33,158 bases of DNA from Clostridia bacterium (GTDB taxonomy: Bacteria > Bacillota > Clostridia > Christensenellales > Aristaeellaceae): positions 1 to 33,158 of the forward strand of contig JAFSNT010000243.1 in NCBI GenBank assembly GCA_017443295.1, written 5' to 3'. This document shows, piece by piece, positions 1-33,158 of the stretch. Positions within the stretch are counted from its first letter, which is position 1. The number at the start of each line of letters is the position of its first letter. Both the position numbers and the translations under genes were made by a program. The notes under the pieces are model-generated. The model was not told the DNA's origin and ran no database searches. It saw only the letters and a list, made by a program, of their open reading frames with translations.

Positions 1-118
1 GAGCCAGAAGCCATCAAAGTTTCGTAAACCCCAGCGCCGCAGGCGGCGCTTATTCGATATATTCTTACAAGCCGCTTCGCCAAGTGAGGGTCCAGGGAGA
101 TCATCTCCCTGGTCGGGG
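1..118. repeat. Partial copy of the composite palindromic repeat (family A) at the window edge
   Basis: The stretch matches the reverse complement of 12849-12978 with about four bases in five shared. It starts with GAGCCAGAAGCC, the outer edge of the 125-bp core seen at 12969-13093. It continues through a GC hairpin at 33-50 (AGCGCCGC/GGCGGCGCT) and a perfect palindrome at 92-112 (CCAGGGAGAT, one central base, ATCTCCCTGG). The window therefore begins at the boundary of a repeat core. This could be a contig break caused by the repeat, or simply where the window was cut. Confidence 0.75.
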
Positions 119-124
119 GACGAA

Positions 125-162
125 CCGCCGATGACCGCCGGTGGCGGGAATCTCATCGGCGG
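125..162 (-). repeat. 38-nt structured repeat, family B, copy 1
   Basis: Read on the minus strand this is a 10-bp outer stem (CCGCCGATGA with TCATCGGCGG), a 5-nt one-sided bulge, an inner stem CCGCC/GGCGG and a 3-nt loop. Copies at 19964-20001 and 28001-28038 have the same 10-5-5-3-5-10 geometry. Five outer-stem base pairs differ from copy 3, and all five are compensated. The flanks also match: GATC-type sequence before and a TTYGTCC-like sequence after. Confidence 0.7.
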
Positions 163-227
163 TGAGATCAGGCGAAAAGGAGCAATCTCCCCATGAAGGG
201 GAGTTGCGACTTTTGAGCCTGCGGAAC

Positions 228-244
228 TGGGGGCGGAGCGCCCC
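228..244. repeat. GC hairpin upstream of the secreted protein gene
   Basis: GGGGGCG-gag-CGCCCCC forms a 7-bp stem. The same motif type (GGGGGCGCTCTGCCCCC) lies at 12841-12857 at the edge of a composite repeat, so this is probably another module of the same family. No T-run follows it, so a terminator role is not supported. Confidence 0.5.
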
Positions 245-311
245 CAACAGCTTCCCTACAAATCCCAATTTCTTATTCATGCGTGAGCCGTATCCATTTC
301 CTGGCTCGGCG

Positions 312-340
312 TTTACTTTTCTCGCCGGGTATGGTACAAT
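312..340 (+). promoter_or_regulatory. Sigma-A-type promoter for the secreted protein gene
   Basis: TTTACT (312-317) and TACAAT (335-340) are separated by 17 bp. Transcription would start near 347 and give a leader of about 30 nt before the coding region. Confidence 0.55.
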
Positions 341-376
341 TCCAATGGATTTCACGCGAAAGGCGGGTGAGGAAAG

Positions 377-1111
377 CTGTACCGACTGACGATTGTTTGT
401 TTCGCGCTGCTGCTGCTGGCCGGATGGACGGCTCCCGCCCGCGCGGCGGATGGCACGTTTACGGATACCCGGTTTCAGGGCGATTTTTCCACGGAAAATT
501 TGGACGCGATCATCGAGGAATACGAGCTGTACGACGGCTGGTACTGGACGACGCCGCGGTACGTGTTCCAGGATTTCCACGGGCACGAAGGGAAAAAGGG
601 CTGGACGCAGACCAGCAAGGAACGGTTCGACCCCTTTGTTTATTCCTGGGGCTGGTTCGGCTGCCGCTGGAACTGGGACGCGCTGGACGATTCCATGCCC
701 AACACGTATGGCTGGGGAGAATGCTTCGGCTTCTGCCAGTTTTTGGGCTATCTTTTATCCGGGGAGCGCAATCCCCACGGAAGGTGGGTGCCCTTTCTGT
801 CGGTCAAGCAGGCCAAGGGGCTGAAGCCCGGGGATATCCTGCGGGTGGAATACACCGACGAAACGGGCCTGCACCAGCACAGCGCCATGGTGTACAGCGT
901 GGACGAGGAAAAGGGAAAGGTGCTGTTCCTGCAAGTGTCCGGCTCCAATTACAACCGCATTTATACCCGCCGGGGCTTTACCGGCGCGGGCCTGGCGGGC
1001 ACCGCCCTGCTTTCGGATATCGCCCTGTGCCCCGGCCTGCGCATCCTGCGGGCGGAGCAAAACCTGGACGGGGTCTATCCGGCGGGATGGAAGCCGCGAG
1101 AGGAAGAATAA
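377..1111 (+). CDS. Secreted NlpC/P60- or CHAP-like cysteine peptidase family protein (putative)
   Basis: The frame encodes about 244 residues. It begins with a signal peptide (arginine near the N-terminus, a leucine run, then the cleavage-like end APARA|ADG) followed by an exported domain. The mature part holds a cysteine-centred segment GWGECFGFCQFLGYLL, a GDILRVEY strand and a histidine segment HQHSAMVY. This Cys, Gly-Asp, His order is what papain-like cell-wall hydrolases (NlpC/P60, CHAP, amidase domains) show, so peptidoglycan or peptide hydrolysis outside the cell is inferred. The start is unusual: the frame opens after a stop at 368-370 and has no ATG, GTG or TTG before TTG at 500, which would remove the signal peptide. 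CTG at 377 follows a GAGGAAAG ribosome site and is chosen. A one-base frameshift after GTG 367 is the alternative. A promoter at 312-340 and a terminator at 1231-1252 make it a single-gene unit. The family call is tentative. Confidence 0.6.
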   Translation: MYRLTIVCFALLLLAGWTAPARAADGTFTDTRFQGDFSTENLDAIIEEYELYDGWYWTTPRYVFQDFHGHEGKKGWTQTSKERFDPFVYSWGWFGCRWNWDALDDSMPNTYGWGECFGFCQFLGYLLSGERNPHGRWVPFLSVKQAKGLKPGDILRVEYTDETGLHQHSAMVYSVDEEKGKVLFLQVSGSNYNRIYTRRGFTGAGLAGTALLSDIALCPGLRILRAEQNLDGVYPAGWKPREEE

Positions 1112-1230
1112 AGGAATAGAGTTGAGAGTTGAGATAAGAATTCAGAGTATAAAGTTCATCTATTCGGCTTCAGAACGCTGTAACGAATCAATCTGTATTC
1201 TTTTATCTCCACTCTTCACTCTGCTCCGCA

Positions 1231-1252
1231 GGCCGCTTTCGGCGGCTTTTTT
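1231..1252 (+). terminator. Rho-independent terminator after the secreted protein gene
   Basis: GCCGC-TTTCG-GCGGC is followed by a run of T. It lies 120 bp after the stop codon and before the next promoter. Confidence 0.7.
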
Positions 1253-1301
1253 GTTTGCCACGAATTTTAACATTTTTCCATCGAAAGTTATTTTCCGTGC
1301 A

Positions 1302-1330
1302 TTGCGGGGCCTAAAAAATCGCGGTATACT
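1302..1330 (+). promoter_or_regulatory. Sigma-A-type promoter for the regulator/ABC operon
   Basis: TTGCGG (1302-1307), a 17-bp spacer and TATACT (1325-1330). It lies 20 bp before ATG 1351, with a GAGGTGGG ribosome site between them. Confidence 0.65.
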
Positions 1331-1350
1331 CTTGCCGAGGTGGGAAAAGT

Positions 1351-1767
1351 ATGATTGGTGAGAACATTCAGTATTTACGGAAAAAGCGAAGCCTGACCCA
1401 GGAGGCCCTGGCTGAGCAGTTAGGCGTATCGCGCCAGACGGTGGCCAAATGGGAGGCGGGGGAAAGCGCCCCGGACTTAGACGCGGCGGCAAAGCTGAGC
1501 CGGGCCTTTGACGTTTCCTTAGACGATTTGATTTCCTCGCCGGTGGAGGTGCCCCCGCCCGAATTTGCCAAGGGCAAGCATGTGTTCGGGCTGGTCACGG
1601 TGGGCGACAAGGGCCAAATCGTGATCCCGGTGCAGGCCCGGCGGGTGTTCCATATTTCCCCCGGCGACCAGCTGATGGTACTCGGGGACGAGGACCGGGG
1701 CCTGGCACTGGTGGACGCCCGGTTCTTTCTGAAAATCGCGGAGGTGATTCGCAATGGCGAAAAATGA
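1351..1767 (+). CDS. XRE-family regulator with a C-terminal AbrB-like domain
   Basis: This 138-residue protein has an N-terminal helix-turn-helix of the XRE/Cro type (about residues 5-60, with LTQEALAEQLGVSRQTVAKW). After a proline-rich linker (64-72) comes an AbrB/SpoVT-like swapped-hairpin segment (about 78-125, with VGDKGQIVIPVQARR and PGDQLMVLGDE). Both halves are DNA-binding or dimerising folds, so it is most likely a transcription factor for its own operon. Its last 14 bases overlap the start of the ABC ATPase gene, which is direct evidence of co-expression. Fusions of XRE and AbrB domains in front of ABC-2 exporters occur in Firmicutes; the signal sensed cannot be told here. The start is set by the ribosome site GAGGTGGG and the promoter at 1302-1330. 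Confidence 0.85.
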   Translation: MIGENIQYLRKKRSLTQEALAEQLGVSRQTVAKWEAGESAPDLDAAAKLSRAFDVSLDDLISSPVEVPPPEFAKGKHVFGLVTVGDKGQIVIPVQARRVFHISPGDQLMVLGDEDRGLALVDARFFLKIAEVIRNGEK

Positions 1768-2605
1768 CGCGCCCCTGTCCGTAAGGGGCCTTTGCAAGAA
1801 CTATCCGGCTTTTACGCTGGATCACGTGTCCTTCGATTTGGCGCCCGGGGCCGTTACCGGCTTCATCGGCCGCAACGGCGCGGGCAAAACCACCACCCTG
1901 AACTCCATCCTGTCCTTCATCAAGCCCGACGGGGGCGAGGTGCTGTTTTCCGGCCTGTCCATGAAGGATCACGCGGCGGAAATCAAGCAGAAGATCGGCT
2001 TCGTGTCGGCGGGCATGGCCTACTATACCGGCAAAAAGCTGAAAACCATCACCGCCGTGACCCGCTCCTTCTATCCCGGCTGGGACGACGGCGCTTACCG
2101 CCGCTATATGGGCCGCTTCGGTTTAGACGAAAGCAAAACCCCCGCGTCCCTGTCCAACGGTATGAAGATCAAGTACGCTTTGGCCCTGGCCCTGTCCCAC
2201 GGGGCGGAACTGATGCTGCTGGACGAACCCACCAGCGGATTAGACCCGGTGAGCCGGGAGGAACTGGTGGAAATCTTTCTATCCCTCCGGGACGAGGGCA
2301 AAACCATCCTGTTTTCCACCCACATCACCTCCGACCTGGACAAGTGCGCCGACCGCATCCTGTTCCTGCAAAAGGGAAAGCTCACCGCCGACAGCGCCCT
2401 GAACGATTTCATCGGCGCGTACCGGCTGGCCTCCTACGCGGGCAGCGTGCCGGAAGCCGCCGCAGGCTGCGTCCTGGGCGCCTGCCGCACAAAAGACGGC
2501 TGCACAGCCCTGTTCAAGCGGGAGGACGCAGAGCGGCTTTCCATCGACTGCCGCCAGCCCGATTTAGAGGAGATTATGGTACATTTAGAAAAGGAGGGTG
2601 CGTAA
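1754..2605 (+). CDS. ABC transporter ATP-binding protein (ABC-2 exporter type)
   Basis: This 283-residue ATPase carries Walker A GRNGAGKTT (39-47), a modified signature LSNGMKIKYALALAL in place of LSGGQ, Walker B LMLLDEPTSGLD and the switch histidine in FSTHI. The short C-terminal extension (about 210-283) is typical of the CcmA/YtrB-like exporters that pair with a separate ABC-2 permease. It overlaps the regulator gene by 14 bp upstream, and its stop overlaps the permease start (TAATG) downstream, so the three genes form one translationally coupled operon. It would power export of an unknown substrate, possibly a peptide or lipid-active compound. The LSNGM signature is common in this subfamily and does not indicate inactivity. 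Confidence 0.92.
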   Translation: MAKNDAPLSVRGLCKNYPAFTLDHVSFDLAPGAVTGFIGRNGAGKTTTLNSILSFIKPDGGEVLFSGLSMKDHAAEIKQKIGFVSAGMAYYTGKKLKTITAVTRSFYPGWDDGAYRRYMGRFGLDESKTPASLSNGMKIKYALALALSHGAELMLLDEPTSGLDPVSREELVEIFLSLRDEGKTILFSTHITSDLDKCADRILFLQKGKLTADSALNDFIGAYRLASYAGSVPEAAAGCVLGACRTKDGCTALFKREDAERLSIDCRQPDLEEIMVHLEKEGA

Positions 2606-3255
2606 TGAACCTGCTGAAAAAGGAATTCCGCCTGTGCATGCACCCCATCGCGCCCATGATGCTGTGTTTGAGCGCCCTGATCCTGGTGCCCGCTTACCCC
2701 TACGCCATCACCTGCTTTTACATGACCTTAGCCATTTTCTTTACCTGCCTGACCGGTCGGGAAAACCACGACGCGGCGTACACCGCCTGTCTGCCCGTGT
2801 CCCGGCGGGATATGGTGCGGGGCCGCATGGGACTGGCCTGCATCCTGGAAGGCGTGCAGCTACTGGTGTGCCTGGGCTTCGTTTTCCTGCGGCCCCTGAC
2901 CGGCAGCACGGAAAACAGCGCGGGCATGGACGCCAATATCGCCGTGATCGCCGAAGGGCTGATCGTGTTCGGCCTGTTCAACGTCCTGTTCTTCCCCCGC
3001 TGGTACAAGGACATCACCAAGGTCGGCCCGCCCTTCATCATCGCCGGGGTGGCGGTGTTCCTGTACATTACCCTGTCCATCGTTTCCACCTACGCCGTGC
3101 CCTTCGTCCGGGATGTGCTGGACACCCCCGACCCCCAGCATCTGACGGAAAAGCTGATCTTCCTGGCCTGCGCCGGGGCGCTTTACGCCGCCCTCACGCT
3201 GATTGCCTTCCGCCTGTCCGTGCGCCGGTTTGAACAGGTGGATTTACAGCTGTAA
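2605..3255 (+). CDS. ABC-2 type transporter permease
   Basis: The ATG shares its first base with the stop codon of the ATPase gene, and an AAAAGGAGG ribosome site lies within the upstream gene. The 216-residue product has about six hydrophobic segments, two in the first 50 residues and others near 80-95, 110-130, 150-165 and 185-205. The motif TACLPVSRRDMVRGR between segments 2 and 3 is characteristic of small ABC-2 permeases (ABC2_membrane_5-like). Two copies would form the channel with the ATPase encoded upstream. The gene is last in the operon and is followed by a terminator at 3284-3311. Confidence 0.85.
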   Translation: MNLLKKEFRLCMHPIAPMMLCLSALILVPAYPYAITCFYMTLAIFFTCLTGRENHDAAYTACLPVSRRDMVRGRMGLACILEGVQLLVCLGFVFLRPLTGSTENSAGMDANIAVIAEGLIVFGLFNVLFFPRWYKDITKVGPPFIIAGVAVFLYITLSIVSTYAVPFVRDVLDTPDPQHLTEKLIFLACAGALYAALTLIAFRLSVRRFEQVDLQL

Positions 3256-3283
3256 AAAATTCGCTATCAAAAAGGGACCTGCG

Positions 3284-3311
3284 AAGGGACCTGCGATTGC
3301 AGTCCCTTTTT
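3284..3311. terminator. Terminator between convergent genes
   Basis: AAGGGA, a bulged C, CTGC-GATT-GCAG and TCCCTT are followed by T. An AAGGGACCTGCG direct repeat precedes it, allowing an alternative longer stem with AAAAAGGGAC. The A-rich start and T-rich end suit both strands, serving the exporter operon (+) and the HigA-like gene (-). Confidence 0.7.
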
Positions 3312-3344
3312 ATGTGAAGCGCGGGGCCGGTTCGAGATCCCTGT

Positions 3345-3629
3345 TCATTTCCCAGCGGGAACAAATTCGATGCGCAGGTTCATACCCATTCCGGCGGCAA
3401 GGCGTTGAAGCGTGCGCAGAGAAGGATTGGCGGAGCCGTTTTCCAGCTTGGATATATCGGCCTGATTGATGCCGGTGCGGTCGGCAAGCTGCTGTTGAGT
3501 AAGGCCGGAAGCCTGGCGCGCGTCGATCACGGCCTGCTTGATGGCATATTCGGCGGCCAGCTTGTCATATTCGGCCCGGACGGCAGGATTCTCTAAAGCT
3601 TTTTTCTTAAAATCCTGATAGGCGCTCAT
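3345..3629 (-). CDS. HigA-like XRE-family antitoxin
   Basis: This 94-residue protein has a helix-turn-helix at about residues 38-85 (SGLTQQQLADRTGINQADISKLENG). The N-terminal helical part and length match HigA2-type antitoxins encoded downstream of HigB/Gp49-like toxins. It would bind the toxin and repress their shared promoter. Translation starts at ATG 3629, nine bases after a perfect AGGAGG core. The start overlaps the toxin stop as ATGA, so the two are translationally coupled. The gene is intact although the partner toxin gene carries an in-frame stop, so it may persist as a stand-alone repressor. Confidence 0.85.
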   Translation of the reverse strand: MSAYQDFKKKALENPAVRAEYDKLAAEYAIKQAVIDARQASGLTQQQLADRTGINQADISKLENGSANPSLRTLQRLAAGMGMNLRIEFVPAGK

Positions 3630-3979
3630 TTTCCATACCTCCTGAAATAATCGTCCCGGTAACGCCGGGCGCGGGCTTTTTCCGATTCCGGGGTTTGATC
3701 CTTCTTTTTGATAAAACCGTTGGTCAGAATGATCCTTTTTCCCACGATGAAGAAATAGAGGACGCGGGAAATGTTGCTGCCCACCTTGGTGCGAAGTTCA
3801 AACAAATTGGGTTCCAGGGCTTTGTACTGCGGTTCCCGAAGGGCGGGGCCGTTGGCTTCCAGCATGTCGATATCCCGAAGCGTTTTCGCCAGCATCTTTT
3901 CATCCAGTGTGGTAAGATAAGCGGCCACCGGTTAGAAACCGTCTTCCATGGTGTAAAAGTCTACGGTGTAATTGGACAT
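3626..3979 (-). pseudogene. HigB/Gp49-like toxin gene interrupted by an in-frame stop
   Basis: From ATG 3979 the frame reads MSNYTVDFYTMEDGF, then TAA at 3934-3932, then continues in the same frame as PVAAYLTTLDEKML to the stop at 3626. The remainder matches the phage Gp49-like/HigB family of ribosome-dependent RNases: ELRTKVGSNISRVLYFF, then a GFIKKKDQTPESE segment and the C-terminal RRYRDDY. One base change (for example AAA to TAA) would explain the stop at codon 16. GTG at 3928, one codon beyond the stop, could allow reinitiation and give a 100-residue protein missing the first strand. An AAAGGG ribosome site precedes ATG 3979 and a strong promoter lies at 4012-4040, supporting this as the ancestral start. 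A sequencing error cannot be excluded. Confidence 0.8.
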
Positions 3980-4011
3980 AGCGGAAACCCTTTCTTCTTT
4001 TGTTCGCTCTT

Positions 4012-4040
4012 ATTATATATGATATTTCCCATAAAAGCAA
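4012..4040 (-). promoter_or_regulatory. Promoter of the HigB-HigA pair
   Basis: On the minus strand TTGCTT (4040-4035), a 17-bp spacer and TATAAT (4017-4012) lie 33 bp before the ancestral toxin ATG. The surrounding TATATA-rich sequence could hold the antitoxin operator, but no clear inverted repeat was identified. Confidence 0.7.
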
Positions 4041-4078
4041 GAAAAATTTTGAGCTGTCATGGCGCAAAAAGGTAAAAG

Positions 4079-4103
4079 AAAAACGGCCGAAGCCGCTTTT
4101 TTC
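4079..4103 (+). terminator. Possible terminator upstream of the HicB remnant
   Basis: CGGC-CGAA-GCCG is flanked by A-run and T-run (AAAAACGGCCGAAGCCGCTT, then T). No intact plus-strand gene precedes it, so it may be left over from a lost gene. Confidence 0.4.
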
Positions 4104-4107
4104 GTGA

Positions 4108-4335
4108 CCGGAAGCGAACACGGAGAACCGTCCCCTGTGCATTCGGCACGAACCGGGCGAATTTGTGAACCTGATCTTAGCGGACACCGCTGCCTACAGA
4201 AAGAAAACATCCAATCAGGCCGTGAAGAAAACCTTGTCCATTCCCCAATGGCTGAACACCGCCGCCGAAGCCGCCAACGTAAACTTTTCACAAACCTTGC
4301 AGGATGCCCTGACCGCCAAGCTGGGTCTGCGGTGA
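4108..4335 (+). pseudogene. HicB-family antitoxin C-terminal remnant
   Basis: After an in-frame TGA at 4105 the plus-strand frame encodes 75 residues. From about residue 16 they match the C-terminal third of long HicB antitoxins: GEFVNLILADTAAYRKK, then KKTLSIPQWLN and NVNFSQTLQDALTAKLGL, which forms the ribbon-helix-helix-like DNA-binding tail. The partial HicB-like N-terminal domain is missing, no usable ATG lies in frame, and no HicA toxin is seen. The sequence before the homologous part (around 4117-4142, CGGAGAACCGTCCCCTGTG) looks like a small palindromic repeat resembling 4384-4410, which may have caused or followed the truncation. A good terminator still follows at 4349-4371. Confidence 0.75.
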
Positions 4336-4348
4336 TCTCCCTTTTTTG

Positions 4349-4371
4349 AAGCCCCTGCGGGGGCTTTTTTT
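4349..4371 (+). terminator. Terminator after the HicB remnant
   Basis: AAGCCCC-TGC-GGGGGCTT is followed by seven T. It lies 14 bases beyond the remnant's stop codon. Confidence 0.75.
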
Positions 4372-4445
4372 CGTGTTGGAGAGAGCACAGAGAGCCGTCC
4401 CTCTACTGTGAGGGGTTTCCCCTTATTTTCCTTCCTTGTGTTTCC

Positions 4446-4640
4446 GGAATGATCCTTCACCTGCTGCTTCGCTGGCTCCTTCGCTCCGCTCAGGATGACA
4501 ATCGCAGCGTTCAGGATGACAATGCGGGGGTCGACGATAAAAGCAGCATGCAGCGCGCCAAACAGAGAAACCGACCAACAAACACTGTCATCCTGAGCGG
4601 CGTGGAGCGAGAGCGAAACGCCAAGCGAAGGATCATTTCC
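4446..4640. repeat. Inverted-repeat element, 55-nt arms with CAGGATGACA inner ends
   Basis: The left arm 4446-4500 starts GGAATGATCCTTC and ends CTCAGGATGACA. The right arm 4586-4640 is its imperfect inverse (TGTCATCCTGAGCGG at the inner end, GAAGGATCATTTCC at the outer end). The 85-bp centre contains a third TCAGGATGACA (4511-4521). This fills the gene-free stretch 4372-4692 together with a short GC-rich palindromic stretch at 4384-4410. GAAGGATC...TCAGGATGACA-type repeats are widespread dispersed elements in gut Firmicutes. No transposase is present, so if mobile it is non-autonomous. Confidence 0.6.
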
Positions 4641-4692
4641 TCCGAGAGCGCATAGGGGATGTATTCACACAAACAATACCTTGTGCTCCCGT

Positions 4693-5385
4693 TTACAGCC
4701 CCGTCAAATCGTTTGGGTCTGCAATTACCTCTGATGCCATTACTTTAATGATTTCGTCTGCCCCGGCGATGGAATAGGTCAGCCACAGATTAGAATAGAG
4801 ATAGGAACCGTCTCCATTTTTATAAGCGTTCAATGTAAGCACAGCCGCCGTTCCATTATCTCCATCCCATCTGGTGCTGTGGCGGAGAATGAGATCATTC
4901 GCAAGTTTTACGTCTTCGTTTGTTTCGTTTCCAGTCCCATAAAGCGTTGTGAGTTTTTTCTGAAGGTCAAGATAAGCGGCCTCGTCACCGTTAGAAAACT
5001 GATACGCAGCAAGATACAGCCTGGATGAATCAATACTTGTCAGCACTCTTCCTTCTTCAAATCCATAGGAACATAAGACATATAGCGTATCAACAAGATG
5101 GCCGCCCGCCTTGAAATCAAACCAGCCGACTGGTGAAACACCCATCCATCCTGACGGGTAATTGACGCTATCCACTGAATTGATGTTGGCGAAATCCGCA
5201 TTCAGTTCATCCACCAGGAACATATCAATTCCATCCACACCATCAACTGGAATATCTTCACCGAAAGATTCCTGTACTTTTTCAAATGACGAATACCACG
5301 GTATTCCCCGGAACAGAATCTCATCCGCAAGGGCTGTGGGGTAAATGAGCAGGAACACAAAGATCAAAAGAGCTACCCTTTTCAT
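4693..5385 (-). CDS. Secreted protein of unknown function
   Basis: This 230-residue protein has a clear signal peptide (KR, a hydrophobic stretch and cleavage near TALA|DE). The mature domain starts ILFRGIPWYSSFEKVQESFG, a pattern seen at the N-terminus of several uncharacterised exported Firmicutes proteins. It continues as a mixed alpha/beta domain without recognisable catalytic residues. A YLDLQKKLTTLYG helix and repeated aromatic strands (SYLYSNLWLTYS) are visible. There is no cysteine after the signal, so it is probably not a lipoprotein. The ribosome site AGGGGA precedes ATG 5385. Codon use is less GC-biased than in the neighbours to the right, suggesting a different history. I do not recognise a function. 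Confidence 0.8.
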   Translation of the reverse strand: MKRVALLIFVFLLIYPTALADEILFRGIPWYSSFEKVQESFGEDIPVDGVDGIDMFLVDELNADFANINSVDSVNYPSGWMGVSPVGWFDFKAGGHLVDTLYVLCSYGFEEGRVLTSIDSSRLYLAAYQFSNGDEAAYLDLQKKLTTLYGTGNETNEDVKLANDLILRHSTRWDGDNGTAAVLTLNAYKNGDGSYLYSNLWLTYSIAGADEIIKVMASEVIADPNDLTGL

Positions 5386-5494
5386 AGAAATTCCCCTTTC
5401 CTCGGTTAGTTTGATAGAGTTTCAATTGCCATAAATACGAAAAGCAAGAGTCACATTCTTCGTTCAATTATTGTCGATAAGTAATGAGAGAGCA

Positions 5495-5815
5495 TTAGTC
5501 TTTCTTATAAAGATTATACCCATGCTCCCTGTGATAAGACGGAGGTTGCGGTTCCTCGCCTTTCCATGCCCTTTTGCTCATTTCGGCGTTAAATCTATTT
5601 AGCATATTTTGTAGGCTGGAAGCTAACGAAATATCTTTTCCTGCTGCGCAGAATTGTTTTCTGACATTTTCTCTTTCTTTTTCTAAGACTTCATCTGTCA
5701 CCGTATCAAACCATTTATCACCATATTTTTGCGGTTTCTTTTTCCCGAATAGTTTCATTAACCCGGCTGTACCAAGGATTGCTGCGGCTGCGCCGACGAG
5801 TTTCTTTATATTCAC
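5495..5815 (-). CDS. Small hypothetical protein with an N-terminal membrane segment
   Basis: The 106-residue product begins with a short hydrophobic segment (KKLVGAAAAILGTAGLMKLFG), followed by a lysine-rich basic stretch and a charged helical domain (about 45-85, TDEVLEKERENVRKQF). It ends in a polar tail with PPSYHREHGYNLY. It could be anchored by its N-terminus with the rest in the cytoplasm. The ribosome site AAGGAGGGG lies nine bases before ATG 5815. It starts 38 bp downstream of the SH3-like membrane protein gene and probably shares its transcript. No family is recognised. Confidence 0.7.
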   Translation of the reverse strand: MNIKKLVGAAAAILGTAGLMKLFGKKKPQKYGDKWFDTVTDEVLEKERENVRKQFCAAGKDISLASSLQNMLNRFNAEMSKRAWKGEEPQPPSYHREHGYNLYKKD

Positions 5816-5853
5816 AATTACCCCTCCTTGTTCTCTTTGCGCTCATTTTCAAT

Positions 5854-6597
5854 CTACCATTCCACAGCCCTTTCTGGAACAATCCCCCGAGCTGTCCTGC
5901 CATCAGATGCATAGCTTTCTACATAAATACCCGTATCCATTTTTCCAAGAACAGTGACTGTGGTTCCGGCTTTCAGATAGACAATATTGCTTGCACCATC
6001 TGATAAATAGCAATTTTCCGTAATCCTGCCACTATAATAATTGAGGTTTAAAGACACTCCTTGATTACCCTGTGTATACCCCATTCGATCCGGGCCTGGA
6101 TTTTTGCTATTTCCCGTCTGATACCTGATGAGCATCCATCCATTTTCATGTCCCGCCACATAAACAATATCATTTGTACTTGCGTATACTGGTTCCCCTT
6201 TTGACGTCTTTTCATACCAGGATGATTTACTGGGAGCAGAGTATACCAAAAGTCTGCCATTTTTTCTAAAGCTACCAACAGCAAAATTTATTTGGTTTAG
6301 ATTTCTTTCATTTGAAATAACGGGTACAAATTCTTCTTTTTGTTCTTGTTGTCGTGACATTGGTTGATTTGTAACTAAATTATTTAATCCATCTGTTATA
6401 TCTTTAGGTATAAAATTACTTATCATAATATTTATAAAAGGGGTGGCAACAATACTAATTATTACCAAAATAACATAGTGTGAAGGTTTTCTTGGACTCT
6501 TTCCAATCATATCTCGAATTATTTCAATAATAACAAGAATTAAAAATATTACGCCCATGATAATTATTTCTTTTAAACTGATTTCCACGTTGATCAC
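5854..6597 (-). CDS. Membrane-anchored protein with SH3-like domains
   Basis: This 247-residue protein has two hydrophobic segments near residues 10-28 and 42-62, a linker, then an extracytoplasmic-type region from about 95. The second half resembles two bacterial SH3-like repeats (GRLLVYSAPSKSSWYEK with the GHENGWMLIRYQT strand; NCYLSDGASNIVYLKAGT with TGIYVESY). These folds usually bind peptidoglycan or peptides, so a cell-envelope sensing or anchoring role is inferred. The start used is GTG 6597 behind AAGG; GTG 6588 behind AGGTGA is an alternative. The first third of the gene is conspicuously AT-rich compared with the rest of the window. A distantly similar secreted SH3-like repeat protein lies at 30719-31858. 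Confidence 0.7.
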   Translation of the reverse strand: MINVEISLKEIIIMGVIFLILVIIEIIRDMIGKSPRKPSHYVILVIISIVATPFINIMISNFIPKDITDGLNNLVTNQPMSRQQEQKEEFVPVISNERNLNQINFAVGSFRKNGRLLVYSAPSKSSWYEKTSKGEPVYASTNDIVYVAGHENGWMLIRYQTGNSKNPGPDRMGYTQGNQGVSLNLNYYSGRITENCYLSDGASNIVYLKAGTTVTVLGKMDTGIYVESYASDGRTARGIVPERAVEW

Positions 6598-6705
6598 CTG
6601 ACCTTCATCTAATCATAATTCCATCTATCAGAGCAACAAACAATGTATTTTGAAAGCATTCTTCGTTGATTTTTTTCAACAAAATAGAAATAATAATTTT
6701 TCTCC

Positions 6706-8091
6706 TCACTCCCCCCGCCTTGTAATCAGCCTTTCCTGGCACCGTTTCATCCAGCCGCCCTTCCAGTAATACAGAATGAACAGGCAGGAAGTGACCGTCC
6801 AGGTCATGGGGTAGCTGAACATGGTGCGGGGGATGGTGGGGTCGCGGGCGACGAACACCAGCAGCCAGATCAGCCGCAGGGCGCACACGCCGAACAGGGT
6901 CATGAGGGTGGGGGCCATGGCCTCGCCCGCGCCGCGCATGGCGCCGGACAGGATCTCGATGCAGGTATAGGTGACGTAATAAGGCGCGATGAGCCACAGG
7001 ATTTCCATACCCTTTTCGATGACGGTTTCATCGTTGGCGAACAGGTGGTAAAGGCTGCGCCCGAACAGCATGAGCAGACCGGAGCAGCACGCGGCGGCGG
7101 CGAAAGCCATGAGCAGGCATTGCTTCACGCCCTGCTTCACCCGGTCAAACTTCATGGCCCCGAAATTCTGGCCCACGAAGGTGGTGATGGAAATGCCGAA
7201 GGCGTTCAGGATCATCCATTGCAGGCCGTCCAGCCGTCCCCAAGCGCTCCAGGCGGCGGACACGTCGGTGCCGAAATTGTTCACAAAAGACTGAATCAGC
7301 ACGTTGGAAATGGAATACATCACCGATTGCAGGCCAGCGGGCAGGCCGATCTGCACCACCCGGCGCAGCAAATCGCCGTGAAAGCGCACCTTTCCCAGGG
7401 ACAGGTGATAAGCCGTGTGCGACCGCATCAGCACCACCAGCACCAGCACGGCGCTCACCGTCTGGGAAAGGATGGTCGCCAGCGCCGCGCCGGTCACGCC
7501 CATGTCCGCGCCGATCACCAACAGCAGGTCCAGCACAATATTGGTCATGCACGCGGCGACCAGGAAATACAGGGGCCGCCGGGAATCGCCTACCGCCCGC
7601 AGGATGCCGGAGCCGATATTGTAAATCAGGGAGGGCACCATGCCGAGGAAATACACGCGGATGTACGCCACGGCGGGTTCCATCACGTCCTCCGGGGTGT
7701 TCATCCATTGGAGGAACGTGGGCGACAGGAAATAGCCCACCAGCGTCAGCCCCAGCCCCATGCACACGGCCAGGGCGATGGCGGTGTGCACCGTGCGGGA
7801 AACCTCTTTTTCCTGCCGCGCGCCGAAAAACTGGGAGATGATCACCGTCGCGCCGGAGGCAAGGCCCACAAAAAAGCCCACGATCAGGTTGATCAGGTTG
7901 CCCGTGGAGCCGCCCACCGCCGCCAGCGCCTGCTTGCCCACATATTTGCCCACGATCATGGCGTCGGCGGTATTATAAAGCTGCTGGAAAAACGTGCCCA
8001 GCAGAATGGGAAAGAAAAAAATCAGCAGCTGCTGCCAGATCACGCCCTCCACAATGCCGTAGCCGGGCGTTGACACTTTGGATTTCTGCAT
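6706..8091 (-). CDS. MATE-family efflux transporter
   Basis: The 461-residue integral membrane protein has twelve predicted membrane segments in two halves. It opens with GIVEGVIWQQLLIFFFPILLG and the FQQLYNTADAMIVGKYVG motif typical of the MepA/DinF branch of the MATE superfamily. Members export cationic drugs, dyes or metabolites in exchange for sodium ions or protons. The second half repeats the pattern (LPAGLQSVMYSISNVLIQSFVN). The ATG is preceded by GAGGT. The length is normal. It is probably monocistronic, as 108 bp separate it from the next minus-strand gene and a heptamer inverted repeat lies upstream. The substrate cannot be predicted. Confidence 0.93.
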   Translation of the reverse strand: MQKSKVSTPGYGIVEGVIWQQLLIFFFPILLGTFFQQLYNTADAMIVGKYVGKQALAAVGGSTGNLINLIVGFFVGLASGATVIISQFFGARQEKEVSRTVHTAIALAVCMGLGLTLVGYFLSPTFLQWMNTPEDVMEPAVAYIRVYFLGMVPSLIYNIGSGILRAVGDSRRPLYFLVAACMTNIVLDLLLVIGADMGVTGAALATILSQTVSAVLVLVVLMRSHTAYHLSLGKVRFHGDLLRRVVQIGLPAGLQSVMYSISNVLIQSFVNNFGTDVSAAWSAWGRLDGLQWMILNAFGISITTFVGQNFGAMKFDRVKQGVKQCLLMAFAAAACCSGLLMLFGRSLYHLFANDETVIEKGMEILWLIAPYYVTYTCIEILSGAMRGAGEAMAPTLMTLFGVCALRLIWLLVFVARDPTIPRTMFSYPMTWTVTSCLFILYYWKGGWMKRCQERLITRRGE

Positions 8092-8108
8092 ATTTTACCT
8101 CGGCAAAA

Positions 8109-8227
8109 AAAGGTAGGAGGTAGGAAGTAGGAGGTAGGAGGTTTTATAGTGCCTGCGCTTTTTGTGCGCGGATCATGTTGTTTTGTTCTATTACTTCCTA
8201 CCTCCTACCTCCTACTTCCTACTTTTT
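8109..8227. repeat. Heptamer GTAGGAG/GTAGGAA repeats in inverted arms
   Basis: Four tandem 7-nt units (GTAGGAG, GTAGGAA, GTAGGAG, GTAGGAG) lie at about 8112-8140. The inverse, ACTTCCTACCTCCTACCTCC and onward, lies at about 8192-8223. The arms could pair over about 30 bp around a 50-nt loop. It sits between MATE and pduL, downstream of pduL on the minus strand, and has no T-run, so it is not a standard terminator. Confidence 0.7.
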
Positions 8228-8241
8228 CTCTGTTGAAAACA

Positions 8242-8268
8242 GCCGCCCGGGGTACGGGCGGCAGATAA
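8242..8268 (-). terminator. Hairpin after pduL
   Basis: GCCGCCCG-tacccc-type loop-CGGGCGGC (8262-8242 on the minus strand) is followed by TGTTTTC. The T-run is weak. It lies 20 bp after the pduL stop codon. Confidence 0.6.
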
Positions 8269-8281
8269 GGAACGAATGCGA

Positions 8282-8860
8282 TTATTTGACGATCTCGCCC
8301 ATGGTGCCGTTGACGGCGCAGGCGGCGTTGGATTCGTCGGTATCAATGTGCATGGCCAGGGAGAACTTGGGGCTGACGCGGACGACCACTTCGCCGAAGA
8401 TCAGCTCGCGGCCCTTGATGGGGGGGATGACCTTGACGGAAACCACGTCCTTATCCTTCACGCCGAAGGTTTCGGCGTCGGCGGGGGTCATGTGGATGTG
8501 GCGCTTGGCGGCGATGACGCCCTGGGCCAATTCCACTTCGCCGCAGGGGCCAACCAGCTTGCACGCGCCGGAACCGGCCACGTCGCCGGATTCGCGGACG
8601 GGGGCGGTCACGCCGATGGAGCGGGCGTCGGTCAGCGCCAGCTCGACCTGGTTTTCAGGCCGCACAGGCCCAAGGATGCGGACGCGCTTCAAGGTGTTCT
8701 TGGGGCCGACCACGTCCACCTGCTCTTCGCTGGCGAACTGTCCGGGCTGGCTCAGGTCCTTGATGGGTTTGAGGGTGTGGCCCGCGCCGAAGAGGATCTC
8801 CAGCGTTTCCTGGGTCACGTGTACGTGACGGGCGGAGGTTTCCACGATGAACTGGCTCAT
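8282..8860 (-). CDS. pduL: Phosphate acyltransferase (phosphotransacylase), PduL family
   Basis: This 192-residue enzyme has two PduL beta-barrel repeats. The metal-binding histidines are visible as RHVHVT (residues 11-16) and KRHIHMT in the second half, with GPCGEVELAQGV before the latter. PduL converts acyl-CoA and phosphate to acyl phosphate and CoA, and in anaerobes it feeds acetate or propionate kinase for ATP formation. No microcompartment targeting extension is present at the N-terminus and no pdu or eut genes are nearby, so a cytoplasmic housekeeping phosphotransacetylase role is inferred. Start: ATG 8860 behind AAGGAATT. The promoter is at 8924-8951 and the terminator at 8242-8268. 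It is transcribed alone. Confidence 0.93.
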   Translation of the reverse strand: MSQFIVETSARHVHVTQETLEILFGAGHTLKPIKDLSQPGQFASEEQVDVVGPKNTLKRVRILGPVRPENQVELALTDARSIGVTAPVRESGDVAGSGACKLVGPCGEVELAQGVIAAKRHIHMTPADAETFGVKDKDVVSVKVIPPIKGRELIFGEVVVRVSPKFSLAMHIDTDESNAACAVNGTMGEIVK

Positions 8861-8923
8861 TTGTAATTCCTTCTTTCCCTCTGAAAATCATCGGCAAATC
8901 AACCGACAGTTGCTTCGTCTTCT

Positions 8924-8951
8924 ATTATAACAGGTTTTTCCGGTTTTGCAA
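8924..8951 (-). promoter_or_regulatory. Promoter of pduL
   Basis: On the minus strand TTGCAA (8951-8946), a 16-bp spacer and a perfect TATAAT (8929-8924) lie 63 bp before the start codon. Confidence 0.7.
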
Positions 8952-8958
8952 GAATAGA

Positions 8959-10137
8959 TTAGCTTTCCGTTTTCGGCTCTCCCGCCTGCAATTTGTCTTT
9001 TTCCCTTGCTGCGAAGGATTCCAGCACGGCGTTCAGGACCTTTTTCGCTTCCTGCCATACGTTTTCACCGCCCGTTTTCAGCAGCTTGGACACAATGCCC
9101 CACACCGCTTCCCGATCCTCCTTGGGCATACCGTCCACCATTTTTTTCATACCGCTGAGCGCGCCCATCATGTCCTGCTTGATTTGGGGAATGGTTTCCG
9201 CGCCGGTGGCTTCCAGCAGGCCGAACAGGGTGCCCACGAACAGCCTACGGTCGCCGTCGTTCATGCCGGCTAACCATTCTTTCAGCGTGGTTTCGGTGAG
9301 ATAGCTGCCGTCCGAGCGCTTGTCCGCCTCCACGAACCGGGGACCCAGCACCTGCCAGGAAAACCCGTCGTGCTGAATGATGCTCTTGGCGCTGCTTTTC
9401 ACCACATGCTGAAACGCTTCATTGGACAGCAGGGTGCCGATCATGCTTTCCTCCGGCACGATGCTGATGATGCGGGGCAGCATTTCTTTGTACGCTTCGC
9501 ACTGGGTGAAGGCGTCTAAGAAGCCGGGGCCGTCGTTATTGTATATCGCCGTGATTTTTTCCCTTACCGCCGGGCACGCGGAAACCGCCGCGTACACCGC
9601 CAAATTGCCGCCCTTGGAATGGCCGCCCACCCGAATGGGAATATCCAAATCGGCAAAATGCGCGTCCATATACGCCGCCGCCCGGCGCTGGCCCTCCGTT
9701 TCCGGCAGGTAGCTCAAAAGAAAATCTTCCTTCCAGCCCACGATGGTGCTGTCCGTGCCCCGGAACACCACAAACGCCGTGCCGTCAGGCAGCCAGAACG
9801 TGGCCACCGCCAGCTGAATGTCCGCCGCCGTGTCCACCACGTCGTAGAACCAGGAAACCGTCGTACTAGCAAACCGCGCGCCGTCCACCATGCCGTCCAT
9901 GAGGAAGGGCGCCATTTTGGTGTAGCTGTCGTCCGCCATGATCTCTTCCCTGGTGTGGCGCTGCCAGAAGCGATTCCGCACCTCCGTCAAGGGCACCTTT
10001 TCCTCGTCCGCACCCACACACCCGGAAAAATCCGCGTAAATCAGCTCGGACAGCACCAGCCCGTCCACCTCGTTGAAGGGCGAAACGGAAAAAGGCACGT
10101 CGTTGCGCCAGGCCAAGTAATCAAAGATATTTGCCAT
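8959..10137 (-). CDS. DUF2974 (Mbeg1-like) alpha/beta hydrolase
   Basis: The 392-residue protein starts MANIFDYLAWRNDVPF and contains VVFRGTDST followed by the nucleophile elbow GGHSKGGNLAVYAA, with Ser in GHSKG. This arrangement is typical of DUF2974 lipase-like hydrolases of Firmicutes. The NNDGPGF segment after the elbow probably carries the catalytic aspartate. No signal peptide is evident, so it is predicted to be cytoplasmic. The substrate is unknown; lipid or ester hydrolysis is only inferred. The C-terminal 90 residues are charged and helical. Start: ATG 10137 with ribosome site GGAGGT. The upstream region is occupied by GC palindromic repeats (10161-10328), so the promoter is uncertain. 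Confidence 0.88.
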   Translation of the reverse strand: MANIFDYLAWRNDVPFSVSPFNEVDGLVLSELIYADFSGCVGADEEKVPLTEVRNRFWQRHTREEIMADDSYTKMAPFLMDGMVDGARFASTTVSWFYDVVDTAADIQLAVATFWLPDGTAFVVFRGTDSTIVGWKEDFLLSYLPETEGQRRAAAYMDAHFADLDIPIRVGGHSKGGNLAVYAAVSACPAVREKITAIYNNDGPGFLDAFTQCEAYKEMLPRIISIVPEESMIGTLLSNEAFQHVVKSSAKSIIQHDGFSWQVLGPRFVEADKRSDGSYLTETTLKEWLAGMNDGDRRLFVGTLFGLLEATGAETIPQIKQDMMGALSGMKKMVDGMPKEDREAVWGIVSKLLKTGGENVWQEAKKVLNAVLESFAAREKDKLQAGEPKTES

Positions 10138-10158
10138 AAATGTACCTCCAATTACGAA

Positions 10159-10330
10159 GCAGGGGGCTTCTTCAGCCCCCTAAACCCCCGAACCAGGGCC
10201 GCCTGGCCCTGAACCCCTATAAATGATTAAGGGGATGTTGCTTTTTCGTTTTTTAAATATATTCCTTTTATTGAGGGTCCAGGGGCATCATGCCCCTGGC
10301 GCGGGGTCTGGGGCCGCGGAGGCCCCAGCG
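10159..10330. repeat. Tandem GC palindromes of repeat family A between the DUF2974 gene and popT
   Basis: Four hairpins follow each other: AGGGGGC/GCCCCCT (10161-10181), CCAGGGCC/TGGCCCTG (10193-10211), CCAGGGGCAT/ATGCCCCTGG (10279-10299) and CTGGGGCC/GGCCCCAG (10308-10328). The first two match the right end of the composite repeat at 21057-21110. The last two match the right end of the composite at 13179-13226 almost base for base. The 125-bp core is absent, so this looks like a solo or recombined copy. The hairpins probably also end transcription of popT. Confidence 0.75.
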
Positions 10331-10337
10331 TAACCCC

Positions 10338-11207
10338 TTATTCTTTGCTTCCCTTCGCCAGCAGGTACGCGCCCGCGAAGCCTGCGGCCAGGGTGACCAC
10401 GCTGATCACCACGGTCAGAATGCCCACGCCGGACATATCGGTCTGAATGAGCAGGGAAATGGGGGAAGCCACCACCAGGCCCAGCACGCCGCAGTAGGTG
10501 GGGGTGGGATAATGGGCGGTGAGCCATTCGATGAGCTTGGCGACGCCGAAGATGCCCAGCACAATGCCCAGCAGGAAGGGCAGAAGCATCATCAGGGGCT
10601 GGCCCAGCAGGGAAAAATTAAAGGAGAACAGGCCGTCCTTCAAGGTGGACAGGGCGTTTACCACCGGCTTATAGTAGCCCAGCAGCATCAGCACCAGGCT
10701 GCCGGACACGCCGGGAATGATCATGGTGGCGGAGGCGATCATGCCGATGAACACCATGATCAGCATCTGCAGCACGTCCATGTTGATGCTCTCGGCGTTC
10801 TGAATGCTGTCCTTCCGCTGGACGCCCAGCCAGATGATCAGGGCGAACAGCGCAATGAAGGCGATCACGGCGGCGGCATTGATCTTTTTCGTGTCCACCT
10901 TTTTCAGCAGCGGCCCCAGGCCCCCCAAGATCAGGCCGATGAACAGCGTGTTCGTGGGCAGGGGATGATTTTCCAGCCCCCAATTGATCACGCTGGCCAA
11001 GGCCACGATGCCCACCAGCATGCCAATCGCATAAGGCAGCAGGGTCTTGATGCTCTTTTTGAATTCTTTGAACAGATGCGTGATGCAATGGATCAGCGTG
11101 TCGTAAATGCCCATGCTCACCATCATGGTGCCACCGGAAACCCCGGGAATGATGTTCGCCACGCCGATCACGACGCCCCGCAGCAGTTGATTGATCAGAT
11201 TCTTCAT
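10338..11207 (-). CDS. popT: DUF368 polyprenyl-phosphate transporter (PopT family)
   Basis: This 289-residue membrane protein has about eight hydrophobic segments. It opens with the family signature LLRGVVIGVANIIPGVSGGT, whose GVSGGT motif recurs near residue 135 as IIPGVSGSLVLMLLG, a typical inverted duplication. DUF368 proteins (PopT) have been shown to return undecaprenyl phosphate, the lipid carrier for cell-wall synthesis, across the membrane; this copy is assigned by family. It starts seven bases after the dnaN stop, with GAGGAG in between, so it is co-transcribed with dnaN. The link between a sliding clamp and an envelope lipid recycler is probably only a shared promoter for growth genes. 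Confidence 0.88.
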   Translation of the reverse strand: MKNLINQLLRGVVIGVANIIPGVSGGTMMVSMGIYDTLIHCITHLFKEFKKSIKTLLPYAIGMLVGIVALASVINWGLENHPLPTNTLFIGLILGGLGPLLKKVDTKKINAAAVIAFIALFALIIWLGVQRKDSIQNAESINMDVLQMLIMVFIGMIASATMIIPGVSGSLVLMLLGYYKPVVNALSTLKDGLFSFNFSLLGQPLMMLLPFLLGIVLGIFGVAKLIEWLTAHYPTPTYCGVLGLVVASPISLLIQTDMSGVGILTVVISVVTLAAGFAGAYLLAKGSKE

Positions 11208-11216
11208 AAAAACTCC

Positions 11217-12344
11217 TCATCTGTTAAAGATTCTCACCGGCAGCAGCAGGAACGTGAAATCGTTGCCCTCTTCCGGCAAAATCATGCAGGGGGACACGTT
11301 GGTGTTGAAGCACATGCGCAGGCGTTCGCCGTCGATGTTGTGGATGATGTCGGTGAGGTAGCGGGAATTGAACGCGATGTTCAGCTCGTTGCCCGTAAAG
11401 CCGATATCCAATTCCTCATGTACGTCGCCGCGCTCGGCGTTGGCGGTCATTTCCATGCGCCCGTCGGGAATCAGATGCAGGTAAATCAGATTGTTCTTGC
11501 CTTCCCGGGCCATCAGGCTGCACCGCTCGATGGCGTCGGAGAACAGGGAACGCATCACCAGCACCTCGGTGGTCCAGGCGGCGGGCAGAATCTTCTGATA
11601 ATCAATGAATTCGCCCGTCAGCAGGGTGGCGTACACCTTCACGCCGCCGAAGGCATACATGATGTGAGAGGAATTGAACGTGATCTCGGCGGGGTCCTCG
11701 CTGTCCGGCAGCATTTTGCTCACTTCGTTCAAAATCTTGCCCGGCGTGACCGCGTGCAGATGATCCTTTTTCAGGTTCGCGGGCAGGGCGTTTTCCGCCT
11801 GGATGCGCTGCAGCGCCAGCCTGAACCCGTCCAGGCCCACCAGCAGCGTTTCCTTTTCATAGACCTCCATCAGGATGCCCGTTAAGATCTTGCGGCTTTC
11901 GTCGTTGGACACCGCGAACTGCACCTTGCTCACCGCGTCCCTGAACCGGTTGCAGGGCAGGGACACGCGGTATTCCTCCGCTACGTCCCGGATGTCCGGA
12001 AAGTCCTCCGCCGCCATGCACGCCATGGACGTGTTGCTGCCCCGGCTGCGGATCGCCGCGCGCATCCGGTCGTCCACCTTTACGTCCACCTCGCCCGCTG
12101 GTTGCTTGCGCATCATTTCCGCGAACAGCTTGGCGGGCAGCAGCGCGCACCCGTCCTCCTCGATCAGGGCGCTCACCTGGGCCTTGATGCTCATTTCCCC
12201 GTCCGTGCAGGTCAGCATCAGCCCGTCCTCCACCGTTTCGATCAGCACGCCGTCATACGCCTGCTTCACCGGCCTGGGCGCGATGGCGCGAGTCACCATG
12301 CCTAAACCATAATTCATTTCATCCGTTTGAATGCGAAAATGCAT
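11217..12344 (-). CDS. dnaN: DNA polymerase III subunit beta (sliding clamp)
   Basis: The 375-residue protein spans the three clamp domains. Recognisable parts are DGEMSIKAQV and LLPAKLFAEMMRK in domain 1, the CNRFRDAVSKVQFAVSNDESRKILTGI helix-strand in domain 2, the LVGLDGFRLAL strand, and the C-terminal VSPCMILPEE...FTFLLLPVRI. The ring tethers DNA polymerase to its template. ATG 12344 follows GGGAGATGA. The gene is unusual in standing next to the oriC candidate without dnaA; recF is 9.3 kb away on the same strand. It is followed at once by popT. Confidence 0.95.
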   Translation of the reverse strand: MHFRIQTDEMNYGLGMVTRAIAPRPVKQAYDGVLIETVEDGLMLTCTDGEMSIKAQVSALIEEDGCALLPAKLFAEMMRKQPAGEVDVKVDDRMRAAIRSRGSNTSMACMAAEDFPDIRDVAEEYRVSLPCNRFRDAVSKVQFAVSNDESRKILTGILMEVYEKETLLVGLDGFRLALQRIQAENALPANLKKDHLHAVTPGKILNEVSKMLPDSEDPAEITFNSSHIMYAFGGVKVYATLLTGEFIDYQKILPAAWTTEVLVMRSLFSDAIERCSLMAREGKNNLIYLHLIPDGRMEMTANAERGDVHEELDIGFTGNELNIAFNSRYLTDIIHNIDGERLRMCFNTNVSPCMILPEEGNDFTFLLLPVRIFNR

Positions 12345-12830
12345 CGCGGGTTCATCTCCCTTTGGGCGGACGCGCCGCCTGAGTAGTAGTAGTAATATAT
12401 AATTCAGTAGTAGTAGTAGAACCGGGGAAAGTGTGGATAACCGGTCAAAACCCTTGATTTTCCTCGATTCTTCCTTGGGATGAATTTGGGGATAACCGGG
12501 GAAAAAAAGAGGATAACCGCTCCCGTTCGCCGTCCCCGCCCTCCGCGCCGTTTTTCCGGAAGACCACGCCTATTTTACGGAAAAATCGGAACTGGTCATA
12601 TTGTCTCATATTTTCACAAAAAAATCAAGACGCTGAAAAAATGTAAACCACTGGAAATCCCGCAATTCGCCATTTTTGCCACCCAAACCGGTTATCCACA
12701 CAGTCCACAATCGCTCGTTTCACATGCCGTGGAAAACATACCCCTTGCCCCGCCTGCATTCTATGCGCTTCGCCCGAAACTTATGCCGGGGTTATCCACA
12801 AAAAATGTCGAGTTATCCACTTGCAAATTT
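12345..12830. other. Probable replication origin (oriC) with DnaA boxes and DnaA-trio
   Basis: Three perfect DnaA boxes (TTATCCACA) lie at 12432-12440 (minus), 12692-12700 and 12792-12800 (plus). One-mismatch boxes lie at 12487-12495 (minus) and 12813-12821, and a weaker one at 12508-12516. On the minus strand the first box is followed by a GC-rich spacer and then two runs of CTA triplets (12420-12407 and 12395-12382) around an AT-rich centre AATTATATATTA. This box, GC spacer, DnaA-trio order is the basal unwinding layout described for B. subtilis. The region contains no gene. It begins directly upstream of dnaN and ends at a composite repeat. Confidence 0.8.
12382..12420 (-). promoter_or_regulatory. 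DnaA-trio/unwinding element
   Basis: TAGTAGTAGTAATATATAAT on the plus strand is followed by CAG and TAGTAGTAGTAG. In triplet phase this gives eight or more [G/A]A[T/A] trios read 3' to 5'. It lies 12 bp from the perfect DnaA box at 12432-12440. Confidence 0.7.
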
Positions 12831-12840
12831 GGTCAATATT

Positions 12841-13230
12841 GGGGGCGCTCTGCCCCCAAACCCCCGACCAGGGAGGTGACCTCCCTGGACCCACACTTGG
12901 CGAAATAACTTGTACAAATATATCAGAGGAACGCCGCCTGCGGCGTTGGGGTTTACGAAAGTATGAAGGCTTCTGGCCCAAGAAAGCCGGGAAAATCCCA
13001 AGGGAAAGCTCGCTTTCCCCCTGGGATTCTTCCCTGGCTTTCCCCGGATGCTTTGCATCCGGGTTGGCCGCCAAAGGCGGCCGGGCCAGAAGCAAGACGA
13101 CGGCAAGTTGAACATTCCTTCCAAGCAGCAGCGGGAGCTTGTTTTTTTCCGCGTCAAGTAATATCCGCAAAAGAGGGTGCAGGGGATCATCCCCTGCCGC
13201 GGGGTCTGGGGCCGCGGAGGCCCCAGCGTT
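12841..13230. repeat. Composite palindromic repeat (family A), about 390 bp
   Basis: The element contains hairpins at 12841-12857, 12868-12888, 12930-12947, 13179-13197 and 13206-13226 around a 125-bp core (12969-13093). Read in reverse, 20709-21116 has the same order of parts, including the sequences CGAAAGT.TGA before the core and CAAGT.ATATCCGCAA after it. It fills the gap between oriC and asnA; no gene lies in it, and frames across it are repeat translations. Its right hairpins are shared with 10279-10328. Confidence 0.8.
12969..13093 (+). mobile_element. 125-bp repeat core with perfect 11-bp terminal inverted repeats, copy 1
   Basis: GCTTCTGGCCC (12969-12979) and GGGCCAGAAGC (13083-13093) bound the core. 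Inside are a long nested stem around GGGAAAGC-TC-GCTTTCCC, GGATGC-TTT-GCATCC, and GGCCGCC-AAA-GGCGGCC. The second copy (20979-20855) is the same length. Its last stem is GGCCGCT/AGCGGCC, a compensated base-pair change. No open frame or transposase is present, so it resembles a MITE or REP-type element; mobility is inferred. Confidence 0.65.
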
Positions 13231-13273
13231 CCCCCATTCTTCCATAAAAACCATGGAAAAAACAGCGGATTTC

Positions 13274-13302
13274 TTGACAAAGGAATCCGTTCTTGCTATG
13301 CT
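13274..13302 (+). promoter_or_regulatory. Promoter of asnA
   Basis: Perfect TTGACA (13274-13279), a 17-bp spacer and TATGCT (13297-13302). The start site would be near 13309 with a 30-nt leader; there is no room for a T-box or riboswitch. Confidence 0.8.
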
Positions 13303-13337
13303 TTTGAAACGGAAAAGGCAGCATGGGAGGGAAGAGC

Positions 13338-14345
13338 ATGAGTCACGTAATGATCCCGGAGGGGTACAGGTCGACGCTTTCTTTATACGACACGCAGGAA
13401 GCGATCGCGCTGATCAAGAAAACATTTGAGAGCAATTTAAGCCACGCCTTGCATTTAAAGCGGGTATCGGCGCCGCTGTTTGTGGACGGAGCATCGGGCC
13501 TGAACGACGATTTGAACGGCATCGAGCGGCCGGTCTCCTTTGATATGCTGGAGACGGGGGAGGAAGCGCAGGTGGTGCATTCCCTGGCGAAGTGGAAGCG
13601 GTACGCCCTGCAGCGGTATCATTTCCCGGTGGGCGAGGGGCTGTATACGGACATGAACGCCATCCGGCGGGACGAAACGCTGGATAACCTGCATTCGGTG
13701 TATGTGGATCAGTGGGACTGGGAAAAGGTGATCCGGGAAGAGGACCGCACGCTGGAGACCTTAAAGGACACGGTGACGCGCATCGTGACGGCCATCTGCA
13801 TCACGCTGGACCGGATCAAGTGGGAATATCCCCAGGTGAAAACGGCGCTGTGCCGGGACGTGACGTTCGTGACTTCCCAGGAATTGGAAGATTTGTACCC
13901 CGACAAAACGCCCAAGGAGCGGGAAAACCTGTTCCTCAAGGAGCATAAAACGGCGTGCATTTTGCAGATCGGCGGCAAGCTCAAATCGGGCCAGCCTCAC
14001 GATGGGCGCGCGCCGGACTATGACGACTGGGATCTGAACTGCGATATCATGTTCTGGGACGATCTGCTGGACTGCGCGCTGGAGATTTCGTCCATGGGCA
14101 TCCGCGTGTCGCCCGCGTCGCTGGAACGCCAGCTGATCTTAGCGCATAAGGAGGAGCGCCGCAAGCTGCCCTTCCATCAGGCGCTGCTGAAGGGCGAACT
14201 GCCGTTTACCATCGGCGGCGGCATCGGCCAGAGCCGCATGTGCATGCTGCTGCTGGGCAAGGCCCATATCGGCGAGGTGCAGTCCTCCTATTGGGACGCG
14301 GCCACCCGCCAGGCGTGCGAGGAAGCGGGCGTTATCCTGCTGTAA
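13338..14345 (+). CDS. asnA: Aspartate-ammonia ligase (asparagine synthetase A)
   Basis: The 335-residue enzyme makes asparagine from aspartate, ammonia and ATP. Its class II aminoacyl-tRNA synthetase-like fold is recognised from the N-terminal VSAPLFVDGASGLNDDLNG, the central KWKRYALQRYHFPVGEGLYTDM stretch (quoted in parts: KWKRYAL, GEGLYTDMNAIR), and the C-terminal GGGIGQSRMCMLLLG motif 3 with HIGEVQ after it. ATG 13338 is preferred over ATG 13323 because GGGAGGGAA lies between them at the right distance and the family starts with a short MS...PEGY segment. It has its own promoter and a strong terminator, so it is a one-gene unit. It lies beside the oriC candidate and points away from it. 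Confidence 0.95.
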   Translation: MSHVMIPEGYRSTLSLYDTQEAIALIKKTFESNLSHALHLKRVSAPLFVDGASGLNDDLNGIERPVSFDMLETGEEAQVVHSLAKWKRYALQRYHFPVGEGLYTDMNAIRRDETLDNLHSVYVDQWDWEKVIREEDRTLETLKDTVTRIVTAICITLDRIKWEYPQVKTALCRDVTFVTSQELEDLYPDKTPKERENLFLKEHKTACILQIGGKLKSGQPHDGRAPDYDDWDLNCDIMFWDDLLDCALEISSMGIRVSPASLERQLILAHKEERRKLPFHQALLKGELPFTIGGGIGQSRMCMLLLGKAHIGEVQSSYWDAATRQACEEAGVILL

Positions 14346-14361
14346 GCAAAGATACGAAATC

Positions 14362-14385
14362 CGGGCGGTTATCCGCCCGTTTTTT
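14362..14385 (+). terminator. Terminator of asnA
   Basis: CGGGCGG-TTAT-CCGCCCG is followed by six T, 17 bases after the stop codon. Confidence 0.85.
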
Positions 14386-14434
14386 CATTATGATTTGGGA
14401 ATGCGTCGCTGTCGTTTCAATTTATGAAGGGGAG

Positions 14435-14464
14435 TTGACGGCGGAGCAGGGATGTTGCTATAAT
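14435..14464 (+). promoter_or_regulatory. Promoter of the sugar ABC operon
   Basis: TTGACG (14435-14440), an 18-bp spacer and perfect TATAAT (14459-14464). A 75-nt leader follows, with an AAGGAGG site at its end. No obvious operator palindrome or riboswitch was seen. Confidence 0.75.
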
Positions 14465-14545
14465 ATGAAAGAATATGGTTCCGATCCGCGGTGCGCCTGC
14501 CGTGAAGAAGGGACCGGAAAAGCCTTATATTAAGGAGGAAAACCC

Positions 14546-15664
14546 ATGAAAAAGTTTGTCGCGCTGTTTTTGGCTTTGATCATGCTGTGCAGCATGGCCG
14601 TTACCGTGCATGCCGAAGACAAGATCAAGATCGGCATTTCCATCTGGAGTTCCACGGATACGCTTGGCAGCGAATGCAAGCGCATTATTGACGCGGCGGC
14701 CGCCGCCCTGGGCGTGGAAACCCAGTGGGTGGACCAGGCGCACATTTCCGAGCAGGTGACCGCTTCCGCCGAGACCCTGTGCTTAGCGGACTGCGACGGC
14801 ATCATCATCTGCAATTCCGCTTCCGCTGAAATGGGTTCCGTCATCAAGACCTGCGACGAAAACGAAGTGTACGTGGCGCAGTTCTTCCGCGTGATCGACC
14901 CCGAAGCCAACCCCGACGAATACGCCCAGGCCTGCGCTTCCAAGTACTATGTGGGCGCTGTGCATGAATCCGAATTCGACAACGGCAAGACCCTGGTGAC
15001 CATCTTAGGCGAAAAGGGCTGCCGCAAGGTGGGCCTGGAAGGCTGGGAACCCGGCGACGCCACGTTCTTAGGCCGCTGGGAAGGCTACAAGGCCGGTATC
15101 GCCGCCTGGAACGAAGCGCATCCCGATGATCAGATGGTGATGCTGGATCCCCAGTACGGCCGCACCACCACCGACACGGGCCGTCAGGCTGCCGAAGCCA
15201 TCATTGACGCCAATCCCGACATCGACGCCCTGATCGTTGCGGGCGGCGGCGGCGACACGCTGCTGGGCGCTATCGCCGGCATCGAAGCCAAGGGCCTGAC
15301 CGGCAAGATCGCCGTGGTGTCCACGGACTTCCTGCCCGACCTGGACGTGAAGCTGCAGACCGGCGCCATGGCGGCGGAATCCGGCGGCCACTATGCCGAC
15401 CCCTTCTTCGCCTTCCTGCTGGTTTACAACGCCATCAAGGGCAACTATGACGTGCCTGCCGACAGCTTCTACAACATGGTGTTCCCCTACATGTTCGTCG
15501 CTTCCCCCGAAGACTACGCCAACTACGCGCAGTACTTCACCGGCGCCGAGCTGCCCTACTATCAGGATGAAATCGTGAACCTGGCCGGCCTGTCCTACGA
15601 CGATCTGGCCGCCGCCTGCGCCGCCCTGTCCGTTGAAGACGTGGTGGCCCGTCACACCAAGTAA
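14546..15664 (+). CDS. Sugar ABC transporter substrate-binding protein (type 1 periplasmic fold)
   Basis: The 372-residue protein has a signal peptide (KK, LALIMLCSMAVTVHA|ED) without a lipobox cysteine at the cleavage site. A Peripla_BP_4-type domain follows: KIKIGISIWSS, then the ADCDGIIICN strand, a GRQAAEAII helix and DALIVAGGGGDTLLGAI with AVVSTDF. It is the extracellular receptor of a CUT2-type (ribose/galactose/xylose-like) importer with the next three genes. A stable hairpin in the 161-nt gap before the permease gene probably raises its relative expression. The sugar is not identifiable; no kinase or isomerase gene is in the cluster. Lack of a lipid anchor is unusual for a Gram-positive binding protein. 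Confidence 0.9.
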   Translation: MKKFVALFLALIMLCSMAVTVHAEDKIKIGISIWSSTDTLGSECKRIIDAAAAALGVETQWVDQAHISEQVTASAETLCLADCDGIIICNSASAEMGSVIKTCDENEVYVAQFFRVIDPEANPDEYAQACASKYYVGAVHESEFDNGKTLVTILGEKGCRKVGLEGWEPGDATFLGRWEGYKAGIAAWNEAHPDDQMVMLDPQYGRTTTDTGRQAAEAIIDANPDIDALIVAGGGGDTLLGAIAGIEAKGLTGKIAVVSTDFLPDLDVKLQTGAMAAESGGHYADPFFAFLLVYNAIKGNYDVPADSFYNMVFPYMFVASPEDYANYAQYFTGAELPYYQDEIVNLAGLSYDDLAAACAALSVEDVVARHTK

Positions 15665-15675
15665 TAAAGCTCTTT

Positions 15676-15721
15676 CCCCGGGGGAGGATCATCCGCCAGG
15701 CGCGGCGGACCTTCCCCGGGG
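15676..15721 (+). terminator. Strong hairpin between binding-protein and permease genes
   Basis: CCCCGGGGGAGG pairs with CCTTCCCCGGGG around an inner stem TCCGCC/GGCGGA. Only three T follow. It would stall or protect transcripts rather than end them all, consistent with excess binding-protein mRNA. Confidence 0.6.
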
Positions 15722-15825
15722 TTTCCCGCTTTCCATACGGTTATTTCCAATCATCATTCGCTGAACGGCAAAAAAGAAGGCACGCTGCGCCCGCGCAGGA
15801 AGCCGAAAGAATAGGAAGCGATTTC

Positions 15826-16776
15826 ATGGCGCAAAAACTGGAAAAGCTGAAAAGCAGCAAATACTATGGCTTTATCCTGCTGGCGGCTATGGTGCTGTTT
15901 TTTTACGGGGTGTTCAAGATCCTCACCCCCGGCAACTTCGGTTCCCCGGCGAACCTGTATTCCTACCTGCAATCCTCCATCATCTATTCCGTCGGCGGCT
16001 GCGGCCTGTATTTCATCGTGGTCATGGGCCTGTTTGATTTTGCCGTCGGCGCCAACGTGGTGCTTTCCTCGATCGTGGGCGTGATCCTGTCCAAATCCAT
16101 GGGCTATTTCGGTTTTGTGATCGGATGCTTGGGCTGCGGCACCCTGATCGGCCTGATGATCGGTTTTCTTTACAACCGTTTGAACGTGCCCTCCATGATC
16201 GTCACGGTGGGCCTGATGCTGATTTTTGAAAGCGTGGCCGTGTTCGCCGCGGGCGGCGTGAAGCAGACCTTGGGTGAGGATCTGCGCTTTTTCTCCGGCG
16301 CGCCGGGCAACATCATCTTGGCGGCGCTGGCGTTCCTGCTGATGTATTTTATCCTGAACTACACCAAGATCGGCACCTACTGCAACGCCATCGGCAGCAA
16401 CGAATTCACGGCGAAAAACATGGGCATCAACGTGAAAAAGTACAAGCTCATCGGCTTTATGCTGCTGCATTTCTTTGTGGGCGTCATGGCGATCCTGACC
16501 GTGTCCTACGGCACCACCATGACGGCGCTCACCGGCATGAGTACCATGAGCCGCAACTTCACGCCCCTGATGGGCACCTTTTTCGGCGTGGCCTTCCGCA
16601 AGTACGGCAAGCCCATCACCGCCATTGTGGTGGGCGAATTCATCATCGCGCTGATTTTCAACGGCTTTGTGGCCTTAGGCGCGCCCACCACCATCCAGAA
16701 CGTGGTGACCGGCGCGGCGCTGCTGGCTATCGTCGCCCTGACGGCCCGGGGCCGCAAGGGCAGCGTGGTAAAGTGA
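15826..16776 (+). CDS. Sugar ABC transporter permease (RbsC-like)
   Basis: The 316-residue permease has about eight to ten membrane segments and belongs to the BPD_transp_2 (RbsC/XylH/MglC) family. Recognisable parts are LYFIVVMGLFDFAVGANVVL (the FDxSVG-like loop), the RLNVPSMIVTVG segment, and the cytoplasmic coupling region GTYCNAIGSNEFTAKNMGIN that docks on the ATPase. The operon encodes two different permeases, so the channel is a heterodimer. The ribosome site AGGAAG precedes ATG 15826. Its stop lies ten bases before the ATPase start. Confidence 0.9.
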   Translation: MAQKLEKLKSSKYYGFILLAAMVLFFYGVFKILTPGNFGSPANLYSYLQSSIIYSVGGCGLYFIVVMGLFDFAVGANVVLSSIVGVILSKSMGYFGFVIGCLGCGTLIGLMIGFLYNRLNVPSMIVTVGLMLIFESVAVFAAGGVKQTLGEDLRFFSGAPGNIILAALAFLLMYFILNYTKIGTYCNAIGSNEFTAKNMGINVKKYKLIGFMLLHFFVGVMAILTVSYGTTMTALTGMSTMSRNFTPLMGTFFGVAFRKYGKPITAIVVGEFIIALIFNGFVALGAPTTIQNVVTGAALLAIVALTARGRKGSVVK

Positions 16777-16786
16777 GGTGTGGGAA

Positions 16787-18286
16787 ATGGAAAAGAAAAC
16801 GCTGCTGATCGCCGAGCATATCAACAAGCGCTTCGGCATTACCCACGCCGTCAACGACGTTTCCCTCACCATCGCCGCGGGCGAGATTCGCGGGCTGATC
16901 GGGGAAAACGGATCGGGCAAAAGCACCTTTTCCCAAATGCTGTGCGGCATTTACTCCATCGGCGGGGGCACGTTCACCTTAGACGGCCAGCCCCTGCACA
17001 TCCGCAATCAGGTGGAGGCCAACAACGCGGGCATTTCCATCATCGTGCAGGAAATGGGCACGCTTTCCGGCCTCACCGTGGCGGAGAATATTTTCTTAGG
17101 CCACGAGGAACCTTTCATGCGCCACGGCGTCAAAAACAGCCGGGCCATGAACCGGGAGGCCCAGCGGCTGCTGGACGAATACGGCTTCGGCCGCATCAAG
17201 GCCGGCGTGATGATCGACCACTATAACTTCGAGGATCGGAAGCTGGTGGAGATCGTAAAGGCCACCTACATGAAGCCCAAGATCCTGGTGATCGACGAAA
17301 CCACCACCGCCCTGTCCCAGAACGGCCGCGTGGAGCTGTACAAGATCATGGACGCCATTCGGGCGGACGGGCGCTCGGTCATCTTTATCAGCCACGACTT
17401 GGGCGAGGTGCTGACCCATACGGACACCGTTTCCGTGCTTAGGGACGGCGAATTTATCGACACCGTCAACGCCGCCGACGTGACCGAGGACGACTTAAAG
17501 CGCCTGATGGTGGGCCGTGAAATCGGCTCCGCCTATTACCGCACCGATTACGGCACGCCCGTGTCCGACGAAGTGGTGCTGACGGTGAAGAACGTGACCG
17601 TGCCGGGCGAAATTCAGGACGTGAGCTTTGCGCTGCACCGGGGCGAGATCTTAGGCTTCGGCGGCCTGTCCGAATGCGGCATGCACGAGGTGGGCAAGGC
17701 CATTTTCGGCGCTTCCTGGAACCGCACGGGGTCCGTCACCCTTTCGGACGGCACCCAAATCAACGATATCCCCACCGCCATCAGCCATTCCGTGGCCTAC
17801 GCTTCCAAGGACAGGGACAACGAATCCATCATCCTGAACGAATCCATCCGCAATAACGTGGTGCTGCCCTCTCTGGAGGAGCTTTCAAGCCACAAGCTGC
17901 TGTTCGGCCCCAAGCTGACCCGCTTTGCCGACACCTACGCCACGCAGATGCAGACCAAAATGCAGAACGTGAAGCAGTTCGTGTCCGATCTGTCCGGCGG
18001 CAACAAGCAGAAGGTGGTGCTGGCCCGCTGGATCGGCAAGAACAGCGATATCTTAGTGCTGGATTCCCCCACCCGGGGCATCGACGTGAAGGTGAAGCAG
18101 GCCATTTACGCCCTGATGCAGGAACTGAAGGAAAAAGGAAAGTCCATCATCATGATTTCCGAGGAAATCCCGGAACTGTTAGGCATGAGCGACAGGATCT
18201 TCGTCATGAAGGACGGGCGAATCAGCGGGGAATTCCTTCGCAGCCCGGAGTTGAACGAAGAAGACCTGATCAAGAAAATGGTGTAA
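16787..18286 (+). CDS. Sugar ABC transporter ATP-binding protein (two-domain, RbsA/MglA-like)
   Basis: The 499-residue protein has two nucleotide-binding domains in one chain. Domain 1 has Walker A GENGSGKST (39-47) and Walker B ILVIDETTTAL, but the expected LS..Q signature is replaced by YNFEDRKLVEIVKAT. Domain 2 has a degenerate Walker A region (FGGLSECGMHEVGKAIFG), as usual in this family, and a canonical signature DLSGGNKQKVVLARW with Walker B ILVLDSPTRGID. The asymmetry means one competent ATP site at most from standard pairing. ATG 16787 follows GAGGTGTGGG and is preferred to GTG 16778. It drives import with the two permeases and the binding protein of this operon. Confidence 0.93.
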   Translation: MEKKTLLIAEHINKRFGITHAVNDVSLTIAAGEIRGLIGENGSGKSTFSQMLCGIYSIGGGTFTLDGQPLHIRNQVEANNAGISIIVQEMGTLSGLTVAENIFLGHEEPFMRHGVKNSRAMNREAQRLLDEYGFGRIKAGVMIDHYNFEDRKLVEIVKATYMKPKILVIDETTTALSQNGRVELYKIMDAIRADGRSVIFISHDLGEVLTHTDTVSVLRDGEFIDTVNAADVTEDDLKRLMVGREIGSAYYRTDYGTPVSDEVVLTVKNVTVPGEIQDVSFALHRGEILGFGGLSECGMHEVGKAIFGASWNRTGSVTLSDGTQINDIPTAISHSVAYASKDRDNESIILNESIRNNVVLPSLEELSSHKLLFGPKLTRFADTYATQMQTKMQNVKQFVSDLSGGNKQKVVLARWIGKNSDILVLDSPTRGIDVKVKQAIYALMQELKEKGKSIIMISEEIPELLGMSDRIFVMKDGRISGEFLRSPELNEEDLIKKMV

Positions 18287-18299
18287 GGAGGCGGAGAAC

Positions 18300-19271
18300 A
18301 TGGAAAAGACGAAAAACAGGGATCAGCAGCCCTCCAGGCTCCGCGCGTTCTTCGGCGGCGATACCTTTAAGGCTCTGCTGCCCTTTATCGGCCTGGTGGT
18401 CATCATGGTGGTGATGAACGTGCTGACCGGCGGCAAAATCTTTACCGCCAAGCGCATCCGCCTGCTGCTGTCCCAGGTCTATTATCCCGCCATCGTGGCG
18501 ACCGGCGTATTCTTTGTCATGACCCTTGGCTCCATTGACTTCACGGAGGGTTCCACCTTAGGCGTTGCCTCCATCGTGATCAGCATGCTGTCCTTTTACA
18601 GCATTCCCCTGGCCATCATCGGCGGCATTCTCACCGGGGCGGCCATCGGCGCGGTGAACGGCTTCGTACACGTAAAGTTCAAGCTGCCCAGCTTCATCGT
18701 CACCATCTGCACCATGTACCTGTTCCGGGGCGTGTGCGCCTACCTGACCACGGAAACCGCCGTGCCCGCCAGCGCCGCCATCAAGGCCCTGGATCAGGAC
18801 TGGATCAAGATCACCGTGACGCTAACCGTGCTGGCCGTGGCCTTCTTCCTGTTCCAGTTCACCCGCATCGGCAACGACGTGAAGGCCGTGGGTTCCGGCG
18901 AGACCGCCGCCCGCTTCTCCGGCGTGCGCACCGACCGGGTGAAATTCCTCACCTTCGTTTCCGCCGGGGCGCTGACCGGCCTGGCGGCCTTCGTGAACGT
19001 GATCAAGGTGGGTTCCATCACCTCCACCGCCGGAAACCAGCTGGAAACCCAAATCCTTATTTCCCTGGTGCTGGGCGGCCTGCCCATCACCGGCGGCGCC
19101 AAGGTGCGCTTCACCAATATCATCGTGGGCACGCTCATGTATACCGTACTCAACAACGGCCTGGTGATGTTGGGCTACGATTCCGCCACCCAGCAGCTGA
19201 TCAAGGGCATCGTGTTCCTGATCTTCGTGGCCCTCACCATCGACCGCAAGGCCCTGAAAGTGATCAAGTAA
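18300..19271 (+). CDS. Sugar ABC transporter permease, second subunit (RbsC-like)
   Basis: The 323-residue membrane protein has a 25-residue polar N-terminus followed by about nine hydrophobic segments. The TLGSIDFTEGSTLGVASIV segment is the family's conserved loop, HVKFKLPSFIVTICTMYLF follows, and GNDVKAVGSGETAARFSGV is the ATPase coupling loop. It pairs with the permease at 15826-16776. AAGGAGG lies before ATG 18300, only 13 bases after the ATPase stop. It is the last gene of the operon, and a long terminator follows. Confidence 0.9.
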   Translation: MEKTKNRDQQPSRLRAFFGGDTFKALLPFIGLVVIMVVMNVLTGGKIFTAKRIRLLLSQVYYPAIVATGVFFVMTLGSIDFTEGSTLGVASIVISMLSFYSIPLAIIGGILTGAAIGAVNGFVHVKFKLPSFIVTICTMYLFRGVCAYLTTETAVPASAAIKALDQDWIKITVTLTVLAVAFFLFQFTRIGNDVKAVGSGETAARFSGVRTDRVKFLTFVSAGALTGLAAFVNVIKVGSITSTAGNQLETQILISLVLGGLPITGGAKVRFTNIIVGTLMYTVLNNGLVMLGYDSATQQLIKGIVFLIFVALTIDRKALKVIK

Positions 19272-19295
19272 TTCCCCGAAACGAACAGACAAAAA

Positions 19296-19336
19296 CAGCC
19301 GGTTCCGGGCTTTTTCCCCGGAATCGGCTGGTTTTT
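19296..19336. terminator. Terminator of the sugar ABC operon, possibly bidirectional
   Basis: CAGCCG and TTCCGGG pair with CCCGGAA and CGGCTG, followed by GTTTTTT. On the other strand A-rich sequence gives a T-run for the convergent LOG gene ending at 19341. Confidence 0.85.
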
Positions 19337-19340
19337 TAAT

Positions 19341-19886
19341 TTATTCCGCTTCCGCGTCCAGCAGCCGCAGCAGGGCTTCCGGGTCGTCGGCGGCGATGAG
19401 GCGGCGGAAATCCCGGTCGTTCAGAAAGCCGTCCCGATTGGCGCGGCGAAGCTGGCAAAGCAGGCCGTCGTAGTAGCCGTTCACGTTGAGCAGGCCCACG
19501 GGCTTTTCCATAATTCCGGCCTGCACCAGGGCGTACACGTCCATGAGTTCGTCCAGCGTGCCCACGCCGCCGGGCAGGGCGATGCAGGCTTCGCCCCGGT
19601 CAATGAGGGCGGCCTTGCGCTCCGGCAGGGTTTCCAGCATGAGCAGCTCGTCGGTGCCGGGCAGGGGCAGGTATGCTTCAAAGCGGCGCACGTTGATGCC
19701 CACGATGCGCCCGTTTTCCGCTTTGGCGCCCCGGGCTACCGCGCCCATGAGGCCGCAGGAACCGCTGCCATAAACCAATTCCCGCCCCTGCCGGGCGATG
19801 ATTTGGCCTAAGTTTTCCGCCGCCTGCTGATATACCTCCGCGCAGCCGTCCGCCGATCCGGCGAACACGGTGATGGATTTTAGCAT
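19341..19886 (-). CDS. LOG-family (TIGR00730) nucleotide phosphoribohydrolase
   Basis: This 181-residue Rossmann-fold protein has the family motif PGGVGTLDE (105-113) and the earlier GSGSCGLMGAVA loop. Family members (Lonely Guy) release the base from nucleoside 5'-monophosphates such as AMP or cytokinin ribotides. In bacteria the role is likely nucleotide salvage or clearance. The length is normal. ATG 19886 has GGAG 11 bases upstream. It stands alone, separated from pyrE by a structured repeat and hairpin, and converges on the sugar operon. Confidence 0.9.
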   Translation of the reverse strand: MLKSITVFAGSADGCAEVYQQAAENLGQIIARQGRELVYGSGSCGLMGAVARGAKAENGRIVGINVRRFEAYLPLPGTDELLMLETLPERKAALIDRGEACIALPGGVGTLDELMDVYALVQAGIMEKPVGLLNVNGYYDGLLCQLRRANRDGFLNDRDFRRLIAADDPEALLRLLDAEAE

Positions 19887-19925
19887 ACCTTATAAACTCC
19901 CTTCTCTAAGAGAAAAAAACATTTT

Positions 19926-19958
19926 ATAAAACACCCCTTGCGGTTTTCTCGGAAGGGG
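19926..19958 (-). terminator. Terminator-like hairpin after pyrE
   Basis: On the minus strand CCCCTT, a 13-nt loop and AAGGGG are followed by TGTTTTATAAAA. It lies beyond the structured repeat at 19964-20001. Confidence 0.5.
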
Positions 19959-19963
19959 ACGAG

Positions 19964-20001
19964 CATTCGATGATCGCCTGTGGTGGAAATATCATCGGGT
20001 G
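19964..20001 (-). repeat. 38-nt structured repeat, family B, copy 2
   Basis: It has the same 10-5-5-3-5-10 geometry as 125-162 and 28001-28038. The outer stem has eight of ten pairs (CACCCGATGA with TCATCGAATG), a TATTT bulge, and a degenerate inner stem CCACC-ACA-GGCGA. It lies 13 bp downstream of the pyrE stop on the pyrE coding strand. Confidence 0.6.
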
Positions 20002-20014
20002 CGAGTTCTCTCTC

Positions 20015-20650
20015 CTATTTCATCCAGCTTTCGTCGCTGGGATTATCCCGGAAGCGGAGCAGGCGAGAACAAGCCTCTTGTTCAATGTACCCCTCCTGGG
20101 CGGCCACTTCGACCAAAGTATCAAGATTGCACAGGCTGATATTGCGAACGCTGGCGGCGGCTAAACGGTCCAGGCCCTTTTTCATGCCGTAGGTGAAGAT
20201 GCTCACGATGCCCAGCACTTCCGCCCCGGCGTCCCGCAGGGCGTCCACCACTTCGATGACGCTGCCGCCGGTGGAAATCAGGTCTTCCACCACCACCACC
20301 TTCTGGCCTTTTTCCAGCTTGCCTTCGATTTGGTTGCCCCGGCCGTGATCCTTGGCCCCTGAGCGCACGTAGCCCATGGGCAGGCCCATTAAATGGCCGG
20401 TAATGGCGGCGTGGGCGATGCCCGCCGTGGACGTTCCCATGAGTACCTCCACATCGGGATAGTTTGCCTCGATCAGGCCCTTCAAGCCCTCCTCCACGTG
20501 GGTGCGCACTTCCGGCGCGGTCAGGGTCAAGCGATTGTCGCAGTAAATAGGGCTTTTGATGCCGCTGGCCCAGGTGAAAGGCTCCTGGGGCCGCAGGAAT
20601 ACGGCGCGGATGGACAAAAGATCGTGGGCGATGGTTTGGGCAGTGATCAT
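20015..20650 (-). CDS. pyrE: Orotate phosphoribosyltransferase
   Basis: The 211-residue enzyme joins orotate to PRPP to make OMP in pyrimidine synthesis. The PRPP motif [13 protein letters not shown] lies at 118-130. The catalytic loop [14 protein letters not shown] (98-111) and substrate-side [12 protein letters not shown] (29-40) are typical. ATG 20650 follows GAGGA. A TACAAT -10-like box lies about 25 bp upstream, but no good -35 was found. No other pyr gene is adjacent, unlike the common pyr operon. A composite repeat sits upstream and a structured repeat downstream. Confidence 0.95.
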
Positions 20651-20708
20651 GGTGATTCCTCGCTTTCAGATTGTATGTACCTGTTTTTAGAAACTCATTC
20701 ATCAGGAA

Positions 20709-21116
20709 TGGGGAACCCCTGGGGCTATCCGCCCCAGACCCCGACCAGGGAGATGATCTCCCTGGATCCTCACTTGCGGATATCACTTGATGCGTTGAGA
20801 CAGCTTGGTTCTCGCTGTTGCTTTGAAAAGAATAGCAAAACTTGTCGGCCTTGTGCTTCTGGCCCGGCCGCTGAAAGCGGCCAACCCGGATGCAAAGCAT
20901 CCGGGGAAAGCCAGGGAAGAATCCCAGAGGGAAAGCGTGCTTTCCCTTGGGATTTTCCCGGCTTTCTTGGGCCAGAAGCCCTCAAACTTTCGTATCTCCC
21001 GGCAACAGGCGGATGTTGTTTGTTTTTTCTATCCAAGTTGATTCGCCAGGATGGGTCCAGGGCCAAGCGGGCCTGGTTCGGGGGTTTAGGGGGCCGAAGA
21101 GGCCCCCTGCCTCGTC
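20709..21116. repeat. Composite palindromic repeat (family A), second copy, inverted
   Basis: Reverse-complemented, this matches 12841-13230 part by part. It has a terminal hairpin AGGGGGCC/GGCCCCCT (21115-21094), a CCAGG/CCTGG palindrome (about 21075-21057), the AAGTTTGAGGGCTTCTGGCCC approach (in shorter pieces: AAGTTTGA, GCTTCTGGCCC), the 125-bp core, then ATCAAGTGATATCCGCAAGT and a CCAGGGAGAT palindrome (20766-20746). It fills the gap between pyrE and the NUDIX gene, and its outer hairpin overlaps the end of the NUDIX gene. Confidence 0.8.
20855..20979 (-). mobile_element. 125-bp repeat core with 11-bp terminal inverted repeats, copy 2
   Basis: The ends are GCTTCTGGCCC (20855-20865) and GGGCCAGAAGC (20969-20979). 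It is the same length as copy 1 and differs from it at only a handful of positions, in inverted orientation relative to it. The GGCCGCT/AGCGGCC stem shows a compensated change. No coding capacity. Confidence 0.65.
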
Positions 21117-21661
21117 GTAAGCATCCCTAAAATGAGCATGCAGGTTTCGGTGATTTTCACATTCTCCTGTTTCAGCAAATCCCGAATCTGTTCCACGGAC
21201 ATTTTGCAGGGCCGGATATCCTCGTAGGCTTCGTGGCAGGGCTTCATTTCGCCCCGGACGGTGACGAACAGGGGCACGATGATTTCGTCGGTCAGGCCCA
21301 CGCAGTAGCAGGCGGGAGGCAGGGCGCGATCCACGGAGACCAGCTCAAGGCCCGTTTCTTCCATGAGTTCCCGGGCGGCGGCCTGTTCCGGGGTTTCGTC
21401 CCCGTCGATGATGCCGGTGGGAAATTGCCACACGTAATCGTTGACGGCGAAGCGGAATTCCCGGCAGAGCAGGTAATCCCCGTCCTGAAAGCGGGGAATG
21501 ATTTCCACCGCCGTTTTGCGGCTGGCCAAATCCTTTGACCTTTTCAGGTCGTTCAGGGAGATGACCTCCCAGCACACCGGTTTCCCGTCCACGTCGTAAT
21601 GCAGCTCGTACTTTTTCAGAAATCCTCCGCCCACCGGGCGGATTTCCTTCAGCGTTTTCAT
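21086..21661 (-). CDS. NUDIX hydrolase (ADP-ribose pyrophosphatase-like)
   Basis: The 191-residue enzyme has a complete Nudix box at residues 83-105 (G83, E89, then RELMEETG). An N-terminal beta region resembles ADP-ribose pyrophosphatases (VEIIPRFQDGDYLLCREFRF, VWQFPTGIIDGDE). It probably hydrolyses a nucleoside diphosphate linked to a sugar or other group. Its ATG overlaps the recF stop (ATGA), so the two are translationally coupled. The last nine residues (TRQGASSAP) and the stop codon are encoded by the GC hairpin of the composite repeat, suggesting the repeat replaced the original 3' end. Confidence 0.88.
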   Translation of the reverse strand: MKTLKEIRPVGGGFLKKYELHYDVDGKPVCWEVISLNDLKRSKDLASRKTAVEIIPRFQDGDYLLCREFRFAVNDYVWQFPTGIIDGDETPEQAAARELMEETGLELVSVDRALPPACYCVGLTDEIIVPLFVTVRGEMKPCHEAYEDIRPCKMSVEQIRDLLKQENVKITETCMLILGMLTTRQGASSAP

Positions 21662-22767
21662 GGCTTTTCCCCTTCCTCCGCGCCGGTCTCCCGGATGCTG
21701 CCGTTTTCCACCCGCAGCACGCAGGCGGGGCGCGCGCCGATAAAGTCCGCCTGGTCGGTGCAGGTCAGCAGGGCCTGGGCGCGGCCGATGCGGGCGATAA
21801 GGCGGCGGCGGCGGTCCGGGTCCAGCTCGCTCAAAACGTCGTCCAGCAGCAGCAGGGGCGGTTCCCCCTGATTGGCTTCCAGCAGGTCGAAAGCCGCTAA
21901 TTTCATGGAAAGGGCGGCGGTGCGCATCTGGCCCTGGGAGCCGAAGGCCTTGATGGGTTCGCCGCAGAGGGTCAAATCAATATCGTCCCGATGGGGGCCG
22001 AAGCAGGTGGTCTGTCTTCGCAGTTCCTCTTCCCGGCAGGCGCGAAGCCCGGCCAGCATGTCCTGCTCCACGTGTTCGCTTTGGGCCAGGGCGCTCTGAT
22101 AGCGCAGGGCGAATATTTCTTCCTCCCGTCCGCCGATGTAGCGGTAATGGGTGGCGGCTCGTTTATGCAGCTGCTCGCAGGCGGCGCGGCGCAGGCGCAC
22201 CACCGGCGCGGCGGCGGCGGCCAGCTGCTCGTCCCAGGCGGGCAGAGAGATGGTGTCGCCTTGCTTGAGCAGCGCGTTCCGCTGTTTCAGGGCGGTCATA
22301 TAGGTTTGCAGGGCGTAAAAGTAAGCCCGCTGCTCCTGGGACAAAAGCATATCCAGGAACCGGCGGCGGGCCTGGGGGCCTTCCTTCACCAGGGCCAAAT
22401 CCTCCGGGGAGAAAATGACGCAGGTGGCGTGGCCCATGAGTTCCCCCAAGCGGGAAGCGGTTTTTCCGTTGACATAGACCACCTTCCGGCGGCGGGCGTT
22501 TTCAAACAGCCTTACGCCCACTTCGTGCCGCCCGTCGTTGCGCTCCACGGTCAATTGTACGGCGGCGGTCTCCTGGCCCCGGCGGATCATTTCTTTATCA
22601 TTGCTGGTGCGGTGGCTGCGGCCTAAGCAGCACAGGTGTACCGCTTCCAGCAGGTTGGTTTTGCCCGCCCCGTTTTCGCCCACCAGCACGGTCACGCCCT
22701 CGGGCGGGGCCAGCAGCACCTGCCCGTAGCCCCGAAAATCCCGCAGTCTCAGCGCCGTAATCCGCAT
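21658..22767 (-). CDS. recF: DNA replication and repair protein RecF
   Basis: This 369-residue SMC-like ATPase loads RecA at gapped DNA. It shows the RLRDFRGYGQ start, Walker A GENGAGKTN (about 30-38), the VIFSPEDLALVKEGPQARRRF block (in parts: FSPEDLALVKEGP, RRRFLDM), CFGPHRDD, the signature SQGQMRTAALSMK and Walker B LLLLDDVLSELD. The ribosome site GGGAGGGA precedes ATG 22767. The downstream gene is a NUDIX hydrolase rather than gyrB, and dnaN is 9.3 kb away, so the classic dnaA-dnaN-recF-gyrB order is broken. Two parS sites lie just upstream. Confidence 0.95.
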   Translation of the reverse strand: MRITALRLRDFRGYGQVLLAPPEGVTVLVGENGAGKTNLLEAVHLCCLGRSHRTSNDKEMIRRGQETAAVQLTVERNDGRHEVGVRLFENARRRKVVYVNGKTASRLGELMGHATCVIFSPEDLALVKEGPQARRRFLDMLLSQEQRAYFYALQTYMTALKQRNALLKQGDTISLPAWDEQLAAAAAPVVRLRRAACEQLHKRAATHYRYIGGREEEIFALRYQSALAQSEHVEQDMLAGLRACREEELRRQTTCFGPHRDDIDLTLCGEPIKAFGSQGQMRTAALSMKLAAFDLLEANQGEPPLLLLDDVLSELDPDRRRRLIARIGRAQALLTCTDQADFIGARPACVLRVENGSIRETGAEEGEKP

Positions 22768-22795
22768 AAGCCGTCCCTCCCGCCTTCACCCGTTC

Positions 22796-22824
22796 AGTTT
22801 GCCACATCGCCGCCCGAAAGTCAA
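22796..22824 (-). promoter_or_regulatory. Possible recF promoter
   Basis: TTGACT (22824-22819), a 17-bp spacer and CAAACT (22801-22796) on the minus strand. The -10 is weak. Confidence 0.35.
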
Positions 22825-22838
22825 CGGCTAAACGCTCA

Positions 22839-22854
22839 TGTTTCACGTGAAACA
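22839..22854. other. parS: parS centromere site 1
   Basis: TGTTTCACGTGAAACA is a perfect match to the ParB/Spo0J binding site known from B. subtilis and most Firmicutes. It lies between divergent recF and the AI-2E-family permease, about 10 kb from the oriC candidate. Confidence 0.92.
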
Positions 22855-22877
22855 TCCATTTTTCGCCCCACCGGAAT

Positions 22878-22893
22878 TGTTTCACGTGAAACA
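22878..22893. other. parS: parS centromere site 2
   Basis: A second perfect TGTTTCACGTGAAACA lies 39 bp (centre to centre) from the first. Paired sites would nucleate ParB spreading and SMC loading. It lies just upstream of the -35 of the permease promoter, so ParB occupancy could affect that promoter. Confidence 0.92.
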
Positions 22894-22912
22894 TTGCGCG
22901 GACAAAAAAATA

Positions 22913-22942
22913 TAGACGTGGATGGGCAGGCTGTGGTATAAT
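22913..22942 (+). promoter_or_regulatory. Promoter of the AI-2E-family permease
   Basis: TAGACG (22913-22918), an 18-bp spacer and perfect TATAAT (22937-22942). It begins 20 bp after the second parS site. Confidence 0.6.
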
Positions 22943-23018
22943 CGGCTTGAAAAGAAAAAAGCCGTTCGGGCTGTTTCCATATGATTTCGCTGCCCGACCC
23001 TGCCAAGGAGGGAAACCC

Positions 23019-24188
23019 ATGAGCGAGCATGAACATCCCCTTTCCAAATGGTTTGGAGAAAGGAAAATGGTCCGCCTGATGCTGCTTGCCGCGCTGCTGG
23101 CCCTGGCGGTGATGCACGTAGAATTTATCCTCGATACGGCTCTGCGGCTGTGGCAGGTAGCCAGCCCCATGGTCGTGGGCGCGATCCTGGCCTATATCCT
23201 GGAAATCATCATCAAGCGCTTTGAAAAGGTATTCTTCCCTCAAAGTAAAAAACAATGGGTGAACAAGGCGCGGCGGCCCGTCTGCATCCTGCTGGCCACG
23301 GTGCTGGTGGTGTTTTTTGCGGTGCTGATGGTGTCCATCATTATCCCCGGACTGACGGACGCGTTCACCGTGCTGGCGCGAGAATTCCCTAACTATTTCC
23401 TTGAGGTGAAGAATTGGGTGCTGACCACGTTCAGCGACGTGCCCACCGTGACGGACTATGTGAAGGATCTGGAGCTGGATTGGAACATCATCCAGGATCG
23501 GGCAGTGCAGTGGGCCATCAGCGGCATCGGCGATAACAGCCTGCTCACCAATACGGTGACGGTGATCAGCGCCGTGACCGGCTCCATCGCTAATTTCCTG
23601 ATCTCCGCCATCTTCGCCATTTTCCTGCTGGCCAGCAAGCAAAAGCTTCAAAGCCAGTACCGAAATCTGATGTGGGCCTCCGTCAGCGAAAAGAACAACG
23701 GCAAAATGCAGCGCATCATGCGCACGGCCAATCGCTGTTTTTCCGGGTTCATCGTGGGGCAGAGCATCAACGGCCTGATCTTGGGCGTGCTGACCTGGCT
23801 GGGCATGCGCATTTTCGGCATGCCTTACGCCCTGATGGTGGGCGTACTCAGCGGCACCACCTCCCTGGTGCCCATCATCGGCGGATACATCGGCGCGGCG
23901 CTGGGCACCTTCCTGGTGTTCACCGCCAATCCCGGCCAGGCCCTGTGGTTCCTGATCTTCATCGTGGCCCTGCAAACGCTGCAAGGCAATATCCTGTATC
24001 CCCGGCTGGTGGGCGATTCGGTGGGGCTGCCCAGCCTGTGGGTGCTGGCCGCGGTATCCGTTGGCGGCGGTTTGGGCGGCGTTGGCGGCATGCTGGTGGC
24101 CGTGCCCATTACCGCCACCGTGTACATCCTGGTGCGCGAATGGGTGCAGAAGAAAAAGGAAGCGGCGAAAATAGAAAACCCGGCATAA
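23019..24188 (+). CDS. AI-2E family transporter (PerM-like permease)
   Basis: The 389-residue membrane protein has about eight hydrophobic segments, with a large soluble part between segments 3 and 4 (about residues 110-190). The C-terminal region has the family hallmarks IVGQSINGLILGVLTWLGM, GTTSLVPIIGGYIGAALG and ALQTLQGNILYPRLVG. Members export small molecules or ions (autoinducer 2, sodium), but individual roles are mostly unknown. ATG 23019 follows AAGGAGGG; the 24-residue upstream extension has no ribosome site and overlaps the promoter leader, so it was left out. It is transcribed alone and has a terminator. Confidence 0.9.
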   Translation: MSEHEHPLSKWFGERKMVRLMLLAALLALAVMHVEFILDTALRLWQVASPMVVGAILAYILEIIIKRFEKVFFPQSKKQWVNKARRPVCILLATVLVVFFAVLMVSIIIPGLTDAFTVLAREFPNYFLEVKNWVLTTFSDVPTVTDYVKDLELDWNIIQDRAVQWAISGIGDNSLLTNTVTVISAVTGSIANFLISAIFAIFLLASKQKLQSQYRNLMWASVSEKNNGKMQRIMRTANRCFSGFIVGQSINGLILGVLTWLGMRIFGMPYALMVGVLSGTTSLVPIIGGYIGAALGTFLVFTANPGQALWFLIFIVALQTLQGNILYPRLVGDSVGLPSLWVLAAVSVGGGLGGVGGMLVAVPITATVYILVREWVQKKKEAAKIENPA

Positions 24189-24207
24189 CGTCGAAATGCA
24201 AAAAAAT

Positions 24208-24230
24208 AGAGGCTTCGCGCCTCTTTTTTG
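24208..24230 (+). terminator. Terminator of the AI-2E-family gene
   Basis: AGAGGC-TTCGC-GCCTCT is followed by six T and preceded by an A-run, 20 bases after the stop. Confidence 0.85.
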
Positions 24231-24293
24231 ATTCAGTGCAAATACTTGGGTGAATTCAAAACAAAGCTGCTCCTCTTTATTGCTTTCTCGGAA

Positions 24294-24347
24294 GGGGGGG
24301 GGTGGGGGGAAACCACTCTTTGACATCCAAAGAGCGGTTTCCCCCCC
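24294..24347. repeat. G-tract and long hairpin downstream of the metal permease gene
   Basis: GGGGGGGGGTGGGGGG (24294-24309) opens a hairpin. GGGGGGAAACC, an A/C mismatch and CTCTTTG pair with CAAAGAG and GGTTTCCCCCC around the loop ACATC (24304-24346). On the minus strand it lies 20 bp beyond the metal permease stop codon. It has the stem of a terminator, but the T-run is replaced by C and G runs. Confidence 0.7.
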
Positions 24348-24365
24348 ACAAAATACCTTTTGGTC

Positions 24366-25208
24366 TCACTGCACCCGTGCCCGAAGCGGCAAGGTGGCGG
24401 CGTAGCAGAGGGCCGCGCAGAGGACGATGGCCGCGCCCGCGCCGGTGTTTTCCATGTAATAGGAAATCACCAGGCCCGCCACGCCGCAGAACAAGCCGAT
24501 CAACACGCTGAACAGGGCGTGCTGGGCGGCGGTGCGGGATACGTTGCGGGCGGCGGCGGCGGGCAGGATGAGCAGGGCGTTAATGAGCAGTACGCCCACC
24601 CAGCGGATGGAGAGCATGACCACCACGGCCACCAGGGAAACGAAGGCGTATTCCACCCATTTGGTGCTGACGCCCCGGCTCTGGGCCAGGGCGGGGTTCA
24701 CGGCGGTGAGCAGCAGCTTATTGTACAGAAGCGCCCAGGCTCCCACGCCTAAGGGCAGGGCCAGCAGCAGCCACAGCAAATCGCCTTCCGGAACGGATAC
24801 GATGTCCCCCGCCAGCAGGGCGGAATACTTGGCGAAGCTGCCGTTCCGGGACAGGATCAGCAGGCCCGCCGCGATGCCGGTGGAGGAAAAGACGCTGATG
24901 ATGGTGTCCGCAGACGCGCCGCCGGTGCGGTTGATGCGGGAAATCATCACCGCCCAAAGCACGCCGAAAATGATCATGCTGATCAGCTGGCTTTGAATGC
25001 CCAGCAGCAATCCAAGGCCCACGCCGCAGAGCGCGGAGTGGCCCAACGCGTCCGAAAAGAACGCCATGCGCCGGTTCACCGCCATGGTGCCCATGAGGGC
25101 CAGCAGGGGCGTCAAAAGCAGAATCGCCAGCAGGCCCCGCTTCATAAAGTCCAGCTCGAAGCATTCAAAGGGCAGGATGGCGTTCATCACTTGGTAAATG
25201 GTGGACAA
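24366..25208 (-). CDS. Metal ABC transporter permease (ZnuB/MntB-like)
   Basis: The product of about 280 residues has eight to nine membrane segments and belongs to the ABC-3 permease family. FMKRGLLAILLLTPLLALMGT, then MAFFSDALGHSALCGVGLG (the conserved SDALGHSAL loop) and LLINALLILPAAAARN are characteristic. It forms the channel for Zn, Mn or Fe import with the ATPase at 25781-26584. TTG 25208 behind GTGAGG is chosen; ATG 25187 lacks a good ribosome site but is possible. It lies 17 bp after the NUDIX gene. No metal-binding lipoprotein gene is in the window, so that subunit must be elsewhere. Confidence 0.88.
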   Translation of the reverse strand: MSTIYQVMNAILPFECFELDFMKRGLLAILLLTPLLALMGTMAVNRRMAFFSDALGHSALCGVGLGLLLGIQSQLISMIIFGVLWAVMISRINRTGGASADTIISVFSSTGIAAGLLILSRNGSFAKYSALLAGDIVSVPEGDLLWLLLALPLGVGAWALLYNKLLLTAVNPALAQSRGVSTKWVEYAFVSLVAVVVMLSIRWVGVLLINALLILPAAAARNVSRTAAQHALFSVLIGLFCGVAGLVISYYMENTGAGAAIVLCAALCYAATLPLRARVQ

Positions 25209-25225
25209 GAGGTGCCTCACTTTCT

Positions 25226-25753
25226 TTATAAGGTCGCTTCGATGCGGTCCAGGGCCTGCCCAAAGGCTTCGTCGTTGTGATCCATGACCCAGGCGCGGAA
25301 CATATGAAAGGGAAAAACGCCCACGTCGTTCACTTCCCGCTCGTCCCAGACAAAGCCGTTTTCCGGAACGGCAACGCGGCAGGCAAACATGGAAACGATC
25401 AGGCCGGTGCCGTCCTGCCAATGAACGGTATATTCATAGGCCAGAGACAGGTCATCCGGGGATAAAGCCAGGTTCAGTTCTTCCTTCGCTTCCCGAACGG
25501 CTGCCTGCGCAGGCGTTTCATGGGCCTGCACGCCTCCGCCGGTCACGTCCCATTTTCCGGCAAAAAAACGGGCTTTCAGGGAACGCTGCTGGACAATATA
25601 TTGCCCCTCTCCCTGTCCGGGCGGGGGGCTGTTTTGGGTCTTCATCACCAACAGCACATGGCGAAAATAATCGCCTGGACGCTTGGACGCGTGTTTTTCC
25701 ACGATTTCGCCCGTGGCTGTTCCGTCCCGGCGGTATACGGCGCGGTACTCCAT
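25226..25753 (-). CDS. NUDIX hydrolase inserted in the metal transporter operon
   Basis: The 175-residue protein has a complete Nudix box at about 73-95 (GGGVQAHE, then REAKEEL). An N-terminal region resembles isopentenyl-diphosphate isomerase-like or NUDIX proteins of the YfcD type (EYRAVYRRDGTATGEIVEK). It likely hydrolyses a nucleotide or similar diphosphate; the substrate is unknown. ATG 25753 sits five bases behind AAAGGG, while the ATG six bases upstream (25759) would touch that site. It lies between the ATPase and permease genes of the metal transporter with short gaps on both sides, so it is co-transcribed with them and with recA. Confidence 0.88.
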   Translation of the reverse strand: MEYRAVYRRDGTATGEIVEKHASKRPGDYFRHVLLVMKTQNSPPPGQGEGQYIVQQRSLKARFFAGKWDVTGGGVQAHETPAQAAVREAKEELNLALSPDDLSLAYEYTVHWQDGTGLIVSMFACRVAVPENGFVWDEREVNDVGVFPFHMFRAWVMDHNDEAFGQALDRIEATL

Positions 25754-25780
25754 TTCCATCCCTTTCGCGGCTCCATGGGT

Positions 25781-26584
25781 TTAGGGCCGGAACTGCGCCC
25801 CGGCACTTAAGTCCCTTTCTAAGATGGGCGGCATTTCGCCCCGGAACACGTTGGCGAACTCCGGGGAGGAAAAAACCTCCTGGGGCGCGCCCGCTTTCAG
25901 CACCTTCTGCTGAACCAGCACCACGAAGTCGGCGTACCGGCGCACCAGATCCCAATCGTGGCTCACCATGAGGATGGCCATGTGGTGGGTCTTGCGCAGG
26001 GCGGACACGGTCTGCAAAAAGAGGGCCAGGCCGTTCTGATCCACGCCGGACACAGGCTCGTCCAGCACCAGCAGGTCAGGCACCGGGGTCAGGGCCATAG
26101 CCAGCAGCACCCGCTGCAATTCGCCGCCGCTCAAAGCGCCTAAGCGCTTGTCGATCAGGCTGGCGGCCTGGGTTTCCTCTAAGGCCTTGTGTACCCGTTC
26201 CCGCATGGCCTTGCCCACCCCCGTCCACACCGGGCGGCGGGACAGGCTGGCGGCCATGAGGTCGCACACCGTCAGGGGCATTTCCCGGTCAAAGGGCAAT
26301 TGCTGGGGCACGTATCCGATGCGGGGCACGGGAAAGGCGTGGCCCTCCGCGTCCACATGGCGGATGGTGCCGGTATAGGGCCGCTGGCCCAAAATGGCCT
26401 TCACCAGTGTGGTTTTGCCCGCGCCGTTGGGGCCTACCAGGGCGGTGAGCTGGCCGCAGTGGATATGAAAGCTCACATCCTCCACCAGCACGTCCGCCCC
26501 GGCCTTCACGCCCACGTGATCCAGTTCAATGCGGCACAGGCTGCAGGCGTCCAGCTGGGCGGCCAGGGCACGGTCACGCTTCAT
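25781..26584 (-). CDS. Metal ABC transporter ATP-binding protein (ZnuC/MntA-like)
   Basis: The 267-residue ATPase has Walker [10 protein letters not shown] (51-59), signature [15 protein letters not shown], Walker [13 protein letters not shown] and the switch histidine in MVSHDWD. The IGYVPQQ Q-loop and the spacing match metal-importer ATPases. The start ATG lies inside the last codons of recA (11-base overlap), giving translational coupling. The ORF extends 15 codons further upstream inside recA, but that extension has no ribosome site. Cys13 and Cys17 near the N-terminus are not a known motif. It works with the permease at 24366-25208. Confidence 0.9.
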
Positions 26585-27677
26585 TGCCGTCGCCCATGTC
26601 GGGATCCATTTCGGGAATATCGTCCCCATCCACGGCGGGCACGGTCATCTGGCTCATCTGCTGGCGAAGCAGGGCGTCGATCTCGTCCGCCACGTCGGGG
26701 TGATCCTTCAAATACTGCCTTGCGTTGTCCCGGCCCTGGGCGATGCGCTGGTCGTTATAGGAGAACCAGGCCCCGGACTTGACGATGATATCCTTGGCCA
26801 CGGCCATATCCAGCAGGCTGCCTTCCCGGCTGATGCCCTGGCCGTAGATCAGGTCGAATTCGCAGGAGCGGAAGGGCGGGGCCACCTTGTTTTTGACCAC
26901 CTTCACCTTGGTGCGGTTGCCGATGACCTCGCTGCCGTTCTTGAGCTGCTCGCCCCGCCGCACGTCGAGGCGCACGGAGGCGTAGAATTTCAGCGCCCGG
27001 CCGCCGGGGGTGGTTTCGGGGTTGCCGTACATCACGCCCACTTTTTCGCGGATCTGGTTGATGAACAGGGCGATGGCGTTGGTTTTCGCCACCACGCCGG
27101 TGAGCTTGCGCATGGCCTGGCTCATGAGACGGGCCTGGATGCCCACGAAAGAATCGCCCATTTCGCCGTCGATTTCGGCGCGCGGCACCAGGGCAGCCAC
27201 GGAGTCGATGACGACGATATCAATGGCCCCGCTGCGCAGCAGCGCTTCGGCGATTTCCAGGGCGTCCTCGCCGCAGTTGGGCTGGCTTATGTACAATTCG
27301 TCGATGTTCACGCCCAAATTCTTGGCGTAAGCGGGATCCAGCGCGTGTTCCGCGTCGATAAAGGCCGCCGCGCCGCCTTTTTTCTGCACCTGGGCCACCA
27401 CGTGCAGGGCCACCGTGGTTTTACCGGAGGATTCCGGCCCGAATACCTCGATGATGCGGCCCCGGGGAATGCCGCCCACACCCAGCGCCATGTCCAGATC
27501 AAGGCAGCCCGTGGGCACCACGTCCACCTGCATGGCGGTCTTTTCGCCTAACTTCATCACCGTGCCCTTGCCGAATTCCTTTTCAATGCTGGACAGGGTG
27601 GCTTCCAGGGCCTTCATTTTCTCCTGCTGGGTGTTGTCGAGCTTCAAATCCTTTTTCGCTGAATCCTTCTTAGCCAT
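26574..27677 (-). CDS. recA: Recombinase RecA
   Basis: The 367-residue protein has an N-terminal polymerisation helix, Walker [10 protein letters not shown] (80-88), catalytic [10 protein letters not shown], Walker [13 protein letters not shown], loop L1 with GEMGD and loop L2 [17 protein letters not shown]. It forms filaments on single-stranded DNA for strand exchange and triggers LexA cleavage. ATG 27677 follows GGGAGATAAAACC, and the MAKK start is usual; the longer frame to 27716 runs into the small-RNA promoter. No Clostridia-type LexA box was found upstream. pgsA upstream is the usual neighbour, but a toxin-antitoxin-like locus now sits between them. The stop overlaps the metal ATPase gene. 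Confidence 0.97.
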
Positions 27678-27709
27678 GGTTTTATCTCCCTTTTCATATT
27701 GTGCGGCTC

Positions 27710-27738
27710 TTGACATACCTGGGCTTTTTGCATATAAT
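27710..27738 (+). promoter_or_regulatory. Consensus promoter of the small RNA
   Basis: Perfect TTGACA (27710-27715), exactly 17 bp, then perfect TATAAT (27733-27738). It is the strongest promoter in the window and points away from recA. Confidence 0.9.
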
Positions 27739-27744
27739 AAAGAC

Positions 27745-27832
27745 AGGGAGTGATGGTCTCACGCGAAGCCCTCCGCCTGACGGCGGGAATTATCGCAAAG
27801 CCACCGCGTAGTGCGAATACGCGGCGGCTTTT
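27745..27832 (+). ncRNA. Predicted antitoxin small RNA of about 88 nt
   Basis: A perfect promoter and a terminator at 27800-27832 bracket a segment with no sensible frame or ribosome site. It has a short 5' hairpin (GTGA/TCAC), a CCGCC-TGAC-GGCGG hairpin (27773-27786), a 13-nt unpaired linker and the terminator. The linker contains AATTATCGCAA (27788-27798). This can pair for 11 bases (one G-U) with the toxin mRNA directly before its GAGG ribosome site (27952-27962). A second match, GTCTCACGCG (27756-27765), can pair with the toxin leader at 28075-28082 with one bulge. The 3' ends also overlap. The antitoxin role is inferred from this layout. Confidence 0.7.
27800..27832. terminator. Shared terminator of small RNA and toxin mRNA
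   Basis: GCC, one mismatch, CCGCGTA, a 7-nt loop, TACGCGG and GGC are followed by TTTT on the plus strand. On the minus strand the same stem is followed by only TTT, so it is stronger for the small RNA. Confidence 0.8.
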
Positions 27833-27840
27833 CTCATTGC

Positions 27841-27939
27841 TTACTTGTGTTTATTGCTTTTGAAGGTCTTCAAAAGCTTCAGCAAGAGGGTTATGGCGGT
27901 TAAGCAAATCATGATGATTTCATAAGCGCTCATATCCAT
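27841..27939 (-). CDS. Small hydrophobic toxin-like peptide (Hol_Tox/type I toxin family, putative)
   Basis: The 32-residue peptide MDMSAYEIIMICLTAITLL continues with a leucine stretch and ends in the basic tail KTFKSNKHK. A short N-terminus with SxYE, one membrane segment and a lysine-rich end is the pattern of holin-like (Hol_Tox) and other Firmicutes type I toxins, which insert in the membrane and lower its potential when overproduced. ATG 27939 is eight bases behind GAGG; ATG 27933 is an alternative, giving 30 residues. The open frame continues upstream to 28074, but that part crosses a structured repeat and is probably leader. The promoter is at 28126-28154, so the leader is about 180 nt and highly structured. 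It converges on the small RNA. Confidence 0.65.
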   Translation of the reverse strand: MDMSAYEIIMICLTAITLLLKLLKTFKSNKHK

Positions 27940-28000
27940 CCCCGCATCCTCAATCATCGCAAGTCCGCACTGCGGACATTGCTCGTTTCGGATGATCGCA

Positions 28001-28038
28001 CCTTTGACAATATTTCCGCCACTGGCGGTTGTCAAAGG
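28001..28038 (+). repeat. 38-nt structured repeat, family B, copy 3 (in the toxin leader)
   Basis: CCTTTGACAA pairs perfectly with TTGTCAAAGG around a TATTT bulge and the inner stem CCGCC-ACT-GGCGG. Relative to copy 1 five of ten outer pairs changed, all compensated. Flanks GATCGCA before and TTTGTCC after match the other copies. Confidence 0.7.
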
Positions 28039-28099
28039 TTTGTCCTGCCTTCTTTTGCAGTCCGGCAGGCGCAAGTCTCGCGTATTACTCCCTGTCTGT

Positions 28100-28124
28100 C
28101 ATCCGTTTACGCGGATGGCTTTTT
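28100..28124 (+). terminator. Terminator-like hairpin near the toxin transcription start
   Basis: CATCCG-TTTACG-CGGATG is followed by GC and TTTTT on the plus strand. It resembles the tail of the shared terminator (TACGCGG.(.)GGCTTTT...CATT). It would stop plus-strand readthrough from the small RNA before pgsA; on the minus strand it is the 5' end of the toxin mRNA. Confidence 0.55.
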
Positions 28125-28125
28125 C

Positions 28126-28154
28126 ATTATAAAGTATTTCCTGGGTTCAGTCAA
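28126..28154 (-). promoter_or_regulatory. Promoter of the toxin mRNA
   Basis: On the minus strand TTGACT (28154-28149), 17 bp, and perfect TATAAT (28131-28126). Transcription would start near 28119, about 180 nt before the toxin start codon. It begins nine bases after the pgsA stop. Confidence 0.8.
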
Positions 28155-28162
28155 TCGACAAA

Positions 28163-28684
28163 TCACATTCCCCCGCTTTTCAGCACGTTCCGGTATCCCC
28201 ACAAATACTTGGCCCCGCTCCACACGGTCATGACGGCCATGGCGATGGTGAGGATCAGGGTGACAATGTGGCCCTTGGGCAGCAGCATGCCCGCTAAGAT
28301 GCAGAAAAATTGCAGATTGGTTTTGATTTTCCCCAGCCACCCGGCGGCGATCACGGTGCCCTTGCCCACGGCCACCAGGCGCAGGCCGTCCACCATCAGC
28401 TCCCGCGCCGCCACGATACACACCGCCCAGGCGGGAATGATCCCGTCGGCACACAGGAAGATCATGGCGGTGAGGACCAGAATCTTGTCCGCCACCGGAT
28501 CGGCGAACTTGCCGAACGTGGTGATGATGTTCTGCTTCCGGGCGATGTAGCCGTCCAGAAAGTCGGTCAATGCCGCCAGAGCGAAAATGGTCGCCGAAAA
28601 AACCGGCTGCCCCAGCGCCCACAGCAGCAGGCACACGGGAATCAGCAGGATGCGCAGCAGCGTCAGCTTATTGGGCAGGTTCAT
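28163..28684 (-). CDS. pgsA: CDP-diacylglycerol-glycerol-3-phosphate 3-phosphatidyltransferase
   Basis: The 173-residue membrane enzyme makes phosphatidylglycerol phosphate, the precursor of phosphatidylglycerol and cardiolipin. The CDP-alcohol phosphotransferase motif is perfect: D44-G45, A48-R49, G58, D62 and D66. Five to six membrane helices are visible. ATG 28684 has GGAG ten bases upstream. It is the third gene of a murA, J-domain, pgsA cluster with gaps of 17 and 52 bp. pgsA before recA is the common order in Firmicutes. Confidence 0.95.
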   Translation of the reverse strand: MNLPNKLTLLRILLIPVCLLLWALGQPVFSATIFALAALTDFLDGYIARKQNIITTFGKFADPVADKILVLTAMIFLCADGIIPAWAVCIVAARELMVDGLRLVAVGKGTVIAAGWLGKIKTNLQFFCILAGMLLPKGHIVTLILTIAMAVMTVWSGAKYLWGYRNVLKSGGM

Positions 28685-28736
28685 GATTTGTACGCTCCAT
28701 CACGAGTTTTTCCATATTTTGGCATTTGCCAAAAGC

Positions 28737-29267
28737 TCAAACTTTCCTCCCCCGGTGCAGCAGGCCGCCCGCCCATTCCGCCACGCGGTACGGCCATTTC
28801 TGATGCTTTTTGATGGCGATGGCGGCGTCCAGCGCGCCCCGGCGGTATTCCAAGTTTTCGGGCTGCAGGCGCACGGCCTCCCGGAAGGACTGGTGGGCCG
28901 TGCTGTATTGGCGCATGCCCATGAGCAGCTGGCCGTGGATATAATACCATTCGTCGTCCCGGGTTTCGGCGTGGCTCAATTGCAGCAGGGCGCTTTCGTA
29001 GCGCTGCTGCTCCAGCAGCTTTTTGGCGACGGCCTTGGCCTGCTCCGGGGAAACGGTGTGGAAAACGGGTTTTTGCTTCCCGGCGGTGCGGCGCATGGCG
29101 TCCTCATAGGCCAAATTCAGCTGGATCAGCTTGTCCTGAGCCTGGCGCTGGGCGTCTCCATCGGCGAACTGGTCGGGATGGCAGGCCTTCACCCGCTGAT
29201 GGTAGGCCTGGCGCACCTGCGCTTCGTCGGCGTCCGGCTTCAGGCCCAATATCTCAAATGCGTCCAA
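28737..29267 (-). CDS. J-domain protein with TPR-like repeats
   Basis: The 176-residue protein starts with a J domain (about 3-60) containing the HPD tripeptide at 30-32, which stimulates DnaK-type ATPases. A helical region (about 80-160) follows with TPR-like pairs: KKLLEQQRYESALLQL, then YYIHGQLLMGMRQYSTAHQSF (in parts: GQLLMGMRQYSTA, SFREAVRLQP). It lacks the Gly/Phe and zinc-finger parts of DnaJ, so it is a specialised co-chaperone; the client is unknown. The start is TTG 29267 behind AAAGGG; no in-frame ATG or GTG lies upstream before murA. It sits 17 bp after murA and is co-transcribed. Confidence 0.88.
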   Translation of the reverse strand: MDAFEILGLKPDADEAQVRQAYHQRVKACHPDQFADGDAQRQAQDKLIQLNLAYEDAMRRTAGKQKPVFHTVSPEQAKAVAKKLLEQQRYESALLQLSHAETRDDEWYYIHGQLLMGMRQYSTAHQSFREAVRLQPENLEYRRGALDAAIAIKKHQKWPYRVAEWAGGLLHRGRKV

Positions 29268-29284
29268 AAAATCATGCCCTTTCG

Positions 29285-30568
29285 TTATCTCCGCATTTCC
29301 ATTGGATCCAGCGGCTCCCGGCGGATATTCGCGCCCAAGGCGCGCAGCTTTTCTTCAATATGCTCGTAACCCCGTTCGATATAGCCGGGTTCATAAATCT
29401 CCGTGGTGCCGTTGGCCATCAGCCCGGCCACCACCAGCGCCGCCCCGGCCCGCAGGTCGGTGGCGGTGACGGGCGCGCCGTACAATTCGGGCACGCCCTC
29501 GATCAGGGCGGTCTGCTCCAAAATGCGCACGTGCGCCCCCATGCGCTGCATTTCCATCAGGTGCTTGAACCGGGCCTCGAAAATGGTTTCGATCACCACC
29601 GAATCGCCGTTGGCCCGGGTGAGCAGGGCGCTCATGGGCTGCTGCAAATCGGTGGGGAAGCCGGGATATTCCTGGGTTTTGATGTTCACGGCCCGGTGGC
29701 CCCGGGCGGTGCGCACGCGGATGGCGTCGTCCATATCGCCCACGGACACGCCCATTTCCAGCAGCTTGGCCGTCAGGGCGTCCATATGGGCGGGGATGCA
29801 GCCCCGGATCACCACGTCGCCCCTGGTGGCCGCCGCGGCGATCATCAGCGTGCCCGTTTCGATCTGGTCGGGGATGACGGTATAGGTGCTGCCGTGCAGG
29901 CGCTTCGCGCCCACGATGCGGATGGTGTCCGTGCCCGCGCCGCGCACCCTGCAGCCCATGGAGTTCAGGAAGTTGGCAAGGTCGACCACGTGGGGTTCCC
30001 GGGCGGCGTTGTACAGGATGGTGCTGCCCTCGGCCTTGGCCGCCGCCAGCATGGCGTTGATGGTGCCGCCCACGGTGATGCGGTCGAAAAACACCTGGGC
30101 GCCCCGCATTTTGCCCTTGGCGGTGATCTTGGCGCCCCGCTCCTCCACCTCCGCGCCCATGGCCCGGAAGGCCTTCAAATGCTGATCCACCGGCCGCGCG
30201 CCGATGGAGCAGCCGCCGGGATAGCCCACCTCGGCCTCGCCGCAGCGGCCCAGCAGCGCGCCCAGCAGGTAATAGCTGGCCCGCATGCGCTGGCTTTGCC
30301 GGTAGGAAACCTTGCAGGAGGAAAGGGTGCGCGGATCCACGATCATGCGCCGGGCGGCGGGCTGATAATCCACCTGCGCGCCCAAAAGGCGCAGGATATC
30401 CGTCAGCACCCGCACGTCCTCAATGTCCGGCAGGTTTTCGATGGTGCATGGCTCGTCCGATAAAAGCGCCGCGGGAATCACCGCCACAGAGGTGTTTTTT
30501 CCGCCGGAAACATAGGTTTCCCCCGTCAGCGGTATGCCGCCCGTGATCAGCAGCTTGTACGAATCCAT
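29285..30568 (-). CDS. murA: UDP-N-acetylglucosamine 1-carboxyvinyltransferase
   Basis: The 427-residue enzyme transfers enolpyruvate from PEP to UDP-GlcNAc, the first committed step of peptidoglycan synthesis. The active-site Cys120 lies in YPGGCSIGARPVDQH, so a fosfomycin-sensitive cysteine form is predicted. Lys24 in GGKNTSV (usually GGKNAAL) and the DQIETGT loop are present. Length and the two-domain inside-out barrel pattern are normal. The perfect ribosome site AAGGAGG precedes ATG 30568 and a good promoter lies at 30620-30648. It heads the murA, J-domain, pgsA unit. Confidence 0.96.
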   Translation of the reverse strand: MDSYKLLITGGIPLTGETYVSGGKNTSVAVIPAALLSDEPCTIENLPDIEDVRVLTDILRLLGAQVDYQPAARRMIVDPRTLSSCKVSYRQSQRMRASYYLLGALLGRCGEAEVGYPGGCSIGARPVDQHLKAFRAMGAEVEERGAKITAKGKMRGAQVFFDRITVGGTINAMLAAAKAEGSTILYNAAREPHVVDLANFLNSMGCRVRGAGTDTIRIVGAKRLHGSTYTVIPDQIETGTLMIAAAATRGDVVIRGCIPAHMDALTAKLLEMGVSVGDMDDAIRVRTARGHRAVNIKTQEYPGFPTDLQQPMSALLTRANGDSVVIETIFEARFKHLMEMQRMGAHVRILEQTALIEGVPELYGAPVTATDLRAGAALVVAGLMANGTTEIYEPGYIERGYEHIEEKLRALGANIRREPLDPMEMRR

Positions 30569-30619
30569 CCGGCCCGTTCCTCCTTGTCAAAAGGCATACA
30601 ATGATAGAATACCATTTTC

Positions 30620-30648
30620 AGTATACCATATAATTTGAAACTTGTTAA
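30620..30648 (-). promoter_or_regulatory. Promoter of murA
   Basis: TTAACA (30648-30643), 17 bp, TATACT (30625-30620) on the minus strand, 50 bp before the start codon. Confidence 0.7.
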
Positions 30649-30661
30649 GTATTTTTTCATT

Positions 30662-30696
30662 GAAAAGGGGCGGCCGCAGTTTTCTGCAGCAGCCCC
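30662..30696 (-). terminator. Terminator of the SH3-repeat protein gene
   Basis: GGGGC, then GC and GCAG pair with CTGC, GC and GCCCC around AAAA with two mismatches, followed by TTTTC. It separates this gene from the murA promoter. Confidence 0.7.
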
Positions 30697-30718
30697 ACGG
30701 TTCTATTCGTTTTTGCGT

Positions 30719-31858
30719 TTATTGCTGCAGGCACCAGGACGGCACGAAGCCGCGCATGAAGGAGCCGCCCGTCAGCACCTCCACATAGGCCCAGGATTGG
30801 CCGTTTTCCCACAAATAGCCCAGGAACACCACGTAGGTGCCCGCGGACAGGGAAACCACGGGGGCCAGGGTGCGCACGGGATCGTCGATCAGATCGACGG
30901 AATAGACCACGCGGCGGGTAGCGCCCTGGAAATCCAGATAGGGGATGCTCAGGCCCATTTGGGGCAGGGCGCTCACGCTGATATAGCCGATGCGGTAATT
31001 GCCGTTGGACAGCTCGTAGCCGATCAGCACCCAGCTTCCTTCTATTCCGTACACCCGGCAGACGCCGCCGCCCATGGTGGCCTTGTTGTTATTGGCGCGG
31101 AAATAGTACGTGCCGGGGCCGGAGTACACGGGCCAGCTTCCCTGCAGCCGCAACGATTGGGCCGCGGGCAGCCATTCGCTCCGGCTGGAGGGATGGTAAT
31201 AGGTGTTGGGTATGCCGCTGGCGGGCGTGGCCGTGGGGTAAGTGGGGTAATAGGGGTAATAATAGGTCGGCGTCGGCGTGGGCCTGCGCGTGGGCCTGGG
31301 CGTGGCCGTGGCGGCGCTCCAGCCCAGCAGGTGCTTGGACAGCACGAACCCCCGCATGGGGCCGTCGGGAGTCCTCACCTCCACATACGCCGAGGTGCTG
31401 CCGTAGGAACACAGCACCGTTACCGCCGTGCCCCGGGGAATGGTATACACCGTTTTGTTATTGATCACCGGGTCGTCCGTCACGAGGCAGGAATCGTCCG
31501 CGTAGGCGGTATACGGATGGAAGGTCAGGTAATAATTGATGTTTCCTTTCACGTCGTATATGTTGTCCATCGCGTCGGCGCTGATATAGCCGATGCGGTA
31601 GCCGCCGTTGGTGAAGCCGTACCCGATCAGGACCCATTGGCCCTCCACCCCGTAAAGGCGGCACACGCCGCCGCCGCCCATGGAGGCTTTTCCGTTGTTG
31701 GCCCGCACGTAATTCATCCCGGGGCCGCTGTATACCGCGTAGTTTTTCCTGAACCTGCACGTGGCGTAGTTATCCAGCACCGATTCCGCCCCCGCCGGGA
31801 CGATCAGCCCCGCCAGCAAAATCACCGCCGCCATGATGCACAGCATCGCCCGCTTCAT
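30719..31858 (-). CDS. Secreted protein with duplicated SH3-like modules and a Pro/Thr linker
   Basis: The 379-residue protein has a signal peptide (KR, hydrophobic core, VPAGA|ES) and two long homologous halves. Residues about 41-95 and 245-300 are near copies (VYSGPGMNYVRANNGKASMG versus VYSGPGTYYFRANNNKATMG, both ending YRIGYIS). Each is followed by a second SH3-like unit ending in a MRGFV strand, giving four modules. A 40-residue linker rich in Pro, Thr and Tyr (PRPTRRPTPTPT) joins the halves. Such SH3b domains bind peptidoglycan or proteins on the cell wall; no catalytic domain is present. ATG 31858 follows AAGGAG. It has its own promoter and terminator. Confidence 0.85.
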   Translation of the reverse strand: MKRAMLCIMAAVILLAGLIVPAGAESVLDNYATCRFRKNYAVYSGPGMNYVRANNGKASMGGGGVCRLYGVEGQWVLIGYGFTNGGYRIGYISADAMDNIYDVKGNINYYLTFHPYTAYADDSCLVTDDPVINNKTVYTIPRGTAVTVLCSYGSTSAYVEVRTPDGPMRGFVLSKHLLGWSAATATPRPTRRPTPTPTYYYPYYPTYPTATPASGIPNTYYHPSSRSEWLPAAQSLRLQGSWPVYSGPGTYYFRANNNKATMGGGVCRVYGIEGSWVLIGYELSNGNYRIGYISVSALPQMGLSIPYLDFQGATRRVVYSVDLIDDPVRTLAPVVSLSAGTYVVFLGYLWENGQSWAYVEVLTGGSFMRGFVPSWCLQQ

Positions 31859-31901
31859 CGGGAATCAGCTCCTTTTTTTCCGCATTTTTCGCCTCGGGTT
31901 C

Positions 31902-31930
31902 ATTGTACCACGTTTGAACGTCCGCCGCAA
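31902..31930 (-). promoter_or_regulatory. Promoter of the SH3-repeat protein gene
   Basis: TTGCGG (31930-31925), 17 bp, TACAAT (31907-31902) on the minus strand, 43 bp before the start codon. Confidence 0.65.
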
Positions 31931-32189
31931 TGATTTCCGGCAGCTTTTCGGCCCGCCTTTCGCAGATAAAAACGGATGGAAACTGCCTTTTCTTCCCCAA
32001 ATATGAAATTTTTGCTCGAAAGAGGCAGGAAAAGGGCCGCTTACGGTGAATAGGGAAATTTGGGTTAGGATGATGCTTTCTTTTTGCTTCCGCCGGGGAT
32101 CGCGCCGGCGAAAAAGGAAAGCCACGGTATATTTTTCCGAACCTTCATCACCAAAACCAAATAGGAGAATGGGGGAAAAGGGAATGGAA
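31931..32189. other. Intergenic region between divergent genes
   Basis: This gene-free stretch holds one clear structure, CGCCGG-GGATCGCG-CCGGCG with T-rich and A-rich flanks (about 32085-32115). For the plus-strand gene only weak promoter candidates are visible: TATATT at 32128-32133 without a good -35, and TTACGG/TAGGAT (32041-32071) with a 19-bp spacer. A small frame at 32148-32170 is not supported. Confidence 0.5.
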
Positions 32190-33158
32190 ATGTCCGAAAA
32201 ACTGCAGGCGCTGGCCGCTGAAAAAGCCGCCGTCCTGCAAGGGGACGCCGAACGCATCGCCAAGCAGCATGCCGACGGCAAATGCACAGCCCGGGAGAGG
32301 GCCGCGAAGCTGTTTGACGCGGGCAGCTTTGTGGAAATGGACGCGCTGAAGCAGAACGGCAACGTGGTGGCCGGCTGCGGCACGGTGAACGGCCAGGCAG
32401 TGTATTGCTTCGCCCAGGATTTCGCTGACCGCAGCGGGGCCATGACCAAGGCCCAGGCGGAGAAGATTCTCAAAGTGCTGCGCATGGCGAAGGTCACCGG
32501 CGCGCCGGTGGTGGCGCTGCTGGACAGCGCGGGGGTCAAACTGTCCGAGGGTATGGACGCCCTGCCCGCCTACGCGGAGATTTTGGGCGCGCTGGCGCGG
32601 CTGTCCGGCGTGTGCCCGCTGATCAGCTGCGTCATGGGGCCCTGCCGCGGTCTCGCAACGATGATCACTCAGCTGACCGACTTTAACATTCAGGTGAAAA
32701 AGACCGGCGAAATCGCCCTGCACACCGCTCAGGTGATGAACGGCGAAAAGGGCCGGGAAAAGACCGCCCAGCAGCTCTTCGGCGCGGAAGCCATGGACGC
32801 CCAGGGCGCCTGCGCCCTGACCGCCGCCACGGAAGAAGAAGCGGTGGCCCAGATTGCCGCCCTGATCGACCTGCTGCCCGCCTGCAACATGGAGGACGCG
32901 CCCCTTTCCGACGGCGAGGACCTGAACCGTCAGCTCACGGCGGAGGACCCCGACGAGGCCGCGGCCCTCATGCAGGATCTGGCCGACGGCGGCATGCTCA
33001 TCGAGCTGTATAAGGGTTACGGCCCCGCCATCCGCACGGCCCTGTGCCGGGTGGGCGGCCATACCGTGGGCCTGGTGGCCAACGACCACAGCGCCGACGG
33101 CGGACGGCTTTCCAGCCAGGACAGCCGCAAGGCCGCGCGGTTCGTGCGCCTGTGCGAC
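32190..33158 (+). CDS. Acyl-CoA carboxylase/decarboxylase carboxyltransferase subunit (MmdA/PccB-like), partial
   Basis: The frame runs off the window end after 323 residues. It starts MSEKLQALAAEKAAVLQGD with a helix and the KCTARERAAKLFDAGSFVEMD segment typical of biotin-dependent carboxyltransferases. A crotonase-like core follows: FAQDFADRSGAMTKAQAEKI, then VVALLDSAGVKLSEGMDAL, with ISCVMGPCRG and HTAQVMNGEKG. The second half begins with GGMLIELYKGYGPAIRTALCRVGG and GLVANDHSADGG. The family includes methylmalonyl-CoA decarboxylase alpha and propionyl-CoA carboxylase beta, so a role in propionate or acyl-CoA metabolism is inferred. The usual GSIGG-type oxyanion motifs are diverged (MGPCRGLA), so the exact reaction is uncertain. 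ATG 32190 sits behind AAGGGA; in-frame ATGs at 32184 and 32169 are alternatives. Confidence 0.85.
   Translation, partial: MSEKLQALAAEKAAVLQGDAERIAKQHADGKCTARERAAKLFDAGSFVEMDALKQNGNVVAGCGTVNGQAVYCFAQDFADRSGAMTKAQAEKILKVLRMAKVTGAPVVALLDSAGVKLSEGMDALPAYAEILGALARLSGVCPLISCVMGPCRGLATMITQLTDFNIQVKKTGEIALHTAQVMNGEKGREKTAQQLFGAEAMDAQGACALTAATEEEAVAQIAALIDLLPACNMEDAPLSDGEDLNRQLTAEDPDEAAALMQDLADGGMLIELYKGYGPAIRTALCRVGGHTVGLVANDHSADGGRLSSQDSRKAARFVRLCD

What the first reader, a model, noticed from the sequence alone, without database searches (positions are those of the whole stretch)
27710..28154. Candidate type I toxin-antitoxin locus between pgsA and recA with an antisense-type small RNA
Seen: two near-consensus promoters (TTGACA-N17-TATAAT on plus, TTGACT-N17-TATAAT on minus) face each other 390 bp apart. 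The minus transcript encodes a 30-32 residue hydrophobic peptide with an SxYE start and a Lys-rich end. The plus transcript (about 88 nt) is non-coding and ends at a stem shared by both RNAs. Plus-strand direct repeats AATTATCGCAA (27788) and AATCATCGCAA (27952) place an 11-base pairing exactly before the toxin ribosome site. In the small RNA this seed lies in the only unpaired linker. GTCTC(A)CGCG (27756 and 28075) gives a second contact. Known: convergent genes, a shared terminator and direct repeats that supply complementarity are the layout of the pAD1 par (Fst) locus. Inferred: this is an independent module of that type in a GC-rich clostridial lineage.
Basis: partly seen in the sequence, partly recalled or inferred. 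Interest (0 to 1): 0.85.

Follow-up and report, generated by a model that had tools for sequence, protein, structure and literature searches.

The report
Toxin–antitoxin cassette invaded by repeat
Between two housekeeping genes sits one copy of a family of small gene cassettes, each apparently encoding a tiny membrane toxin and the small RNA that keeps it silent; in this copy a dispersed repeat has landed on the toxin's start signal, and the cassettes nearly always face the same way as the gene that follows.

Summary
Relatives show that this is one copy of a recurrent, unannotated cassette (35 loci found, 34 with both facing promoters). It has a ~30-codon hydrophobic peptide under purifying selection, a shared terminator stem and a ~90-nt RNA. 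In relatives a hairpin of that RNA carries YATCRCCTGCC, complementary to the toxin ribosome site GGCAGGTGAT. This is a type I toxin–antitoxin-like module. Its layout resembles par/Fst, but its peptide lacks PXXXG and grades only weakly towards Hol_Tox, so it is not filed as Fst.

The mRNA half of the 11-bp contact is repeat sequence. The family's contact is lost here on both RNAs. The new contact is somewhat better than chance (P 0.0015–0.011) and may be a replacement.

Unexpectedly, the downstream gene lies on the toxin strand in 32 of 35 loci (21 of 24 flank groups, p = 2.8e-4; repeat control 14 of 35), so the cassettes may also influence neighbouring core genes. Transcription, pairing and toxicity are untested; cognate pairing is not better than swapped pairing.

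The parts
28126..28154 (-). toxin mRNA promoter TTGACT-N17-TATAAT
   Evidence: -10 end lies 65-99 nt before the start codon in 33 of 35 loci, 192 nt in this copy and 187 in L031
28098..28119 (-). 5' end hairpin of the toxin mRNA GCCATCC/GGATGAC
   Evidence: a hairpin at the expected 5' end in 31 of 33 loci folded (the script picked a wrong start for the window, and L099 shows none)
28044..28069 (-). leader stem CCTGCC..GGCAGG that in relatives holds the toxin SD
   Evidence: 8 consensus pairs, 3 with double-sided compensatory changes
27942..28045 (-). dispersed structured repeat 'B' inserted between leader stem and toxin start (edges overlap host sequence by a few bases)
   Evidence: 122 bits with model R1; 14 of 31 consensus pairs with double-sided changes
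27841..27933 (-). toxin-like peptide ORF, 30 aa plus stop
27797..27831 (.). shared (bidirectional) terminator stem
   Evidence: consensus stem; mean T count in 10 bases at the stem end: sRNA direction 5.0, mRNA direction 4.1 (33 loci)
27710..27738 (+). sRNA promoter TTGACA-N17-TATAAT
27745..27836 (+). antitoxin-like small RNA (ends inferred)
   Evidence: promoter and terminator positions; conserved RNA structure in 32 sequences
27773..27786 (+). sRNA hairpin; in relatives it carries the anti-SD YATCRCCTGCC, here CCGCCTGACGGCGG
27788..27798 (+). sRNA linker segment AATTATCGCAA, candidate replacement contact
27952..27962 (-). complement of that segment in the toxin mRNA, inside repeat B

Best explanation
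The locus is one copy of a multi-copy type I toxin-antitoxin-like cassette found only within this bacterial family in the samples searched, about 340 bp from promoter to promoter without the repeat. One strand makes a leader mRNA for a ~30-residue hydrophobic peptide whose ribosome site AGGTGAT is held in a leader stem. The other makes a ~90-nt RNA whose middle hairpin presents YATCRCCTGCC. That hairpin, a mimic of the 16S anti-SD (recalled), pairs with the toxin ribosome site and blocks translation, while the shared terminator stem supplies a second complementary region. Conservation of the parts is shown; transcription, pairing and toxicity are inferred. In the window copy a 104-nt dispersed repeat has replaced the ribosome site, the ancestral contact is gone from both RNAs, and an 11-bp contact between the sRNA linker and the repeat may have replaced it. 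This copy is therefore either rewired or decaying.
For: 34 of 35 loci with both promoters, 33 at fixed spacing; 13 of 14 loci brought in by peptide alone have the facing promoter. Coding constraint (28 of 35 loci). sRNA to ribosome-site complementarity: 83% standard pairs over 10 positions in 31 loci, against 29-55% in ten slid registers. Covarying sRNA hairpin and leader stem. Seven groups of loci share flanks between 2-4 genomes of different species. Insertion shown by uninterrupted relatives. L031, with the repeat upstream of an intact ribosome site, keeps the ancestral contact; the window does not. New 11-bp contact: none of 32 other sRNAs reaches 11 with this mRNA; shuffle P 0.011 over the mRNA, 0.0015 near the start codon.
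Against: Cognate sRNA-mRNA pairs are not significantly better than swapped pairs (p 0.12; 0.11 and 0.19), so specificity is not shown. Nested dimer energies do not beat shuffled sRNAs (z from -1.1 to +2.1; window -1.0). Pfam, NCBIfam, PHROGs and PDB give no significant match to the core peptides. The orientation bias relative to neighbouring genes is not expected of a plain addiction module. No RNA data.
Confidence: 0.68

Rival explanations
1. An intra-operon regulatory cassette: a promoter, hairpin leader, upstream peptide ORF, leaky terminator and opposing antisense promoter that tune transcription of the downstream core gene (recA here; ispG, carA/carB, a pyrB/argF-like gene, a ttcA-like gene and rph elsewhere). 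The peptide is a leader or membrane sensor rather than a toxin.
For: Downstream gene on the toxin strand in 32 of 35 loci (21 of 24 flank groups, p 2.8e-4; 20 of 23 to 22 of 25 under other groupings, p 4.9e-4 to 1.6e-4) and upstream gene in 31 of 34. Control repeat B: 14 of 35 scorable copies. In 20 of 35 loci both flanking genes are on the toxin strand, with the upstream gene ending within 60 nt of the cassette and the downstream gene starting within 300 nt of the toxin ATG. mRNA-direction terminator tail slightly weaker (4.1 against 5.0 T of 10).
Against: The downstream genes named share no single pathway. The peptide is hydrophobic, basic-tailed and under purifying selection, and the sRNA matches its ribosome site, which fits toxin control. 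Orientation could instead reflect selection against polar insertions.
Confidence: 0.22
2. The window copy is a dead relic: the repeat destroyed the ribosome site and the sRNA drifted.
For: Ancestral contact lost on both sides (window duplex -15.3, equal to shuffled -15.3).
Against: Both promoters at or near consensus, ORF intact, sRNA hairpin kept (CCGCC/GGCGG), new 11-bp contact.
Confidence: 0.35
3. One reading: a par/Fst-type locus whose direct repeats 27788/27952 are the designed pairing site.
For: Layout as in PMC7472228 (passages); the repeats exist.
Against: 27952 lies in the dispersed repeat; the 31 other loci compared share another contact; no PXXXG.
Confidence: 0.08

Closest known systems
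par/Fst type I toxin-antitoxin (pAD1 par)
   Same: convergent promoters, bidirectional terminator, second complementary region at the toxin start, SD-sequestering leader stem, 5' end hairpin (par features from PMC7472228 passages)
   Different: peptide lacks PXXXG; the family's contact is an anti-SD hairpin of the sRNA; sRNA ~90 nt instead of ~40; multi-copy, between core genes where named
Hol_Tox (PF16935) / TxpA-BsrE type peptides
   Same: short SxYE/Q start, one hydrophobic stretch, Lys-rich end; bridge peptide L101 19.8 bits over the whole model
   Different: core peptides do not reach the cut-off; invariant M8, C10, L16, L18 in the 20 peptides of A1
Clostridioides difficile CD2517.1-RCd8 type modules
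   Same: convergent toxin and antisense RNA genes in Clostridia (PMC6563280 passages)
   Different: toxins of 50-53 aa for the first three modules, long complementary region and many in prophages there; here ~30 aa

Membership tests
Fst/Ldr (par) type I TA | convergent promoters | tested here: met
Fst/Ldr (par) type I TA | bidirectional intrinsic terminator shared by both RNAs | tested here: met
   sequence only:
Fst/Ldr (par) type I TA | second complementarity at the translation start | tested here: inconclusive
   met in relatives by another motif, without cognate preference; in the window only through the inserted repeat
Fst/Ldr (par) type I TA | SD-sequestering 5' stem-loop | tested here: inconclusive
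   present in relatives; in the window separated from the start codon by repeat B
Fst/Ldr (par) type I TA | toxin PXXXG motif | tested here: not met
   window peptide has neither P nor G; 0 of the 20 peptides of A1 contain P
Hol_Tox PF16935 | score over the curated cut-off 23.3 bits | tested here: not met
   window peptide no match; 1 of 20 members at E 0.17; best bridge 19.8 bits
type I toxin-antitoxin (general) | short hydrophobic peptide encoded opposite a small RNA gene | tested here: met
   (sequence only)
type I toxin-antitoxin (general) | peptide inhibits growth and the RNA prevents its translation | not testable with these tools
   no expression data
TxpA/BsrG, BsrE/BsrH | sequence relationship of toxin and antitoxin RNA to the B. 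subtilis members | not tested
   only PF16935 was compared

The most novel reading that the evidence does not exclude
A class of self-regulated toxin cassettes that lives inside operons of core genes in a fixed orientation, so that operon transcription opposes the antitoxin RNA and toxin-promoter read-through feeds the downstream gene. In this copy a dispersed structured repeat has overwritten the toxin ribosome site and the antitoxin has evolved a new contact to the repeat.
Probability: 0.2. Interest if true: 0.78.

Novelty: new variant of a known kind. Interest (0 to 1): 0.58.

Why it matters
Many well-studied antisense-controlled toxins sit on plasmids and prophages (PMC6563280 and PMC7472228 passages). 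A multi-copy family kept at shared sites between core genes such as argF-carB and rseP-ispG, with a near-strict orientation, makes a chromosomal role testable. The window copy is a natural experiment on what happens to an antisense RNA when a dispersed repeat overwrites its target.

Tried and rejected
Nested two-strand folding could not separate cognate from shuffled pairs and was not used as support. Cognate-versus-swap tests were not significant. Protein searches of plasmids and phages and a pattern scan of viral contigs were empty, so no link to mobile replicons was found; the pattern was one exact promoter signature. Rfam has nothing for the region. PADLOC was not searched. I rejected the 77-aa ORF with CPQCG through B as a coding part because B is dispersed and conserved as paired bases; a coding test on B was not run. 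The promoter-like TTGACA-N17-TATTGT inside B falls in its hairpin and was not counted. Whether B prefers toxin leaders was not settled. Literature: six searches. No listed title or abstract start described this family, but only three papers were opened, in passages, and only the held library was searched.

Dropped rows: L118 was left out of alignment A2, the window out of A3, and L112 (facing promoter at an unusual 109 nt) and L119 out of both, so 31 loci are in the pairing count. The coding test dropped L032, L119 and five loci under 40 bits. The four loci of 22-25 bits (L101, L102, L103, L107) are kept in the counts of 35; without them the downstream gene is on the toxin strand in 30 of 31. 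The flank groups were made by hand: L125 shares its operon with L042 and L046 but lies one gene further on, and L068 and L077 share one flank; regrouping gives 22 of 25 or 20 of 23. The control used 37 of the 55 B matches, 35 of them scorable downstream.

Full report
What is in the window. Rfam has no match for the window at the curated thresholds or for 27650-28200 at E up to 5. Pfam and NCBIfam do not recognise the 30-aa peptide.

The locus is composite. A search of 60 relatives with 27690-28170 gave two patterns (at most 10 candidates scored per genome, list cut). Part A (27709-27943 together with 28044-28134) occurs as a multi-copy locus in the genus. Part B (27942-28045) occurs separately and more often: 55 matches in this genome against 3 copies of the peptide. 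In the alignment of the window with 15 relatives, 14 have no insert between the leader stem and the start codon where the window has B; L031 has B at another place, upstream of the leader stem. B is therefore an insertion in the window copy.

The family. A profile of 20 peptides (A1) found matches in 10 of 29 genomes of the genus (21 copies), 10 of 150 sampled genomes of the family, 2 of 297 of the order (the window's own genome and one of the same family) and 1 of 291 of the class (own genome only). In the loci held by then this gave 35 distinct loci. All 35 have a promoter-like site upstream of the peptide (at most 2 mismatches). 34 of 35 have a facing promoter downstream, 33 of them 183-206 nt from the start codon. 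Twenty-one of the 35 had been brought in through the promoter or DNA similarity. The other 14 came from the peptide profile alone, and 13 of those have the facing promoter. The mRNA -10 to ATG distance is 65-99 nt in 33 loci; only the window (192) and L031 (187), the two with B, differ. The 10 named stretches with the promoter signature are Clostridiales/Clostridia genome bins, 8 with RUG names, which I recall as rumen bins.

Conservation. Among 28 of the 35 copies over 24 codons, pN/pS is 0.39 in the peptide frame and 0.89 and 1.49 in the other two; entropy is lowest at codon position 2. The sRNA has a conserved middle hairpin and the terminator stem: 16 pairs, 9 with double-sided changes (32 sequences). 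The mRNA leader stem has 8 pairs, 3 with double-sided changes (32 sequences). A hairpin stands at the expected 5' end of the mRNA in 31 of 33 loci folded.

The pairing. In the 31 loci present in both alignments, ten sRNA positions and ten ribosome-site positions form standard pairs in 83% of cells, against 29-55% in ten slid registers. Mean duplex energy with the ribosome site is -17.5 for cognate pairs, -17.1 for non-cognate pairs and -14.0 for shuffled sRNAs (33 loci). Cognate preference is not significant (permutation p 0.12; 0.11 and 0.19), so cross-talk between copies is possible. Dimer free energies that account for nested folding do not beat shuffled sRNAs. The complementarity is conserved; its use is inferred. 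That AGGTGAT matches the complement of the 16S 3' end, so that the sRNA hairpin mimics it, rests on recalled sequence.

What the insertion did. In the window the ribosome site is GCGGGGATGGATATG, made largely by the end of B. The window sRNA hairpin reads CCGCCTGACGGCGG, and its best duplex with the new site equals shuffles (-15.3 and -15.3). L031, where B lies upstream of an intact ribosome site, keeps both halves of the ancestral contact. None of 32 other sRNAs reaches 11 with the window mRNA (best 9). Shuffled window sRNAs reach it with P 0.011 over the mRNA and 0.0015 in the 50 nt around the start. The mRNA half TTGCGATGATT occurs in 4 of 28 aligned B copies, the window's among them, so any adaptation would be on the sRNA side. 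This is suggestive, not proof: the contact was picked before the test and the shuffles keep only base composition.

Site and orientation. In 26 of the 29 genomes of the genus pgsA and recA were both in the fetched stretch; only the window's has the cassette between them. Of the other three, two show 423 and 613 nt after pgsA without it and one ends at pgsA. The spacer is 26-54 nt in 9 genomes, and the closest relative with both genes (L134, pgsA 94%) has 175 nt without the cassette. Elsewhere copies share flanks between species: rseP-ispG (L034, L038, L045), argF-carB or argF-carA (L044, L097, L041 and, in another genus, L109), near a pyrB/argF-like gene (L042, L046, L125), a ttcA-like gene (L040, L043) and three further groups (names from matches of short pieces to NCBIfam models, below the whole-protein cut-offs). 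By codon-usage scoring the downstream gene is on the toxin strand in 32 of 35 loci and the upstream gene in 31 of 34. By flank groups, made by hand, it is 21 of 24 (p 2.8e-4). The same method on repeat B gives 14 of 35. In 20 of 35 loci both neighbours are on the toxin strand and close. This was not expected for an addiction module and is the reason for the operon-control rival.

Relation to known kinds. PMC7472228 (passages) lists convergent promoters, bidirectional terminator, direct repeats, SD-sequestering stem, 5' hairpin and PXXXG for par/Fst. The family shows much of the layout but not PXXXG, so it may work like par but is not filed as Fst. Hol_Tox is the nearest peptide family: 1 of 20 members at E 0.17, one bridge peptide at 19.8 bits against a cut-off of 23.3, and genomes G095 and G120 found by both searches, G095 at the same places. 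PMC6563280 and PMC6562991 were seen in passages.

Verdict. A conserved, so far unannotated type I toxin-antitoxin-like family; the window copy carries an inserted repeat at its ribosome site; function untested.

Noticed in passing
window 27942-28045 (-), 118-224 (+), 19957-20057 (+, weak): 104-nt dispersed repeat with a paired structure (14 of 31 pairs with double-sided changes), 55 matches in this genome (some partial), in 20 of 29 genomes of the genus and 9 of 60 sampled in the family, own genome included; no Rfam match for the window copy. Nature unknown; possibly a small mobile element.
   Followed up: partly
L051 1010-1113 and L202 880-986 (G000:C205, C257): A second small-peptide family (..FHIGKYTV..NRHSAK) behind a promoter, with a facing TTGACA/TATAAT site readable downstream on the other strand and repeat B at the same leader position in both copies. 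The L051 peptide has no Pfam match.
   Followed up: partly
L047 747-852 (G000:C100): Another short hydrophobic peptide (MTNVELFALLLAVASLALTIYFGMKR) directly after repeat B, with a facing TTGACA/TAAAAT site downstream. With the window, L051 and L202 this makes 4 of 48 near-full-length B hits of this genome lying before such peptides; enrichment not tested.
   Followed up: partly
pgsA-recA spacers L137-L140, L145, L148, L150, L151: 8 of 28 non-empty stretches after pgsA carry GAAC-N4-GTTC, an SOS-box-like site (motif recalled); 5 of these also have a GACAGGGAG..CCCTGTC-T type leader hairpin. The window spacer and L134 have no such box.
   Followed up: partly
window 27741-27754 and 28084-28097: Both RNAs begin with nearly the same motif (AGACAGGGAGT), a 14-nt inverted repeat, 93% complementary; in some relatives (L101, L102, L103) variants of the motif appear in both RNAs together. 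Read-through toxin mRNA could fold back on its own leader.
   Followed up: no
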